From positions 1-64,000 of the forward strand of contig JAIQFY010000025.1 of NCBI GenBank assembly GCA_020072965.1: a stretch of DNA of 64,000 bases, in the 5' to 3' direction. Made by a program: the position numbers and the translations under genes. The first letter of the stretch is position 1, and each line of letters opens with the position of its first letter. The notes under the pieces are model-generated. The model was not told where the DNA came from and searched no databases. It saw only the letters and a list, made by a program, of their open reading frames with translations. The DNA comes from Terriglobia bacterium. GTDB lineage: Bacteria > Acidobacteriota > Terriglobia > JAIQFV01. Shown here piece by piece: positions 1-64,000 of this stretch.

Positions 1-444
1 GCGTGCGCCTTGGGTCGGGAAGGTCGTATCAGTACATGAACGATGGTGCCAGATCAAAATTCAACTAGGTTGTACGCTTGGGGAAAAATCCCTTTTCCCT
101 CCTCCACTCCGTGATATTGAAGTTGTAAATTGGCCCGGGTGACGCGAGTCAAGAACGGGTCGTGGATTTGTAGATTGTTGAGACCTGGCGCCATCCGCCT
201 ACTTGTTTCAACGCATCCGCCTGGGCGGACAAAGAACGCATGTGTGCGCCACCCGGCCGATCTATCGGGGTGTGCGCCATTCGGCCGATTCGGCATCCTG
301 TTACAAATCCGTCCTCGAATTATTCACAGTGCAAAGGCCTTGAGTCTCGCGAACTTTATGCCACGGTCTTCCTTGTGTCCTTGAGGTATGTCTGGGCGGG
401 GGAGTAGAATCGCAGCTGTCGTTAGGGTAGAAGAGCCTGCGGCC
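1..444. other. Non-coding leader region with a REP-like hairpin
   Basis: I see no convincing gene here; the ORFs in the track are short and overlap on both strands. The first 30 bases recur almost exactly near 9800. Around 234-255 lies one arm of the window-wide REP-like family (GCATGTGTGCGCCACCC), followed by a second GTGTGCGCCA half and short GGCCGAT inverted repeats. The promoter of the following sigma-factor operon should lie here, but I cannot place it. Confidence 0.5.
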
Positions 445-1056
445 ATGATGGACCTGAAGAAGGACTGGACACTGAACGCTGAAGCCTTCCACCAATTTCT
501 CAGTTGGCTCGAGGAGGGTGTCGATTCCAGCGGTGAGAAGTATCTCGAGATGCGCCGGAGGCTTGTCCATTATTTCGACCGCAAGAACTGCCTTTCACCG
601 GATGAGCTGGCGGACGAAACATTGAACCGGGTCGCCCGAAAGCTCGAGGAGAAGGGCGCGATTACCGACGTCTCGCCCGCCCACTATTGCTATATCGTCG
701 CCAAGTTCGTCTTCCTGGAATATACGCGTGCGGCCAAACAGGCCCTGACAACCGCTGATGGATCGTCGAGCGCCCGTCATGTTGTTCCGGACTTGGCGGT
801 CTCTTCAGGGCCTGATACGGCTGTCGAAACCCAAGAGAAGCTGCTCGACTGTCTCGACAAGTGTCTGAAGAAGCTGGAGTCGGGTGATCGAGAGCTCATT
901 CTTGAGTATTATCAGGGTGAGCAGCGGATAAAGATCGAGAGACGGGTCCAACTGGCAGCGCGTTTCGGCCTTTCGATGAATGCGCTGAGCATCCGGGCCT
1001 GCCGTATCCGCAACAGGCTCGAGCATTGCGTCATCACGTGTTCCAGAGAAACTTGA
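445..1056 (+). CDS. RNA polymerase sigma factor, ECF-like
   Basis: Probably a sigma-70-family transcription factor of about 203 residues. The N-terminal half holds a helical region-2-like stretch (DELADETLNRVARKL), and the C-terminal half a region-4-like helix-turn-helix in which LSMNALSIRACRIRNRL would be the recognition part. I chose the ATG pair at 445/448 rather than the upstream start at 388 because the product then starts right before the conserved-looking part and has a purine-rich stretch upstream. It lies 25 bases ahead of a membrane anti-sigma candidate and then a TPR-CHAT gene, so the three look like one operon in which this factor is held by its neighbour. The family assignment rests on the helical pattern and the context, so it is moderately sure; the target promoters are unknown. 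Confidence 0.7.
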   Translation: MMDLKKDWTLNAEAFHQFLSWLEEGVDSSGEKYLEMRRRLVHYFDRKNCLSPDELADETLNRVARKLEEKGAITDVSPAHYCYIVAKFVFLEYTRAAKQALTTADGSSSARHVVPDLAVSSGPDTAVETQEKLLDCLDKCLKKLESGDRELILEYYQGEQRIKIERRVQLAARFGLSMNALSIRACRIRNRLEHCVITCSRET

Positions 1057-1081
1057 CGGATTCTTCCGCATTCTGTCTTAT

Positions 1082-2062
1082 ATGAGTGAGATGATGTCTC
1101 TATCAGACAAGAATGGATATGATGACCAGTTTCTGCTTCAGTATCTTCTTGGTTCTCTGTCCAATGAAGAGGCCGAGCGCCTGGATGAGTTGAGCATCTC
1201 GGATGACGAGTTTGCATTGCGGTTGGACTCGGTCGAAAACGATCTCGTGGACGCTTGTGTCAGAGGTGAGCCTTTCGGCGAGACACTGGAGCGATTCAAA
1301 GCGTTCTATCTATCTTCGTTGAGAAGAGGCGAGAAGGTGAGATTCGCCGAGACCCTTCGCGCGTTCGAGAATAGAGCGGCAATCGCCCAACTTGCCCCGC
1401 CCACAGGACTTTCAAGTTCTCAGCCATCAGAAGATGCCTGGCAACAGTTTTTCCGACGGTGGTTCTTCCCCTTCCAGCACTTAAACCCCCAGTGGGCGCT
1501 GGCGGGCGTAGCGCTGGTGATGCTTCTCGCAAGCGGTCTTCTGCTCCTGAATGAACTGCGAATTCGAAAGCAAGTGGCCGGGGCGAAGGCCGATCGTGCG
1601 GTGCTTGACGAGCGAGGACAGCAGCTGCAGACAGAGATCACCGAACAAGGTTCAGCCAATGCTGCGGCTTCAAAGGAATCAGAACAATTCCGTGAGCCCC
1701 AGGTGAACCGTGACCAGCTCAAGACCATTTCTATGCTTTTGTCCCCGCCGACCCGGGGCGCAATCCGCGTTCCGACAATCTCCGTGCCCGCGGGGACGGA
1801 CCGGGTGGAATTGCTCTTGGTGCTTGAATCAGACGACTTTCCAACCTATCGAGTCGTGCTTAAAGATCCGGCAACCAACCAGATTCTCTGGCGAAGCACT
1901 GACCTTAAGACCAAGTCGGCAGGCAATAACAAGGCTGTCTCATTCGGTTTCCGCGCCAACCTGCTGAAGGCGCGGAACTACCTTGCGGAGCTTACAGGAA
2001 TTCCTCCAGGCGGCACCCCCGATTTCATTAGTGCTTATCCCTTCCGCGTCATGTTAAAATAG
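1082..2062 (+). CDS. Single-pass membrane anti-sigma factor candidate
   Basis: 326 residues. The N-terminal 100 residues are acidic and helical (FLLQYLLGSLSNEEAERLDEL), as in bacterial anti-sigma domains. No HxxxCxxC zinc motif is visible, so it would be a zinc-free type. One membrane segment lies at about residues 137-160 (WALAGVALVMLLASGLLLL). A charged coiled stretch follows, then a C-terminal beta-rich extracytoplasmic domain that mentions no known motif. The gene sits between the sigma factor and the TPR-CHAT gene, 25 and 45 bases away. I infer that it ties the sigma factor to the membrane and senses something outside through the C-terminal domain. ATG codons at 1082, 1091 and 1094 compete as starts, and none has a strong ribosome site. 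Confidence 0.65.
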   Translation: MSEMMSLSDKNGYDDQFLLQYLLGSLSNEEAERLDELSISDDEFALRLDSVENDLVDACVRGEPFGETLERFKAFYLSSLRRGEKVRFAETLRAFENRAAIAQLAPPTGLSSSQPSEDAWQQFFRRWFFPFQHLNPQWALAGVALVMLLASGLLLLNELRIRKQVAGAKADRAVLDERGQQLQTEITEQGSANAAASKESEQFREPQVNRDQLKTISMLLSPPTRGAIRVPTISVPAGTDRVELLLVLESDDFPTYRVVLKDPATNQILWRSTDLKTKSAGNNKAVSFGFRANLLKARNYLAELTGIPPGGTPDFISAYPFRVMLK

Positions 2063-2107
2063 CGTTTCCCGAACGAATTCCAATTCATTCATGAAGGGGT
2101 ATTCGCT

Positions 2108-3913
2108 ATGATGCGAAGCATCCGCTCTTACTCGCTCGTTACCGGTCTTGTCGCCCGGAGGACGTGCGCCGTGTTTGCTGCAGCGTGGGCTCTCTCGCCC
2201 TTTTCACTGGCCGTCTGCCCACCTCCCCTTTTCCAAGGATCTTCTCCTGCCACCCAAGCAGTCCCCGAACAGGATCAGCGCGAAGTCACGATTCTTGAAC
2301 CGGGCAAGCCACTGGAAAGCAGAATCGCTCGTGGAAAGAAGTACGGGTATAAGTTCGAACTGAGCCAAAGGCAGTATGCCGCCGTTGCCATTGATTGCCA
2401 AGGTGCGGCAGCAATTATTAGGCTCCTTGACACTGCAGGCACTGAAATCGACCGGTCTTTTGTGAGTGCACAATCCGTCAATAGGAGGATCGAGATCGTG
2501 GCGGAGACAACGGGTCGCTACGGTGTGGAGCTAGAAAATAAGTCGGGGCCAGTCCCGACGGAGACATGCACAATTCTACTTTCAGAACCGCGTCCCGCCT
2601 CCGAGAAGGATCATCAGCTTCAACAGGCCCGGACCCTGGCCTTTAAGGCCGAGATTCTTAGCGGCGCCGGAAAGTACCCTGAGGCGCTGGAATCGGCGCA
2701 GAAGGCTCTGGAACTGCGGCAAAGGGAGCTGGGGCCGGAGGATGCTTTGGTAGGCAATTCGCTTTTTACCCTTGGAAACGTCTATCTCGCCACGGCGGAC
2801 CTTCCAGAAGCCGAAGCAGTCTACCAGCGTGCGTTGAAGATCCAGGTGAAAACGACTGGCCCGGCAAGTGATAGCATCTTCAAAACCCTTAACAACCTGG
2901 GGGCCGTCTACGCACAAAAAGGAGAACCTGACAAAGCCAAGCTGTCTTTGCAACGCGCACTGGAGGCTGGAGAAAAAGTGTTTGGCGCGGAAGCTCCGGC
3001 ATTGGCCAACTCACTTGTCAATCTCGCGAACGTCTATGATGACGAAGCGGACTACGGCAAGGCAATCACCTATTATGAACGGGCAATGGCGATTGCCGAA
3101 AAGACGTTTGGTCCGGATTATCCCGGCCTTGCCACTATAGTCGCGAACCTTGCCGGGGTGTACTCTGAAAAAGGCGACTATCAGAAGGCCGAGAGTCTTG
3201 GTCAGCGTGCAGTGTCGATCCTGGAGAGGACTTCCGGGCCCGAAGATCGCCGGCTCGGAGTCCCCCTGGAGAATCTTGCCGACGCGTACCGTTTGGAAGG
3301 GGCTATTGATAAAGCGGAACCGCTCTACAAGCGCGCGCTCAAGATTTTCGAGAAAACGCAGGGACCGGAGCATCCGCTCGTCGCGGATGCTCTGACGAAT
3401 CTGGCCGACATCGATCACGACCGCCACGATTTCGCAACCGCGGAGGCGCTTTACCGGAGAGCGCTCGCTATCAGAGAAAAAAAGCTGGGGGCCGGCCATC
3501 CCGACGTGGCGCTTTCATTCGATCACCTCGGAACGCTTTTCCGAGATCGAGGGGATTTCGACCGCGCAGAGGATTTCTACCGGAAGGCGCTGGCGATTCG
3601 CGAAAAGGCCCTCGGGCCCGAGCATCCCGATGTGGTCAACACTCTCACCAACTTATCGACCCTTCAAATGGCAGGCCCTCGGGCCCGAGCATCCCGATGT
3701 GGTCAACACTCTCACCAACTTATCGACCCTTCAAATGGCGATGGGCAACTTCGGGGAAGCGGAAGGGTCCCTGTCGCAGGCCATCGCTATCAGCGAGCAC
3801 AACGCCGATCTGAATCTCCTTGCCGGCTCGGAGCGGCAGAAGCTGGCCTATCTGAAACTGTTGTCACCCCAGCTGAATCAAGCGATCACGCTGAATGCGA
3901 GTCTTGCGCCTGA
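2108..3913 (+). CDS. TPR-repeat N-terminal part of a split TPR-CHAT protein
   Basis: First part of what was one gene. Residues 1-45 look like a signal peptide. About 50-165 form a beta-rich pre-peptidase-like domain. From about 170 onward there are kinesin-light-chain-type TPR repeats of about 42 residues, with the recurring pattern ALxIREKxLGPEHPDVA. The reading frame is lost after the second copy of a perfect 67-bp tandem duplication (3606-3672 and 3673-3739), so the last 80 or so residues of this ORF are out-of-frame. Removing one copy joins it in frame to the CHAT ORF and gives a protein of about 1107 residues. The ATG at 2108 (or 2111) follows AAGGGG. The gene is third in the sigma/anti-sigma operon. 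TPRs usually bind partner proteins, so this half would carry target recognition. Confidence 0.85.
   Translation: MMRSIRSYSLVTGLVARRTCAVFAAAWALSPFSLAVCPPPLFQGSSPATQAVPEQDQREVTILEPGKPLESRIARGKKYGYKFELSQRQYAAVAIDCQGAAAIIRLLDTAGTEIDRSFVSAQSVNRRIEIVAETTGRYGVELENKSGPVPTETCTILLSEPRPASEKDHQLQQARTLAFKAEILSGAGKYPEALESAQKALELRQRELGPEDALVGNSLFTLGNVYLATADLPEAEAVYQRALKIQVKTTGPASDSIFKTLNNLGAVYAQKGEPDKAKLSLQRALEAGEKVFGAEAPALANSLVNLANVYDDEADYGKAITYYERAMAIAEKTFGPDYPGLATIVANLAGVYSEKGDYQKAESLGQRAVSILERTSGPEDRRLGVPLENLADAYRLEGAIDKAEPLYKRALKIFEKTQGPEHPLVADALTNLADIDHDRHDFATAEALYRRALAIREKKLGAGHPDVALSFDHLGTLFRDRGDFDRAEDFYRKALAIREKALGPEHPDVVNTLTNLSTLQMAGPRARASRCGQHSHQLIDPSNGDGQLRGSGRVPVAGHRYQRAQRRSESPCRLGAAEAGLSETVVTPAESSDHAECESCA
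3606..3739. repeat. Perfect 67-bp tandem duplication causing a frameshift
   Basis: Bases 3606-3672 and 3673-3739 are identical copies starting AGGCCCTCGGGCCC and ending CTTCAAATGGC. Because 67 is not a multiple of three, the second copy moves the downstream CHAT region into another frame. It is either a recent slipped-strand mutation, a phase-variation-like event, or an assembly error. Confidence 0.97.
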
Positions 3914-5498
3914 ACAGGCCGCCGCCCGCGACCTGGCGGCCACGACCGTGTTGCAACGTAAAGGCCGCGTACAGGATCTCCTTTCCGACAATCTTAAAGT
4001 GCTGCGACAGCACTTGAATACCGAGGACGCAAAACTACTCGATGCGTTGGATGACGTCACATCTCGGCTGGCCCGGCTGGTTCTGGGCGGCCCCGCAAAC
4101 ACAACTATCGAGGAACATCAGAAGCGCGTCAATGCGTTGAAGGAAGAGCGGGAACATCTTGAGGCCGAGATCAGCAAGCGCAGCGCCGAGTTCCTCGCCG
4201 TGTCACAACCGGTCACGTTAGAAGCCGTGCGCAGCGCTCTACCCGGGAACACCGCCTTGCTGGAATTCATGGCATACAGGAGATACCTTCCCGGAGGAGT
4301 AACGGACCAGGATCGCGTGGGCGAGTCGCGCTATGTCGTCTACGTTATCCGCCCCACCGGCGACGTGCAGTGGAGAGAGTTGGGCGAGAGCAAGGTTCTC
4401 GACCGAGCGATCGATGCCTTCCGCCTGGCGCTGCGCGATTCCAAAAGAAATGATGTCGCCCAACTCGCGCGTGCCGTGGACGATAGGGTTATGCGGCCCG
4501 TGCGCAACCTGATCGGGGATGCCACCCACCTGCTCGTTTCACCGGATGGGGAGCTCGACCTCATCCCCTTTGAAGCCCTGGTGGATGAGAATGGCCGCTA
4601 TTTGCTGGAGCGCTACTCGATCACCTACCTGACTGCCGGGCGCGACTTGCTCCGAATGCAGGTGCCCCGGGAAAGTCGTAGTAACCCCATTGTGGTGGCC
4701 GACCCGTTCTTCGGTGAGCCAGGGATCACGCAGATTGCAGAGGCGCGCCCGCTAAAGGTGAATCATACAAAGACCGCCTCCGCACGCCGGAGCATCACCA
4801 GCGGGCAGGATTTGTCCACCGTCTACTTTGCCCCGCTCGTCGGCACGGCCCAGGAAGCTCACACAATTCACTCCCTCTTCCCTGAGGCCAGAGTCCTCAC
4901 TGGAGAGCAAGCGACCGAGGCTGCCCTCAAGGGAGTTGACGCGCCCAAGATCCTGCACATCGCTACGCACGGATTCTTTCTGCAGGATCCGGGGAGTGAC
5001 ACCGGGCCGGCGACGCCCGGCCCTGCAGCGAGCGGCACCCGCGCTATTCAGGCGAGGGTCAACATCGAGAATCCGCTGTTGCGATCGGGATTGGCCCTCG
5101 CGGGGGCCAATCTGAACAAAGGCGGTGGCGATAACGGCATCCTCACCGCCCTGGAGGCCGCGAACCTCAACCTCTGGGGAACGAAGCTGGTGACGCTCTC
5201 CGCCTGCGATACCGGGGTGGGCGAGGTGAAGAACGGGGAAGGCGTGTACGGACTCCGGCGGGCGTTTTTCCTGGCCGGGACGGAAACCCTGGTCATGAGC
5301 CTGTGGCCGGTCAGTGACTACGTCACGCGGGAATTGATGAGTGATTACTATGGAGGACTGAAAAAGGGCCTGGGGCGGGGTGAGGCGCTGCGGCAGGCGC
5401 AATTGGCCATACTTAAGCGCAAAGGTCACCAGCATCCGTTCTATTGGGCCAGCTTCATCCAATCAGGCGAATGGGCGAATCTCGACGGCAAACGATAA
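3630..5498 (+). CDS. CHAT-domain caspase-like peptidase (C-terminal part)
   Basis: C-terminal part of the split TPR-CHAT protein. The ORF opens inside the 67-bp duplication, so its first 35 residues (up to the ATG at 3735) are unlikely to be native. A helical linker follows (about residues 60-190), then the CHAT domain (about 195-620). The caspase-like dyad is visible: His447 in LHIATHGFF and Cys526 in TLSACDTGVG, both in the usual order and spacing, followed by RRAFFLAGTETLVMSLWPV, typical of the family. CHAT proteins are cysteine peptidases that cleave partner proteins, often after activation through their TPR part. With the signal peptide on the N-terminal ORF, this one may work outside the cytoplasm. 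Its substrate is unknown. The anti-sigma neighbour suggests a regulated stress or envelope role. Confidence 0.9.
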   Translation: MWSTLSPTYRPFKWQALGPEHPDVVNTLTNLSTLQMAMGNFGEAEGSLSQAIAISEHNADLNLLAGSERQKLAYLKLLSPQLNQAITLNASLAPEQAAARDLAATTVLQRKGRVQDLLSDNLKVLRQHLNTEDAKLLDALDDVTSRLARLVLGGPANTTIEEHQKRVNALKEEREHLEAEISKRSAEFLAVSQPVTLEAVRSALPGNTALLEFMAYRRYLPGGVTDQDRVGESRYVVYVIRPTGDVQWRELGESKVLDRAIDAFRLALRDSKRNDVAQLARAVDDRVMRPVRNLIGDATHLLVSPDGELDLIPFEALVDENGRYLLERYSITYLTAGRDLLRMQVPRESRSNPIVVADPFFGEPGITQIAEARPLKVNHTKTASARRSITSGQDLSTVYFAPLVGTAQEAHTIHSLFPEARVLTGEQATEAALKGVDAPKILHIATHGFFLQDPGSDTGPATPGPAASGTRAIQARVNIENPLLRSGLALAGANLNKGGGDNGILTALEAANLNLWGTKLVTLSACDTGVGEVKNGEGVYGLRRAFFLAGTETLVMSLWPVSDYVTRELMSDYYGGLKKGLGRGEALRQAQLAILKRKGHQHPFYWASFIQSGEWANLDGKR

Positions 5499-6017
5499 CC
5501 GCCGGATGGTGAAGTCGGGAGTCGGGAGACGGGGGATGGAAGCCAGAAGCCGGAAGCCGGAATTCGGATGTCAGAAGGCAGAGGTCAGAAGGCAGAGGTC
5601 AGAAGTCAGAAGTCAGAGGTCAGAGGTCAGAAGTCAGAAGGCAGAAGCACGAAGCCAGAAGTCAGAAGCGGGAGAAAGAAAGTCAGGTTTTTCACTCCTT
5701 GGCTCGAGGATTTCGCCACAGAAAAGGTGTGGTTTTTCTGACTTCAAACTTCTATGTTCTATCCTCTGGCCTCCGGCTTCCAGTCTCTGACTTCCGACTT
5801 CTGGCCTCTGGCTTCTGACTTCCGGCTTCGATCGCCTCAACAATGGAAATCCCATGAAATACTTTCCCCTCCCAGTCTTATCTAAGTGAATAGCGGATCA
5901 ACTTGTCTTTCGGGCTGCCGAGCCCGTTGCGTACATTAAAGCCCGGAGGCGGGCGAGGGAGGAGTACGCTCAGGTTGAGCCCGCGCAGTTTACCAGCCCC
6001 AAGCAAGGAGGAATCCC
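5499..6017. repeat. Degenerate heptad GTCAGAA array with complementary arm
   Basis: This gap holds a minisatellite. Bases about 5510-5680 are built from 7-bp units such as GTCAGAA, GTCAGAG and GGCAGAG. Bases about 5765-5830 carry the complementary series (TCTGACTTCCGACTTC), so the two arms could pair into a long imperfect hairpin of about 320 bases. The ORF track proteins here (RSQRSEVRSQ and the like) are translations of the repeat, not genes. Related arrays lie at 57630-57760 and 61470-61600. The rest (5840-6000) shows only the strong ribosome site of the next gene. Confidence 0.85.
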
Positions 6018-7535
6018 ATGCAACTGAAGTTCAGATTGCCAGTACCTGGAATCGGAGCGTGTAAGTGGAGCATCATCATCGGATTGTTGGTTCTGGGTTG
6101 TGCCGTTTCTGCGGCCATGATCCCGAACCTGTTCCCGTTTCTCGACCCGGCCGGTATCGTTTCCACCTACAACGTCAACGGCCCCATCGATGAGACCAAC
6201 GCCTTTTTCCAAAGCTTGGGCACCAACGGCCGTTCCTGTGCCACCTGCCACATTGCAGGTAACGCCTTCGGCCTGAGTGCCCAACATGCGCAGTCGCGTT
6301 TCCGGGCGACCCGGGGGCGCGACCCCCTGTTCGCTGCGGTGGACGGCGCCAATTGCCCCACCGTCAGCCCGGGCGATCCGGAAGGACATAGCTTGTTGTT
6401 GAAGAACGGCCTGATCCGGGTTGGCCTACAGATGCGTGCAAACGCTCAGTTCACAATCCGCGCCGTCCACGATCCCTATGGTTGCGCCAGCGTCACGGAC
6501 CCGGTTACAGGCCAGCAGACCATCTCCGTTTACCGTCGCCCGCTGCCGACCTCCAATCTGAGATTTCTGAGCACTGTCATGTTCGACGGCCGCGAGACGA
6601 TTCAGCCGCTCAACAATGCGCAAACATTCCAGGCAAATCTCGTGACCGATCTGATGCACCAGGCGATGGACGCGACCTTGGGACACGCCCAGGCAGCGAA
6701 CCCACCGACCACAGAACAACAAACAGCAATTGTCAATTTCGAGCTGGGGCTCTTCAGCGCCCAGGTCCTCGATCGGCGCGCGGGACTGCTGTTCGCTCAC
6801 GGCGCCCAGGGTGGTCCCCTGAACCTGTCCCAGCAGTCCTATTATCCGGGTATTAATGATTCGCTCGGACACGATCCCCAGGGGGCGGCGTTTAATCCGG
6901 CGGTGTTCTCAATTTTTGAGGCGTGGGCGAACCGGGCCGGGCATGATTCGGACGGAGAGGACTCAGCAGAGCTCCGGCAGAGGATCGCAGCCGGCGAGAC
7001 CCTCTTTAACACTCATCCCCTGACGATCTCAAATGTCAGGGGCCTGAATGATAACTCCGCGCTGGGCACATCTCTGCCCATTGCTCCCTTCCAAGGTACG
7101 TGCACCACTTGCCACAACACGCCAAATGTCGGGAACCACTCATTTCCATTGCCCCTCGACATCGGGACAGGTCATGATGCCGCCAACGAGCCTGACACAC
7201 AGATTGCGAGCGGAATTTCAGAGCTCAGCTTTCCGGATCTTCCGGTCTTTGAAATTACCGGATGCCCGAATCCTTTCCCGGATCCGCAACAGCCGAATGC
7301 ACCTTTCGTGATCTTCACAACCGATCCCGGGAAGGCTTTGATTTCGGGGCAGTGCAGCGATGTGAATCGTATCAAGGGGCCGATCCTTCGCGGACTTGCC
7401 GCCCGGGCGCCTTACTTCCATAACGGCGCGGCGCGGAACTTAAACGAGGTGGTAAACTTTTACAACCAGCGTTTCCAGATGAACCTCACTGACAAAGAGA
7501 AGTCCCAACTGGTTGCATTCCTGAATTCCCTCTAA
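6018..7535 (+). CDS. Dihaem cytochrome c peroxidase/MauG-like protein, exported
   Basis: 505 residues with an N-terminal membrane or signal segment (IIIGLLVLGCAVSA). There are two covalent haem sites: CATCH at residues 74-78 and CTTCH at 362-366. The C-terminal block GLAARAPYFHNGAARNLNEVV is the hallmark of the bacterial cytochrome c peroxidase/MauG family, which reduces hydrogen peroxide or oxidises protein-derived groups in the periplasm using two haems. The spacing between the haem sites is much longer than in classical 330-residue CcpA enzymes, so it belongs to a larger subfamily whose substrate I cannot name. The ATG at 6018 follows an excellent AAGGAGG ribosome site 8 bases upstream. 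It appears to be a single-gene unit: repeat DNA lies upstream and a long perfect hairpin lies 20 bases downstream. Confidence 0.85.
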   Translation: MQLKFRLPVPGIGACKWSIIIGLLVLGCAVSAAMIPNLFPFLDPAGIVSTYNVNGPIDETNAFFQSLGTNGRSCATCHIAGNAFGLSAQHAQSRFRATRGRDPLFAAVDGANCPTVSPGDPEGHSLLLKNGLIRVGLQMRANAQFTIRAVHDPYGCASVTDPVTGQQTISVYRRPLPTSNLRFLSTVMFDGRETIQPLNNAQTFQANLVTDLMHQAMDATLGHAQAANPPTTEQQTAIVNFELGLFSAQVLDRRAGLLFAHGAQGGPLNLSQQSYYPGINDSLGHDPQGAAFNPAVFSIFEAWANRAGHDSDGEDSAELRQRIAAGETLFNTHPLTISNVRGLNDNSALGTSLPIAPFQGTCTTCHNTPNVGNHSFPLPLDIGTGHDAANEPDTQIASGISELSFPDLPVFEITGCPNPFPDPQQPNAPFVIFTTDPGKALISGQCSDVNRIKGPILRGLAARAPYFHNGAARNLNEVVNFYNQRFQMNLTDKEKSQLVAFLNSL

Positions 7536-7554
7536 TAGCAACGGGACCTCGACT

Positions 7555-7592
7555 CCGCAGGCATCGTCCGCTGAAGCGGACGATGCCTGCGG
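7555..7592. terminator. Perfect 38-base hairpin after the cytochrome gene
   Basis: Two 18-base arms (CCGCAGGCATCGTCCGCT and its exact complement) are separated by only GA. It lies 20 bases after the stop codon, so it may end or protect the mRNA. No U-run follows, so it is not a textbook Rho-independent terminator. Confidence 0.5.
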
Positions 7593-8013
7593 CACCCCAC
7601 CAATGACAAAAAAGCTCAATTCCGCATCCATATGCAAGACTGCGGGACCTCAATTTACACCAGCCGAGCAAAACGAAAAAGCTCAGGTGCTACTGGGGGA
7701 AACTGAACTCTGAATTTGGTTGCGGATGTCGCAACCGACGATTCTTGCAACTCTCGCAGATCGCGGCCTACTGCCTGTCCAGCCATAAACCCTCCGGTTA
7801 GCAGAGGAAAAACGACCGATTTGCCTCTCGTTTTGAGCGATTGTGCCAAGTCTCCAGATCGCAAAACCGACAACGCGCAATCCGGGTAAGCCGCACGAAC
7901 CGAAGAAGTGTCTAAATGTGCGTTCTTAGTACCGGACATAATGCCGTGCTTATTGATTGACTAAATGTCCGGTGCGCGTTACACTGGCAGCGCAGTGAAA
8001 TCCCGAGGAACGA
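7593..8013. other. Gap with a decayed tRNA-fMet terminator/3'-end copy
   Basis: No believable gene. Bases about 7672-7726 (AAAAAGCTCAGGT...GGGGGAAACTGA...TTTGGTTGCGG) match the terminator plus tRNA 3' end found at 37852-37905 and 40487-40540, so this looks like an old decayed copy of the same module. The minus-strand ORF 7655-7939 reads through it and I do not believe it is coding. Confidence 0.5.
7931..7973. promoter_or_regulatory. Inverted repeat ACCGGACAT/ATGTCCGGT, possible operator
   Basis: Nine-base perfect arms at 7931-7939 and 7965-7973, 25 bases apart, lie 41 bases ahead of the DUF4160 start codon. An HTH protein is encoded in the same operon, so autoregulation here is plausible, but nothing else supports it. 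Confidence 0.35.
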
Positions 8014-8277
8014 TTGGGACAAGTCGAGGCTTTCACACTCCAGGGCCTCAAGCTCTGGTTCAACTCGTCAGATCACCTGCCGCAGCATTTGCACGTCATG
8101 AGGCGTGGTGACTGGGAGCTCCGGGTGTACTTCCTTGAGTGCACGGAGAATCACTTGGCCTTCGACCACAAATGGGGTCGCAAGAGCCCATCGGCGGTGG
8201 ATTGCTCTGCGATCTTAGCGGCGGTTCTAGAGCATCGCGTGGCACTCCTCGAAGAATGGGAACGGAAAGTATGCTAG
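8014..8277 (+). CDS. DUF4160-like small protein, possible toxin-antitoxin partner
   Basis: 87 residues. The stretch DHLPQHLHVMRRGDWELRVYF is typical of DUF4160 proteins (HxPPHxHV followed by a short beta hairpin). The start is a TTG at 8014 with GAGGA 5 bases upstream; there is no better in-frame start. The stop overlaps the start of the next gene (ATGCTAG), so the two are translationally coupled. DUF4160 genes are often followed by DUF2442 genes, as here, and such pairs have been proposed to be toxin-antitoxin-like, but no biochemical role is established to my knowledge. The family call is fairly sure; the function is unknown. Confidence 0.65.
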   Translation: MGQVEAFTLQGLKLWFNSSDHLPQHLHVMRRGDWELRVYFLECTENHLAFDHKWGRKSPSAVDCSAILAAVLEHRVALLEEWERKVC

Positions 8278-9134
8278 TGGAATTGAATTCTCCTGAGCCT
8301 GAGATGACGGTGCTCGTCCACGGGACCGGTAGCGAAGAGCTTTTGCCGCAAGAGCAGGGTCTCCACGTGGTTCGTCGGCCGCAACTGCAGATCGCAGAAC
8401 GAGCCCTCAATCTCTTCGTTCTTGTAACAGCGACCGGTCTGCCTGATGTTTCCGAGTTTGTGTCAGTTGCGAACCGTCGTCATCAACTGCGTGCATTGTT
8501 TGTCCGCGACGACACGAACGCCCGATGGCTGCCCCATTGGTTCGAACGGGCGGGGCTCAGAACACTCCGCAACACTCTCGTACATTCGGATGCGACTGTG
8601 CCTAGGCGCGTACTCACGGCCTGGCTTCATGGGGCCCAGAACGAACTGATCGCGGATGCGAACGTCGCTGATGATCGACTGTTCCTCATCTCGTGCGCCC
8701 TCGAACACTACGAAGTCCCGTTCGACCGGGTACCGGCGATGAAGGCCATTCCTCCGGCCCAACGGAGCACGTTTGAAATGGACGAGGATGGCAGCTATAT
8801 CCACTGGCCAGGACCCGACATTCATCTCGACCTCGATGCCATTCGTGCGGCTCTGGATCCAAAGTCGCGCGCGAAGGCTGCAGCCGTAAAGGCATCGCGA
8901 GACCAGCGGTACGGTGCGGCAATTGCAAAGCTCCGGGCGGCAAGAGGCTTGAAACAGTCCGACATTAAAGGGTTGTCCGAGCGGCATGTGCGTCGCATCG
9001 AAAAGGGCGAAGGAGCAAGCTCTGAAGCCCTTCGTCGGCTGGCTGAAGCACACGGAATGAGTCTCGACCAGTATCTGCGTAAAGTCGCCACGCTCTTGGC
9101 GAGCCCCTTACTTGAACCACAAGACGCCAGATGA
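8271..9134 (+). CDS. DUF2442-like protein with C-terminal helix-turn-helix
   Basis: 287 residues from the ATG at 8271, which overlaps the DUF4160 stop; the longer ORF from 8139 runs inside that gene and is rejected. The first 170 residues are not recognised. Residues about 185-215 (DEDGSYIHWPGPDIHLDLD) match the DUF2442 pattern. Residues about 225-285 form a Cro/C1-like helix-turn-helix (IAKLRAARGLKQSDIKGLSERHVRRIEKGEG). This arrangement suggests that it binds DNA, perhaps the inverted repeat at 7931-7973, and controls its own operon. It is longer than the usual DUF2442-HTH proteins because of the N-terminal extension, which may be the effector part. Confidence 0.6.
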   Translation: MLVELNSPEPEMTVLVHGTGSEELLPQEQGLHVVRRPQLQIAERALNLFVLVTATGLPDVSEFVSVANRRHQLRALFVRDDTNARWLPHWFERAGLRTLRNTLVHSDATVPRRVLTAWLHGAQNELIADANVADDRLFLISCALEHYEVPFDRVPAMKAIPPAQRSTFEMDEDGSYIHWPGPDIHLDLDAIRAALDPKSRAKAAAVKASRDQRYGAAIAKLRAARGLKQSDIKGLSERHVRRIEKGEGASSEALRRLAEAHGMSLDQYLRKVATLLASPLLEPQDAR

Positions 9135-9250
9135 ATGCTGAATGCACTGTCCTATATCCAGGTCTGACCGCACATATTTCTGAAAGGGGAGCGCGCCCGG
9201 CATAGTCGTCGAACGAGCCGGGTCGGAGGCCGCGAGGATCGAGGTTTCGG

Positions 9251-9628
9251 ATGCGACTGGAGGTACTTCAAGGTGAGTTCGGTGTCGCGCGTCTTGACCC
9301 CAACGAGGCAACGCCGGCTTGGGCAGCACAGGGCATCATCTCTTCGGTCACTCGGACGGCTGAAGATCTCTCCGTGGTCTGCGACGCCGGGGCGATTCCC
9401 GCGGGTGTGAAGGCCGAGCGAGGCTGGAGGTGCCTTCGGGTCACCGGGCGCCTCGATTTCTCCTTGACGGGAATCCTCGCCTCCATCGCAGGTCCATTGG
9501 CGGTCGCCAAGGTAAGCATCTTCGCCATCTCCACCTACGACACCGACTACGTCCTCGTCCCGGGCGAGGCCATGACGAGAGCGATCGAGTGTCTTCGTGC
9601 AGCGGGTCATGAGGTGATTGGGGCGTGA
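9251..9628 (+). CDS. ACT-domain amino-acid-binding protein (COG3603-like)
   Basis: 125 residues forming two ACT-like halves. The second half (TGILASIAGPLAVAKVSIFAISTYDTDYVLV) is the clearest, with the usual pattern of small residues followed by a strand carrying Thr-Asp. Stand-alone ACT proteins of this type are related to the allosteric part of aspartate kinase and presumably bind an amino acid; the regulated partner is not known. The ATG at 9251 has GAGG six bases upstream. It stands alone between the HTH gene and a 390-base gap. Confidence 0.75.
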   Translation: MRLEVLQGEFGVARLDPNEATPAWAAQGIISSVTRTAEDLSVVCDAGAIPAGVKAERGWRCLRVTGRLDFSLTGILASIAGPLAVAKVSIFAISTYDTDYVLVPGEAMTRAIECLRAAGHEVIGA

Positions 9629-10019
9629 AGGTCCCCGCTGGATCTCTTTTTTCATAATCCTCCCACCGGTAGGTGGGGGATGGTTCAGATCCGGCCTTTC
9701 GCTCAGGCGTGAGCTGGAACACTCGACCGATTCTGCGCGGCAAGACCAGAAAGACAATTCATAAATCCCCGCGGCGGATCGGTTGAGCCGAATCAACGGG
9801 CGTGCGCCTTGGGTCGGGAAGGTGGTATCTGAATTATCCCCTCCGCCGCGGCGGATCGGCGGGATTGAAAGGGAGAAAATAGGAGGCGCCAGTAGGCTGA
9901 ACTTGAAGGATCCCCTCCGGCGAGGCGGACCGTCGGGGGAATTGTCAATTAGGAGTCTGACGAGCTGGTGGGGGAACGGGGCAGCCGATGGCCGCCCCGT
10001 TCTCGTCCGAAGCACCACC
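9629..10019. other. Intergenic gap with CCGCCGCGGCGG-type palindromes
   Basis: No gene seen. It contains short GC-rich palindromic pieces (CCGCCGCGGCGGATC near 9845) and, at 9800-9829, a near-exact copy of bases 1-30 of the window. The plus-strand ORF 9783-10394 overlaps the better-supported minus-strand gene and is rejected. Confidence 0.5.
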
Positions 10020-10709
10020 TTAGGGGTTGCAGGTGGCTGGTGTGTGCGAAGTGTCCGGATTAGTGCAGAGCGGTCCCAGCTTCGAGACCGGGTCGGGCAG
10101 GCTGATCATCGCCAGCGGGCCAGCTTTGTGCTCGCCGTTGAACGGCGTGAACTTGCTGGGATCGTTGGCCGGAAAGCCGCATGCGGCGGCATCCTGAGGA
10201 TTGTCAAACCAGAAGCCCACATGGAAAGTGTTCGTCGGCGGCAGTCTGACGTCTGGATCGAAGCCAAAGATGTCGTCGAGCAGAACCGTCTTAATGCGGA
10301 CGTTGCCGTCATCGGTGTGTTTGCCGATCTGAATGTCCGACTGATACCAGGCGAGACCGAAATTCGTGAAATTCGGATCGGCAGTACCCTCTGACAGGAA
10401 CGGACTGCGCTGGACGGTGAACAGGTCGAAGGCCAGGCCGGGTTTGATCCCGTCGAGGTCCAGGATGAGCGTGTCATTGACCTCGCCGCGAACGACCGTG
10501 GCGCGAGCCCTCGGTTCTTCAAAGGACGAGCGGCGCAGACAATCCGCAAATTGCGGGTTCGGAACGAGGTTGAATCTGATGACGTCCTCTTTATTCTGAG
10601 CCGAAGCTATAGACGGAAGGATCGTCGCCCCCGTGATCACTACCAACAAAAACAGGATCGCGTCAAGCACGACCCGATTGAAGAGTTGCACAAACTTGTA
10701 ATTTTTCAC
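10020..10709 (-). CDS. Exported protein of unknown function
   Basis: 229 residues beginning with GTG at 10709, with AAGGAG six bases upstream. Residues 1-38 are a clear signal peptide ending IASAQ. The mature part is polar with several Cys (DCLRRS, AACGF, LCTN, TCNP), which may form disulfides, and reads like a beta-rich secreted domain. I do not recognise the family. It is monocistronic: its upstream region faces the winged-helix gene, so the two share a 309-base divergent promoter region. Confidence 0.7.
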   Translation of the reverse strand: MKNYKFVQLFNRVVLDAILFLLVVITGATILPSIASAQNKEDVIRFNLVPNPQFADCLRRSSFEEPRARATVVRGEVNDTLILDLDGIKPGLAFDLFTVQRSPFLSEGTADPNFTNFGLAWYQSDIQIGKHTDDGNVRIKTVLLDDIFGFDPDVRLPPTNTFHVGFWFDNPQDAAACGFPANDPSKFTPFNGEHKAGPLAMISLPDPVSKLGPLCTNPDTSHTPATCNP

Positions 10710-11018
10710 TGTTCTCCTTTTCTGTCAAATAAGTTAAATTAATTGGGTGAAGGTCCCCGATGAGGTCCCTCACCCGTGATTCCTCTCCCCGCGGGAGAGG
10801 GGTGTTGCATGGCCCCAGAAATGAAAGCTCGAAACGACTGGCAACTGCGATGCACTCTGATTCGAATGCTTCGCCTTTTTTCCGCCGCCCAGCCATCCAT
10901 CCCTGTTAGCATCGTGGCGACTCTAGTCGAGGTGCGCTCAAGAGTCCTTAAGGCGTCCTAAGAAAATTGCAAGGATTTTCCAAGCTGCCACGGACGGGCG
11001 GCCATCAGATTGGGGACT
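10710..11018. other. Divergent intergenic region
   Basis: Separates the exported protein (minus) from the winged-helix regulator (plus). A GGGTGAAGGTCCC / GAGGTCCCTCACCC inverted repeat lies near 10745-10773, and a CTCTCCCCGCGGGAGAG palindrome at about 10782-10798. Both could be regulatory; no gene is visible. Confidence 0.4.
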
Positions 11019-12962
11019 ATGGCGTTGTACGAATTTGGCACATTCCGCTTTGACCCCGCCGACCACTTGCTGTTGAGTGCCGGGAACCCGGTTTCACTCA
11101 CACCGAAAGCATTCGAAATCCTTTTTGTGTTCGTCCAGAACGGAAACCGACTCACGACCAAAGAAGAGTTGATGAACAAAGTCTGGCCGGACAGCTTTGT
11201 GGAAGAGGCAAACCTGACTATAAATATTTCGGCCTTGCGCAAAGTCCTCGGGGAGACACCCGACGGCCAGCAATACATCGAGACGGTGCCAAAAAAGGGC
11301 TACCGTTTTGTTGTTCCAATTACCGAAGTACGAGACAAAGGTTTACAAATTCCAAGCCTGCCGGTCAGCGAAAGAAGCGACACGGACGTCGCGCCGATTG
11401 CGGTGCAAGGCGAAGATCTTCCGGCTAGCGTTCGAACGCTGTCGGGGAGAAACGAGAATGAAAGGTTTTGGCCTCGTTCCCGCGTGATGGTTCTCAGTTT
11501 TGTTCTCATCGTTGTTTTGGGGCTGAGTTATTCGATCTATCGCGGCCGGTCCACCCGAATACTGCTCGGGGAACATCCGCGCAGCCTGGCGGTTCTTCCT
11601 TTTCAGAATTTGCGGGAGAATCCCAATGATGATTTTCTTGGTTTCTCCCTGGCCAACGCGATCATCACCAAGCTGGACTACGTCAGTGAACTTGCCGTCC
11701 GGCCTTCCTATGCTGTCCAGAAATACAAAACGCAAACGATTGATATTCCCAAAGTCGCCGCGGACCTCAACGTCGACACCCTTCTCACGGGCACCTTCCT
11801 CCGCGAAGGAGACAATCTGAGAATCACCAGCCAACTCATCGACGTGAAAACGCAAAACCTTATTTGGAAGGGCGCGTTCGATCTGAAATACGAAAAACTC
11901 CTGAGCGTTCAGGACAGCGTCGCGCAGAAGATTATTAAGGGTTTGGAATTAACTCTCTCCCCGTCCGAAGTGGAGCGACTGAAGCCCGATGAGGCTGTCA
12001 ATCCCCTTGCTTACGAGTATTACCTGCGCGGGATTGACCTCTATTCGAAGAACGAATTTCCCGTGGCGATCAATATGTTGGAGAAGTCGGCGGAACTCTC
12101 TCCCAACTACGCACTGACCTGGGCCAACCTGGGGAGGGCGTACACGGCGAACGCCTCGTTTCAATTCGGCGGGGGAGAGCAATACCGCAAGGCCCAGGCC
12201 GCTTTCGAACGCGCCCTCTCGCTTCATCCCGATCTCATCGACGCCCGCATTTACATGGCGAACATGTTCACCGACACGGGCAGGGTGGAAAAGTCTGTGC
12301 CTTTGTTGCGGGAAGCCCTCCGAACAAATCCCAATCACGCGGAAATTCATTGGGAATTGGGCTATGCCTACCGCTTCGCCGGCATGCTGCAGCAATCCGT
12401 TTCTGAATCCGAACGGGCGCGGCAACTCGACCCGGGCGTGAAACTCAACAACTCGACGCTGAACAGCTATCTATACCTTGGACAGTACGACAAATTCCTC
12501 GGGAGTCTTCCCGAAACCGATGATTCCGCCCTGATCGTCTTCTATCGCGGGTTCGGCGAGTACTACAAGAAGAACTACACCCAGGCCGCGAAAGACTTCG
12601 ATCACACCTTTGAGCTGGACCGTTCTCTTTTGCACGCCCAGATCGGAAAAGCTCTCAGCTTGGGAATTCACCACCAGGATTCGGAGGCGGCGGAAATGCT
12701 GCGTTCCGTGGAAAGCAAGATCAATGAACGCCGCGTGGGTGATCCCGAAGCGATTTACAAGATCGCACAAGCCTACGCGATGCTTGGCGACAAATCGTCG
12801 GCCCTGCGCGTCTTGAAGCAGAGCATCGAGAATGGGTTTTTTCCTTACCCCTATTTCGCGGCTGATCCGCTTCTGGATGGCCTTCGCAACGAAAATGAGT
12901 TTTCCCAGCTTATGAGGGTAGCGCGCCAACGACACGAAGCCTTCAAGGCCGCATTCTTCTAG
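11019..12962 (+). CDS. Winged-helix DNA-binding, membrane-anchored TPR regulator
   Basis: 647 residues. Residues 1-100 form an OmpR/CadC-type winged helix (YEFGTFRFDP at the start, PKKGYRFVVPI at the end). One membrane segment lies at about 150-170. A CadC-C-like block follows (RSLAVLPFQNLRENPNDDFLG), and then TPR repeats from about 330 to the end. Acidobacteria encode many such proteins. By analogy with CadC the winged helix would bind promoter DNA from the membrane, and the outer TPR part would sense or bind a partner. I start it at the ATG at 11019 (MALYEFG) rather than the TTG at 11010, because family members begin just before the YEFG strand. Target genes are not evident. Confidence 0.85.
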   Translation: MALYEFGTFRFDPADHLLLSAGNPVSLTPKAFEILFVFVQNGNRLTTKEELMNKVWPDSFVEEANLTINISALRKVLGETPDGQQYIETVPKKGYRFVVPITEVRDKGLQIPSLPVSERSDTDVAPIAVQGEDLPASVRTLSGRNENERFWPRSRVMVLSFVLIVVLGLSYSIYRGRSTRILLGEHPRSLAVLPFQNLRENPNDDFLGFSLANAIITKLDYVSELAVRPSYAVQKYKTQTIDIPKVAADLNVDTLLTGTFLREGDNLRITSQLIDVKTQNLIWKGAFDLKYEKLLSVQDSVAQKIIKGLELTLSPSEVERLKPDEAVNPLAYEYYLRGIDLYSKNEFPVAINMLEKSAELSPNYALTWANLGRAYTANASFQFGGGEQYRKAQAAFERALSLHPDLIDARIYMANMFTDTGRVEKSVPLLREALRTNPNHAEIHWELGYAYRFAGMLQQSVSESERARQLDPGVKLNNSTLNSYLYLGQYDKFLGSLPETDDSALIVFYRGFGEYYKKNYTQAAKDFDHTFELDRSLLHAQIGKALSLGIHHQDSEAAEMLRSVESKINERRVGDPEAIYKIAQAYAMLGDKSSALRVLKQSIENGFFPYPYFAADPLLDGLRNENEFSQLMRVARQRHEAFKAAFF

Positions 12963-13532
12963 AAACTATTTCCCAACTCCGGATTGGTGTGTTGCAGGGG
13001 GCAGATTTGAGCGGGTCTGCACGCCAGGACGTACGGCCAAGCAGTCGCCGTCATCCGAATCCGCATCATCAGGAATGTTGACGAAAATACATCAGCCGAC
13101 CTTGCATCCTACATGGGCAACTAGGAGAAAAGTTTCTCGAAGGTCGAGTTCTCAGATCTGCCCATCAGCCATGCAAGCTGCAGCGGCTTTGCGAACTATT
13201 TTTTCGCCTCTGGCAAGTTCTACGAGTACGTGCCACGGGTTATGCGGAACGTTAGGCGGATAGCCCAGAGATCGTTCTGCAGTTGCCCAAAGACGAATGA
13301 ATTTGGGCAGGGCGAAGAAACTTCGGCAGGACTATTTGCATCTAGGCGGGGTGGCGCACACAGGCGCTCATGTTCCCGCCGCGCGGGATGCGGTTTGCTT
13401 GGGAACTGCGATTCACCCGTGAAAGACAACCCGCCTCTTCGTTACTGAAGCGCCAAAGGACCCCACCGAGACTTCCAATGCATTCCACGTGATCCATCGC
13501 TAGCAGGCTGGTGTTTCCCAGATAATAAAATC

Positions 13533-13570
13533 GCGGGTGGCGCACACATGCGTTCCTTGCATGTGTGCGG
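13533..13570. repeat. REP-like hairpin of the RAYT-linked family
   Basis: CGCACACATGCG...GCATGTGTGCGG pairs into a hairpin directly beside RAYT remnants. The family GGGTGGCGCACACATGCGC recurs, in either orientation, near 234, 13346, 14016, 26605, 28521, 36346, 37031, 37798, 39665 and 40431. Confidence 0.8.
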
Positions 13571-13663
13571 CTTCCTCGGGAACTGCGATTCACCCGCGAA
13601 AGACAATTCACCTCTTCGTCACTGAAACCCAATGAACCCCGCTGGCCTTCGAATTCATTCCAC

Positions 13664-13885
13664 ATGATCCATCGCCAGCAGGCTGGTGTCCCCAGATAAT
13701 AAAACCGCCAGCTGGACCAGGGCCAGTCTCCCGCTTCGCTGACTAATCGACGCTTCACGGGATTGGCATGCATGTAATCGAGCTTTTCGAGGCGCTTCTT
13801 CTCCGTGTAAATATTCATGTCGAAGAACCGACGCTGCCAGACACGGTACTGCGAGGGTCCGTGGAAAGTGAATGAGGGGGATGCT
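13664..13885 (-). pseudogene. Truncated RAYT (REP-associated tyrosine transposase) fragment
   Basis: The minus strand encodes the C-terminal third of a Y1-type transposase: HGPSQYRVWQRRFFDMNI, then LDYMHANPVKRRLV and DWPWSSWRFYYLG. These match the intact copies at 37117 and 39786 almost residue for residue. The N-terminal two-thirds, including the HFH metal site, are missing beyond about 13885, and a one-base deletion near the end shifts the last residues out of frame. It is therefore a dead copy. A further RAYT 3' scrap lies at about 13480-13530. Confidence 0.85.
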
Positions 13886-14116
13886 TCGATGCAAATTTGA
13901 TCAAGAGCCGCTCACACTCCGATAGCTCGGGGTATGCGCCCCCCTTCATAATAATCTTCTCCGGAGAAGGATTCGAATCAAGAGAATGACAGAACCTGCA
14001 ATGGCCGCGCCCCATCGCGCACATGCCAAGAACGCATGTGTGCGCCACCCGGCGTGTGGAGGCACTCTGTAACCTCCGTCTTGACTGGGCAAGCGCACGG
14101 AATTATCATTCCTTCG

Positions 14117-14437
14117 ATGCGGTCAAGAATGTCACTCGTAATAGCGACCATCGCGTTGATCATCTGCTTTACCTGTCCCATGATCGAATTGTTCGACCAG
14201 TGGGATCACACGCTTCAAACGGGCAACGACACCGAGTACACGCTCGTGGTCCTTGCCTTGTGTGTGGGTTTTGCATTCTCGATGCCCGGTGTATACGTCC
14301 GGGCTGCCCGGTACTGGTCCGCGGTAGCGTCTCTCGTACTTCCTCCCTTGAGCAGGGATTCCAAAGGGCTTCAAGTCAACCCTCTCTCACCGCCTGCTGT
14401 TTCTATAAGTCCCCAGGTTCTAGTGATGCGTATTTGA
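14117..14437 (+). CDS. Small two-helix membrane protein, unknown
   Basis: 106 residues from the ATG at 14117; the track start at 14036 lies inside a REP hairpin. Two hydrophobic segments are seen, at about residues 7-22 (IATIALIICFTCP) and 40-58 (EYTLVVLALCVGFAFS), joined by a short polar loop containing FDQWDHTLQTGNDTE. The C-terminal third is polar and would sit in the cytoplasm or periplasm. I do not recognise a named family, though such small membrane proteins are common in this sort of genome. Upstream lies repeat DNA and downstream the Oar-like receptor, so there is no operon partner. Confidence 0.6.
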   Translation: MRSRMSLVIATIALIICFTCPMIELFDQWDHTLQTGNDTEYTLVVLALCVGFAFSMPGVYVRAARYWSAVASLVLPPLSRDSKGLQVNPLSPPAVSISPQVLVMRI

Positions 14438-14580
14438 TCCTCCCTTAGTTGGTACTTCAGCTTCGTTTTCATACCCCTAATGACCCGGTGTCTCGCCAGC
14501 AGCGGAAGGATTCGCTGCAAACCTCACACGTGGCGAAGTTCGCCGGGACTTTGATTTCACCTCCGGAGCGATGAATTGAT

Positions 14581-17502
14581 ATGTTCATTCAACGGAATTC
14601 GCTTTATGCACGAACTGGACTTATTGCCTTAACGGCTTTGTTCCTGATTTTTCTGAAACTGGCGGATACAAATGCTCAAGTTTCGAAGGTAGGCGCGACG
14701 GTAGAGGGTAACGTCCGCGACAGTAGCGGTGCTGCCATATCCAACGCAAAGGTAACGCTGCGAAACACTGAAACGAATCAGATGCGCGCGGTTGCGACAG
14801 ATGATCGGGGCGCTTTCCATGCGGGAGAACTTTCCGCAGGAAACTATGAAGTGCGTGTCGAGTATCCCGCCTTCGCACTTTATCGGCTTGCAAGCGTTGG
14901 ATTGCCTCTCGGCGGGACAGTCCACCTGAATATTTTGCTTGTCTTGGCGTCTTCTTCTTCCGAGGTTACGGTGAACGCGCAGCCGTCATCCATTGACCCT
15001 TCGCAGACCTCGGTTGTTTCGTCTGTGGACAAGGAAAGAATCGAAGAGTTGCCTGTGCGAAGTCGCAACTACCTGGATTTTGTCTTGCTCGCGCCCGGCG
15101 TCTCGGGCTCGCCTCCGACATCCGGCGCCAGCGGAACCACGCCCCTCGCGGGGAGCGGCTTCACGTTCGGCGGCCTGCGGACTCGGAGCAACAATATCTC
15201 GATCGATGGTTTGGACAACAACGATGAGTATACAGGTTCGAGTCGCATTGAGCTTTCGCCTGAAATCGTGCAGGAATTTCAGGTCGTCAATAATGGTCTT
15301 TCAGCCGAATCGGGTGGAGCCTCGGGTGGTTCGATCAACGTGATCACGCGGTCTGGGACGAACACCACTCACGGGGACGCCTTCATTTTTGTGCAGGATG
15401 GCGCATTGAACGCACGGGATCCCTTCGAGACCACACCGGGCAGGCCGGCGTTCCGGCGTTACCGCACGGGGTTTGCACTCGGCGGACCGGTTGTTAAGAA
15501 CCGCACCTTCTACTACGCTGCCATCGAGCAGGAACATCATCGCGGCCAAAGCAGCACGGACATCAGCCCCGACCTCGCGTCGACAATCAACGCATTCCTT
15601 GCAACGGGGGCATATCCCCGGCTCAGCACTCGACAAATCGCGACGGACTTCTTTCCAATCGCCCGCGAGGAGACAGAAACCGCGGGTCGACTGGATCACC
15701 AGCTCAAAGGAGACACATCACTCATGCTGCGCTATGCCTTCACGAATAATAAAGAGTCAAGCGACGCATTCAACACCACGGGCATCGTGGATGCCAGCGG
15801 GCGCGGCAGCCAATTTACAAGTGACCAGTCGGTTTCCGGTTCGCTTACATCTGTGTTCGGGTCGGAAGCCGTGGGTGATCTGCGGTTCCAGGTTTCAACC
15901 CGGCATGCCGTGCTGCGTACTAATGATTCTCTGGGCCCGGAGATTGTCATCGCTGGACTGGCGGACTTCGGCCGTCCGTATGGCGGCCCAAGCACGCGCC
16001 GCGAAAATCACTACCAAGCTGGATACACGTATGCGCGCGCCTACGGTAAGCACGTCTTCAAAGCAGGCGGGACTGTAAGTCGAGTCAACCTGGAAGCTTC
16101 CGTGGAAGACGGCTTTGGGGGCATCTATCTATTTGGCGATCTCAGTGATTTCCTGAACGGTCAACCCGACCAGTTCCGTCAGGCCTTCGGAAGTACAAAT
16201 GTTAATCTCCCAGTGACGACCTTTGGAGCCTTCGTGCAGGATCACTGGTCTTTGACATCACATGTCATGCTGGATCTGGGCGTGCGCTTCGATTTCGAAC
16301 ATCTACCGGCGGGGTTCAATCAGGACACAGGTAACGTGAGTCCTCGGATTGGCGTGGCTTGGAGCCCTTCCTCGAAGTGGGTTGTTCGAGCTGGGTGGGG
16401 GATCTTTTTTGACCGGTATGTTTTGGCGAATCTGGCTCGTGGTCTTGAAAAGAACGGCACGCAGGCGTTTGAGCAGGTTGCTGATGGGCCCCTCGCAGCG
16501 AGTCTGTTCGCAGCGGCAGAAGGTGGGCCGCTTTCGGTTCCCGCATCGGGCATTGCACCTTCAATCTTCCGCCCTGACCCGAATCTTGTTACTCCGTACA
16601 GCCAGCAAGCAAGTGCCGGAGTGGAGTATCAATTGGCTCGCAATGTGACACTCCGCGCCGACTACCTTATGGTGCGCGGCGTACATCTGTCTCGCACACG
16701 GAACATCAATCTTCTGGCACCGGTCCTTCTGACCATTGCCAACGCCGAACGCCTCGGTATCCCTGATCCTACGCCGCAACAGGTGGGGAGGGATGTTTTC
16801 GTTCCGGGCCGCGTCGACGCACGTTTTGACGACATCTACCAGATTGAGGATTCGGCAAGTTCAACCTACCATGGCGTCTCGTTTTCGCTCAATCGGCGGA
16901 TGTCTGACGAATTTGAGTTCTCAGCGGCCTACACGGTATCCAAGACGATTGACGATGCGTCGGATTTTGAGGAGCAACCTGAAAATCCATTCAATCTCCA
17001 CGCGGAGCGGGCGCTTTCTAATCAAGACCAGCGCCAGCGATTTGTATTCAACGCTCTTTGGGACCTGCCAATCGGCGAGAACGAGGGAGAAGGGAAAACG
17101 CAGGCCGCGAATCACGGCTGGGCCTCACGAATGTTCAGCCACATCGAATTGGCAGCGATCGTCACTCTCGGGACTGGCCGACCGGTCGACCCGCTCACCG
17201 GGCTCGACTCAAATCGCAGCCACGCGTTTCCGCTCTCGGTGAGACCGCTCGACCAGGGAAGAAACTCGCTTCGGACATCCGGACTGACCTCGACGGATTT
17301 TCGTGTTCTGAAGTACTTTCCATTTGGCAAGTCCGCCCGCCTCGATCTGGTTGCGGAGGCCTTCAATCTGTTTAATCACCCGAATATTTTGACGATCAAC
17401 CCGGTCTTCGGATCAAACCTGGCTCCACTGGCGGGCTTGGGCCAGCCGATCGAGGGAGCGGGCGCCCGCCGTGTTCAATTCTCCCTGGATTTTGAGTTTT
17501 GA
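14581..17502 (+). CDS. Oar-like TonB-dependent receptor with carboxypeptidase-regulatory domain
   Basis: 973 residues. A signal peptide ends near residue 33 (ADTNAQ). Residues about 38-125 form a carboxypeptidase-regulatory-like domain (VEGNVRDSSGAAISNAKVTLRN). A plug region follows (SIDGLDNNDEY; INVITRSGTNTTHGDAF) and then the outer-membrane beta-barrel, ending in the expected aromatic residue (VQFSLDFEF). Such Oar-type proteins are abundant in Acidobacteria and import or bind large substrates using the TonB system; the substrate cannot be read from the sequence. The length is normal to slightly short for the family. The ATG at 14581 lacks a strong ribosome site. No partner genes are nearby. 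Confidence 0.88.
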   Translation: MFIQRNSLYARTGLIALTALFLIFLKLADTNAQVSKVGATVEGNVRDSSGAAISNAKVTLRNTETNQMRAVATDDRGAFHAGELSAGNYEVRVEYPAFALYRLASVGLPLGGTVHLNILLVLASSSSEVTVNAQPSSIDPSQTSVVSSVDKERIEELPVRSRNYLDFVLLAPGVSGSPPTSGASGTTPLAGSGFTFGGLRTRSNNISIDGLDNNDEYTGSSRIELSPEIVQEFQVVNNGLSAESGGASGGSINVITRSGTNTTHGDAFIFVQDGALNARDPFETTPGRPAFRRYRTGFALGGPVVKNRTFYYAAIEQEHHRGQSSTDISPDLASTINAFLATGAYPRLSTRQIATDFFPIAREETETAGRLDHQLKGDTSLMLRYAFTNNKESSDAFNTTGIVDASGRGSQFTSDQSVSGSLTSVFGSEAVGDLRFQVSTRHAVLRTNDSLGPEIVIAGLADFGRPYGGPSTRRENHYQAGYTYARAYGKHVFKAGGTVSRVNLEASVEDGFGGIYLFGDLSDFLNGQPDQFRQAFGSTNVNLPVTTFGAFVQDHWSLTSHVMLDLGVRFDFEHLPAGFNQDTGNVSPRIGVAWSPSSKWVVRAGWGIFFDRYVLANLARGLEKNGTQAFEQVADGPLAASLFAAAEGGPLSVPASGIAPSIFRPDPNLVTPYSQQASAGVEYQLARNVTLRADYLMVRGVHLSRTRNINLLAPVLLTIANAERLGIPDPTPQQVGRDVFVPGRVDARFDDIYQIEDSASSTYHGVSFSLNRRMSDEFEFSAAYTVSKTIDDASDFEEQPENPFNLHAERALSNQDQRQRFVFNALWDLPIGENEGEGKTQAANHGWASRMFSHIELAAIVTLGTGRPVDPLTGLDSNRSHAFPLSVRPLDQGRNSLRTSGLTSTDFRVLKYFPFGKSARLDLVAEAFNLFNHPNILTINPVFGSNLAPLAGLGQPIEGAGARRVQFSLDFEF

Positions 17503-17891
17503 GGATGAATGGGGTCGGGTCTTTCGAATCTCCATTTCCGCCGTACGATATACTTGGACCATCTCACCGGCTCCGGCGCCATTCGCAGGTTCGAAGACAA
17601 AATCGAGACAGACGAGCGCTTGGCCGAGATCTTCCAGAACACCAAATCTCAATTCGAGATTGGAAAGACGTGAACCCAATCATTCTGACGAAGCCCCCGA
17701 GAGCAACGGGAATCGCGGCTTATCCGCGCTGTCGTAAGGCGGACAGCCCAGAGATCGTTTTGCGCTTGAAGTGAAAACTCCATCTCTAGCTGGCAGAGTT
17801 TCTTCGTTCGGATCAAAAGAGCAGCCCGGTAACCATTCAGGCTGATATAATTCGCACGGATGGGCCGACTGAAGGAGGGCCTTTAACAACC
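17503..17891. repeat. Intergenic region with a dispersed ~120-bp repeat
   Basis: Bases about 17560-17690 (GTTCGAAGACAAAATCGAGA ... GAGATTGGAAAGACG) match 22180-22295 in the same orientation at roughly 75-80% by eye. The copy is too short and too frame-broken to be a gene. Bases 17738-17763 match 13256-13281. Nothing else is seen. Confidence 0.6.
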
Positions 17892-18394
17892 ATGTCGGCG
17901 CAAACAAATGACACGTTGAAGATATGTTACCAGCCCATTGGAATCATTCACAGTCCATTCGATGACCCAGAGGGGATGCCCCTTCAGCCCATCGGCGCAC
18001 TGGGAATCAGGGGAACCGTAGAACTCCATCGAGAATTCGCGGCCGGGCTCCGCGATTTGGAAGGATTCTCCCATTATTCTTAATTTGTCACTTCCATTGT
18101 TCAAAGGGGTTTTCGTTGGAGGTCGTTCCCTTCGTAGACCACGTTTCACACGGCGTCTTCGCCACGCGGGCTCCACGCCGACCAAACTCCACTGGAATCT
18201 CTGTCGTGAGGCTTTTATCGGTAGAGGGGAATGTCCTGCATGTGGAAAACGTCGATATCCTGGACGGTACCCCGCTGCTGGATATAAAGCCCTTTATCCC
18301 GAGCGTGGACAACCATGAGGTTGACCGCATTGGCTGGCTGGACAAAGCTAGTGACAAGATAGCTCAATTCAGGGCTGATAAGAGATTCAAGTGA
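17892..18394 (+). pseudogene. trmO: Frameshifted TrmO (tRNA m6t6A37 methyltransferase) remnant
   Basis: TrmO (formerly TsaA/YaeB) methylates N6-threonylcarbamoyladenosine at position 37 of certain tRNAs, using S-adenosylmethionine. The first frame (17892-18083) encodes the N-terminal part (PIGIIHSPFDDPEGMPLQP, then AAGLRDLEGFSHY) and hits a stop. The rest continues in another frame, with VSHGVFATRAPRRPN and NVDILDGTPLLDIKPF, both hallmark blocks of the family. One net frameshift near 18070-18085 (CATTATTCTTAATTTG) explains the break. The signature PRRPNPIG has also become PRRPNSTG, a sign of relaxed selection. The gene is probably dead unless the shift is a sequencing error. Confidence 0.85.
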
Positions 18395-18598
18395 TATCTC
18401 GATAACGGAGTTCAAATACTCCGCAAAAAGGGTCAGACCACGGTCGGACCAAGGCAGTTGTGAAGGAAGACAGGCCGTGAGGTGAGATCCTGCATCCCGC
18501 CAAATTCCGATTGAAGATTCGAAAGCTACGGCCCCATTCATTTTGTTTCTACCTCGGGCCGTCTTTTGTGCCTGCGCGGGTATACAGGAGGTCTTCAA

Positions 18599-19780
18599 AT
18601 GAATAGGAACAGAACGATTTTGAACAGCGCTGTCGTACTTTACTTCGTTATCTGCTTTGAAATCCTGATAATGATCAGTCCCTTCGCCGGCTTCTTCTAT
18701 TCCGCGTTTAATCCGATTCTCCTGGGGTTGGCAAAACACCGGTCTACGAGGTGGCTTAGTTCTTTTTTTTTCACTCATATGGTTGTGCCGCCCAATGCGC
18801 CGCTCAAAGTCGTGCGCGTGATGGGTTCGGTCTTGTTTCTGCTTGGCATCGCCATCTTCTTCGTTTGTGCGATCCAGGTGTATTCGAACAAGTTTCTTAA
18901 GAGGGGGGCTGTTCTGAAAGGGCTGTATCGCTGGATTAGGCATCCCCAGTACCTCGCTCTCTCCATTGCCGGTGCCGGTCTTGCCATTCTTTGGCCCAGG
19001 TTCATCGTTGTTGTTTTGTGGCTCGCGATGGTTTTAGTCTACTACGTGTTGTCCAAAGACGAGGAGCGGCGGATGCTGGGGCAGTACCCGGAGACCTACC
19101 GCGAATACATGGAACGAACCGGAACGTTCCTGCCGAAACGGCTTGAGGGTTCCATTGCCTTCCCAACGGTCGTGGGGAAAGTCGCACTGTTCGTCCTGAT
19201 TGCCATCTGCGCAATCGGAGGGGCCTATCTCCTGCGCCAGTACACGGTGAGGCATCTCCCTCTATGGAGAGGCCCGAACGTGGTTGCCCTGGCGGTACTG
19301 CCCGAAGATGAGCCGATGATGCAGCACCGGATGGCGGAGATCCTCAAGGTGGATGAGGTTCGATCCAGACTGAAGGAGAACGAGTCATACCTTGCCTATT
19401 TCCTGCCGACGAACTATGTCATGCAGGGACTCATTGCCGACACGGGGGGCGACTGGCAGCTCTATAAACGCCATCACTCAATCGGCAGGTTTACCGATTG
19501 GGTGTTTCATCCCTTTGGCCACCTGGGAGGGGCACAACATTCCGTGTTCGACCCGGCACATGATTCAGAGCACAGCATGGCGGCTCGTTCGGTGAGACGA
19601 CTGATTTTCCTTAAGGTGTCCGGCGTCGTGGTCACCGAGTCAGCCGATGTGTTCGCGGTGAATGCCGTTCGGACACCCGATTTCATGGTCGATCTGGATG
19701 TGCACAGCCTCAAGGTCCTCGATGCCAAAACTCTCCCCCTCGAGAGCGCTTGGGGCAAGGTGCCAACCCCTGCCTTCTGA
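18599..19780 (+). CDS. ICMT/PEMT-like membrane methyltransferase family protein
   Basis: 393 residues from the ATG at 18599, which has a good CAGGAGGT ribosome site 8 bases upstream; the track start at 18566 has none. The N-terminal 210 residues carry four or five membrane helices and the isoprenylcysteine methyltransferase-like signature: LKGLYRWIRHPQYLALS followed by DEERRMLGQYPETYREYM. This fold methylates small lipid or cysteine acceptors with S-adenosylmethionine. The C-terminal 180 residues are soluble, unrecognised and probably outside the membrane core. A second, shorter ICMT-like gene lies 250 bases downstream on the other strand. The acceptor is unknown. Confidence 0.75.
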   Translation: MNRNRTILNSAVVLYFVICFEILIMISPFAGFFYSAFNPILLGLAKHRSTRWLSSFFFTHMVVPPNAPLKVVRVMGSVLFLLGIAIFFVCAIQVYSNKFLKRGAVLKGLYRWIRHPQYLALSIAGAGLAILWPRFIVVVLWLAMVLVYYVLSKDEERRMLGQYPETYREYMERTGTFLPKRLEGSIAFPTVVGKVALFVLIAICAIGGAYLLRQYTVRHLPLWRGPNVVALAVLPEDEPMMQHRMAEILKVDEVRSRLKENESYLAYFLPTNYVMQGLIADTGGDWQLYKRHHSIGRFTDWVFHPFGHLGGAQHSVFDPAHDSEHSMAARSVRRLIFLKVSGVVVTESADVFAVNAVRTPDFMVDLDVHSLKVLDAKTLPLESAWGKVPTPAF

Positions 19781-20036
19781 TATTGGTAATTGACGGTGAC
19801 CACGGGGAGGATGGAGAGGGTCAAATCGGAACGACGGACAAACAGAGATCGCTGCAACAATGCCTATCAAATTGGGACGGGTGACTATGTCACAAATCAG
19901 GGCAAGTAATGCACCTTCGGCTATGCAATGCTCAATGGTCCAATGTTACGGTCCGACCCTGGTTATTCATTAGGCTGCGCCCCAGCAATCAGAAAACGAA
20001 AGGGATAAAGAGCCGGGTGCGAGCCATGTAGTCGCG

Positions 20037-20531
20037 CTAGGCTTGGCCGAACTGACGGATCGTCGCCACCTCTTCAGCTTTTGCTGTGGCGATGAGAGCC
20101 ACGGTCGCTACACTGACCAGTATTAAGGTCGATGGAGTCACAGCCTTGAGGAGGGTGCCCCACCCAAGAAACAGAAGCGACGCGTAGAGCGGGTGCCGGA
20201 TGTGGCGGTAGGGACCAGTCGTGACGAGGTTGGTAGTCATGATGTCAGCTGAGCCCTGACTGACCGGTTGACCGAGACGACGCAGCGTCAGAGATCCCGA
20301 GATGACCGTCACCACTGAGGTCAGAAGCAACAGCCAAGACACCAGCTGCCGGGCTGCAAGGGGATGAGCGAACCACTCCGGAGCATTGAGGACGATCAAG
20401 GCGAGGATCGATTCCACTGCGAAGAAGCGATAGAAGCCGAACGATAACGGTCTGAGCAGGGAACGCCTCGAGATCCAGAGCACTGGGATCGATCCGACTG
20501 CAATAAGGACTCCTGCGAGCATTGGGGTCAT
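20037..20531 (-). CDS. ICMT/PEMT-like methyltransferase truncated by an amber codon
   Basis: 164 residues with four hydrophobic segments and the family motif TGPYRHIRHPLYASLL. It ends at TIRQFGQA, where family members continue with a YxxYxxRTxxxIP tail. Reading past the TAG at 20037-20039 gives, in the same frame, RDYMARTRLFIPFVF and then TGA at 19989, i.e. exactly the missing tail. So one point mutation has removed the conserved C-terminus, or the TAG is read through. The membrane part is intact. Its acceptor is unknown. Its start lies only 10 bases from one end of a MITE-like repeat. Confidence 0.75.
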   Translation of the reverse strand: MTPMLAGVLIAVGSIPVLWISRRSLLRPLSFGFYRFFAVESILALIVLNAPEWFAHPLAARQLVSWLLLLTSVVTVISGSLTLRRLGQPVSQGSADIMTTNLVTTGPYRHIRHPLYASLLFLGWGTLLKAVTPSTLILVSVATVALIATAKAEEVATIRQFGQA

Positions 20532-20540
20532 CCGTAATAG

Positions 20541-20845
20541 AGAGGGTCAAATCTTCGATATTGGCAATTCATAGAGACTATCACGTCTCGACAGCGCTCC
20601 ACAAACTGATCTCGATCCTTGTCGTCGCGAAAGACGGCGCCCCGTTCGTTGCCCCGTCCCATAACGTGGCATCAGCCTACTGCGACGTTAATCCGAAGTT
20701 GCCTGCACATGGCAAATCCTTATTAGCCGAAAGCCCACACAACCTCCCAACGTTCCCGCTCTCAGACGAGTCTCCCACATGGCTCTTCCCCGACAAATCA
20801 AAGAATCTCCACACTCTACAAATGCCAATAACGGAGACCTGACCT
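20541..20845. mobile_element. MITE-like repeat, copy 1
   Basis: About 300 bases with no gene, framed by imperfect terminal inverted repeats: GGTCAAATCTTCGATATTGG at the left and CCAATAACGGAGACCTGACC at the right. It is roughly 85% identical by eye, in reverse orientation, to 21690-21995. The internal part has no ORF that both copies share, which suggests a non-autonomous element. A possible decayed end of the same family (GAGAGGGTCAAATC) lies near 19815. Confidence 0.8.
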
Positions 20846-21042
20846 GGCTATCCTCCCGTTGACGCCGACCTTGAATTTGCGGTAGTCATGCATTCAACAT
20901 TATTCCAATCATCCCTATTAAGCCCGCATGCGGGTTGCCACCATCTTTCCGAACTGCTATCGAACCAGAAGAGGCTTCCAGTTGCGGAAGTTGCAGGTTA
21001 CACTGAGCGCAGCTAAATTAGGTGCGAGAGTTGGAGGTGTAC

Positions 21043-21486
21043 ATGAAAAGGCCCGTCCCGTTGGAATCTGCCTCTGTATTAATCGACGAGAAGATCAAGG
21101 AATTTGGGGACTGGCGCGGGAAGACGCTCGCGAAGGTGCGCGAAATCATACACGAAGCAGACCCTGAGATCGTCGAAGAGTGGAAGTGGGTCAAGCCGAC
21201 ATCGCCGGGGACTCCCGTCTTTTCCCACGGCGGCATCGTCTCCACGGGAGAGACGTACAAGAACGTCGTCAAGATGACATTCCCCAAGGGAGCTGCGTTG
21301 AAGGACCCTTCCGGTCTATTCAACTCCAGCCTCGACGGGAATGCCAGGCGCGCCATCGACATCCACGAAGGCGACAAGATCGATGAGGCGGCCTTGAAGG
21401 ATCTCATCCGCGCTGCAGTGGCGCTCAATCTCAAGGGCAAGAGCAAGCCGAAGCCCCGGCGAGCGAGCAGCAAGCGGGCCGACTAG
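21043..21486 (+). CDS. DUF1801 (YdhG-like) protein
   Basis: 147 residues. The central part (LAKVREIIHEADPEIVEEWKW, then PVFSHGGIVSTGETYKNVVKMTF, then LKDPSGLFNSSLDGNARRAI) is the DUF1801 fold, related to frataxin-like and iron-chaperone-like small proteins; no activity is firmly known. A basic tail (KPKPRRASSKRAD) ends it. The ATG at 21043 has GGAGGT six bases upstream and is preferred over the GTG at 21022. It is the only gene between the two inverted MITE-like copies and could have been carried by them. Confidence 0.8.
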   Translation: MKRPVPLESASVLIDEKIKEFGDWRGKTLAKVREIIHEADPEIVEEWKWVKPTSPGTPVFSHGGIVSTGETYKNVVKMTFPKGAALKDPSGLFNSSLDGNARRAIDIHEGDKIDEAALKDLIRAAVALNLKGKSKPKPRRASSKRAD

Positions 21487-22556
21487 CTTCATCGCAGGTC
21501 CCGGCCATATCTCCTCCCACAGGGGAAGAGCTTCGGCACCTGCCTCATACGCCAAGCAGTCCGGCGTCGAGGCCCCGAGCTGGCCGCCGAAGGTCGCTCG
21601 GTCTTGGTCGCGGAGGAGATTGCCATGTCTATGGAACGTCCATATGGCGGTCAAGCGTGAGTCGTGCCGACGTTAATGAACGAATGAACAGATCAGATCT
21701 TCGCTATTGGCATTTGGAGGGAGTGGGGATTCTTTGATTTGTCAGGGAAGAGCCACGTGGGAGACTCGTCTGAGAGCGGAAACGTTGGGAGGTTGTGTGG
21801 ACTTTCGGCGAATAAGGATTTGCCTTGTCCAGGCGACTCCTGATCAACGTCGGATTAGGCTGATACCCCGTTATGGGAGGGGACAACGAACGGGGCGCCA
21901 TTTTTCGCGAGAACAAGGATCGGGATCAGGTTGTGGAGTGCTGTCACGAGGCGATAGTCTTTATGGAATGCCAATAGCGAAGACTTGACCCTCTCTATGC
22001 TCTCTATGGTGTTCACTTTTCATGGCCCGTTCCGAAGGGATTCAAGGCGGGCAAGGCGCGGCTTGAGGGGGCCAAAGAGATACCATTGAAGTAAGGGTCC
22101 CGCGTGCAACAGTTGCTTGTAAGGACTATGGAGAGGAGACGCCTACCATCAGACTTAGGATCCGCACGCCGGCCAGCACCGCGCCATCCCCCGGTTCGAA
22201 GACAAAATGGAGATTGACCCGCACCCGGCTGAGATTCGCCAGAACCCCAAGTCTCAATTGGAGATTGGAAAGACGGGACCCCAATCATTTTCCAATCATT
22301 TTTGCCAATCATTTGGAAGTTGGGAGACCTCGGGGATTTGGAATTCTCATTGTAATCAACCCTAGCTGGGGTCTATAATTCATAGTGGCCATACCCAATG
22401 GCCGGATTTGATGCAACTAGCCTGACCCTGCAAGTAGGCTAGCACCCTCCCCTGTCCCTGGAGACTCTTCACGCGACCAAGGCTCTTTTCAGAGTTCACG
22501 CCCCCCTTTTCAGGAACGGGAAAGAACCGAGTCAAGTACCCAATTGGACAATTGCC
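21487..22556. other. Gap of ~1.1 kb: MITE copy 2 and dispersed repeat
   Basis: No gene seen. It holds MITE-like copy 2 (21690-21995), a copy of the dispersed repeat of 17560-17690 (22180-22295), and a stretch with several CAATCATTTxCCAATCATTT repeats near 22285-22315. The promoter of the FG-GAP gene should lie in the last 200 bases. Confidence 0.6.
21690..21995. mobile_element. MITE-like repeat, copy 2 (inverted relative to copy 1)
   Basis: Reverse-oriented partner of 20541-20845. Ends: ATCTTCGCTATTGGCATT at the left, AATGCCAATAGCGAAGACTT then GACCCTCTC at the right. Its terminal repeats are better conserved than in copy 1. Confidence 0.8.
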
Positions 22557-25500
22557 ATGCAAACACTTCGCCTTCATTTTTTAAAAACTTTTTCCTTGTT
22601 GTGCTTGCTGACTGTCATTTCTCAAGGCACAACCCCTGGCATCGTCTTCAGTGCGCCTCTGGGTTGCAGCACACCGAGCTTCACGACAATTCCTCCCATG
22701 GATACCGGGTCGCTCGCGGCCGGTGCGGTCAGCGCGGATTTCAATAGGGACGGAAAACCGGATGTGGCGCTGATTGACCGGTCCACGGGTGCGGTCCGCA
22801 TTCTGCTGGGCAATGGTGACGGTTCTTTTCAGATTGGTGGAGTCTACACCACCGGTACGCTTCCGAGGACGATTGCGACTGGTGATTTCAACGGCGACGG
22901 GAAAATAGATGTGGTCACAGGGAGCAGCAACGCTTTTTCACCTGCTGGAGGTTCCGGCATCCTGTCCATCTTGATCGGGAATGGGGATGGGACGTTCCAG
23001 AACGCATCCCTTTTAAAGGACGTCGGGAATCCAATCTCCATCGCTGTGGGAGACTTCAATCGGGACGGCAAAGCCGATCTCGCGTTTGCCAGCGAGTCCG
23101 GCCCCGTTTTGGTCCTTTTGGGAAACGGGGATGGGACCTTTAAACCGGGGACCGCTTATCCGGCGGGGGTGGGTCCGGTACAAGTGAAAACAGCCGCCCT
23201 GAAGGGCGATGGGGTCCTCGATTTGATGGTGGTCAGCCTTATGGAGTCTTCCGTTTCAGTTCTGATCGGCAATGGTGATGGCACTTTTAACCCGGAGGTA
23301 AAGTATTCCATTGGTCCAAGCGCTGTTAATTCTAATCGGTCGCTTGCGCTCGGAGATTTTGATCGGGATGGGAAGGAAGATCTGGCCGTCGCCAATCTCT
23401 CCCTGGGAAACATAGCGGTCCTTCTGGGAAACGGGGATGGAACCTTTCAATCGGCGGTTTTCTACCCCGTCGGCGGGTCCCTCTTTTCGATCGTCTCCAG
23501 CGACTTTAACGGAGATGGGGCGTTGGATTTGGCCGTGACAAACCCCGACGCTTCGAGCCTCTCTATTTTGCCGGGCCGAGGGGACGGGAGTTTTCAAGCC
23601 GCAGTGAATTTGTCCACTGATGCCTATCCCACTCTTTTGCTCTCTGAAGATGTCAATGGCGATGGCAAGCCGGATCTCATCATAAAGACCGGACCCAGCA
23701 ACTCAAGCATCCTCCTGAATGCCTGCTCCGGATGTCCGAGCATTGCGATCGCCCCTCAAACCCTGTCTACAGGTTCCGTCGGCACCGCCTACAGCCAGAC
23801 GCTTAACGCCAGCGGAGGACTTCCGCCGTATAACTTTACAGTTTCCTCTGGAACACTCCCGCCGGGCCTTTCCCTTTCTACTGCCGGGATGCTCTCAGGC
23901 GGCCCAACAGGCGGTGGTCCCTTCCAGTTCACTGTGAAGGCAACTGATGCGAACCAGTGTTCGGGAAATGTAAGTTATACCTTAAATTTGGGCGGCGCAG
24001 GGATATGCACGACGACAGAGTTTACTCTGGGCCCTGCATATCCGGTGGGCAATACGCCGGTGGCGATTGCTACGGGCGATTTTAACGAAGACGGCATTGT
24101 AGATTTGGTTGTGGCCAACCGTTTTTCAAGTGATGTCTCCATCCTTCTGGGGAAGGGCGATGGGACATTCCAGCCGGCGGTAAACTATTCCACCACGTTT
24201 TACGCCGAGGACGTCAAGGTGGGTGACTTCAACCATGATGGAAAACTTGATCTCGCGGTCGCCAACCGCAATTCAAAATCCGTGTCGATCCTGCTGGGCC
24301 GGGGAGATGGTACTTTTCAGGCCCCGGTGCGCTATGCCGTGGGTGATACGCCGGTCTCCATCGCCGTCGGCGACTTCAATCGGGACGGCCATCCGGATTT
24401 AGCGGTCGCAAATTTCAATTCCAACAACCTCTCTCTCTTGTTTGGAAATGGCGACGGGACGTTCAAACCGGTGGTGAACCACGCATTAGCAGCCAATGCC
24501 CTCTCTGTTGTCGCCGGAGATCTCAACCGGGACGGGAAGCTTGATCTTGCTGTGTCCCTCAGGGCCATTCCCGGAATATCTATTCTGCTCGGAAACGGTG
24601 ACGGGACGTTTGCGGCGCCAGGGAGTTACGGGTTGTGGGCTGACCAAGCCATGTTGGCGCTGGGGGATTTTAACGCAGATGGGAGAACTGATATCGCCAC
24701 TGTCGGTTCTAACGGCTTGGCGATCCTGCAGGGAAGGGGAGACGGGAGTTTTCAAGACACTCGGACTTCTCTAACGGGAGGCTCTGGATTCGTGGGGGTG
24801 GGAGATTTCAATGGCGATGGCAGGCCCGATCTGGCCCTGGCGAGTTCGCCCAATCCCCTTTCAGCCGGGCATAATGGTTCTGTTTTTCTGGGATTGGGCG
24901 ACGGGACTTTTGGGCCGCATGAGATCTTCAGTGGCTTCAACTCTCCGAACACACTGGGAATCGGGGATTTCAACGGGGATGGAAAACCGGATTTGGCTGT
25001 GGCAGATTTCTATGGGAACACCGTCACGGTTTTGCTGAATTCCTGTCTCTCTCTTCGGTCCACCCTGAATCTGGTTTTGACGGGCGGTGGCTCTTCAGTG
25101 ACCTCCACTGCGGGAGGCAGCGGCCTAAAAGCTGGATATGCAACGGTCAGCACGGATTCCAGCGCTCAAGCGCCCTATGGCACAGCCGTGTACCGTTACG
25201 AGAAAAATGGCGTGGTCGTGAGTGAGGCGGGTATTCCGGCCTCTCCGCCGACGACTGCGGCCAGAATCCTCATGGAGTTTCGCGATAATGTTGCCACGAA
25301 AAGCACCCGTGCGGACGCTGGAGCCATTTCAATCAACACCGGGATAGCAATCGTCAACCGCGGAAACTCGATCGCCCACCTCGGATTCCAGCTCCGTGAC
25401 CGTGCCGGCGTCCCGGTTGCCGCCGGCAGCGCGACCTTGCTGCTTAACGAACACCGCGCCCTTTTCATTGATCAACTCAGCCAGTGGGCCACGGATTTTT

Positions 25501-26537
25501 CTGTGCCGGCTGATTTCGCGTCGACGATTCAGTATGGGTCGTTGGACATCGCCAGTGATCAGCCGGTGTCAGTGGTGGCGCTGCGGCTGACGACGAATCA
25601 GCGCGGGGAAAGTTTGATCACAACCACGGCGATCGTCGACCTGAACAAGCCGCTTCCGCCATCTCAACTTTTCTTTCCTCACATCGTGGACGGGGGTGGG
25701 TACACAACGACCCTTGCCCTGATGAACACCGCGGACACCTTGGAGACGGGCGTATTGAGCTTCCTGGGGGATGACGGAGTGGGATGGAGCGTTGGTCAAA
25801 TGGGCGGGCCGTCCGACTCCTTCTTTCGCTACCAAATTGAACCCAACGGATTGTTTGTGTTTCAAACCGATGGATCCGCGGCGACCGTACGCGCCGGTTG
25901 GGCTCAAGTGACTCGCGATTCCTTTACTTCAAAAGCAGTCCCTGCGGGCGCAGGCATCTTCAGCTTCAGCCAAGGCGGCGTTCTGGTGACTGAATCTGGA
26001 ATACCCACGGCCGATGTGACGAACCACGCTCGAATTTATGTCGATCGCTCCGGAGGACACGACACCGGGGTGGCGATTGCTTTCCCTAGCCAATCGTCTC
26101 CAGGGGGTGGCGGAATCATAGTTGCTGTGACCGCATTTCAAACGGATGGAACCACTCCCGTCGGCAACGGGCCAGTGCATATGAACCTCAATGCTGACGG
26201 ACATGACGCGAAGTTTGCGGGGCAACTGATTTCGGGGCTTCCGAATGGGTTTACCGGGGTGCTTGATATCTCCTCATCCAATCCTCTGAATGGGTTCGTC
26301 GCGCTAACCCTCCGTTCGCTTCTCAACACGCGCGGAGAATTCTTGTTAACGACATTCCCTGTGGCCGACTTCAGCCGCCCTGCGCCGGCACCAATTGTTT
26401 TTCCCCAGATTGCTGATGGCGGAGGGTACCGGACGGAGTTCATCTTGATCAATCCCCTCGGGAGCGCATTGAACACGACGATTAGTTTTTTAGGAGACGA
26501 TGGGTCACCGCTGACCGTCGGGAGTTCATCGAAGTAA
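22557..26537 (+). CDS. Large secreted FG-GAP/VCBS-repeat protein with Ig-like domain
   Basis: 1326 residues. A signal peptide (FSLLCLLTVISQGTTPG) is followed by two blocks of FG-GAP/VCBS repeats, at about residues 45-390 and 490-830. Each repeat carries a calcium-binding loop such as DFNGDGKPDLAV and the partner strand LLGNGDGTFQ. Between the blocks lies a putative Ig domain (SGGLPPYNFTVSSGTLPPGLSLS). The last 480 residues hold three or four beta-rich repeats ending in LFFPHIVDGGGYTTTLALMN-like units. The repeats would fold as beta propellers. Proteins of this design are secreted or surface-bound and often adhesive; no enzyme motif is seen. No sorting signal is visible at the C-terminus, which is polar and ends soon after a FLGDDGSPL unit. 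Confidence 0.85.
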   Translation: MQTLRLHFLKTFSLLCLLTVISQGTTPGIVFSAPLGCSTPSFTTIPPMDTGSLAAGAVSADFNRDGKPDVALIDRSTGAVRILLGNGDGSFQIGGVYTTGTLPRTIATGDFNGDGKIDVVTGSSNAFSPAGGSGILSILIGNGDGTFQNASLLKDVGNPISIAVGDFNRDGKADLAFASESGPVLVLLGNGDGTFKPGTAYPAGVGPVQVKTAALKGDGVLDLMVVSLMESSVSVLIGNGDGTFNPEVKYSIGPSAVNSNRSLALGDFDRDGKEDLAVANLSLGNIAVLLGNGDGTFQSAVFYPVGGSLFSIVSSDFNGDGALDLAVTNPDASSLSILPGRGDGSFQAAVNLSTDAYPTLLLSEDVNGDGKPDLIIKTGPSNSSILLNACSGCPSIAIAPQTLSTGSVGTAYSQTLNASGGLPPYNFTVSSGTLPPGLSLSTAGMLSGGPTGGGPFQFTVKATDANQCSGNVSYTLNLGGAGICTTTEFTLGPAYPVGNTPVAIATGDFNEDGIVDLVVANRFSSDVSILLGKGDGTFQPAVNYSTTFYAEDVKVGDFNHDGKLDLAVANRNSKSVSILLGRGDGTFQAPVRYAVGDTPVSIAVGDFNRDGHPDLAVANFNSNNLSLLFGNGDGTFKPVVNHALAANALSVVAGDLNRDGKLDLAVSLRAIPGISILLGNGDGTFAAPGSYGLWADQAMLALGDFNADGRTDIATVGSNGLAILQGRGDGSFQDTRTSLTGGSGFVGVGDFNGDGRPDLALASSPNPLSAGHNGSVFLGLGDGTFGPHEIFSGFNSPNTLGIGDFNGDGKPDLAVADFYGNTVTVLLNSCLSLRSTLNLVLTGGGSSVTSTAGGSGLKAGYATVSTDSSAQAPYGTAVYRYEKNGVVVSEAGIPASPPTTAARILMEFRDNVATKSTRADAGAISINTGIAIVNRGNSIAHLGFQLRDRAGVPVAAGSATLLLNEHRALFIDQLSQWATDFSVPADFASTIQYGSLDIASDQPVSVVALRLTTNQRGESLITTTAIVDLNKPLPPSQLFFPHIVDGGGYTTTLALMNTADTLETGVLSFLGDDGVGWSVGQMGGPSDSFFRYQIEPNGLFVFQTDGSAATVRAGWAQVTRDSFTSKAVPAGAGIFSFSQGGVLVTESGIPTADVTNHARIYVDRSGGHDTGVAIAFPSQSSPGGGGIIVAVTAFQTDGTTPVGNGPVHMNLNADGHDAKFAGQLISGLPNGFTGVLDISSSNPLNGFVALTLRSLLNTRGEFLLTTFPVADFSRPAPAPIVFPQIADGGGYRTEFILINPLGSALNTTISFLGDDGSPLTVGSSSK

Positions 26538-27207
26538 CGAGGGGACTTGCCGATCACGCATATTCATCTCAGAAAGATAAGAGGGTTCGATTTATTGATG
26601 GGGCGAGTGGTGAGTGGCGCCCATGCGCTTTTGGTTCCGCCGGGCGGGATGCAGTGTCCACGGGAACTGTGGTCCACCGGGGGAATACACTCCACCTCTT
26701 TGTTACCATTTCGGGGGTCAGATCGGGACGGGCTGTTGCTCAAACCCGAGAGCGCCCGGTGAGGGCACCGGGCCTGCAACATAACTACATGATTCTGCGT
26801 TGTAGGCCGGGTCCCCTGACCCGGCGAATTAATTTGAGGAACAGCCCGGGGACATTGGACCTTGCGAGCGCTACTCATGTGAAGATGGGCGCATCATCCA
26901 GTCCTCTGACATTCTCTCACAACAGATTGTGCATATCCATTGTTCCGGGGATCTCCATTTGTCCAAATGTTAGGGGCCAGGTCTATTTATTTTTCAATTG
27001 GGAATGAATTCGTTATAAGACGGCGGGCACCTTGGGATCCTGCTTCATTCGTTGGGGGATCCGAAAAGAGGACGTCCTTCCATTCTCCATTTCAGTGGTA
27101 CAGGACACTAATCGCGAAGGTCTCCGCATTCTTCAATTGCTGGCAGGCGAGCGCCAGCGCGGTGGTTAGCTGAAGATCGCGGATGAAAAAAATGCGGAGT
27201 TGCCTCT
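26538..27207. other. Gap with REP-like hairpin, no gene
   Basis: A degenerate REP hairpin plus RAYT-type flank lies at 26600-26710 (GGTGAGTGGCGCCCATGCGC, then CCACGGGAACTGTG). Bases 27090-27200 contain GGTACAGGACACTAATCGCG and AT-rich patches but no gene I can support. Confidence 0.5.
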
Positions 27208-28386
27208 TCAAATGCAGATTGCGGAGATCTGACCCTTGCCATTTCTGGTCACCCGCTTGGGCTTTTCGCCTGCGGGGGGCTGCGAAATCTGTGCAAGAGC
27301 ATAGCTTGTACTTCGGCCCCCTGCCGCGCTGCGCACCAGGATGCCCCGTCCGATGAGTTCCAGAATGTCGCGGTACGCCGTGTCCTGAGACGAGTCCGTC
27401 AGCTTCGCCCATTTCGTCGTCGTGAGCTTGCCCTCGAACCCGTCGAGCAGCTTGTTTAGGACCAGACGCTGGCGGTCGTTCAAAGGAGGCTCGCCGACCC
27501 GCTCCCAGAACCGCGCTTTGGCCCGCACACCGCGGAGCAGCGTCTCCGACCCATCGATGGAGCGGCCAAGACAGCCCAGGAACCACACCTGCCACCGCGT
27601 AATGTCTGTCCCGCCATTCTGCGTCTCTTCCAGAATGTCGTAATAGGCGTTGCGCTCCTCCCCGATCTGCGCCGACATGCTGTAGAAGCGTTGGGCACTG
27701 TCTTCTGACCGCGCCAGGCAAAGATCGGCCAGGGCGCGCGCAATACGCCCATTCCCATCATCGAAGGGGTGAATCGTCACAAACCACAAATGCGCCATGC
27801 CCGCCTTCAGCACCGCATCAACCTTCGGCCCACGGTTGAACCAATCGAGAAATCTCGCCATTTCCCGCTTAAGCTGTGCCGCGGCCGGCGCCTCGAAATG
27901 GATGCGTTCACGCCCCACCGGCCCCGAGACGACCTGCATCGGACCGTCCCGGTCGTCGCGCCACTTCCCGACCCGAATGCGCCGCATCCCGCTCCGCCCC
28001 GACGGGAATAGACTGGCGTGCCAGCCGAACAGCCTCTCCTGAGTCAGCCGTTTGTCATAGTTTTGAGTCGCGTCCAACATCATTTCCACAACGCCCTCGA
28101 CGTTTCGATCTGCCGCTCTCTTCAGCCCACCCGCATCCATCCCCAGTCGGCGGGCAATCGACGATCGGACCGCTTCGGAGTCCAGTTTCTCCCCTTCAAT
28201 CTCGCTCGACTTGACCACATCCTCTGTCAGCGTCCGCAGGACCGTCTCCGCTCGCAGCTCAAACCCAAGCGCCTCCAATTGGCCCAGCAGACGGCCCTGG
28301 CGATGTCGCACGTCCGCCAACACCTCCGCCAGTGCCTCACTGTTCCAATGAAGCTGCGGCCAGTCGTGTTCTTCATGGATAGTCAT
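27208..28386 (-). CDS. Fic-family enzyme with N-terminal inhibitory helix (class II)
   Basis: 392 residues. The catalytic Fic loop is intact: HPFDDGNGRIAR at residues 206-217, with His206 the base and Arg214 the phosphate ligand. Fic enzymes usually move AMP from ATP onto a hydroxyl of a target protein. The inhibitory motif SSEIEG at residues 60-65 fits the (S/T)xxxE(G/N) rule, and its place before the Fic core makes this a class II, self-inhibited enzyme. The C-terminal 100 residues form a winged-helix-like domain (LNDRQRLVLNKLLDG ... TAYRDILELIGRGIL). I choose the ATG at 28386, not 28401, because GGAGA lies well placed upstream. The palindromes at 28395 and 28452 overlap its leader and suggest self-control by the C-terminal helix-turn-helix. 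Confidence 0.88.
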   Translation of the reverse strand: MTIHEEHDWPQLHWNSEALAEVLADVRHRQGRLLGQLEALGFELRAETVLRTLTEDVVKSSEIEGEKLDSEAVRSSIARRLGMDAGGLKRAADRNVEGVVEMMLDATQNYDKRLTQERLFGWHASLFPSGRSGMRRIRVGKWRDDRDGPMQVVSGPVGRERIHFEAPAAAQLKREMARFLDWFNRGPKVDAVLKAGMAHLWFVTIHPFDDGNGRIARALADLCLARSEDSAQRFYSMSAQIGEERNAYYDILEETQNGGTDITRWQVWFLGCLGRSIDGSETLLRGVRAKARFWERVGEPPLNDRQRLVLNKLLDGFEGKLTTTKWAKLTDSSQDTAYRDILELIGRGILVRSAAGGRSTSYALAQISQPPAGEKPKRVTRNGKGQISAICI

Positions 28387-28394
28387 AGTTATTC

Positions 28395-28411
28395 TCCGCA
28401 TTATATGCGGA
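28395..28411. promoter_or_regulatory. Palindromic operator TCCGCAT-TAT-ATGCGGA upstream of fic
   Basis: A 17-base palindrome (7-base arms) overlaps the leader just before the Fic start. A related site is centred on 28458 (CGCATATAATGCG), and an arm-identical one lies at 38814-38830. It is probably the operator of the Fic gene, perhaps bound by its own C-terminal domain. Confidence 0.6.
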
Positions 28412-28450
28412 TATTATATATCTTAATCTCCGCAAGGGCAAGCCTAATCT

Positions 28451-28466
28451 ACGCATATAATGCGGA
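28451..28466. promoter_or_regulatory. Second palindromic site upstream of fic
   Basis: ACGCATATAATGCGGA shares the arms of the site at 28395, 56 bases further upstream and beyond an AT-rich stretch (ATATTATATATC) that could be the promoter. Confidence 0.5.
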
Positions 28467-29026
28467 GAATAATACAACCCATCTGCGCGGCTGATTGCCA
28501 TCGACTCTTCTCCTCAACTTCGCGGGGTGGCGCCCACATGCGCTTTTTGCATGTGTGCGGTGCGGAGCTCTCCCCTGGCTGGGCGAGCTCCCAATGCTGC
28601 GTGGCGAGGTGCTTTGAAGTGTGAACAATAACGTGGCCGGATGCTCTTCTGAGGGGACTCGCAGTTCCCGAAGATTCCGCACACCCCGATAGATCGGGGT
28701 GTGCGTCACCCGACTCTTTTCTTCGGTGTCCAAACTTATTCACTTGCTTGTGGGAGACTTCTTATTGATTTGGGGGTTCCCAAGCATTACACTTCCTCTA
28801 AGCCAACCCCCCAGGTCGGCTATTCCAAGTCGCTACCATCGGTTGGCTGAGAGAGGCTCTTCCTTAACTCTTACGACATCAAGATTGTGGTGTGCTACCC
28901 GATACCAGATTAGAGCGGATCTCGCAAATGGCAGGCGAATGACACGCGGCTTTTTGCGGGGCTCCGCCCCTTCTGCGAAACGTTCACGTGTAATCAATTT
29001 GATGGACACGGAGCAGGAAGCTGGCC
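28467..29026. other. Gap with a REP hairpin, no gene
   Basis: A well-formed REP hairpin (GGGTGGCGCCCACATGCGC ... GCATGTGTGCGG) lies at 28521-28560. The rest has no supported gene; the promoter of the kinase gene should be near 28950. Confidence 0.5.
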
Positions 29027-32000
29027 ATGAAGCAGGAACTTTGGCGGCGAGCCGAGGATCTCTTTCACGCTGCGCTGGAGCGATCGCCGGAAGCTCGCCG
29101 AGCGTTTCTCGATGAGGCCTGCGGCGAAGATACTGAGTTGCGGCGGCAGGTCGAGATGCTCGTTTCGAAAGATGAGCATGCCGGCAGCTTCCTGGAAAAG
29201 CCGGTGCTTTCGGATGTCACGGACACTGTGGGCGCCCGCGGGTCGCTGGTGGGCCGGCAATACGGATCGTATCGCATCCTGTCCTTGCTGGGCGCGGGAG
29301 GGATGGGCGAGGTTTATCGCGGGCACGACAGCAAGCTTGGCCGCGACGTCGCCATCAAAACATTGCCTGCCGAGTTCGCGCGCGATCCGGAGCGGTTGGC
29401 GCGCTTCCGGCGCGAGGCGCATACGCTGGCATCCCTTAACCATCCCAACATCGCGGCGATTTACGGGCTCGAGGAGTCCGAAGAAGTGGATTACCTGGTG
29501 CTCGAGCTGGTGGAGGGGGATACGCCGCACGGACCGCTACCGCTTGCCACCGCGCTTGATCGCGCCCGCCAGGTGGCGGAGGCGCTTGAAGCGGCGCATG
29601 AGCACGGGATTATCCACCGCGACCTGAAACCGGCCAACGTCAAGGTAACGCCGGAAGGTAGGGTGAAGGTGTTGGATTTCGGCCTTGCAAAAGCGATTTG
29701 GGGGATCGAGGCCCAGCCGTATCATCTCTCGCAGACGGCGATAGCGACCGGCACCGGGAGTGTGGCGGGGCATATTGTGGGTACTCCCGGGTACATGAGC
29801 CCGGAGCAGGCGCGAGGCTTGGAGGTCGACCAGCGGACGGACATCTGGGCCTTCGGATGCCTCTTGTACGAGCTGCTCGCCGGGAAGCGCGCTTTCGAGA
29901 GTGAGACGGTCACGGACACCATTGCGGCCGTCCTGGAACATGAGCCGGACTGGCAGGCTCTGCCTGCCGAAACCCCGACGAAGGTCCGCGCCCTGTTGCG
30001 GCAGTGTCTCCACAAGGATGCGAATCTCCGGCTGGGCAGTATTCGAGACGCCCAAGCAACGATTGAAGAGGTACAGCGTGGACGAAATCGCTGGCGCTTC
30101 TCCGCGATCGCCCGCCAGCCCCGATTCGCCATCCCGGTGGCCGCAATTCTCGTGCTGCTTGGGTTTTTGGGCATGCGCTTATACCAGCGCAACTCCCGTG
30201 TCCGCTGGGTGCGAGAGCAGGCCATTCCGGAGATTGCCCGATTGTTGGATTCGTTTCAATACAAGGCTGCTTACCGCCTCATACGTCGCGCCGAGGCGGT
30301 CCTCCCCAACGATCCCACGCTGAAACAGATTCATCACGACAACTCCTTCCCGACCTCGTTTCGCACCAATCCGACCGGAGCAGAGGTGTGGGTCACGGGC
30401 TATAGCCCGGAGGACAATGACTGGCTGCGTCTCGGCACTACGCCGTTCACCACCAACGAACTGCTCCTGGGGCTCTATCGCTTCCGCATCATGAAGCCCG
30501 GATTTCAAACCATCCTGGGCGCGGGCGAAGTCCGCGGAGGAACTTCTCTGGAATTCGACCTGGACGCCGAGGGTGCCATCCCGCCGGAGATGGTGCGCGT
30601 CCCTGGCGGCATTGTGAGCATCCCTGGCTTGGACAACAAGAAGCTGAGTGCATTCCTGATCGACCGTTACGAAATCACCAACCGGCAGTTCAAACAGTTC
30701 ATCGATGGGGGAGGGTATCAGAAGCGGGGGTACTGGAAACAGGACTTTGTCCAAAGTGGCCGCAAGCTCTCCTGGGAAGAGGCCATGCAGTTGTTTCGCG
30801 ATTCCACGGGCCGGCCGGGCCCTTCCACCTGGGAGCTCGGCGGATACTTGCAAGGCCGGGATGATTATCCGGTGAACGGAGTGAGCTGGTACGAAGCCGC
30901 GGCTTACACGGAATTTGCGGGAAAGCAATTGCCAACCATATACCACTGGCAGCAGGCCGCGAGTCCGGGCTACTACGCGGATATTACCGAGCTGAGCAAT
31001 TTCAGCGGCGCCGGCCTGGCGCGGGTCGGCTCTTACAACGGCATTGGCGCCTTTGGCGCGCTGGATATGGCCGGCAATGTGAAAGAGTGGTGCTGGAACG
31101 AGACCGATGGCCGGCGCTATATCCGTGGCGGCGCATGGAATGAGCCGGAGTACATGTTCTCCGAACTGGATGCTCGCCTCCCTTGGGACCGCTCCGCCCA
31201 GAATGGCATCCGCTGTGTGCGCTACGACGTGCGCGAGGAATCCGAGCTCCAGGCTGCTGTCACCACGCCCGTTCGTGATTTCAGCAAAGAGAGAACGGTG
31301 TCGGACGAGGTGTTCCGGCTCTATCGGGGCCTCTATGCGTACGATCCGACGGACCTCGATTCGCATGTCGATGGCATCGACGAGGAGAATTCTTACTGGA
31401 AACGCGAGAAGGTCTCCTTCGCCGCTCCTTACGGAAACGAGCGGGTCTCAGGCTATTTATACCTTCCGAAGCATGTACCTCCGCCCTATCAGACCATCAT
31501 CTACGCACACCCCGGCATGGCGTTCCGGCTTCCGTCGCCGCAACCCGGGGAAGAACGTTTTTTTGACTTCGTCGTCAAGAGTGGGCGAGCGTTCCTGCTG
31601 CCGGTTCTCAAGGGTCAGTATCAGCGCCGGTATGCCGCTCCGCCCGCCGGCCCCAACGAAATACGCGACCGCCTGATTCTGGAATCCAAGGACTTTCGCC
31701 GCTCTATTGATTATCTGTGGAGCCGGCCTGATGTGGATCCCGACCGGCTCGGCGTCTTTGGTCTCAGTCGGGGTGCCTGGTTACTGCCCGTCCTCGCGGT
31801 CGCTGAGAATCGTCTCAAAGCGGCCGCGCTCGTCAGTGTCGGTTTGACTTTTGACCGGAGGCTGTTGCCCGAAATTGATCCATTCAATTTTGTTCCCCGC
31901 TTCCGGGTCCCCACCCTTATGATCAATGGCCAGTCCGATTTCCTCTTTCCGCTCGAAACCTCACAGCGTCCGATGTTTCGGCTGCTGGGCGCGCCGGAAA

Positions 32001-32110
32001 AGGACAAGCGGCTGGTCCTCCTAGAGGGAGGTCACGCCCCGGCCAACTATCCGACGGCGATCAAGGAAACGCTCGATTGGTTGGACCGCTATCTCGGTCC
32101 GGTAAAGTAG
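29027..32110 (+). CDS. Ser/Thr kinase - FGE-sulfatase - alpha/beta-hydrolase fusion
   Basis: 1027 residues. Kinase at about 83-345: LLGAGGMGEVYRG, the Lys of VAIK, HRDLKPANV, DFGLAK and GYMSPEQ are all present, so it should be active. One membrane segment lies at about 366-384. A PEGA-like strand domain (440-510) is followed by a formylglycine-generating-enzyme-like domain (about 521-735: VNGVSWYEAAAYTEFAGKQ, DMAGNVKEWCWN, RYIRGGAWNEP). The C-terminus is a dienelactone-hydrolase/prolyl-peptidase-like domain with nucleophile Ser914 in GLSRG and a late His in GGHAP. The outer domains would respond to or modify envelope material while the kinase signals inside. ATG 29027 has AGGAAG upstream. It is a stand-alone gene. 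Confidence 0.88.
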   Translation: MKQELWRRAEDLFHAALERSPEARRAFLDEACGEDTELRRQVEMLVSKDEHAGSFLEKPVLSDVTDTVGARGSLVGRQYGSYRILSLLGAGGMGEVYRGHDSKLGRDVAIKTLPAEFARDPERLARFRREAHTLASLNHPNIAAIYGLEESEEVDYLVLELVEGDTPHGPLPLATALDRARQVAEALEAAHEHGIIHRDLKPANVKVTPEGRVKVLDFGLAKAIWGIEAQPYHLSQTAIATGTGSVAGHIVGTPGYMSPEQARGLEVDQRTDIWAFGCLLYELLAGKRAFESETVTDTIAAVLEHEPDWQALPAETPTKVRALLRQCLHKDANLRLGSIRDAQATIEEVQRGRNRWRFSAIARQPRFAIPVAAILVLLGFLGMRLYQRNSRVRWVREQAIPEIARLLDSFQYKAAYRLIRRAEAVLPNDPTLKQIHHDNSFPTSFRTNPTGAEVWVTGYSPEDNDWLRLGTTPFTTNELLLGLYRFRIMKPGFQTILGAGEVRGGTSLEFDLDAEGAIPPEMVRVPGGIVSIPGLDNKKLSAFLIDRYEITNRQFKQFIDGGGYQKRGYWKQDFVQSGRKLSWEEAMQLFRDSTGRPGPSTWELGGYLQGRDDYPVNGVSWYEAAAYTEFAGKQLPTIYHWQQAASPGYYADITELSNFSGAGLARVGSYNGIGAFGALDMAGNVKEWCWNETDGRRYIRGGAWNEPEYMFSELDARLPWDRSAQNGIRCVRYDVREESELQAAVTTPVRDFSKERTVSDEVFRLYRGLYAYDPTDLDSHVDGIDEENSYWKREKVSFAAPYGNERVSGYLYLPKHVPPPYQTIIYAHPGMAFRLPSPQPGEERFFDFVVKSGRAFLLPVLKGQYQRRYAAPPAGPNEIRDRLILESKDFRRSIDYLWSRPDVDPDRLGVFGLSRGAWLLPVLAVAENRLKAAALVSVGLTFDRRLLPEIDPFNFVPRFRVPTLMINGQSDFLFPLETSQRPMFRLLGAPEKDKRLVLLEGGHAPANYPTAIKETLDWLDRYLGPVK

Positions 32111-32139
32111 TGCGACTCTGGAACTGAACAGGCGCGGAA

Positions 32140-32652
32140 TCACTGCTCGAATCCGTATAGCCATGGAAAGGGGAACAGCTTTATTGCGTGCCCGGTTATG
32201 ACCACCGGCACGCTCGTCGGGCCATTGGGAGTGGGTACTGTCACCGACGTAAAAATCTCAAGAAGCTCTTTCCCGTTATTCACAAGCACAAAATCTGCCT
32301 CCACCGTGTTAAGCAAGTTTCCCGACGGGTCGAAGGCTTTGGCCGTTTTTTTGCCCGTGCAGTCAGGATTCACTGTATAGGTTCCCTGGAAAGTGACACG
32401 GCTGACGTTGCCGTTTGTGCTGCGGGTCTGCGTCCCCGAGAAATTGCCCGCGTGGTCGAAGGTGTTTCTATTAACGCTCGCAAAGGGAACCGGGCCGGTC
32501 GGAAGGAATTGCGTTCCCGTCAAGGTGGTTCCCCACGTTCCTGCCACACCGGCGTTTGAGCAAATGTATCTATCTTGCGCCGACGCCACCGACGCCAGGC
32601 TCAACAAGAGCGTGGCGACGAAAAACAGTGTCCATACAATATTGCGCTTCAT
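32140..32652 (-). CDS. Small exported protein, unknown
   Basis: 170 residues from the ATG at 32652 (GGAG seven bases upstream). The longer ORF start at 32781 is rejected because a clean signal peptide (NIVWTLFFVATLLLSLASVASAQ) begins right at this ATG. The mature 147 residues look like one beta-barrel or beta-sandwich (GTWGTTLTGTQFLPTG, VTFQGTYTVNPDCTGKKTAK), with two Cys that could form a disulfide. I do not recognise a named family. It is convergent with the kinase fusion, only 29 bases away, and divergent from the ECF sigma gene. Confidence 0.7.
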   Translation of the reverse strand: MKRNIVWTLFFVATLLLSLASVASAQDRYICSNAGVAGTWGTTLTGTQFLPTGPVPFASVNRNTFDHAGNFSGTQTRSTNGNVSRVTFQGTYTVNPDCTGKKTAKAFDPSGNLLNTVEADFVLVNNGKELLEIFTSVTVPTPNGPTSVPVVITGHAIKLFPFPWLYGFEQ

Positions 32653-32867
32653 GGATGTTCTCCTCTCTCTTCTAATTTTGTTGCCTTTTCTATGATCTTC
32701 CTGGGTTCGACGATTGCCTAGGGCCGAAGCCAGAGTGACGGGCATTACTGTGAAGGCCAGAGATCCTAGGAGTTTCGTCATGGTTGCGCCTTCTCCTACT
32801 CATATTCCGCGAACCGGCGCTGGAATGGTTAACGGGAGGGGCTCAATTGCGATAAGATTGGAGGGAA

Positions 32868-33455
32868 ATGACGGACTGGGGTCAGCATGACATCACCCAA
32901 ATGCTCACTGCCTGGGAGGGCGGCGATACGGACGCGCGGGACCGCCTGATAGATCTGGTGTATCCGGAGTTGCGGCAGATCGCGCGCCAGAACCTCAAAC
33001 GCCGGCGCGCCGGCGAGAGCCTTGAATCCGCCGCACTGGCCAATGAGGCGTATCTCAAGCTGGTTCGCGCCGGGGGAATTCCCTGCGAAAACCGGGCGCA
33101 TTTCCTGGCGCTGTGCGCCCAGATCATGCGGCGCATCCTGGTGGACCACGCACGCCGGCGCGGCTTCGCCAAGCGTGGGGGAACTGCGCTGCGAGTGCCC
33201 CTCGATGAAGTGCTGCTGGTGGCGCAGGGGCGCGGTATTGAGGTGCTCGCCCTGGATGAGGCGCTCGATGCACTCGCCCGATTCGACAGCCGCAAGAGCC
33301 GTGTGGTCGAGCTGCGTTACTTCGGCGGGTTAAATATTGAGGAAACGGCGGAAGTCCTTGGGATCTCGGTGGACACCGTAAAGCGTGACTGGAGGATGGC
33401 CAGGGCATGGCTCATTGCCGAGCTTGCCGGGAAAAAGAACTCCGCCGGATCATAG
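32868..33455 (+). CDS. ECF RNA polymerase sigma factor, acidobacterial type
   Basis: 195 residues with both sigma regions. Region 2 is seen in YPELRQIARQNLKRRR, ALANEAYLKLV and AHFLALCAQIMRRILVDHAR; region 4 in VVELRYFGGLNIEETAEVLGISVDTVKRDWRMARAWL. The HARRRGFAKRGG block is typical of the ECF subgroup abundant in Acidobacteria and Planctomycetes, commonly encoded beside Ser/Thr kinases rather than a classical anti-sigma factor. That is the case here, with a PD40 kinase gene convergent 92 bases downstream. I infer control through phosphorylation, but nothing in the sequence proves it. ATG 32868 is preceded by GGAGGGAA. Confidence 0.9.
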   Translation: MTDWGQHDITQMLTAWEGGDTDARDRLIDLVYPELRQIARQNLKRRRAGESLESAALANEAYLKLVRAGGIPCENRAHFLALCAQIMRRILVDHARRRGFAKRGGTALRVPLDEVLLVAQGRGIEVLALDEALDALARFDSRKSRVVELRYFGGLNIEETAEVLGISVDTVKRDWRMARAWLIAELAGKKNSAGS

Positions 33456-33547
33456 ACGGCGATGCGTGGCATAATGTGCATTGGGGGTCAGACCGGGACG
33501 GATTGACCCCAGGAGTTTCATGGCGAGGCCGGTAGGTGAGGGTTGCT

Positions 33548-36292
33548 TCAATTCCTGCCGGGGGGAAGCTTGCGGCGAAACTCGTCGAAGAAATTGAAGA
33601 TGAAGCTGACCTTATCCACCTTAGGGACATCTCCGGTGTGGGAGGCCTTCAGCACGGCGACGCGCTTGCCATCGGGGTGCAGATCAAAGGCGCGGTAGCC
33701 TAAGCCCAGGCCTAAGAAGCTGGGCCCGACAGCAAACTGGCCGGGTGACCAGAGCCAGGGCTTATCGGCATGGAAGGCGTCGGAGGAGGCGGTATAAGTA
33801 GTCACCATGATCTTGCCGTCCACAGTGCAATAAAAAAGCTCCTTGCCGTTGCGGGACCACTTGGGGAGGCGGCCACCGCCCAGGGAAACTTGCCACCTGC
33901 CCCCGGGGCCAGGGAAAGCCTGGACGTACACTTCGAAATTTCCGGATTCGTTGGACTGATAGGCGAGCCAATGGCCGTCCGGGGAGAATGCAGCGGACCT
34001 TTCTGTGAAGGGAGAGTTCACCAGGGGCTTTGGCTCACCGAGCTTCCAGCCCGCCTTTTCGTTGCCTTCGATGGCCAGTGTCAGGATGTCCCAATTGGTG
34101 TCGGGGTTGAGCTGCTCGAACGCCAAGACGTTGCCGTCGGGGCGCCAGGATTGTGCCAACTGAGCGTTCTTGCTCTCCGTGAGGCGCTGGGCATTTCCAG
34201 CACCATCGGAACGTTTCCACCAGAGGTTATACGTCCCGCCTTTCTGCTCAGAGGAATAAACAATTCTCTGGCTGTCGGGAGTCCAAACCGGACCCAGGTT
34301 TGCTTCACCCGCAAAAGTCAGACGCGTGAGACTGTCGCGTTCCCAGTTGTCCACCCAGATGTCTGATCTCTTGCCGTCGGGGATCTGCAAGGCCAACCGC
34401 TTCCCGTCGGGAGAGAAAGTGGGATTGTGATACTCGGCTGCAGTCTCGCGGAGGGGCATGAATTTACCCTGGCGGTCCATCCAGTAGATTGAGACGTTTT
34501 GGGGGGCACTGCGGCCCGCGAGATACACAAGGTTTCCGGTATCCGAAAATGAGAGCTGTGCCCCGCCATTGCCCGGATTGGTGACCACGCCCTCGAGAAT
34601 CGGCGAGGGCTGGCCGGTGACATCGAGTCGCCTCAGATCAAACGCCACGGAGAACATCGTGCCTTCGTGCATATAGACCAGATGGCCGCTGGGCAGATAG
34701 CGGGCAAAGAAGCCGCCGCGCTGCACCGTCTTTTTCTGGCCGGTGGCTATTGAGACCACGACGATCTCCGCGTCCTCGTAGCTGTCCGAGTAGATGCTGG
34801 ACGTGAACAGCACGGCCTTGCCGCCGGGAAGCACCTGTGGCCAGCGGTGGGTGACTTCGCCCGCTTGCTTATCGAGCGTAGTCACCGGTTTGGGACTGCC
34901 CCCGGCCGAGGAGACTTCGGACAAGGCCGCCAGGAAATTCGGCGTAAACACGATGGTGCCGTTTTCACCCCAGCTTCCGCCGCGGGGGTTCGGAGCATCG
35001 CAGAGCGTGATCGCCGCGCCGCCCTGAACGGAGATCTTCTTGAGCTTGGCGTCGGCGAAGAAACCAAGCCACTGACCATCGGGCGAAAAGAAGGGATCGC
35101 GCCCACTTTCCGTGCCGGAAACCGCGGTGGCCTGCAACTGGTCGAAGAAGCGAATGTAGATGCGCTGCTTTTGATCGGCGCCGCTGGCAACAAAAGCCAG
35201 CCGCGTGCCATCGGGGGAGAAAATTGCAGCAGGCCCCCAGTTGGTGAACAGGGTTGCGTCCGCGCCGATCTCTGCGCTCAGATGCATCGGCTGCGGCAGC
35301 TTCGGCCTGCTCAACACGAAACCGATGGCGAACACGATGGTGGTCACCGTCAAGATCGCTGCCGCGATCTGTGTTAGCCGCTCGCGCACCTTGCGATGCG
35401 GTACCACCGGAGCCGGCCCGCTCGCCTGCGAACCCGCTTCTGCAACCCATTTCAGCTCAAGTAGCAGATCGCGCGCCGACTGCCAGCGGTTCTCGACGTC
35501 ATTTGACAGACACCGGCGAATGGCGCGGTCGAGCGCCGGCGGCGTCATCGGCTGCAGCGTCCTTATTGGCTCCGGGCCCTTTTCCAATGTCGCCGACGCC
35601 GCGCTCGACCGGCTCTTGCCCGGGAACGCTCGCCGCCCGGTCACCATCTCGTAGAGCACCGCGCCAAACGAGAAAATGTCGCTCCGCGAATCGGCTTCTT
35701 TGCCCTCCACCTGTTCGGGCGACATGTACTGAAATGTCCCAACAATCGTGCCTTGCTGCGTCACTGGAGCCGAGGGGGTAGTCGCCGCCGTCAGCATGGC
35801 TCCCCCTTCCGACAGCAACGCCGATTTTGCCAGCCCGAAGTCCAGCAGCTTCGCGCCCGCCGCCGTCAGCATAATGTTGCCGGGTTTCAGGTCGCGGTGC
35901 ACCACGCCGTGGCGATGGGCCTTGTCCAGCGCGTCAGCAATCTGGATCCCGAACTGAAGCACCTGCGCTAACGGCAGTGGCCCCTTCTCCAGCCTCGCCG
36001 CGAGCGTTTCCCCTTCGAGGTACTCCATCACCAGGAAGTCGGTGCGGTCTTGTCGGCCAACGTCGTACAACACGCAGATGTGGGGATGATTCAAGCTTGA
36101 GATGGCTTTCGCTTCGCGTTTGAAGCGCTGCCGGAGCATCGGATCATCGGAGAGCTGTGGGAAAAGAATCTTGATGGCGACAGAGCGGTCCAGCCGCGTG
36201 TCACGGGCGCGATACACTTCTCCCATCCCGCCCGCACCGATCGGCGCGAGGATTTCATAAGGACCCAGTTTTGTGCCATTCGTTAGGGACAT
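33548..36292 (-). CDS. Ser/Thr protein kinase with PD40 beta-propeller sensor
   Basis: 914 residues. The kinase occupies about residues 10-280, with IGAGGMGEVYRA, Lys in SVAIKIL, HRDLKPGNI, DFGLAK and the QYMSPEQVEG segment, so it should be catalytically competent. One membrane segment lies at about 313-333 (IAAAILTVTTIVFAIGFVL). The extracytoplasmic part is built of WD40-like/PD40 repeats with FSPDGTRLAFV-type units, ending near residue 900. This is the usual acidobacterial PknB-PD40 design: a propeller outside the membrane senses a ligand and the kinase acts inside. It is convergent with the ECF sigma gene, which may be its target. ATG 36292 fits the start of the kinase fold. Confidence 0.9.
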   Translation of the reverse strand: MSLTNGTKLGPYEILAPIGAGGMGEVYRARDTRLDRSVAIKILFPQLSDDPMLRQRFKREAKAISSLNHPHICVLYDVGRQDRTDFLVMEYLEGETLAARLEKGPLPLAQVLQFGIQIADALDKAHRHGVVHRDLKPGNIMLTAAGAKLLDFGLAKSALLSEGGAMLTAATTPSAPVTQQGTIVGTFQYMSPEQVEGKEADSRSDIFSFGAVLYEMVTGRRAFPGKSRSSAASATLEKGPEPIRTLQPMTPPALDRAIRRCLSNDVENRWQSARDLLLELKWVAEAGSQASGPAPVVPHRKVRERLTQIAAAILTVTTIVFAIGFVLSRPKLPQPMHLSAEIGADATLFTNWGPAAIFSPDGTRLAFVASGADQKQRIYIRFFDQLQATAVSGTESGRDPFFSPDGQWLGFFADAKLKKISVQGGAAITLCDAPNPRGGSWGENGTIVFTPNFLAALSEVSSAGGSPKPVTTLDKQAGEVTHRWPQVLPGGKAVLFTSSIYSDSYEDAEIVVVSIATGQKKTVQRGGFFARYLPSGHLVYMHEGTMFSVAFDLRRLDVTGQPSPILEGVVTNPGNGGAQLSFSDTGNLVYLAGRSAPQNVSIYWMDRQGKFMPLRETAAEYHNPTFSPDGKRLALQIPDGKRSDIWVDNWERDSLTRLTFAGEANLGPVWTPDSQRIVYSSEQKGGTYNLWWKRSDGAGNAQRLTESKNAQLAQSWRPDGNVLAFEQLNPDTNWDILTLAIEGNEKAGWKLGEPKPLVNSPFTERSAAFSPDGHWLAYQSNESGNFEVYVQAFPGPGGRWQVSLGGGRLPKWSRNGKELFYCTVDGKIMVTTYTASSDAFHADKPWLWSPGQFAVGPSFLGLGLGYRAFDLHPDGKRVAVLKASHTGDVPKVDKVSFIFNFFDEFRRKLPPGRN

Positions 36293-37116
36293 TAATAGGA
36301 GGGATTATAGGCCTGTGAGAAGTGACCCGGCAAGATAAACCACTGGGCGGGGTGGCGCACATATGCGCTTGTGACATGTGCGCGGCTTCCTTGAGAACTG
36401 CGGCCCACCCGGGAAATACAATTCACCTCGTTGTTACTGAAACGCCAATGAACCCCGTTAGTCTTCAAATTCATTCCACACGATCCATCGCTAGCAAACT
36501 CGCGTCCCCCAGATGATAAAATCGCCAACTGGACCAGGGCCAGTAATTAGGGACAGCCGCGAATGGCACGGAGTTAAGACCGCTGCTGTGAGAACCAAAT
36601 CTATCCCTGAAAGGGATGTCTATGTCAGCCCAGGGCAACGCCCTGGGTTCGTATCTCTGGGATTGATCAGGAACCCTGAAGGGGTTCCCTAAAAATTGAA
36701 AATACCATTGTACACCGCAAGAGCCATCCCAACGTCCGCCTGAGGGGGATGGCCATGGGTTAGGACATCCCGGATGTGTGTTGACCCTGCTCAGGCGCAG
36801 TCAGCTAGAATGCGACGTCTTATGGAATCCGCCGAGGCGGATTCGGGGAAACCAAACGATTTCAAACCCAGGGCGTTGCCCTGGGCTGATGAATAAATCC
36901 CTTTCAGGGATTGGGTTGATGCCGATTGCCCCACCCTGACCTTGGCGCCATTCGGGACAGCCACCCATTTCTGACCTGAAATCGGTGGCCATCCATGATT
37001 CACTCAACGAGTCAGTGGCAGCTTAATTCGACGGGTGGCGCACACATGCGCTCATGGTCCGCCCAGGCGGATGCGGTGTCCTTGGGAACTGCGATTAACC
37101 TGCCATACCTTCGAAT
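36293..37116. other. Gap with REP hairpins, RAYT scrap and inverted-repeat element
   Basis: Over 800 bases with no gene. REP hairpin at 36346-36384, then a RAYT 3' scrap (about 36470-36545: ATGATAAAATCGCCAACTGG), then the inverted-repeat element at 36600-36932, then another REP hairpin at 37031-37076 which leads into the intact RAYT. Confidence 0.75.
36600..36932. repeat. ~330-bp element with 45-bp terminal inverted repeats
   Basis: Left end about 36602-36650 (ATCCCTGAAAGGGAT, then CAGCCCAGGGCAACGCCCTGGG). The right end, about 36866-36922, is the same series in reverse complement. Each arm itself contains two small palindromes (CCCTGAAAGGG, CCCAGGGCAACGCCCTGGG). No ORF lies inside. It looks like a MITE or a pair of inverted palindromic repeats. 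Confidence 0.75.
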
Positions 37117-37668
37117 TCAATCCACATGATCCATGCGTAGCACGCTTGCGTCTCCCAGATAATAAAATCGCCAACTGGACCAGGGCCAGTCCCCGGGCTC
37201 CTTGACCAGTCTTCGCTTCACGGGATTGGCGTGCATGTAATCGAGTTTCTCCAAACGCTTCTTCTCACTGGAAATATTCATGTCAAAGAAGCGTCGCTGC
37301 CAGACGCGGTATTGAGAGGGTCCGTGGAAGGTAGCAGGCAGCGCAAATCGCGATAGGGTCTTTTGACACCAGGCGAATTGTAGGTTTGCTTTGAGCTGAT
37401 CCAAGACATAGAGGGCGGTCCGCTCCTTGAGGCTTTGCATGATTCTTGAGGGATCGGCTATGAGGAAGGGCCAAATCAACATGTGGAAATGCTCCGGCAT
37501 CAGCACCCAACCGACCAGCTTGAACTCCAGTTCCAAGCTCAGTTCGCGGAGGATGTCGACAAATGCAAACTTGAAGCGGTCAGAATCAAAAGCGCGGGTG
37601 CGACGATAGGTGCTGCAGGTGATGTAGTGAAGATTGCTGTGTTCATAAAAGCGACGGAGTTTGGACAT
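37117..37668 (-). CDS. RAYT: REP-associated tyrosine transposase, copy A
   Basis: 183 residues. A Y1-type HUH transposase of the REP-associated branch of the IS200/IS605 superfamily. It cuts single-stranded DNA and acts on REP hairpins. The metal site HFH is seen in VLMPEHFHMLIWP, the usual HGPSQYRVWQRRFFD block follows, and the C-terminal LDYMHANPVKRRLV and DWPWSSWRFY are family hallmarks. The candidate nucleophile Tyr lies in the C-terminal half. Both flanks carry REP hairpins in the expected places (37031 and 37798). It is about 84% identical by eye to copy B at 39786. The ATG at 37668 (MSKLRRF) matches copy B; 37677 is a possible alternative. Confidence 0.92.
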   Translation of the reverse strand: MSKLRRFYEHSNLHYITCSTYRRTRAFDSDRFKFAFVDILRELSLELEFKLVGWVLMPEHFHMLIWPFLIADPSRIMQSLKERTALYVLDQLKANLQFAWCQKTLSRFALPATFHGPSQYRVWQRRFFDMNISSEKKRLEKLDYMHANPVKRRLVKEPGDWPWSSWRFYYLGDASVLRMDHVD

Positions 37669-37797
37669 GATGAGCATTCCCGGGGGAAGGGTTTAAGAAA
37701 CAAGGGATTAAAAACACTGGCAGTTGCTGTGTGGTCGCACCGCACCCCCCGATGGATCGGGGTATGCGCCACCCTGGCCATGCCGGTTCGTTGCACC

Positions 37798-37834
37798 GCA
37801 CACATGCAAAAGGCGCATGTGTGCGCCACCCTGG
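37798..37834. repeat. REP-like hairpin beside RAYT copy A
   Basis: CGCACACATGCAAAAGGCGC then ATGTGTGCGCCACCC: the CACACATGC/GCATGTGTG arms pair around an AAAAGGC loop. It is in reverse orientation to the hairpin at 37031, so the RAYT gene is bracketed by inverted REPs. Confidence 0.8.
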
Positions 37835-37853
37835 GGGACATAACACAAAACAA

Positions 37854-37889
37854 AAAAGCTCAGCTCCGGATGGGGGAGACTGAGCTTTT
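37854..37889 (-). terminator. Rho-independent terminator after tRNA remnant A
   Basis: AAAAGCTCAG and CTGAGCTTTT are perfect complementary arms; read on the minus strand the stem ends in a U-run. It once ended transcription of the tRNA whose 3' part survives at 37895. Confidence 0.8.
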
Positions 37890-37894
37890 GATTT

Positions 37895-37947
37895 TGGTTG
37901 CGGGGGCCAGATTTGAACTGGCGATCCCGCCGCGGCGGGATTATGAG
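37895..37947 (-). tRNA. Partial tRNA-fMet 3' half, copy A (remnant)
   Basis: The minus strand carries CCA, the acceptor 3' strand and a perfect T-arm (GCCAGTTCAAATCTGGC), then departs from the tRNA. Where the anticodon stem should start, a 16-base perfect palindrome (TCCCGCCGCGGCGGGA) replaces the usual CCTTCGGG (plus strand), followed by the ATTATGAG remnant. It is non-functional, and is probably an old attachment site. Confidence 0.75.
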
Positions 37948-38813
37948 TTTGCTTGTTTTCGGAAAAATCAATCATTTGGCGGGACGCATAGCCGTGCTAA
38001 GTAGTGCAAAGGAATGGTGGGGAAGTTCTATTGAACCCCAATTGAACCCCCGCTGTTAGTGTAGAAAAGGGGCGGTATTGAGGGCTCAAGACCGGCAAAA
38101 ATCCTTCGAACCTGGGGAGAAATCTTCCAAAGGAGACAAAAAGCCTTTGGGCGATTTTCCCGAAGGTCGGACTCCGCGAGGAGCAGAATTTCTCCAATCT
38201 CCCCAGGAAACCCCATTCACTTCTCTTGCTGAATGATCTCGAAATGCTCGATTCGAAATTTCCGTTCCCGTGGACAATTGAGCACAGTTCACCCACGGCA
38301 TGGTGAACCTCCTCCCTCGGCCCTGAGGACCAGTGTATGGCAGCCACTTGGAATCGTTTGGTCTCCAACCCTGCAAATTGTTCGAAGCCGCCTTGCTGGA
38401 ATTCGAATTACAAATCTAGTTGAATTCAAATTTCAACACGGCGTAAAATTCATTTGTGGCCAGCCGTCCCTGGATCGGCCCCCGATATTGTTCTGATCGG
38501 CTGGGTGGTCAAGGCTTTCGATTCAACGATCCGATTCCCCGAACTGAACGGTAAAGGAGAGGTGCGGAAGCCGAACTCACTTGGGTGGGAGTATTGCGTA
38601 CATATTCTCATTTTGTTGCCACACGGTGGCTTGAATCAAGCAGCGCATCGGCACGGCCCAAAAACTCTTGCGTCATCGGGATGTGACCACGAGTATCCAC
38701 CGAGGCCGACATGCATTTTCTGAATCAGGCTGGCGGAGGAGTTCGTAGCCCGTTCGATGAGTTAAGAAATCTAACGACAGGGTGTTATACAGATCCGCAT
38801 AAGACGCCACCGT

Positions 38814-38830
38814 TCCGCATATTATGCGGA
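38814..38830. promoter_or_regulatory. Palindrome TCCGCAT-ATT-ATGCGGA, same arms as the fic operator
   Basis: Identical 7-base arms to 28395-28411, with a half site (ATCCGCAT) at 38793. No Fic gene is near; the next gene is the DUF3455 lipoprotein, 82 bases away. Confidence 0.55.
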
Positions 38831-38911
38831 TCAATCTAATCAATGTCAGGTGCCTCAAACCCGCTCAAGTGCTACACTTCGCAGCGACTGTTCACCGCTG
38901 AAAGGAAATCT

Positions 38912-39457
38912 ATGAGATCGAACCTCTTGTTTACCGGCGTTCAGATTGCGGTACTCCTGTCCGCCAGTGGTTGTGCCAGCGGCCCTGTTGTCACCCGGCC
39001 GGAGGTTCCAGCGAACCTACGCCCTCCAGCCGGACAGGTGGTGTTCCTGGAAGCGTTCGCCACTGGTGTTCAAATCTACGAATGCGCATCCAAGTCCGAT
39101 CAGCCGTCTTCGTATGAGTGGGCCTTCCGTGCGCCCGAAGCAGCACTCGCAGACCGGTCAGGCCGCTCTATTGGCAAGCACTATGCCGGGCCGACATGGG
39201 AGTCCACAGATGGTAGTGCAGTTGTCGGAGAGGTCAAGGCGCGCGACCCAGGGCCGACCCCTTCGGCAATTCCCTGGCTGCTGCTCAGCGCCAAATCAAC
39301 CACTGGCACCGGCGTGCTGAGCAAGACCACGAGCGTTCAGCGCGTCCAGACGGTCGGCGGAGTCGCACCCACAGAGCCGTGTGCCGCCGCAAACGCCGAG
39401 CAGGTGGCACGGGTGCCCTACACCGCCACCTACTATTTCTATCGCGCCGCCCAGTAG
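38912..39457 (+). CDS. DUF3455 lipoprotein
   Basis: 181 residues from the ATG at 38912 (AAAGGA six bases upstream); the track start at 38843 is too early. Residues 1-20 form a lipoprotein signal with a lipobox (LLSASGC). The mature part has the DUF3455 pattern: PPAGQVVFLEAFATGVQIYEC near the start, the WAFRAPEAAL and GKHYAGPTWESTDGSAVVGEV blocks, and YTATYYFYRA at the end. The family has no known biochemical role. It stands between RAYT copies A and B inside accessory DNA, so it may have arrived with the repeats or with an older element. Confidence 0.8.
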   Translation: MRSNLLFTGVQIAVLLSASGCASGPVVTRPEVPANLRPPAGQVVFLEAFATGVQIYECASKSDQPSSYEWAFRAPEAALADRSGRSIGKHYAGPTWESTDGSAVVGEVKARDPGPTPSAIPWLLLSAKSTTGTGVLSKTTSVQRVQTVGGVAPTEPCAAANAEQVARVPYTATYYFYRAAQ

Positions 39458-39785
39458 ACAGCCGGTCCGGTCCCCCAGGCCATGGAGGCACCTAGCCCTT
39501 CCATCGAGCGGACCCTCTCCGGCCTGCGGCCTCCGCGGGCCGCTCATGCCAGACGTTAGGCTTACTGAAAGGCAAGGGCTTCAGTCGTGGACCAAGGCGA
39601 AGTCGGGTTCGATTTTCGACCGCCACTATTTGGGGTATACGACTCTGTTGTTACCTATGGGTTCGCGGGGTGGCGCACACATGCGCTTGTGGCATGTGTG
39701 TGGTGTCCTTGGGAACTGCGATTCCCCTGAGAAGGACGACCTCTTTGTTACTCATATGCCAAAGGATCCCGCCGCGACTTCCGAT
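39458..39785. other. Gap with a REP hairpin downstream of RAYT copy B
   Basis: The REP hairpin at 39665-39703 (GGGTGGCGCACACATGCGC ... GCATGTGTGTGG) and the conserved RAYT 3' flank (TCCTTGGGAACTGCGATT) fill most of it. No gene seen. Confidence 0.6.
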
Positions 39786-40337
39786 TCATTCCACATGATC
39801 CATCGGTAACAGGCTGGTGTCTCCCAAGTAATAAAATCGCCAGCTGGACCAGGGCCAGTCCCCAGGGTCCTTGACCAGCCTTCGCTTCACGGGATTGGCG
39901 TGCATGTAATCGAGTTTTTCAAGGCGCTTTTTCTCACTGTAGATATTCATGTCAAAGAAGCGCCGCTGCCAGACGCGGTACTGAGAGGGTCCGTGGAAAG
40001 TGAGAGGCAGCGTAAATCGCGATAGGGTTTTTTGACACCAGGCGAATTGCGGGTTTTCTTTGAGCTGATCTAAGACAAAGAGGGCGGTTCGCTCTTTGAA
40101 ACTTTGCATGATTCTTGAAGGATCGGCTACGAGGGAGGGCCAAATCAACATGTGGAAATGTTCCGGCATCAGCACATAACCGACCAGCTTGAACTCCAGT
40201 TCCGACCGCAATTCCCGGAGCGTGTCGACAAATGCAATCTTGAAGCGCTCAGAATTAAATGCGCGAATGCGCCGATAGGTGCTGCAGGTGATGTAGTGAA
40301 GATTATTCCCCTCATAACAACGGCGAAGTTTGGGCAT
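39786..40337 (-). CDS. RAYT: REP-associated tyrosine transposase, copy B
   Basis: 183 residues. The track ORF is 270 residues, but its first 87 come from reading through a REP hairpin, a terminator and a tRNA remnant; the ATG at 40337 (MPKLRRC) aligns with copy A. It has the same features: MPEHFHMLIWP metal site, HGPSQYRVWQRRFFDMNI, LDYMHANPVKRRLV and DWPWSSWRFYYLG. All motifs are intact, so either copy could act on the REP hairpins dotted over the window. The flanks repeat the order seen at copy A (REP - RAYT - REP - terminator - tRNA 3' half), so the whole 1.2-kb module has been duplicated. Confidence 0.92.
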   Translation of the reverse strand: MPKLRRCYEGNNLHYITCSTYRRIRAFNSERFKIAFVDTLRELRSELEFKLVGYVLMPEHFHMLIWPSLVADPSRIMQSFKERTALFVLDQLKENPQFAWCQKTLSRFTLPLTFHGPSQYRVWQRRFFDMNIYSEKKRLEKLDYMHANPVKRRLVKDPGDWPWSSWRFYYLGDTSLLPMDHVE

Positions 40338-40430
40338 AGAGTTTCTCAACGGGGGAATGATTGAAAGAGAGAAAGGGGACAGGGTCGGACGCTTCAATTC
40401 ACAATAGTTCGAGGGCTGCAGTTGTTCCAT

Positions 40431-40466
40431 CGCACACATGCAAAGAACGCATGTGTGCGCCACCCT
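40431..40466. repeat. REP-like hairpin beside RAYT copy B
   Basis: CGCACACATGC, loop AAAGAAC, GCATGTGTGCG: a perfect 11-base stem. It is followed by CCACCC, which is the conserved side sequence of the family. Confidence 0.85.
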
Positions 40467-40488
40467 AGTGAGACGTAACACAAAACAA

Positions 40489-40524
40489 AAAAGCTCAGGT
40501 TCCGATGGGGGAAACTGAGCTTTT
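40489..40524 (-). terminator. Rho-independent terminator after tRNA-fMet 3' half B
   Basis: AAAAGCTCAG and CTGAGCTTTT are complementary and, read on the minus strand, are followed by more Us. It is homologous to 37854-37889. Confidence 0.85.
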
Positions 40525-40529
40525 GATTT

Positions 40530-40574
40530 TGGTTGCGGGGGCCAGATTTGAACTGGCGACCTTCGGGTTATGAG
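40530..40574 (-). tRNA. Displaced tRNA-fMet 3' half, copy B (attL)
   Basis: The minus strand reads CTCATAACCCGAAGGTC, then GCCAGTTCAAATCTGGC, then CCCCGCAACCA: anticodon loop with CAT, variable region, a perfect T-arm and the acceptor strand of an initiator tRNA. The 5' half is absent. Shared with the intact tRNA-fMet at 51366 are the 17 bases of the anticodon region and the acceptor end, while the T-arm stem differs. This is what is left when an element inserts within the anticodon region and brings its own replacement 3' end. Confidence 0.85.
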
Positions 40575-40994
40575 TTTGCTAACGTTCAGTAAAATCAATC
40601 ATTTAGCGGTACGCATAGCCGTGGTAAGTAATGCAAAGGAATGGTGGGGAAGTTCTATTGAACCCCAATTGAACCCTCACTGCCAAGAGGCGGATGAAGG
40701 CGTTTTGAGGGCTTAAAAATGAGAAAAATTCTTCGACTGCGGCCAGAAATTCTTCAGAAACCGCAAAAAACCGTTGGGCGATATTTCTCAAGGTCGATTT
40801 CGGCGAAGAGGCGGTTTTCATGACCCAAAATGGCCTTAGGGCGAGCTCGTCCGACCTCACGGCAATGGAAAGAGGAGGATGACTCTTATTCAGCCCCAAT
40901 AGGAATCTTGTTACTGAAGGAGAAATAAGGATTTGTTGAGACTCCAAAAACTTAAGAAACCCTTAGCGGTTTTAATCTGAAAGGAGAAATTAGT

Positions 40995-41153
40995 ATGGCT
41001 ACTGAAACAAAACGAGAATTGCTTGATCGTATCGAAGGGCTGGAAACGGAAAACGAGGTCCTTCAGTCTCAAATTGACGAAATTTCCGATATCATCGGCG
41101 ATAGTGGAGAAGAAGAGCAAGGAAGCGAGGACGATGACCAGGGGGAAGAGTAG
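40995..41153 (+). CDS. Small acidic coiled-coil protein
   Basis: 52 residues, too short for the ORF track. The ATG at 40995 has AAAGGAGA eight bases upstream, one of the best ribosome sites in the window. The first 30 residues make a heptad-type coiled coil (LLDRIEGLETENEVLQSQ) and the last 20 are almost all acidic (SGEEEQGSEDDDQGEE). I recognise no family. Such acidic small proteins can mimic DNA or act as scaffolds or anti-restriction factors, but that is only an analogy. It is followed 45 bases later by the HNH gene and probably shares its transcript. Confidence 0.65.
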   Translation: MATETKRELLDRIEGLETENEVLQSQIDEISDIIGDSGEEEQGSEDDDQGEE

Positions 41154-41197
41154 CCGCGCCGGCTGAGTGTGGCGAGCGCTGGCGAAAGTCCCCGGAG

Positions 41198-41599
41198 GTG
41201 ATAACTGACCGAGCGCACCGATACCGCGCCCAGCAGTGTGCGCCAACCGGCCCGCGCAAGTGTGAGCGTTGTGGGTCCACACGTTTCTTGGTGGTGGACC
41301 ATTGCGACGGTGATGAGTGGAATGATTCGCCAGAAAATCTACGTTGGCTTTGCAAATCCTGTAATACGCGACTCGGCATCGCGATGGCAAGAGCAGGGCA
41401 AGGCAGAAAAACCCGGCAGTACAATCCCCCAGGTGCAGAGAATCTCGCGCAATATGTACAGGCAGCCGTCACGCATCAACGAGGCGCGCATGACGAAGGC
41501 GGACGGGTTATCCACGAGACATCCACACGTAAACGCCAGGAGTTTGCTCAGGAAATATGGCGAAGGCGACGCAGGCGCGAAACCGACCGGCGACGCTGA
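41198..41599 (+). CDS. HNH-endonuclease-like protein
   Basis: 133 residues starting at GTG 41198; no other in-frame start exists after the previous gene. Residues 22-58 show the zinc-bound HNH pattern CERCGSTRFLVVDHCDGDEWNDSPENLRWLCKSC in short: CxxC, then DH with Asp, Asn, then LCxxC. HNH proteins nick or cut DNA. The C-terminal tail is very rich in Arg (WRRRRRRETDRRR) and could hold DNA. In phages such small HNH genes sit near the packaging genes; here no terminase follows, so it may be a relic of a phage-derived element or an element-encoded nuclease. Confidence 0.7.
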   Translation: MITDRAHRYRAQQCAPTGPRKCERCGSTRFLVVDHCDGDEWNDSPENLRWLCKSCNTRLGIAMARAGQGRKTRQYNPPGAENLAQYVQAAVTHQRGAHDEGGRVIHETSTRKRQEFAQEIWRRRRRRETDRRR

Positions 41600-41789
41600 C
41601 CGCATGTCTATGCCGACCCACGCGCTGAACTACTATCTACTGATCATGCGCGGAGAGGTGGGGTCTACAGTGCGAGAATGGGAATAGGGGCCGTTGAAAG
41701 ATCGATTCTCACGAAGATAATCAAAGCAGCAGTGTCAATGCGGATGAAACCCTAACCCACGGCAGTCGAACGGTTAGAAGTTGGATATG

Positions 41790-42524
41790 TTATTTCACAT
41801 CCGGTGAGTTTATTAATGCCTTCAGCGATTGGAGCGTTGAGGCCCTAGAAATTCCGGAATTAATTCGGGTTGATCCAGACCCGTCTGAAATCGGGATTAT
41901 CGATAAGGCTACTCCCACGACCTCGCCGGTTCTCAGGGAAATAACCGGACTTCCGCTCTGTCCCTTGTTTACCAAGGCATCAAGCAATAGTTCAGTGACA
42001 GGAAGTACAACTTGAATCTTTACAAATCCAGAAACAATTCCTCTGGATGCGATGGGATGCTCGTCCATGGAAAAGTGTCCAATTATGAAAACCTCGTCTC
42101 CCATTTCCGACTCTTCCTTGGCCAACGGTAGAGACTTAATTTCAAAATCTGCCCATTGAGATCTTACGGAATTGGGATCAAATTTTAGGATGGCAAGGTC
42201 GTGGACATTATCAACGTTCTCTACGACAGCTGAGACACTGAATTTTGCAGTTCCAGTCTCGGACGATTTCTTGATGGTTAAGAAGCCCCCTCGGTTATCG
42301 TTGATCATCTTAATGTATTCGATAATAACATGACCCGCAGTTACAACATGTTTTCCATCACCCACAAAAAACCCCGTCCCTAATGGGATTGTTGTTTTGA
42401 TATCGGCGCTCGAATAACCTATCTGGACAACAGACTTTGCGATTTCAGAATACTTGTTTGTTTGGGCTGCACCGGCCAATGGTATTGCTAAGATGAGAAG
42501 AATAAATAAGAGCTTGTTCGACAT
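41790..42524 (-). CDS. Exported trypsin-like serine protease
   Basis: 244 residues. A signal peptide (LLFILLILAIPLAGAAQ) is followed by a single trypsin-like domain with a full triad: His65 in VVTAGHV, Asp109 in VHDLAILKFD and Ser190 in KGQSGSPV. There is no PDZ domain, unlike DegP/HtrA, so it is a minimal S1-fold protease that should act outside the cytoplasm. It belongs to the element cargo and is transcribed away from the proteasome-like hydrolase, 175 bases from that gene's start, so the two share a control region. Substrate unknown. Codon use and AT content look higher than in the core genes around 51-63 kb, which agrees with transfer. Confidence 0.85.
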   Translation of the reverse strand: MSNKLLFILLILAIPLAGAAQTNKYSEIAKSVVQIGYSSADIKTTIPLGTGFFVGDGKHVVTAGHVIIEYIKMINDNRGGFLTIKKSSETGTAKFSVSAVVENVDNVHDLAILKFDPNSVRSQWADFEIKSLPLAKEESEMGDEVFIIGHFSMDEHPIASRGIVSGFVKIQVVLPVTELLLDALVNKGQSGSPVISLRTGEVVGVALSIIPISDGSGSTRINSGISRASTLQSLKALINSPDVK

Positions 42525-42699
42525 GTTGTTTCTCTTCCTTTTGATTGGCGATTATACCTTAAAATAGAGTACTTCGCTTTTGTTACATGGAATAGCGCCG
42601 TGGCCTATGAATAGGCTTTTCCGCTTATTCGCTTATTCTTCTTTGACACAATGCACTCACTGGAATGATAATCATGACAATAAAGGGGAGGTAATTCCA
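42525..42699. promoter_or_regulatory. Divergent control region between the two protease genes
   Basis: A 175-base AT-rich stretch that must hold both promoters. I can see the GGAGGT ribosome site (42688-42693) of the plus-strand gene. The track start for that gene (TTG 42580) lies in here and has no ribosome site. Confidence 0.5.
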
Positions 42700-43644
42700 G
42701 TGACTGTGTGCGTTGCTGCTATTTGTGGACCAGGTACAGTTTTTGGGGCCTCAGACCGAATGCTGACTGCGGGCGATGTTCAATTTGAACCTACGCAGCC
42801 CAAAATTTGGCAATTGACAACATCAATAGCCGTCATGGTAGCTGGTGACTCGTCTCTTCAGGTAGAGATTCTTCAAGCTGTGGGTAAGGATGTAAAAACT
42901 AGAATAGAGGCAGAGCCGACGAATTGGTGGATGGTCAAGGATGCAGCAGAACTGTATAGCCAACATTACTGCGAGATTCGGTGTAAGCGTTCTCAAAGGA
43001 CCATACTTTCCCGGTTTGGATTGGATCATGGCACTTTCATCTCCCGGCAACAACAGATGTCAGAAGTGCTTGTGAGGCAACTGGCAACAGAGTTGATAAA
43101 GTTCTCGATGCCGTCAGTCTCTGCCATATTTGCAGGAGTTGACCCAGCGGGAACCCATATTTATGTCGCGGACGATGCCAACATAGAATGTTTAGACACG
43201 GTCGGTTTCGCGGCAATAGGCATAGGGAGATGGCACGCGAACTCGCAGTTCATGTTCGCTGAGCACGATGGAAGGAAACCCTATCCGGAAACGCTACTTT
43301 TGACATATGCCGCTAAGAAACGAGCTGAGGTGTCTCCTGGAGTTGGGGAGGGCACTGATATGTTTGCCATAGGACCATTTCTCGGGTCGTATATCAACAT
43401 CTCTCCTGAAGCGGTAGATGAACTTGAGAGGATGTATCAAGCGACGCGCGAGGAAGAGAGGAAAGCGTCTGTAAAGGCAAATCGGGAGGTAAATCGATTT
43501 TTCGAAAAGCTCCTTACGGCCGCGAGTGCTAAGGAGCAGGAAATCGCACCCAAAGAAAGTGGAGGAAATCCACCCGCTAACCAAGAACGGATTCGGAATG
43601 TCGCTGAGGAAAGCAAGCCAGAAGATGAGCCTTGCGAAAGCTGA
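42700..43644 (+). CDS. Proteasome-beta-like Ntn hydrolase (stand-alone)
   Basis: 314 residues from GTG 42700, with GGAGGT seven bases upstream. The protein then begins Met-Thr-Val-Cys, so removal of Met would expose a catalytic Thr1. Numbered from that Thr, the pattern is that of a proteasome beta subunit: Asp18 in FGASDRMLTAGD and Lys34 in QPKIWQL (Asp17 and Lys33 in 20S beta), then IAVMVAGD, and later GFAAIGIGRWHANSQF, which resembles the conserved G-S-G strand region. The last 90 residues are charged, helical and disordered-looking (REEERKASVKANREVNRFF). It is not HslV (too long, no HslU beside it) and has no alpha subunit or ATPase partner nearby. I infer a self-compartmentalised or oligomeric peptidase used by the mobile element. 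Confidence 0.8.
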   Translation: MTVCVAAICGPGTVFGASDRMLTAGDVQFEPTQPKIWQLTTSIAVMVAGDSSLQVEILQAVGKDVKTRIEAEPTNWWMVKDAAELYSQHYCEIRCKRSQRTILSRFGLDHGTFISRQQQMSEVLVRQLATELIKFSMPSVSAIFAGVDPAGTHIYVADDANIECLDTVGFAAIGIGRWHANSQFMFAEHDGRKPYPETLLLTYAAKKRAEVSPGVGEGTDMFAIGPFLGSYINISPEAVDELERMYQATREEERKASVKANREVNRFFEKLLTAASAKEQEIAPKESGGNPPANQERIRNVAEESKPEDEPCES

Positions 43645-43825
43645 ATCGGAAAAGAAGGATTGTTGAGACACGGCCCCAACAATAAGTAAAATCTACCAAA
43701 CCCCAAACTAGAGAGCTACCGCAAGAACAAGTTGATTGCCGCATTGTTTCCACTGTGGTAAAAACCAGGCATGACCGGACGGAGTCCGGCAGTTTCTCCC
43801 TGTGTGAATGCTATAGCCGGAAAAC

Positions 43826-46800
43826 ATGCCTGAAACCAACGAGTGGACATTCGCGTCAGACGTTTGCAAAACGATCCAGGCAATTCTCACTGAGAATCCA
43901 GGTCTGCCCTTTTCCGAAGCGAAGGTTGAAGTCGGAGCAAAGGGCACAAGGAAGCGCCGGGATCTGACCCTCTATGGGATGATAGGCGAAGCTGCCCTGA
44001 CCGGTGAAATTAAGCTCCCAGACCGTCCCGACGGGCAAAGCCCCTATTCCAGTGCCCTCCTCCAAGACGCATTCGAGAAGGCGAACGCCAAAGGTGTGGA
44101 GTATTTCTTTACCTGGAACGTCAACCGCTTCGTTCTGTGGAAGACATTCGAAGCGAAGAAGCCTGTTGCCGAGCGGGACCTGGAGCACTTCAATGTCACT
44201 TCCATAAGAAGCAACGAAGAGCTCTCCAACCCTGGAGTGCAGGCAGAGATAAAGGGTGTCCTCACTCAAATCCTTGGCCGCTTCGCCCGCATTCTGGAAG
44301 GCACCGAACCGATCCGTTCAAGGCCGCTAGATGAAAAATTTATTCGCGTTCTGGAATCCGCACTGGAAATTCCGATCTTGCAGACCTGGGCCGCCGTCAG
44401 CCGCCTTTATTCGAGTGACCACAAGTTTGCCCGCCAGTTAGATGTATGGATGCGTGACTCACAGGGCTGGCTTATCTCTACCGACCCCCGAATCGTTAGA
44501 GATAACTTGGAGCGGACGGCTAAATTCACTTGCTATGTTCTTGTTAACAAAATCGTATTCCAACAAGCTCTTCGACGAAGGTTTTCCACGCTTCGCAGAA
44601 TTCGTGTTTCCGAGAGTGTAAAGACGAGTTCCAAGCTCCGAGACGTTTTCCAAGCTGCCTTTGAGGAAGCCAAACGCGTTTCCCATGACTATGAGACTGT
44701 TTTTGACGGCGACTTTGGAGATACCGTCCCTTTTTTGGAAGATGCAACCGTCGAAAATTGGCGAGAACTCATGCGGGAGATTGAAGGATTTGATTTCAGC
44801 AAGATCGATTATGATATTATCGGGCATATCTTCGAACGCCTGATTAGTCCCGAAGAGCGCCACCGCTACGGCCAGCACTATACTCGAAGCGAGATTGTTG
44901 ACCTCATAAACTCCTTCTCGATCCGCAAGCCGGGAGCAACGGTCCTTGATCCTGCCTGTGGTGGAGGAACGTTCCTTGTGCGGGCCTACGTTCTCAAGCG
45001 GGAGCTTTCTGGCTCTACTCTCCCTCACGTTGACCTTTTGCAGCAAATCAAAGGGGTTGATATCTCTGCTTATGCCGCACATTTGGCGACTATCAACCTT
45101 GCCACACGGGACCTCATAGACGAGAGGAATTATCCACTCGTTGCCCGAAGCAATTTCTTTCATGTGAAGAAGGGCGAGGCTGTCTTTCACATCCCTCTGT
45201 CTGTTCACGGCAAGGGCAAGCAAATGGTTCCACTTGAAATTGGCGAAGTCGATGCGGTAGTCGGCAATCCGCCCTATGTTCGCCAAGAGGAGCTTCCCAA
45301 AGATTATAAGAAGCTTCTGACTGACCTGATTGAGAGTGAATTCCCTGATGCCGGGCTCTCGGGTCGGTCCGACCTTCACTGCTATTTCTGGCCGCATGCT
45401 ACGAGCTTCTTGAAGGAGGACGGCTATTACGGTTTCCTGACTTCAAGTGGTTGGCTTGATACCGAATATGGTTTTCACTTGCAGGAATGGCTCTTGCGGC
45501 ATTTTGCCATCCTTGCCCTTTTCGAGTCCAATTGTGAGCCGTGGTTTACAGGCGCAAGAGTTACGACGGTTGCAACCCTCCTTCGGCGTGAATCCGACCC
45601 CGCAAAGCGGGCCAGCAACACGATACGGTTTGTGTCCCTAAGGAAGCCCCTAAAGGAAGTGTTGGAGAGCTTTAATCCCGCGCCACTGAAAGCTGCCCGC
45701 ATGCTTCGGGACTTTGTGGAAAGCCAGAATGAAAACCTTGTGGATGAACACTGGCGCATTCGCGTTGTGAATCAACATGAACTTTGGAAGGTCGGCTGTA
45801 TTGGCGGCGTGGCGGGTGTTGCCAGTGTTGCTTCGGACCCAATTCCTGTCCAAGCCAAAAACGCTACCATTAAAGGGGGCTTTTCATTTCTCAAGGGTGA
45901 ATATCTGGGTGGCAAATGGGGAATCTACCTTCGAGCGCCCGATATTTTTTTCAAGTTGCTTGACCGGTGTGGGTCTCGGCTAGTCCCTTTGGGACAGCTT
46001 GCGGAAATACGTTTTGGAGTCAAATCCGGCGCAGATGACTTCTTCTATGTCCGCGATGTTACCGAAGATGAAATCACCAAGTGCAGCGCTGGGCTTCCTC
46101 TTGGCAGCCCGCAAATCGCCCGCCGCTTCAAGGAAGTGTGGAGTATCCCCCTTGAGGATACGAACAGAGTCCGCATTGTGGAAGCAGGTGATCGCTCGCG
46201 ACATATGATAGAGGCCGAGTATCTTGAGCCTGAAGTTCATAGCCTTATGGAAATTGATTCAGTGGAGATAGACCCAGCCAAACTTTCGCGCAAGATTCTC
46301 TTGGTTTCCGACCCATTGGAACAGCTCAAGGGAACTCATGTTCAGAAATACATAAAATGGGGTGAGCGCGAAGGGTTCGATCAAGGAGCAACTTGCGCTG
46401 CGAGAGGAAGGACTCGCTCTTGGTACGATCTAGCTGTTGTGCGTCGCAGCCCTATTCTCTGGCCAAAGGCCCATCAGTACCGTCACATCGTTCCTATTAA
46501 TGAAAAAAGATTCATTCCTAACTGCCGCATGTACGATTTGTTCTTGGCAAATGGAGTAGATTCGGACCTGTTAGCGGGAGCACTTAACTCTACAATCGTT
46601 GCACTTTTCAAATTCCTTTACGGTCGTCCTGTTGGACGTGAGGGTAGCTTGGATACCGAGGTTGTCGATGTAAACATGATGCTCGTTCCGGACGTTCGAG
46701 CGATCCATCCACAAGCTTCAGAAAAAACCAAACATGCAATCGGTAAAATGCGGGAGAGGTCGGCGTTGCCGCTCATTGAAGAGTTTGAGTTGGCAGACCG

Positions 46801-47404
46801 ACAGTCCTTGGATGACGCGACGCTGGAATTACTTGGGATTGCTGACGCCGAGGAAAGAGAGAGCCTGCGAATCCTGCTGTATTCGCAAGTTCAAACACTT
46901 TACAAGGAAATCCGAGACGTTGAATTAAAGAAGCAAGTCGAACGCCGTATAACCTCCCGCCGGGACCGAGCCAGCCCGCGTACGATCGCCGGGGAGATTT
47001 GGGAAGAGTTGGATAAGACCCAGCTTCGGATTTTCCCGGAGGAGTTCATCCCCAAGGGGGAGGCAACCGAAAGCGTGACGCTGCCGGCAGGGACCCCCAA
47101 GGTACTGGATGACCTTTTCGAGAGGGGGGCATTGCAGATCAACGAAAATGTGGTTCGTCTAGGTTCGAAAGGCCGCGCTGAGTTTGCAGCGAAGATTGTA
47201 GAACTCGGCCATTACGGAAAGACCCAGGTTCCCCAAACGGATCGAGTCTGTGAGCGCGCCCTAGAAACCTACCACGGTTACGAAGCTCAGATGGAGGCTC
47301 AATTCCGCGCACTCGCCGAAGAGCGCAGCGCTGATTCCGAAATTCAAGCCCGCATCGTCCGGGAGCTTTGTAAACTTCTTCGCACGTTCAACCGCTCACA
47401 TTGA
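43826..47404 (+). CDS. Single-chain restriction-modification enzyme (type IIG-like)
   Basis: 1192 residues. The N-terminal 150 residues carry a PD-(D/E)xK nuclease pattern (Asp46 in KRRDLTLYG, Glu61-x-Lys63 in TGEIKLPD). A helical connector leads to an N6-adenine methyltransferase core: motif I DPACGGGTF at residue 375 and motif IV NPPY at 481. The C-terminal half includes a likely target-recognition region (ILLVSDP ... PNCRMYDLFLANG) and helical dimer parts. Such enzymes methylate one adenine in their site and cut unmethylated DNA nearby without separate subunits, protecting the host or keeping the element in place. ATG 43826 is the only sensible start. The next gene follows after 12 bases and is likely co-transcribed. 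Confidence 0.88.
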   Translation: MPETNEWTFASDVCKTIQAILTENPGLPFSEAKVEVGAKGTRKRRDLTLYGMIGEAALTGEIKLPDRPDGQSPYSSALLQDAFEKANAKGVEYFFTWNVNRFVLWKTFEAKKPVAERDLEHFNVTSIRSNEELSNPGVQAEIKGVLTQILGRFARILEGTEPIRSRPLDEKFIRVLESALEIPILQTWAAVSRLYSSDHKFARQLDVWMRDSQGWLISTDPRIVRDNLERTAKFTCYVLVNKIVFQQALRRRFSTLRRIRVSESVKTSSKLRDVFQAAFEEAKRVSHDYETVFDGDFGDTVPFLEDATVENWRELMREIEGFDFSKIDYDIIGHIFERLISPEERHRYGQHYTRSEIVDLINSFSIRKPGATVLDPACGGGTFLVRAYVLKRELSGSTLPHVDLLQQIKGVDISAYAAHLATINLATRDLIDERNYPLVARSNFFHVKKGEAVFHIPLSVHGKGKQMVPLEIGEVDAVVGNPPYVRQEELPKDYKKLLTDLIESEFPDAGLSGRSDLHCYFWPHATSFLKEDGYYGFLTSSGWLDTEYGFHLQEWLLRHFAILALFESNCEPWFTGARVTTVATLLRRESDPAKRASNTIRFVSLRKPLKEVLESFNPAPLKAARMLRDFVESQNENLVDEHWRIRVVNQHELWKVGCIGGVAGVASVASDPIPVQAKNATIKGGFSFLKGEYLGGKWGIYLRAPDIFFKLLDRCGSRLVPLGQLAEIRFGVKSGADDFFYVRDVTEDEITKCSAGLPLGSPQIARRFKEVWSIPLEDTNRVRIVEAGDRSRHMIEAEYLEPEVHSLMEIDSVEIDPAKLSRKILLVSDPLEQLKGTHVQKYIKWGEREGFDQGATCAARGRTRSWYDLAVVRRSPILWPKAHQYRHIVPINEKRFIPNCRMYDLFLANGVDSDLLAGALNSTIVALFKFLYGRPVGREGSLDTEVVDVNMMLVPDVRAIHPQASEKTKHAIGKMRERSALPLIEEFELADRQSLDDATLELLGIADAEERESLRILLYSQVQTLYKEIRDVELKKQVERRITSRRDRASPRTIAGEIWEELDKTQLRIFPEEFIPKGEATESVTLPAGTPKVLDDLFERGALQINENVVRLGSKGRAEFAAKIVELGHYGKTQVPQTDRVCERALETYHGYEAQMEAQFRALAEERSADSEIQARIVRELCKLLRTFNRSH

Positions 47405-47416
47405 GCTGGGAGAAGC

Positions 47417-48118
47417 ATGACAAGGAAACAGCTTCGAATGCAAGTACCATTTAGGGTCAGGAGTCAATCCGAGCTCCCAAAATGTGCTGTAGAAGGCTGC
47501 AATGGATACCCAGATGTTTCTTTGTGGGATCGCGAGTTTTGTTCGACGCATGCTGAGCAGCTTGAGCAGACCGTCGCGCGAAAATATCATGATGCGTTCA
47601 TAGGAGAGCTAAAGGCCCGATGCGAGAAAACCGAGCTGCGATTTGAGCAGGAGCCATATCAATATTCAATCTCCAAGACAAGCCCATGCTCTGTCATGTC
47701 TTGCCGAGAGGCCGCGATTACTGGCAACGGAGAGTTAATACCTTACAAGCACCCTGGGCGTGTGTACCTCTGTGAAAAGCATAATAACTTATTCTGGACG
47801 GTTAACAGCTCCGAAGATAAAAGTCGTCTGTTATGGGAATTGTCGCGGGTACGCAGTTCTCGGAAAGACAAAGAGCGTCAAAGGCTGGTTTCTGCTGTTC
47901 GTGAAATAACGCCCAAGTACAAAGGGCAGAAAGACTATATCCTGTCTGTATGTAAAGAACTGCGCGTTCGAAAACTACCTATGTTTGACAAATGGTTGCA
48001 GAGGTGGAAGCAGGATCAGAAAATTTCCATCGAGCCTACAAACTGGCCACGAGCTTACCAAGAAAAGTTACCCAGGGCCGCTATTCAGAAATTCATCTCT
48101 CGATACCGCAAACGATAG
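47417..48118 (+). CDS. Two-zinc-knuckle protein next to the R-M gene, unknown
   Basis: 233 residues. ATG 47417 follows GGGAGAAG, 12 bases after the R-M stop, so the two form an operon. Two similar metal-binding modules are seen: CAVEGC then FCSTHAEQL (residues about 23-48), and CSVMSC then LCEKHNNLF (about 93-125), each of type C-x3/4-C ... C-x2-H. The C-terminal 110 residues are basic and helical (RVRSSRKDKERQRLVSAVREI). I know no family with this layout. Because of its position, it may help the R-M enzyme, for example as a specificity or control factor, but it lacks the usual HTH of C proteins. Confidence 0.65.
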   Translation: MTRKQLRMQVPFRVRSQSELPKCAVEGCNGYPDVSLWDREFCSTHAEQLEQTVARKYHDAFIGELKARCEKTELRFEQEPYQYSISKTSPCSVMSCREAAITGNGELIPYKHPGRVYLCEKHNNLFWTVNSSEDKSRLLWELSRVRSSRKDKERQRLVSAVREITPKYKGQKDYILSVCKELRVRKLPMFDKWLQRWKQDQKISIEPTNWPRAYQEKLPRAAIQKFISRYRKR

Positions 48119-48327
48119 CCACTCTCACTCACCATTAAGAAACGAACTGAGAGCGGAATCGACTCTGCCTATACCCCTCAAAACAAAACACATCTGAGAA
48201 ACGCCCCACTCGCACTCCATATAAGCTCCCATCTGTTCAATTCACCCCGTAGCATGTGGCAAGATTCCCCCGACAATCAGGGCCGTTCGGTCGCCCGCCA
48301 TCTTAATCGAAGGAGCACAAGGCCAAA

Positions 48328-48630
48328 ATGAATTTCGATTCCTTACTGCAAGATATTCGAGTGGAACTAAGACTCGTGGGAAACGAGAGCGGGAAGGTCA
48401 GGGCCATTTGCAGCGTTGAGTTTGTTTTTGTCCAGGCTGGATCGATTTGGGTGGATGGATTTCGCGTAGTGGAATCCCCCAATCAAAAGTTTTGGGTCGC
48501 CCAGCCGTCTCGTCGAGGGTCGGAGAAGTATTTCAAGACAGTCGAGCTCAAGGGAGCGATAAAGGGTTTAGTAGAAACAGCGATTCTCACTCAGTTTGAA
48601 AGGGTCAGGCAGACCGCCAAGAATGGATAG
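48328..48630 (+). CDS. SpoVG-like nucleic-acid-binding protein
   Basis: 100 residues. The centre follows the SpoVG plan: GKVRAICSVEF, then IWVDGFRVVE, then FWVAQPSRRG, then YFKTVELKGAIKGLVETAIL, which parallels MRAIASI, IRVIDG, FVAMPSRR and the C-terminal helix of SpoVG. SpoVG proteins are small dimers that bind DNA and RNA and tune gene expression; copies are also common on plasmids and integrative elements. ATG 48328 has AAGGAG 11 bases upstream, a little far. It may regulate element genes. The similarity is seen by eye and is moderate. Confidence 0.6.
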   Translation: MNFDSLLQDIRVELRLVGNESGKVRAICSVEFVFVQAGSIWVDGFRVVESPNQKFWVAQPSRRGSEKYFKTVELKGAIKGLVETAILTQFERVRQTAKNG

Positions 48631-48946
48631 CAGGGCATTCAATTTCGGGAGTCGAGGACAGTTCGGGCGGGCAGAGGCGCGGGCAACGAGCTTACCCTTC
48701 TCTCGACCCGCGACGCGACGGAAGTGTTGTCGTCGGGCCGGGCTCTGTGGGCTGACGATGCTGTTGCAGGAACTCGGCGAGAACGGCCGACATGGCGACA
48801 GTTAATGCAGTATGGTTGTCAGCCGAATTGATTTACATGCGAAAGTTGCTGGGCGGCATGCATGCCGAACGCCCGGTGCGGATATAAAGAAGGGGCATAG
48901 CAGCATCGGAGATATTACCCATCCTTGTAACACGGAGTGTGTCCTA
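48631..48946. other. Region before the Rep gene; possible double-strand origin
   Basis: No gene that I trust. A GGGCGGCATGCATGCCGAAC then GCCC hairpin at about 48852-48876 lies 70 bases before the Rep start and would suit a rolling-circle origin, since Rep proteins often nick within or near such a hairpin close to their own gene. This is inference only. Confidence 0.35.
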
Positions 48947-49600
48947 ATGAAGACTCTACATCTGCGGGATTTCAAGGTCGCCCAAGAGAGGTGGGCATTT
49001 CGTCAGCGTGAGCGGCGGCTGCTGCCCCAAGCATTCGGGGAGTTTATTGGGAGTTTGGCAAATTGGGATTGGTTCATAAACCCCTTAACATTCAGAGATG
49101 ACTCTCGGACAGGTGGGCCGCCAGTCCGAGACGTCGCTTTGGCTCGGATTTACGAGTACCTTTCGCTTCTTCAAAAGGCAGCTTCAGGCCCTATTGGGTG
49201 GGTGATCGCCGAAGAGTTTGGCTCGATTGGCGGACGGTGGCACTGCCATATATTGATTGCAGGAGTTCGCAACTTGCCCAGAAAGTTTTGGTGGGCTGAG
49301 GCTCACAGACGTTTCGGCTGGACACGATTAGAGCCCTTTGACCCTACGAGGGGGGCTGCATTCTATGCGGCAAAGTATGCGGCTAAGGCGCTCGGTAACA
49401 TTCACTTCGGGGGAATCCTTGGGGATCATAGGCTCTCCTTGCTGGCTCCCAGCAGCGAGGGTGTTGAAGTCTTTGCACTCTCTGAGGGATCTTCTGAGTC
49501 GAAACGAGTCACGGAGACCCAAGTTGAAATCGCAGCTTCGGCGGAGCTGCCGCAAGCCTTTTATCGGTTGTCGATGCCTCGGTGGCACCGCAATTCGTAG
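48947..49600 (+). CDS. HUH rolling-circle replication initiator (two-tyrosine Rep)
   Basis: 217 residues from the ATG at 48947; the track start at 48812 adds unrelated sequence. The HUH metal site is RWHCHILIAGV (His99, His101). The helix FYAAKYAAKAL carries Tyr140 and Tyr144 three residues apart, which is the YxxxY arrangement of the phiX174-A/P2-A type Rep superfamily. Such proteins nick one strand of the origin, remain joined to its 5' end and start rolling-circle replication. Short overall length fits Rep proteins of plasmids and satellite elements. With integrase and excisionase beside it, the element can probably excise, replicate as a circle, and reinsert. Confidence 0.82.
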   Translation: MKTLHLRDFKVAQERWAFRQRERRLLPQAFGEFIGSLANWDWFINPLTFRDDSRTGGPPVRDVALARIYEYLSLLQKAASGPIGWVIAEEFGSIGGRWHCHILIAGVRNLPRKFWWAEAHRRFGWTRLEPFDPTRGAAFYAAKYAAKALGNIHFGGILGDHRLSLLAPSSEGVEVFALSEGSSESKRVTETQVEIAASAELPQAFYRLSMPRWHRNS

Positions 49601-49690
49601 TTGGATTGAAGCGGACATCCTGGCAACCAGGGATACAAATGAAAAAATGAAGAATGCCAGCGATGATCGACTTGAAAGATTTGGAGAACA

Positions 49691-49800
49691 CCCTTGGTTT
49701 TTTCTTCAAAAACCCTAGTAAGTGTCTTGGAAAGAGCCTTCGGAAAGCCCTTGGGATAAACCTTGGAAAACCATGGAAAAACCTTCGGTTGGAGCCCTGG
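49691..49800. repeat. Short CCTTGGAAA-type repeats before xis
   Basis: Six or so variants of CTTGGAAAG / CCTTCGGAAAG / CCTTGGAAAA occur in 110 bases directly before the excisionase gene. They could be binding sites for Xis or the arm-type sites of the integrase. They are degenerate and the role is inferred. Confidence 0.4.
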
Positions 49801-49830
49801 AGGGGGATTGGAAGGAGTGGAAGAGCTGCA

Positions 49831-50049
49831 ATGTATGAATTTGAGCCTCTAATGGACGCGACGGAAGCTGCGACACTCCTCCAAATTCACCCCAAGACCT
49901 TGCTCCAAATGGCCCGCGACGGCAAGGTCCCGGCTCACCGGATAGGAAAATATTGGCGCTTTCGAAGAACGGATCTCGATAGGTGGTTGCGCTCGGGTGT
50001 AAACTGTGGCCGCTATGCGTACCGCCCAAGAGAGGAAAGTGAACAATGA
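49831..50049 (+). CDS. Excisionase-like small helix-turn-helix protein
   Basis: 72 residues from the ATG at 49831, which follows AAGGAGTGGAAGAG. The track start at 49654 runs through the repeat region and is rejected. The protein is a single MerR/excisionase-type winged helix of the helix_turn_helix_17 kind: DATEAATLLQIHPKTLLQMA, then GKVPAHRIGKYWRFRRTDLDRWL. It ends with ATGA overlap on the integrase gene, so the two are translationally coupled. By position it should direct the integrase towards excision. Confidence 0.85.
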   Translation: MYEFEPLMDATEAATLLQIHPKTLLQMARDGKVPAHRIGKYWRFRRTDLDRWLRSGVNCGRYAYRPREESEQ

Positions 50050-51164
50050 ACAACGGGCGTGTACGTTATCAGTCTGGCAGTTTGCAATTGAAAGGGAAAA
50101 AAGGAAAGGAGCTTTGGACACTTCGGTTTTACGAAAGCAGCCTTGAGGGACAGCGCCACTATAGGCGCATTGTGGTTGGAACAAAGGCAGAATTTCCGAC
50201 CCGATTTGAGGCCCTTCGAAAGGCTGAAGCGTTTCGGTTGTCCATCAACACGGGTACAGTCCAGAGAGCCCCGGTCCTGTTCGGAGAGGTCAGTGAACGA
50301 TACCGCCAGGAGGAATTGCCGGAACGTTTTTCCACCCGAACCTCTTACATCACTTTGCTTCGAAAGTGGATTGAGCCGGTTTGGGGATCAACGCGAGTGG
50401 ATGACATTCGGGCCTTGGCAGTCGAACGATGGCTGAATCAATTGGAATTGGCGCCAAAGACCAAAACCAATATCCGGAACATGATGCATTTGCTCTTTGA
50501 AAATGCCCGACGCTGGGAGGTTGTCGAAAAGAATCCCATCGAGTTGGTCCGGCAAAGTTCAAGACGCCGTTTCACTCCGAGACGATTGACGGCGGAGGAA
50601 TTGAGAAGTTTGCTGAAAAACTTGACTGAGCCGTGTCGCACTATGGCGATTCTTGCAGCATGCCTGGGCTTGCGAATTGGCGAGATCATCGGTTTGCAGT
50701 GGGGAGACATCGATCTTCTGAGGAAAACGTTGAGCATCCGGCGCACTGTCTGGCAATACCACGTCGGGCCTGCAAAAACGGAATACTCAGAGGCGGTGTT
50801 GCCCCTGGCTGATGAACTCGTTTCCTTGCTGGAAAGCTGGCTCTCACAGGCGCACTACCGAACCACGACTGATTGGGTGTTTGCTTCCGACAAGGGAGGT
50901 CTGAGGGATGCCGATAAACTCCGCTCCAAGGTACTTCAACCGGCGGCGGTAAAAGCCAAGCTCGGAAAGATTGGCTGGCATACCCTCCGACATTCGTTCG
51001 CTACCGCCCTTGATGGCGCGGGGGCTCGCATGAAGGTTGCACAGGAGCTCATGCGCCATGCCAACATCGCGACCACGATGGATGTTTACACGGGAGTGAT
51101 GGAGAGGGACAAGCGGGAGGCGGCGGGTCAAGTGGCTAAGACGTTTTTGGGAACCGTGCAATAA
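50046..51164 (+). CDS. Tyrosine recombinase, integrase of the tRNA-fMet element
   Basis: 372 residues. Phage-type integrase that recombines the element with the chromosome at tRNA-fMet. Catalytic residues are all in place: Arg210 in GLRIGEIIGLQW, His312 and Arg315 in HTLRHSFAT, His338 in MRHANIATTMDVY and the nucleophile Tyr348. The N-terminal 60 residues look like an AP2-type arm-binding domain and about 70-160 like a SAM-like core-binding domain. Start overlaps the xis stop by four bases. It lies 202 bases from the intact tRNA-fMet and reads towards it, the common layout for such elements. Length is normal. Confidence 0.95.
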   Translation: MNNGRVRYQSGSLQLKGKKGKELWTLRFYESSLEGQRHYRRIVVGTKAEFPTRFEALRKAEAFRLSINTGTVQRAPVLFGEVSERYRQEELPERFSTRTSYITLLRKWIEPVWGSTRVDDIRALAVERWLNQLELAPKTKTNIRNMMHLLFENARRWEVVEKNPIELVRQSSRRRFTPRRLTAEELRSLLKNLTEPCRTMAILAACLGLRIGEIIGLQWGDIDLLRKTLSIRRTVWQYHVGPAKTEYSEAVLPLADELVSLLESWLSQAHYRTTTDWVFASDKGGLRDADKLRSKVLQPAAVKAKLGKIGWHTLRHSFATALDGAGARMKVAQELMRHANIATTMDVYTGVMERDKREAAGQVAKTFLGTVQ

Positions 51165-51314
51165 GGGATGAGACAGCCGTTTCGAAAAGTGCTTTTCGTG
51201 GGATTCACCTATGGCTCTCCCATCGTTTCACCTATCGGTTGAGCATTGGTGAGTTTTTGGGGTTTTCCCGACGATTCCCAGGGGTTGAAATGGGTCTCAA
51301 TTCTTATCGAACCC

Positions 51315-51343
51315 TAAAAAAACCCCAGCCGAAGCTGGGGTTT
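51315..51343. terminator. Bidirectional terminator between int and tRNA-fMet
   Basis: CCCCAGC-CGAA-GCTGGGG stem. Read on the minus strand it ends in seven Us, which suits tRNA-fMet; read on the plus strand it ends UUUCAUU, which could end the integrase transcript. Confidence 0.85.
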
Positions 51344-51365
51344 CATTGTAACCACTTGATTAATT

Positions 51366-51442
<77 letters not shown>

Positions 51443-51667
51443 TCACTGAACTGTGCGATCAGAAACAGGATACACTTTCCCGCGAAAATTCGTCAAGGAC
51501 AAAAAAGTTCTCAGTTATCAGTTCTCAGTTGTCAGTAATAACATCAATCAGGAGTTCTGCGCTTCTCTTGGCGGAGGTTATTCCAAGGAAGGCCACCGGA
51601 TGAATAAGTCCACTGAGACTTGACAATGGAAAACTGAGAACTGAGAACTGGGAACTGATAACTTTCC

Positions 51668-52114
51668 CTACCAGCTGATGTACGCCGTGCCGTCGATGGA
51701 GGTGCCGTTGGCCCCGCTGTGGACGTCGATAATGCCCGATTCGGTCTGTCCGGGGTTGGTGACGGCGTTGTCGAAATCGACTTTCCAGCTCTGGCTGGAA
51801 TTGGTGAAGGGGTCTTTGGGGATTTCGCGGATGTATCCGGCCGTCACCAGATCATCGAGCGATTGGGGGGCCTTCTGCTTGTCGACGGTGTATTGATCGA
51901 TCAGGGAGCGCAGATTATGCAAATCGTCCTTGAGCACCGCCTCCCGGGCACGGGTAATGGATTGTCGATAACTGGGGAGGATAACAGTCGCCAGAATCAT
52001 GATGATGGAAACGACAATCAAGAGCTCCAGCAGCGTAAAACCTTGCCCCGCCGCCGTTCGGGTCCGGGGACGAGAGGGGGATGGATTCTTCAAATGGGCC
52101 CGGGAAATTACCAT
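51668..52114 (-). CDS. Pseudopilin, type II secretion/type IV pilus-like (GspG-like)
   Basis: 148 residues from the ATG at 52114; the track start at 52195 lies inside the upstream gene. A class III prepilin signal is present: a basic leader with GQG, cleaved before FTLLELLIVVSIIMILATVILP. The rest is a small globular part (LHNLRSLIDQYTVDKQKAPQSLDDLVTAGYI ... IPKDPF) typical of major pseudopilins that build the secretion pseudopilus. It follows the next pseudopilin gene with a gap of 4 bases and ends the secretin operon. Cleavage needs a prepilin peptidase encoded elsewhere. Confidence 0.9.
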   Translation of the reverse strand: MVISRAHLKNPSPSRPRTRTAAGQGFTLLELLIVVSIIMILATVILPSYRQSITRAREAVLKDDLHNLRSLIDQYTVDKQKAPQSLDDLVTAGYIREIPKDPFTNSSQSWKVDFDNAVTNPGQTESGIIDVHSGANGTSIDGTAYISW

Positions 52115-52118
52115 TGGC

Positions 52119-52595
52119 CTACCAATCGGAGTATTTTGTCCCGTCCAGGGCAGTGCCTTGATTCTTGGTAAAGACATCAAACACATTTTGGCCACCGAAC
52201 GATGTCGAATCGGGGTCGTCCTGATAGGAGCGTAATCCCCAATCCGTATTGCCCATCATGGGGTCCTTAGGGATCCTTCGCAAAAACTTAATCTTCTTGT
52301 CGACCGTATTCATCAGCTGGACGCCGTCCACCAGAGTTTGGAGATCGGCCGGGTAACCTTCCGTGTCCAGCTTCTTTTCGATCATGTTTAGATCCGAAGC
52401 CATCTTGTACTTGTCGATGGCGTCCCTCATTTCACGCAGGGCGCGCCGGAGCTCGATCTCTCGCTCACGCTGAATTGTCACACGGGCCAGGGGAAGCGCG
52501 GCGGTGGCCAGGATCGACATGATTGTAAATGCCACAATCAGCTCGACGACTGTATATCCCTTCCGGCATTGACTCTTCGAAGATCTGTGACGCAT
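52119..52595 (-). CDS. Pseudopilin (GspG-like), second copy
   Basis: 158 residues. Prepilin signal RKGYTVVELIVAFTIMSILATAALP, in which Glu5 after the cleavage site is present (Y-T-V-V-E). A coiled helix REREIELRRALREMRDAIDKYK and a globular end with FLRRIPKDPMMGNTDWGLRSYQ follow. It shares the IPKDP-x-W layout with the downstream pseudopilin. The two are likely paralogues that assemble in the same pseudopilus. ATG 52595 lies 47 bases after the secretin stop in the same direction. Confidence 0.9.
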   Translation of the reverse strand: MRHRSSKSQCRKGYTVVELIVAFTIMSILATAALPLARVTIQREREIELRRALREMRDAIDKYKMASDLNMIEKKLDTEGYPADLQTLVDGVQLMNTVDKKIKFLRRIPKDPMMGNTDWGLRSYQDDPDSTSFGGQNVFDVFTKNQGTALDGTKYSDW

Positions 52596-52642
52596 TACTT
52601 TTGAACACCTTCCATCGGGGGAGGTTGTGCTTCATCCGGAGA

Positions 52643-54994
52643 TCATTTTATGACCATCTGTCCGGGTGAGGCGACTGCCGTGATACGTCCGCCATTGGGG
52701 TCCTTTGGGAACATTTGGGTAAAAGCCAGAGTCGTCTGGCCCGGAGCCACCGGATCAAAGACCAACGTCAAGACGCTTCCCGAACCGCTGACCGCAGCGA
52801 CCTCGGGAGGACGTGATAAAGTGATCACGACAGTCCCGGCATCATTGTCGGGTCGTTGAACCAGGGCAATCGGCTCGTTGTCCTTGCCCAGGAATCCCCC
52901 CTCAGAGGCGTCTTTGAGTCGCATCACCTTGGGGTCCCAAACCAGCGCAAACGTGCAGCCATAGAGATTTTGAATATTGTCCACATTGACGGTAACCATG
53001 AACGATCTCCCCATGGGGAACGAACCCGCGGGGGGGTTGATCCTGAAAATGGCGCCTGATCCCGCCGCCTGAGCTGGACCCGTTGCCTGGGCTGGGGCGG
53101 GCGAGGGCGGTGTGGGAGTTGGAACGGGTGCCTGACTGCGGGGCGGAGCTTGCCCCGGCGGGGGAGCCACGGGTGGAGCCACCGGAGGAGCGGCCGCAAC
53201 CTCCCCGAGTCGAGGTATCTTGTCCTTATATTGAATGACGGTGTCGGTCCCGACATAGAGGCCCCGGAGATTGATCTCTTCATACTGCGGCAAGCGCACA
53301 ATGTGGGGCGTCATGACGACAATAAATTCCTGGGTATTGTGCTCGGTGTGCTCACTCGAGAAAAGGAATCGAAGGATGGGGATATCCGCCAACCCGGGAA
53401 TGCCCGAAACCACCTGCCGCTCATCGTCAGAGATAATCCCGGCGAGAAGGTTCGACTCGCCTTCCTTAAGGGTAATTTCGTGTTCCACAGACCGGTTGTT
53501 AAAGATCGGTTCGAGCAAGCCGTTGAAATTCTGCTGACCCGCAATGGAAGATATTTCCACTTTCACTGTCAGTGTGATCTCACGGTCGAGATGGACTTTG
53601 GGAGTGATGTCCATATTCACGCCGACGTCCTGATATTGGAACTGGCTGAAGATGTTCCCGGCGGTAGCGCCGCCCCCGGTGAAGGGAGTAAAGCTGCCGG
53701 TCGAGATGGGCACCTTTTGCCCAATTCGGATCTTGGCCATCTTCCCGTCGGAGGCCCGCACTTGAGGATTCGAAAGCACCCGGGCTTTCGTGTCGGAGAG
53801 CAATGCCTGAGCCGTGGCCGACGGAATCACCACGCTGAAACTTCCGCCGGTTAGACGTCCCAGCCGGTTGATGGGGACCGTGCCAGGGCTCGTCGTGGTG
53901 GTGCCTCCAGTGGTGCCCCCGCCCGTGACGGTGGCACCCCCTGCCAGTTCATTGTTGAATGTGGCGGTTGTTCCCACCCCTGGACTAGCGCCGAAGACCG
54001 GGGTGATCCCGAGGTCCCGGATGCGATCCCGATCCGCTTCCATGACGGCGACGTCAACAATGACTTCGGGCCTTGACTTGTCGATGGATTGAACGATCTT
54101 TTCGGCGATAGCCACCTTATCGGGAGTATCTCGAATTATGATTGCATTCAGGGCGTTGGACTGCACGATATTTCTCAGGGAAAGCAACTGACGGAGCGCG
54201 TTTACGGTCTCGGTCAGGTCGGTGGCCGCCAGCGAATTGGAGAGATAAATCGTCTTTATGATCTGGTCCTCGTAATCCCGCCGCTTGCTCTGGTTGTCGG
54301 GGATCACCAGCAGGGTATTGGCACTCAGGGGCTTCCAGAAAGTCCTCGTCCGAATCTGCATGATTTCGAGGGCTTCCAACAACGTTACGTTATTCAATTC
54401 CACCGTGAGGCGCTCCTGGCCCTGGGCGCGTTCCCAGTCGGGATCGAAAACCACGTTGATCCCGGCCAACTTCGAGATCGTCTCGTAAACCCGTTTGCCG
54501 GTGTCCGTGAGCTTGAGCGTGAGGGGGGTGGTGACGACCGGAGAAAGTTCAACGGCGTGGGAGGGCTTAGTCTCATTCTGTTTCATCAGGCTCTGGACAT
54601 CGGAAAGTTGATTGGTGGGACTGGGATTCTCAAGGAACGCTTTGACTCGAATGTAATCATCGTGGGCCACATCGTTGGCCGGGTCGACGGTGAAAGCCAT
54701 CTCATATTCGGCCATGGCTTCGGCGTACTTGTGGGCTCTTTCAAGTTTCTGCCCGTTCTCGTAATGGACTATTCCGGCTTTCAGCCGGCAACGATCATAG
54801 TAAACCCTATACACGAGGTTATTGGGTTGCTTGTCCAATGCCTTTTTGAAATTGATCACCGCCTGGTCGAAATTCTTTGCTGCTTCCTGTTCTTTTCCCT
54901 TTCCAAACTCAGCGTCTCCGGCGCATCCCGACAGCCCGGCGGCAAGACTAACGAGGATCAGGACGGAAATCCATCTCAAGCGGTGAAATCTCAC
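52643..54994 (-). CDS. Lipoprotein secretin (GspD/PilQ-like) with C-terminal cohesin domain
   Basis: 783 residues from GTG 54994, with GGAGCG upstream; the longer track start at 55093 precedes the signal peptide by 33 residues. Lipobox LAAGLSGC at about 17-24. TPR-like helices (30-125) follow, then N-domains (about 170-330: VNVVFDPDWE-type STN/N0, LRQLLSLRNIVQSNALNAIIIRD), then the secretin core (about 340-590: ALLSDTKARVLSNPQVRASDG, DVGVNMDITPKV, GIPGLADIPILRFLF). A Pro-rich linker (600-650) leads to a cohesin-like domain (660-783: PMGRSFMVTVNVDNIQNLYG ... VLTLVFDPVAPG). It forms the outer-membrane channel for the pseudopilins next door. Confidence 0.9.
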   Translation of the reverse strand: MRFHRLRWISVLILVSLAAGLSGCAGDAEFGKGKEQEAAKNFDQAVINFKKALDKQPNNLVYRVYYDRCRLKAGIVHYENGQKLERAHKYAEAMAEYEMAFTVDPANDVAHDDYIRVKAFLENPSPTNQLSDVQSLMKQNETKPSHAVELSPVVTTPLTLKLTDTGKRVYETISKLAGINVVFDPDWERAQGQERLTVELNNVTLLEALEIMQIRTRTFWKPLSANTLLVIPDNQSKRRDYEDQIIKTIYLSNSLAATDLTETVNALRQLLSLRNIVQSNALNAIIIRDTPDKVAIAEKIVQSIDKSRPEVIVDVAVMEADRDRIRDLGITPVFGASPGVGTTATFNNELAGGATVTGGGTTGGTTTTSPGTVPINRLGRLTGGSFSVVIPSATAQALLSDTKARVLSNPQVRASDGKMAKIRIGQKVPISTGSFTPFTGGGATAGNIFSQFQYQDVGVNMDITPKVHLDREITLTVKVEISSIAGQQNFNGLLEPIFNNRSVEHEITLKEGESNLLAGIISDDERQVVSGIPGLADIPILRFLFSSEHTEHNTQEFIVVMTPHIVRLPQYEEINLRGLYVGTDTVIQYKDKIPRLGEVAAAPPVAPPVAPPPGQAPPRSQAPVPTPTPPSPAPAQATGPAQAAGSGAIFRINPPAGSFPMGRSFMVTVNVDNIQNLYGCTFALVWDPKVMRLKDASEGGFLGKDNEPIALVQRPDNDAGTVVITLSRPPEVAAVSGSGSVLTLVFDPVAPGQTTLAFTQMFPKDPNGGRITAVASPGQMVIK

Positions 54995-55236
54995 AAAAAT
55001 CGCTCCATGGGATAAGGTTTCCTGCAAGTGACTGGGATGTGCGTTGTGATATATCCTTCGATGAGAGAGCTTTAAACGTCCCGTTAACATCAATTTTGAC
55101 GAAGAATATCACGGAAAAGTTTGCCTCACAACAAATTCTTTGACACTCTGAGCGGCCCCGCGCTACACTGCGAAGGCTCCCAGAAGGCGCGAAGGCGCTC
55201 ATTTTTTTGCATGTTAGGTCCAATGGGGTGAAGTTT

Positions 55237-55983
55237 ATGAAGGGTGTGGTGTTGGCGGGCGGGTTAGGAACGCGGCTCTACCCTTTAACTCGCGTAACGA
55301 ACAAGCACTTGCTGCCTGTGTACAACAAACCCATGATCTATTATCCCATTCAGACCCTGGTCGATGCGGGGATCACCGACATCATGATTGTGACGGGCGG
55401 CAACCACGCCGGTGAGTTTCTTAAGCTCCTGGGGAATGGCAAGGAGTTCGGGCTGCGGCATATTAATTACACTTACCAGGAAGGCGAGGGGGGGATTGCG
55501 CAGGCCTTGTCCCTGGCAGAATTCTTTGCCGATGGCGACTCCATTTGCGTCATCCTGGGCGATAACCTTTTGGAAAAGTCCATTCGGACCTCGTCGGTTG
55601 GTTTCCAGAAACAAAGGCAAGGGGCACGAATTCTTCTGAAGCAAGTGCCTGATCCGGGACGATTTGGAGTGGCCCAACTGGACGGCAGCCGGGTCATCGG
55701 GATCGAAGAAAAGCCCAAGGTCCCCAAATCAAATTATGCCGTGACCGGGGTTTACTTTTATGATGCGGAAGTGTTCGAGATCATTCGCACGTTAAAGCCC
55801 TCGGGGCGTGGCGAACTGGAAATCACTGATGTCAATAACGCCTACATTGCCCGGGGTACGATGGCCTACGACATCCTGGAGGGCTGGTGGACTGATGCCG
55901 GGACTTTTGAATCCCTGCTCCGGGCCAACCAACTCGTCGCACAACACCGTGTCTCCGCGGCCACGAACTCGGCCGAGTCGTGA
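55237..55983 (+). CDS. Glucose-1-phosphate thymidylyltransferase-like nucleotidyltransferase
   Basis: 248 residues from ATG 55237; the track start at 55207 is less good. It has the nucleotidyltransferase signature at the N-terminus (GVVLAGGLGTRLYPLTRVTNKHLLPV, with the Arg and Lys that hold the phosphates), then PMIYYPIQTLVDAGI, ILGDNLLE (metal Asp) and FGVAQLD, then GWWTDAGTFESLL. It transfers a nucleotidyl group from NTP (dTTP in RmlA) to a sugar phosphate. It is about 40 residues shorter than E. coli RmlA, lacking the last helices, as in the short RfbA-like group. It is followed 128 bases later by a polyprenyl sugar transferase, so a role in surface polysaccharide is likely. Confidence 0.85.
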   Translation: MKGVVLAGGLGTRLYPLTRVTNKHLLPVYNKPMIYYPIQTLVDAGITDIMIVTGGNHAGEFLKLLGNGKEFGLRHINYTYQEGEGGIAQALSLAEFFADGDSICVILGDNLLEKSIRTSSVGFQKQRQGARILLKQVPDPGRFGVAQLDGSRVIGIEEKPKVPKSNYAVTGVYFYDAEVFEIIRTLKPSGRGELEITDVNNAYIARGTMAYDILEGWWTDAGTFESLLRANQLVAQHRVSAATNSAES

Positions 55984-56111
55984 AGGCCGCCCGCACGTCG
56001 CATTCCGGATTTCCGGACCTTAGTTTTTCAATCCTGGCTGCTCGGAAGACCCTTCCTTCGGCGTCTTGATGAATACCCGAGACCCCGCGCTTTCAATGAA
56101 CCCTCAGGCGC

Positions 56112-57554
56112 ATGAACTCCAGTCCCAATGTCGGCAGCATGCTCAAACGAAAGAATAGGATCACCGCAATCGTCCTGGCGCTGCTGGAAAGCGCCTTGAG
56201 CGCCTTGACCTTTGTCATTGCCTTCGGGGTCCGCCGGGCACTGCCGTTCAGGCGGGAGATTTACCCCTTGGGCGAGTACAGCAGTTTGCTGGCGGCCATT
56301 CTCATTTTATGGGCGATCATTGCGATCCTGCTGGATGCCTATCGGGTGGTAGAACGGCAGGAGAATATTGTCAGCGTCCGGAAAGCAGCTCAGCAGGTTG
56401 CCATCGGGGGCGCCCTGTTGTTTGTTCTGGTGGCTGCCCTGAAGCTGGACGTGAGCCGATCCCTCATCGGCATCTTCCTCATCATCAACCTGCTTTCCCT
56501 CTTCATCTTTCGCGTCTCCACGAAACAGCTGCGGCGGACCGTGCGCAGACGTTTTGGGGGATTCCAGTACTTCATCGTCGTCGGGACCAGCGACGAAGCC
56601 CTGGCGATCGCGCGGATGATCCACGATCATGAGGTTCTAGGGGCAAAACTCTCAGCCATTGTCCGTGTCTCGAACGGGGAGGAGAACATTCAGAAGGCCC
56701 GCGCCATCTGTCCCACGCTGAAGACGATTGAAGAACTTCCCGAGCTGGTTCATGGGCATGTCGTCGATGAAATCATCTTCGCGGTACCAAAGGACCAGTT
56801 GGGCGGTCTGGAAGAAGTTTTTCTCTTATGCGAGGAAGAAGGCGTTAAGACCAGGATCCTGTTGAATCTCTTTCCACATGTTATTTCGCGAATGCAGTTG
56901 GACTGGTTGGAATCGACGCCGCTGCTGACCTTTTCAACGGCTCCTGACAACGAATATCTCTTGTTTTTGAAACGCAGTTTTGATTTTTGCGGAGCGCTGG
57001 GGTTGGCTGTGATTTTCTCGCCGCTGATGCTGCTCGTGTTTCTCCTCATAAAGCTTACTTCGCGGGGGCCGGTGATCTTTCGTCAAACGCGATGCGGGCT
57101 GGGGGGTCGGCAATTCACGCTCTACAAGTTTCGTTCCATGGTGGAGGGGGCGGAGGCGCAGAGGCCGGAGCTCGAAGCGCTGAACGAACTGGATGGGCCT
57201 GTCTTTAAGGTTTCCAATGACCCCCGTTGCACCCCCGTGGGACGTCTTCTGCGCAAGCTCTCCATCGATGAGTTGCCGCAATTGATCAATATCCTGAGGG
57301 GGGACATGTCTTTCGTCGGACCCCGCCCCCCGCTGCCCGACGAGGTGGCGAAGTATCTTCGATGGCAGCGCCGGCGTTTGCGCATGCGTCCCGGGCTGAC
57401 CTGTCTGTGGATCCTGGAAGGCCGGAGCAATCTAAATTTCGAACGGTGGATGCAGCTGGATTTGGAGTACATCGACAACTGGTCGATCTTCCTCGATTTC
57501 AAGATCCTCCTCAAGACGATTCCGATCGTCCTCTCAATGCGCGGCGCACACTGA
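56112..57554 (+). CDS. Polyprenyl glycosylphosphotransferase (WbaP/WcaJ-like)
   Basis: 480 residues. Four N-terminal membrane helices (about 18-140), a cytoplasmic Rossmann-like middle (YFIVVGTSDEALAIARMIHD), a re-entrant helix (LKRSFDFCGALGLAVIFSPLML) and the catalytic sugar transferase domain. The last has LYKFRSMV, LRKLSIDELPQLINILRGDMSFVGPRPPLPDEV and LRMRPGLTCLWILEGRSNL. It moves a hexose-1-phosphate from a nucleotide sugar onto undecaprenyl phosphate in the inner membrane, the first step of exopolysaccharide or O-antigen units. The upstream nucleotidyltransferase could supply the donor. No other polysaccharide genes follow, so the rest of the pathway is elsewhere. ATG 56112 may compete with 56142. 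Confidence 0.92.
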   Translation: MNSSPNVGSMLKRKNRITAIVLALLESALSALTFVIAFGVRRALPFRREIYPLGEYSSLLAAILILWAIIAILLDAYRVVERQENIVSVRKAAQQVAIGGALLFVLVAALKLDVSRSLIGIFLIINLLSLFIFRVSTKQLRRTVRRRFGGFQYFIVVGTSDEALAIARMIHDHEVLGAKLSAIVRVSNGEENIQKARAICPTLKTIEELPELVHGHVVDEIIFAVPKDQLGGLEEVFLLCEEEGVKTRILLNLFPHVISRMQLDWLESTPLLTFSTAPDNEYLLFLKRSFDFCGALGLAVIFSPLMLLVFLLIKLTSRGPVIFRQTRCGLGGRQFTLYKFRSMVEGAEAQRPELEALNELDGPVFKVSNDPRCTPVGRLLRKLSIDELPQLINILRGDMSFVGPRPPLPDEVAKYLRWQRRRLRMRPGLTCLWILEGRSNLNFERWMQLDLEYIDNWSIFLDFKILLKTIPIVLSMRGAH

Positions 57555-57914
57555 ATTATCGTATTTCATCCCTCCGGCCCTCGGCCTGTTCCCGTGGAGA
57601 CGAGCCTGCCGAGACCATCGGCCCTGGGGGGAGAAGTCAGAAGTCAGAGGTCAGAGGTCAGAGGTCAGAACAATGCTACATCCTCTGTCACAGAATCTTC
57701 GAATCAACGGGTTAAGTACTTGACTTCTCATATCCGACTTCCGATGTCTGACTTCAATATCAAGAACAAAAACTCTTCGACTGACCCCGAGACCGCATTT
57801 AATTCAAATAGCTTTGTGTAGATTCAATACCGAGATTCCACGGGAATATCCTTGTCCCCTGTGATAAAATTAAGGAGCTGAAGATGGCGTAATGCCTGGA
57901 GGGAGGAAGCTTTC
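57555..57914. repeat. Gap with second GTCAGA(A/G) heptad array
   Basis: Bases about 57632-57668 (GAAGTCAGAAGTCAGAGGTC and so on) are 7-bp units. Bases about 57720-57752 carry the complement type (TTGACTTCTCATATCCGACTTCCG). The leader of the following gene has GGAGGGAGGAAGC at 57899-57910. Confidence 0.75.
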
Positions 57915-58625
57915 ATGTGGATTAAATCAATTCTTACATCCTGGCTGAGTTGCCTGATATGTTTTGGAATGCTCGGGGCCGTCTCAGTCTTTTCCCAGGT
58001 GGCCACTTCTCCCGTGGTGTGGCAGGATTCAAAGCTGTCCGTTCAGTTTGACAATGCCTCGATTTCGCAGGTTCTTACTGCAATCTCACGCGCCACTGGT
58101 ATCAAACTATCGGTTGACCCAAGCGTAGCCAATGTTCAGCAGAGTGTGTCTTTCAGGGGCCTCCCTCTTCGTGAAGCCATTGTAAAAGTGCTCGATGGCA
58201 GCGGAATCGATTTTATCGTTGTGGGGGCTCCTCAGTCACCTCAATCCGTCAGTCAGGTGCTCCTGCTTGGGTTTTCACCGAAGACCCCGGTGACTCCGTC
58301 GGGCGCCAGTGTCCCCGCCGCTACTGCCGGACAATTTCAGCGGCCAAATCCTTTCACACCTGCGGCCGCCCAAAATGCCAATTTCGGGCAACCCGTCGCG
58401 GAGCAGGCAGCACCCGTCCAGGCAGATCCGGGAAGTTTTCTGCCGTTTCCCGAGGCAGGGGACAATCCCAATGCGACAAATCCCCAGGCGCAACCTGCTC
58501 AGAATCCAGTCCCGCCGAATCCCTTTAATCCAAACCCGTCTGCTAACCCGACTGCTCAGCCGCCCACTCCCACGACGCCTGTGCCGGATCGACGGGTGCC
58601 GGGAACGCCCCCGGTTCGTCGGTAG
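57915..58625 (+). CDS. Exported STN-domain (secretin/TonB short N-terminal) protein
   Basis: 236 residues. Signal peptide to about 28 (GMLGAVSVFSQ). One STN domain at about 38-100: LSVQFDNASISQVLTAISRATGIKLSV, then VSFRGLPLREAIVKVLDGSGIDFIV. STN domains sit in the periplasm on secretins and TonB receptors and bind partners. Here nothing but a Pro/Gln/Asn-rich tail (about 130-236: PNPFNPNPSANPTAQPP) follows, so this is a stand-alone STN protein. The tail may reach through peptidoglycan. A link with the secretin at 52643 is possible but unproven. ATG 57915 has a strong GGAGG site. Confidence 0.8.
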   Translation: MWIKSILTSWLSCLICFGMLGAVSVFSQVATSPVVWQDSKLSVQFDNASISQVLTAISRATGIKLSVDPSVANVQQSVSFRGLPLREAIVKVLDGSGIDFIVVGAPQSPQSVSQVLLLGFSPKTPVTPSGASVPAATAGQFQRPNPFTPAAAQNANFGQPVAEQAAPVQADPGSFLPFPEAGDNPNATNPQAQPAQNPVPPNPFNPNPSANPTAQPPTPTTPVPDRRVPGTPPVRR

Positions 58626-59063
58626 TGGATCTCTTGGTCTGTTTTCTTGATCGTGCGGTAGAATCAACACCGAAGCACGTCCATTGATGGGTCAGCACTG
58701 TTCGGGGTGAACTCACCTGTCTTCCAGATTTCCGTCTCGCAGTGATCCCTTTTTAACACGGAATCCGAAATCGAGGTTTACGTTGGGATGTTGAACGCTC
58801 GAAGAGTGCCGCGTAGATTAACGATGGGTTAGGCGAAGGGGCGCATTGAATGCAGTCCTTCCTCCACCATTTCCGGAGGGATGTGCGAGGGATGCAGATC
58901 GTCGGAATTAGGACCCGCTCGGTCGAGCTGGAACCAAACAGGGGTAATATGGGTGAGTTGGATATTACTCAAATCTTCCGGAGGCCGGCATAAATGAAGG
59001 GTCGGGGGCACCTCCCGAAAGATTTTTTTCAGTAAAACCGCATATTTTATTGACAATTAACTG
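58626..59063. other. Intergenic region upstream of smpB
   Basis: No gene I can support on either strand. TTGACA at 59049-59054 may be a -35 box but lies too close to the smpB start to drive it as is. A GGTCGAGCTGGAACC-type stretch and TTCCGGAGG near 58860-58980 show no known RNA motif. Confidence 0.4.
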
Positions 59064-59534
59064 ATGCAAAATGCGTTCGAAAACAAGGTGTTTGCGTTTA
59101 ACCGTGCGGCTTCCCACAACTATTTTCTCTTCGACCGGTATGAAGCGGGGATTGCCCTGCGAGGAACAGAGGTGAAATCGATCCGGGAAGGCCGGGCGAA
59201 TCTTAAGGAGAGCTACGCGCAGGTGAAGAACAATGAAGTGTGGCTGCTCAACTGTCACATCAGCCCCTATTCTCATGGAAACCAGCAGAATCATGATCCC
59301 TTGCGCGCCCGGAAATTGTTGCTTCATAAGAATGAGATTCGACGCCTGATTGGAAAAACCGTGGAACGGGGCTTCACGCTGGTCCCCCTGCAACTGTATT
59401 TGAAGAAGGGAAAGATCAAGTGTGAATTCGCATTGGCCAAGGGGAAACACACTCATGACAAGCGCGAGACCCTGCGGCGTAAAGAGTCGGATCGGGAGGC
59501 GCGCGCTGCCATGCGGCGTCGGGGAAAGAATTAG
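59064..59534 (+). CDS. smpB: SsrA-binding protein SmpB
   Basis: 156 residues, the normal length. SmpB binds tmRNA and takes it to stalled ribosomes for trans-translation. The classical order is present: FNRAASHNYFLFDRYEAGIAL, the GTEVKSIREGRANLKESYA block, CHISPYSHGNQQNHDPLRARKLLL, then the basic tail HDKRETLRRKESDREARAAM that enters the decoding centre. No tmRNA gene is seen in the window. Single gene with pepA 400 bases downstream. Confidence 0.97.
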   Translation: MQNAFENKVFAFNRAASHNYFLFDRYEAGIALRGTEVKSIREGRANLKESYAQVKNNEVWLLNCHISPYSHGNQQNHDPLRARKLLLHKNEIRRLIGKTVERGFTLVPLQLYLKKGKIKCEFALAKGKHTHDKRETLRRKESDREARAAMRRRGKN

Positions 59535-59943
59535 TCGCTTACCAACAGAATTTGGTCCGACAGGGGCTAAAAAACCTTTATCATTAGGAGGCCAGGAATT
59601 CGGGAAGTCAAAAACCTCCAATCCGAAATGGAGGGGATTGCCTTGCTGCGGCAGGCTTTCCATCGACGACCGATCCCCCGGCACCCTGGCTTCCTCAAAA
59701 TGTCTGGTTTTTGTTCCGGCTCGTCCGGCTTAGGTCGGGGAAAGTGAAATTCATTCAGTAATGAACTTTCAGTTGAGGCAAGACAATACCTGAAAAGACC
59801 GCGACCCGAGGAATCACTGAAACCTACAGCATGGCCCATCTTCCTTGCGGATTGATGGAAACCCTCTCACCGTTTCATCATCATCAAGAGGCGGAACTCA
59901 AAACAGTAAATTAACCGCCCATTTGATCTGGAGAAGTATACCT
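59535..59943. other. Intergenic region smpB-pepA
   Basis: No gene seen; only the GGAGAAG ribosome site of pepA (59930-59936). Track ORFs here are non-coding. Confidence 0.45.
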
Positions 59944-61434
59944 ATGAAGTTTGATTTGACGCCCAAAAAGTTCAGTGAATTACAGGTCGAAGCCCTGGTG
60001 GTCTACGTGTTTGAAAAAGAAACCGAGTTGAAAGGGACCATCCGGGATGTGGATCGGGTGACTGGAGGCCTGATTACCTCCCTCTTGTCGACCAAGGAGC
60101 TGACCGGGAAGCCCTTTGAGTATGCTTATGCCCGAAACCCGGAAGGGCTTCAAGCGAAGCGGATCTTTGTATTTGGAGCCGGGAAGAAAGAGACTTTTGA
60201 CCTGGGGCAATTGCGAAAACTGGCCGGAGCGATCGCGCGGACCTTGCGATCAAAATCGATTTTGAATTTTGCCCTCCTCAAGCGTAGCGCCTTTGACAGT
60301 GCGGGAGCCGCCCAAGCGGTGGTCGAGGGAATCATCCTGGCCCATTTCGATATCGATCGATACAAGACCGACAATGAGCCTAAGAATCCGATTCAGACGG
60401 TTCTGCTGGCGGGAGGAGATCAGGCGAGAAAGCCCGCCATCCTGCAAGCCATCGAACGGGGACGGATTGTGGCAGAAGCTCAGAATTTTGCGCGGGAATT
60501 GATCAATGAGCCTTCGAATAAGCTGACTCCAACGCACCTCGCCGAAAGGGCAAGTGTCATGGCCCGAGAATTCGACTTGCGCATCGAGATCCTCGAAAGG
60601 GAGGACATGGAGAAGTTGGGGATGGGAGCCCTGTTAAGCGTCGCACGCGGCAGCGAGGAGCCTCCCAAGCTGATTGTCCTGACATACGACCCGCAAGGCG
60701 TGGAGCATCCTTCCAAAACCATCGGGCTGGTGGGAAAAGGGATCACCTTCGATACCGGCGGCATCTCGTTGAAACCCCCGGAGGGGATGGAAAAAATGAA
60801 GTATGACATGAGTGGCGCTGCGTCCATGATCGCCGTGATGCGCGCTCTTGCGCTGTTGAAGCCCAAGGTCAAAGTGATTGCCATGGTGCCGACCACGGAG
60901 AATATGCCCGGCGGGAGGGCTCAGAAGCCCGGAGATGTACAGACCTCGATGTCTGGAAAAACCATCGAAGTCATCAACACCGACGCCGAAGGCCGGTTGG
61001 TCTTGTCGGATGCCATCGCCTATGTGAAGAAGCTGGGAGCAACCCATCTTATCGACATGGCTACCCTGACCGGGGCTGTTTCGATCGCACTGGGTGATGT
61101 CCGGGTGGGCGTCATGGGCAACCATCAGAAGTGGATGAACGCGTTCCTCCGGGCGGCAGAGGAGTGTGGGGAAAAGATGTGGCAGCTGCCCATGGATGAG
61201 GAGTATGGAGACTTGATCAAGAGCAAGATCGCCGATTTGAAGAACACGGGTGGCCGCTATGCTTCCACCATCACCGCTGCCAAGTTTCTGGAGGTTTTTG
61301 CCGGGGACACCCCCTGGATTCACTTGGATATCGCCGGCACGGAGTGGCTCGAGGAGGCCAAACCCTATTGCTCGGAAGGGCCCACTGGTATTGGCATACG
61401 CTCGGTCATCCAGACTGTCTGCACGCAGAGGTGA
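59944..61434 (+). CDS. pepA: Leucyl aminopeptidase (M17 family)
   Basis: 496 residues from ATG 59944 (MKFDLTPKKF), 99 bases inside the track ORF. The C-terminal catalytic domain has VGKGITFDTGGISLKPPEGM (metal-binding Lys and Asp), MKYDMSGAASMIAV, and the family signature NTDAEGRLVLSDAIAY. The N-terminal 160 residues form the M17 macro-like domain. It removes N-terminal residues from peptides using two metal ions, as a cytoplasmic hexamer. Close to the E. coli PepA length of 503. Followed by repeat DNA, so monocistronic. Confidence 0.96.
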   Translation: MKFDLTPKKFSELQVEALVVYVFEKETELKGTIRDVDRVTGGLITSLLSTKELTGKPFEYAYARNPEGLQAKRIFVFGAGKKETFDLGQLRKLAGAIARTLRSKSILNFALLKRSAFDSAGAAQAVVEGIILAHFDIDRYKTDNEPKNPIQTVLLAGGDQARKPAILQAIERGRIVAEAQNFARELINEPSNKLTPTHLAERASVMAREFDLRIEILEREDMEKLGMGALLSVARGSEEPPKLIVLTYDPQGVEHPSKTIGLVGKGITFDTGGISLKPPEGMEKMKYDMSGAASMIAVMRALALLKPKVKVIAMVPTTENMPGGRAQKPGDVQTSMSGKTIEVINTDAEGRLVLSDAIAYVKKLGATHLIDMATLTGAVSIALGDVRVGVMGNHQKWMNAFLRAAEECGEKMWQLPMDEEYGDLIKSKIADLKNTGGRYASTITAAKFLEVFAGDTPWIHLDIAGTEWLEEAKPYCSEGPTGIGIRSVIQTVCTQR

Positions 61435-61699
61435 GGGCTCGAGGTAATAGGGAATAGGGGATAGGTTATAGGGAAGGAAGTCAGAAGTCGGAAGTCGGAA
61501 GTCAGAAGTCGGAATCCAGAAGCCGGAGGCCGGAAGTCTGAAGCCGGAGGCCAAGGGCCGGAAGTCAGAGGTCGGAGGTCGGAAGTCAGAGTTGAAAGAC
61601 GAGAAATTGTAGGCTTTAAACTTTGAACTAGGAACTTTGAACTGGTTTTTAGGACTTTGGACCTTGGACTGGTTTTTTGAACTTTGATTTTTGGACTCT
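61435..61699. repeat. Third heptad array (GAAGTCGGAAGTCAGA) and TTTGAACT repeats
   Basis: Bases about 61470-61600 are 7-bp units (GGAAGTC, AGAAGTC, GGAGGCC). Bases about 61615-61695 follow with another degenerate series (CTTTGAACT, CTTTGGACC, CCTTGGACTGG). The Fic-like gene begins right after it, with no clear ribosome site. Confidence 0.8.
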
Positions 61700-62413
61700 A
61701 TGTCCCACGAAACTCATTTTATCGGCAAGGGGATGTTCCACGAACTGGACGGGAAACTTCAGGAGTTTCTCGAAAAAAGAGCAGATCCTGAGGTAAACGG
61801 CCGGTACGAGTTGATTCTCTCGAACGAGTGGGCCTCGAATGACTGTCAGCTGGACGGGGTAGCCGGATCGCCTTTGGAGAAAGCGATTGAGAATCATCAG
61901 AACGCGACGGCCCTTTTGATGTCACGTCCGGAGCCCGTTGTCCAGGGGCTCTCCTTGATCAAGGATATTCATTCCATGATGATGGATGGCCTCAGTGATG
62001 AAGCCGGTCAGTTCCGCATTGGTGGAATCGTACCCTTGAGTGTCGGTCACCAACCGCCTGAGGCGGACGGGATTGAGGCGGCGATGGGTCGGTTGTTGGA
62101 GTGGGTTTCGGCCGACAGCTTTCTGGAACTCCATCCCGTTCAGCAGGCTGCCCTGGTCCTCGTTCGTCTCCTCGACATCTATCCCTTTGCTGACGGAACT
62201 CCACGCACCTGTCGCGTGATGGCCAACTCCGGCTTGATCCGGGCCGGATTTCCACCGGCGATTTTTTATTTCGGGGAGGCTTCCCTTTACAAGCAGGCCA
62301 TTGAGGCGGGATTGGCGATGGATACCACCAGACTGACGACCCGGATCGCCGCCTCCCTGGCGCGCACCCTGGAATATTGCCTCACAGGAACCCTTAAATC
62401 CGCGGTAACTTGA
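61700..62413 (+). CDS. Fic-fold protein with degenerate active site
   Basis: 237 residues. Overall it follows the Fic fold: an N-terminal segment with SNDCQLDGV where the inhibitory helix lies in other Fic proteins, a helical core (LHPVQQAALVLVRLLDI), then YPFADGTPRTCRVMAN at residues 161-176 in place of HxFx(D/E)GNGRxxR. The catalytic His is Tyr161, and the phosphate-binding GNGR is GTPR. It should therefore not transfer AMP. It may be a pseudoenzyme or use another chemistry. Arg169 and Arg172 are kept. The ATG at 61700 is used because the TTG at 61691 lies in repeat DNA. It may be a structural relic of a Fic-type enzyme; expression is uncertain. Confidence 0.75.
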   Translation: MSHETHFIGKGMFHELDGKLQEFLEKRADPEVNGRYELILSNEWASNDCQLDGVAGSPLEKAIENHQNATALLMSRPEPVVQGLSLIKDIHSMMMDGLSDEAGQFRIGGIVPLSVGHQPPEADGIEAAMGRLLEWVSADSFLELHPVQQAALVLVRLLDIYPFADGTPRTCRVMANSGLIRAGFPPAIFYFGEASLYKQAIEAGLAMDTTRLTTRIAASLARTLEYCLTGTLKSAVT

Positions 62414-62482
62414 CACCCCGCTTATTCGGAGTAGAATGGGCGGGCTTGATTTCAAGTCAAGCAGATGAAATGTGAGATCCGT

Positions 62483-62607
62483 GCCGCCTAAATCCGCCGA
62501 TGGCGGATGTGGGGGAACCCAAGAAGAGGGGTGAATCCCCGGCCCTTGAGCCGGGGTAGAGTACTTTCAAGCTCGAACCCGTCAGCTAACCCCGCCGGCG
62601 TTTAGGG
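62483..62607 (+). promoter_or_regulatory. Cyclic di-AMP riboswitch (ydaO/yuaA type)
   Basis: The conserved blocks are in order: GGGGGAACCC, GAGGGGTGAATCCCC, a GC-rich hairpin (GGCCC TTGA GCCGGGG), AGAGTAC, and the hallmark CGAACCCGTCAGCTAACCCC. The ends pair (CCTAAA at about 62488 with TTTAGG at about 62601). It senses c-di-AMP, and by analogy with ydaO turns expression off when bound. It precedes an APC permease, a typical target class that links osmotic and potassium balance to c-di-AMP. Confidence 0.92.
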
Positions 62608-62698
62608 TTCCTGGGAGACTTGCCTGTTCTGCTCGATTAAGTTTTTTCAGGAATCAACAGATTTGGAAGGGCATGATTGAAATCAGGGATTCCATGTG

Positions 62699-62725
62699 TC
62701 CACAGCCGCCCTGTGGATTTTTTTT
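62699..62725 (+). terminator. Rho-independent terminator of the c-di-AMP riboswitch
   Basis: TCCACAG-CCGCC-CTGTGGA followed by eight Ts, 92 bases after the aptamer and ahead of the permease. This is the likely expression platform: ligand binding would favour it. Confidence 0.85.
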
Positions 62726-62873
62726 GTCTGATCGCGGACGCATCCCCGGGCGGCTCGAGGCGAACTCTTAAGGCACGCTTCCAACTGCCCGACCGGGGAA
62801 GGGCGTTGGCCCTCCCGCTTTCATTTTGGAGCACCACCGTGTTCCTTCCGGGGTCCCGTGTAAGGAGTTGTCC

Positions 62874-64000
62874 TTGACCGTCCAATCTCCTCAGCCTCCA
62901 CGCGAGTCCGTTGAGCTCCGACGGGATGTGACCATCTGGGGATCCTTCATGTGGGGCTATGCGGATGTCGGGGCCGATATCTATACGGCCCTCGGCCTGG
63001 TCATTGCGGCCTCGCAGGGGATGGCGAGCGTGGCGTTTGCCATTGCCGGGCTGGTTTATATCTGCATCGGGCTGGCTTATACTGAGCTGGCGGCGGCGTA
63101 TCCCGTGGCGGGTGGCGGCCATTACTTTGCACTGCGCGGGCTCGGCGATTTTTGGGGATTTGTCGCGGGCTCCGCCCTCCTGCTCGATTATACGATTGAC
63201 ATCTCGCTATTTGCGGTGGCTTCCGCAGGATACTTCCTCTCCTTCTGGTCCAAGATCGTGACGCACGCCGACCGCGTCAAGCACAACATCCATTTCAGTG
63301 CCAATTTTATCGTCTACGACTGGGTGATGGTCGTGGTGGCCCTGGGCTTGATCTTGTTCCTGGTCTGGCTCAACATCCGCGGAATGAAGGAATCGTCCCT
63401 CTTCAACGAGATTCTCGGGGCAATCGATATCGTCACGGAATCGATGCTGGTCATGTGTGGCTTTCTCTTCGCCTGGAAGCCGGAGCTGATCACTTCTCAA
63501 TTTCTTGAAACGTGGCGGCATTTTGACTTGCACCAATTTGCCTACGGAACATCGCTGGGCATCATCTGTTTTGTGGGCTTGGAGTCGATTTCCCAGGCCG
63601 CCCAGGAAACCCGCCGGCCCGCGACGATTATCCCCCGAACCTCGATTACCCTTATTTTCACGGTCTTCATATTTGCCGTGGCGTTTTCGAATCTGAGTCT
63701 CGGGGTTTCCAGTTGGCAAAGTTTCAGGGATCACCTGGAAGATCCGGTGGCTTTTCTGGCGACACTCATCCCGTTCATTGGGATCATTGCGGGCCCCTTT
63801 GCCGCATTTCTGGGCATGACCATCCTCGCGATTTCCGCGAATTCAGGAATCATGAGCGCCTCGCGGCTCACCTTTTCAATGAGTCAACTGAAACTGCTGA
63901 GTCCCTGGTTTGATAGCGTCCATCGGCGATACCGGACGCCCGCACGGACAATTATGTTCTTCTCGGGCTTAGGCATCTTGTTCGTTGTGGCTTCCGCTTT
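62874..64000 (+). CDS. APC-superfamily amino-acid/potassium-type permease (partial)
   Basis: At least 375 residues, running off the window end, hence absent from the ORF track. Starts at TTG 62874 (MTVQSPQPPRESVELRRDV) with AAGGAG six bases upstream. It shows about nine membrane helices. The first (WGSFMWGYADVGADIYTALGL) has the helix-1 break of APC proteins, and EGLAYTELAAAYPVAGGGHYF-type and GLESISQAAQETRRPATIIP blocks are family features. The last agrees with the PxxIPR region of KimA-like and amino-acid transporters. The c-di-AMP riboswitch upstream suggests a role in osmolyte or potassium uptake rather than simple nutrition. The C-terminal part is unseen. Confidence 0.9.
   Translation, partial: MTVQSPQPPRESVELRRDVTIWGSFMWGYADVGADIYTALGLVIAASQGMASVAFAIAGLVYICIGLAYTELAAAYPVAGGGHYFALRGLGDFWGFVAGSALLLDYTIDISLFAVASAGYFLSFWSKIVTHADRVKHNIHFSANFIVYDWVMVVVALGLILFLVWLNIRGMKESSLFNEILGAIDIVTESMLVMCGFLFAWKPELITSQFLETWRHFDLHQFAYGTSLGIICFVGLESISQAAQETRRPATIIPRTSITLIFTVFIFAVAFSNLSLGVSSWQSFRDHLEDPVAFLATLIPFIGIIAGPFAAFLGMTILAISANSGIMSASRLTFSMSQLKLLSPWFDSVHRRYRTPARTIMFFSGLGILFVVASA

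Follow-up and report, generated by a model that had tools for sequence, protein, structure and literature searches.

Solitary proteasome-like enzymes and transposon passengers

In the proteasome fold, an N-terminal threonine attacks the peptide bond and a lysine serves as the base, and a protein that starts with Met-Thr requires no propeptide, as methionine aminopeptidase trims a methionine that precedes threonine. Earlier work had separately established solitary proteasome-like families, passengers of IS elements, and mobile insertion cassettes. In IS elements with passengers, which include the IS1595 family and others, an accessory gene and a transposase lie between terminal inverted repeats, with 8-bp target duplications.

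Fuchs, Alva and Lupas described 22 solitary proteasome-like families in 2021, some of them in phages, and reported no genomic context hinting at their function (PMC8665760). The protein family examined here has been known since that work and hence is not new. The PMI/PHI homologues, which occur in bacteria, archaea, and phages (PMC8665760), were reported without informative context, whereas the homologues analyzed here, likened to them by description, are recurrent passengers of IS1595 and IS1 elements. These transposons have the same layout as the IS passenger elements outlined above, but their cargo differs in being proteasome-like, and it is this combination of a proteasome-like hydrolase with IS1595/IS1 passenger status that appears to be new. 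No description of proteasome-like IS passengers was found in the literature searched, outside of which most subscription papers lie, and the IS literature or ISfinder entries may hold prior notice.

The window gene and its product

The window is a 64,000-nucleotide stretch of a Terriglobia bacterium contig, and it contains a gene for a proteasome-beta-like Ntn hydrolase of 314 amino acids (42700..43644, plus strand). The gene has a GTG start followed by a threonine codon, and its product begins M-T-V-C-V-A-A-I-C; the GTG at 42700 is favoured over an upstream TTG at 42580 because homologues share an identical Met-Thr start. An earlier sequence-only reading of this DNA had proposed the same frame, start codon, Met-Thr N-terminus, and length, as well as Asp18 and Lys34 (counting the threonine as residue 1) followed by a VMVAGD segment, and all of these are borne out on the sequence. 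In single-sequence HMM comparisons, PF00227 matches the window protein weakly (17 bits, E=0.005, under the gathering cut-off of 22.4), and the NCBIfam archaeal beta subunit model matches with E=7e-4. The Pfam cut-off for PF00227 is a detection limit and not a mechanistic feature. Neither an alpha subunit nor an AAA+ gene lies adjacent to the window gene or within its integrative element, in agreement with the partner-free arrangement that had been claimed, and the canonical HslVU of the same genome resides on a separate contig, C59.

Fold and catalytic residues

An AlphaFold2 model of the window protein, built from a seven-sequence alignment (pLDDT 78, pTM 0.72), matches 20S beta subunits in Foldseek with a best E of 2e-12 and TM scores of 0.81-0.85 on the target, and the structural search thus places the protein within the Ntn/proteasome fold and not outside it. 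The model contains the canonical strands as well as H1/H2. Past H1/H2 it has a helical insertion at residues ~103-134 (helices 103-106, 110-119, and 122-134, between H2 and S5), and it also has a 47-residue C-terminal helix (236-282). A helical insertion after H1/H2 is also a feature of PMI-4/PHI, a likeness that is drawn by description, and helical insertions of such kind may prevent ring assembly (PMC8665760).

Residue conservation was counted in a set of 40 homologues whose N-terminus is intact. The predicted N-terminal nucleophile, Thr1 once the methionine is removed (codon 42703..42705, plus strand), is threonine in 38 of the 40, serine in one, and alanine in one. The catalytic aspartate (42754..42756, plus strand; Asp18 from Thr1, Asp17 in 20S beta) is present in 40/40 and the catalytic lysine (42802..42804, plus strand; Lys34 from Thr1, Lys33 in 20S beta) in 39/39, while the oxyanion-hole glycine of VMVAGD, equivalent to Gly47 (42844..42846, plus strand), is kept in 35 of 40. 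The window protein has Thr1, Asp, and Lys, and the triad is kept among the homologues, as the sequence-only reading had supposed. The nearest same-class relative found is L057 (the same as L002; L057:10001-10897), which is 45-47% identical. L057 has an alanine codon, GCT, at the position expected for Thr1; it may be inactive, or this may be a point mutation. By its modelled fold and conserved triad, the window protein is a predicted solitary proteasome-beta-like Ntn hydrolase. It shares its fold and catalytic residues with 20S proteasome beta, HslV, Anbu, and BPH; in contrast to these, its family lacks an alpha/HslU/ATPase operon, has the extra helical insertion, and is found on mobile elements.

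The same fold and triad would also be expected of an additional HslV-like quality-control protease in ordinary host proteostasis, and BPH and Anbu likewise have no known unfoldases (PMC8665760). However, the genome already has HslVU, and the family is rare, patchy, and carried on mobile DNA: of 396 genomes of the phylum, 9 contain a match to its profile, and the 298 other genomes in the G748 phylum sample contain none. A housekeeping role of this kind therefore seems very improbable.

The helical insertion at ~103-134, the long C-terminal helix, and the absence of an ATPase partner would further be consistent with an enzyme that is not a protease but, like connectase, a specific ligase or transpeptidase of proteins, or with a monomer or small oligomer. 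In connectase, however, the insertion is placed elsewhere (S3/S4), and H1/H2, found in the window model, are absent. Such an assignment appears rather unlikely.

The integrative element carrying the window gene

The window gene is carried by an integrative element of ~10.8 kb in tRNA-Met (40575..51410), recognized by its att repeat and by an empty site in the same-genus genome G310. The left attachment core, GACCTTCGGGTTATGAG, lies at 40558..40574, and the right core, of the same sequence, lies at 51394..51410, inside the target tRNA-Met (cat; 51366..51442, minus strand; ARAGORN). In the empty site, locus L135 of G310, both flanks are joined via a single GACCTTCGGGTTATGAG core, and the element boundaries are precise to this 17-bp crossover core. 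A tyrosine integrase gene (50046..51164, plus strand; PF00589, E=3e-25) ends 0.2 kb from the tRNA-Met and is preceded by genes for an HTH_17 excisionase-like protein (49654..50049, plus strand; PF12728, E=5e-16; PHROG excisionase, E=1e-10) and a replication-associated protein of the ORF2/G2P type (48812..49600, plus strand; PF23343, E=7e-7). The status of the hydrolase as integrative-element cargo, already claimed from the sequence, is upheld by the integrase, both att sites, and the empty site. To the left of the element, at 36300-40600 in the window, IS200-like (Y1) transposases occur in repeated units together with palindromic repeats and fragments of tRNA 3' ends, which suggests serial insertions at the same tRNA.

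The neighbours of the hydrolase gene are those that had been named: a divergent, exported trypsin-like protease (41790..42524, minus strand; PF13365, E=8e-20) and, on the 3' side, a type IIG-like restriction-modification (R-M) enzyme (43826..47404, plus strand; PADLOC REase_MTase_IIG, E=2e-47; Eco57I PF07669, E=1.5e-17), each of which is regarded as separate cargo. The element also carries a small HNH-nuclease-like ORF (41198..41599, plus strand; PF13392, E=2e-6) and a SpoVG-like ORF.

The adjacency of these three genes in the window, and the presence of a type IIG-like R-M region near one further homologue, L080, would be expected if the trypsin-like protease, the proteasome-like hydrolase, and the R-M enzyme formed one joint defence or conflict system, which the sequence-only reading had put forward. 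Recurrence of the trypsin, the R-M enzyme, and a 233-aa ORF beside homologues was rejected save for the one R-M case. The trypsin-like protein and the 233-aa protein gave zero tblastn matches in the flanks of the fetched homologues, and the R-M protein gave one weak, distant match in the homologue neighbourhoods; among 41 homologous loci, trypsin is found beside none and R-M beside one, namely L080, which was identified by a PADLOC scan. At L080 (G745:C70), the type IIG-like R-M sequence is apparently frame-broken. Because trypsin matches are absent and R-M adjoins L080 alone, the three-gene association is no recurrent module, and the transposons described below carry the proteasome-like enzyme by itself. 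A joint system of the three genes is thus hardly credible.

Transposase linkage and transposon structure

Clustering of the neighbouring genes revealed two recurrent transposase groups directly downstream of the homologues, which by Pfam are IS1595 (PF12762 and PF12760) and IS1 (PF03400). Linkage was counted over 41 non-redundant homologous loci comprising 577 kb. There are 20 IS1/IS1595 transposase matches in total. Uniform placement would put 3.6 of them no more than 1.2 kb from the proteasome-like gene, whereas 16 were observed at that distance, and 16 of the 41 loci have an IS1595- or IS1-family transposase this close to the gene. Fifteen of the 16 near transposases are downstream, and 14 of these 15 are convergent with the proteasome-like gene. 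The search for recurring neighbours that had been suggested therefore does yield a partner, but this partner is the IS1595/IS1 transposase and not the trypsin or the R-M enzyme.

In the IS1595-type units, inverted repeats with the core GATTATTCACTTGACAAAAG enclose the passenger and the transposase and reach scores that exceed those of shuffled controls; the passenger is preceded by its repeat at a distance of ~100-130 bp, and the start of the transposase at ~140-200 bp. Target duplications of 8 bp were identified for the IS1595-type units at L044 (TGGTTAAG), L066 (CTATTTTA), L067 (TTAACTAT), L082 (CCTTAGCA), and L084 (CTCCTTGT). The IS1-type units have a common conserved end, GGGTAGTGGGTCAGTTTGAA, and target duplications are present at L063 (TAAATTTG) and L085 (GGTCAGTG). 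At L049 and L068, terminal repeats are present with no clear target duplication. L083 is not part of the main transposase clade, and its inverted repeat, though strong, differs in sequence.

Two loci have the enzyme gene between both terminal repeats without a transposase: L075, of 1.07 kb and with the duplication CGCTCTCT, and L070, of 1.3 kb. These are mobile cassettes of the enzyme gene alone and resemble the known mobile insertion cassettes, which likewise have both terminal repeats and no transposase; the cargo of the latter, however, is a resistance or regulatory gene, whereas that of L075 and L070 is a proteasome-like hydrolase. Once L070, L075, L076, and L072 (terminal repeat only) are added, 20 of the 41 loci show signs of a transposon; such signs are absent from roughly half of the homologous loci, and many of the neighbours there look chromosomal. 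A further locus (L052:8684-10807) contains two different family members in tandem, together with an IS1 transposase fragment.

In the window copy, a search for relic terminal repeats of either type and for transposase fragments gave best matches at background level. Because both are absent there, the passenger ancestry of the window copy rests on its family only.

Blind recovery and divergent passengers

The first homologue alignment was too divergent for pattern scans. Family membership was also approached from the transposon side. The terminal-repeat pattern alone gave 2 matches in 2.9 million viral contigs, both in known carriers, and in 250 genomes it retrieved only G380, a known carrier, and G257, which is new and in which no homologue had been found before. 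G257 contains two elements, with the duplications CTCTGTGG and TATCTTCA, each of which encodes a protein with a proteasome-like N-terminal signature convergent to the transposase; one of these passengers matches PF00227 (E=1.5e-8), and the other is recognized by motif only.

Most IS1595 transposases in the set of carrier genomes have other passengers (DUF3800, membrane, and HNH-like proteins), and the same survey yielded two further proteasome-like passengers, L126 and L128. The transposase tree contains one well-supported clade (100/99) in which 11 of 13 members have proteasome-like passengers, and the passenger label changes 3 times on the tree, compared with 10.7 times when labels are shuffled. 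A search of 319 genomes for transposases of this clade was then made regardless of passenger. Of the ten new loci with the highest scores (L219-L228), 6 proved by sequence to have proteasome-like passengers (L219-L223 and L226); most of the remaining loci have a membrane protein. L219 is over the Pfam cut-off, at 28.6 bits, and the family profile recognizes L222 and L223, with E=1e-16 and E=1.6e-48, respectively, while L220, L221, and L226 were assigned mainly by motif.

The divergent passengers that pass the PF00227 cut-off are L093, L128, L219, and L240; L094, L220, and L222 gave zero match to PF00227, and L226 is far under the cut-off. In the alignment, Thr/Ser1, Asp, and Lys are retained by each of the 11 divergent passengers, with serine replacing threonine at position 1 in L220 and L223. 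For L093, an AlphaFold2 model (pLDDT 78) has Anbu and 20S beta as structural matches, with E of ~5e-11. Single-sequence HHalign comparisons of L093, L128, and L094 with the window-family profile were not significant, yet Pfam still ties L093 and L128 to the proteasome.

Single convergent passengers of other families are also common on acidobacterial IS1595 elements (L105, L109, L107, L110, L116, L224, L227, and L232), many of which have target duplications. These passengers are DUF3800, HNH-like, possible trypsin-like, and membrane proteins, and they represent a large unexplored cargo set.

Passenger exchange, the own-genome transposon, and phage copies

Related transposons can carry different passengers. 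In G403, the elements L057 and L128 have transposase halves that are 87% identical and left ends that are 85% identical, with different proteasome-like passengers; as their flanks are also shared, either both elements lie within copies of one repeat or the passenger was swapped in place. In G265, the transposase halves of L082 and L126 are 79% identical and their terminal repeats 93% identical, and here too the passengers differ. The target duplication of L126, CCTGAGCA, is one base off the CCTTAGCA of L082, and each matches within its own locus; because the duplications match within and differ between the loci, they behave as true target duplications.

The genome of the window itself (G000) contains a complete IS1-type transposon of 3533 bp on contig C80 (40009-43541; L242:6010-9542). 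It has terminal repeats and a perfect 8-bp duplication (GGGCCCCC), and its IS1 transposase gene is convergent with the gene of a proteasome-like passenger (PF00227, 38.6 bits) that differs from the window enzyme. An empty site for this transposon was not found, the locus being without a close counterpart in two relatives.

Copies on phage contigs (L041/L042 and L045-L047) adjoin terminase, portal, and other structural genes; the homologues and their surroundings can be seen at L041:1539-7642 and L046:8223-11765. Within the E-value limits applied, the plasmid and phage GenBank collections contained no homologue, and viral sequences scanned with the window protein by itself, or with two of the divergent passengers, yielded no relatives. 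At L010:1216-3663 (minus strand), the homologue is in frame, with no stop, past a 500-residue ATPase-like region. This region, which has no PADLOC match, could be of the GHKL type, as judged by eye, and the arrangement could be a fusion or an overlap.

Function of the mobile hydrolases

Terminal repeats, 8-bp target duplications, and blind recovery form the computed basis of passenger status in the relatives. We conclude with high confidence that the family consists of mobile passengers whose usual carriers are IS1595/IS1-type transposons, in which they mostly lie convergent to the transposase; the window copy rides another vehicle, the tRNA-Met integrative element. In the mechanism that we propose, methionine aminopeptidase would remove the initiating methionine, Thr1 would become the nucleophile without any propeptide, and the enzyme would then work as a peptidase or transpeptidase that needs no ATPase and is directed at particular proteins. 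Such ATP-independent action on particular proteins is likely because no unfoldase gene accompanies the enzyme.

The high divergence of the family, its presence on three kinds of mobile DNA, and the different versions on related transposons give it the look of conflict cargo, and the extreme diversification and spread over transposons, integrative elements, and phages favour such a role over housekeeping. That the enzymes are portable cargo in conflict among mobile elements, phages, and hosts is proposed tentatively; the statement as a whole, in which the window protein is a solitary hydrolase of a mobile IS1595/IS1-passenger family with a role of this kind, is considered reasonably probable. 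Control of transposition is the main rival to the conflict role, and a ligase as in connectase is also possible. The enzyme might serve its transposon by cutting or processing the transposase or a host factor, tuning transposition or element retention. In favour of this, its gene keeps a constant convergent arrangement with transposases of two related families, and nearly all passengers in one IS1595 clade are proteasome-like. However, transposase-free copies exist on the window integrative element, on phage contigs, and in cassettes, and sister elements in the same clade have a membrane protein instead; we regard service to the transposon as conceivable, though less probable than the conflict role.

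With moderate confidence, a broader reading of the transposons themselves can be offered: a clade of IS1595 and related IS1 elements would have, as its characteristic cargo, hyper-diversified proteasome-like N-terminal Thr/Ser hydrolases that are exchanged on a common backbone and exported to integrative elements and phages. The logic would be like that of TnpB/IscB on IS200/IS605, with action on proteins instead of DNA.

Transposon-passenger status provides the first contextual handle for a poorly understood enzyme family, the relatives of the window enzyme being standard cargo of small transposons in soil bacteria. Their function can now be probed by comparing catalytic mutants in assays of transposition, conjugation, and phage, and their passenger status suggests repeated diversification of proteasome-fold enzymes on selfish DNA.
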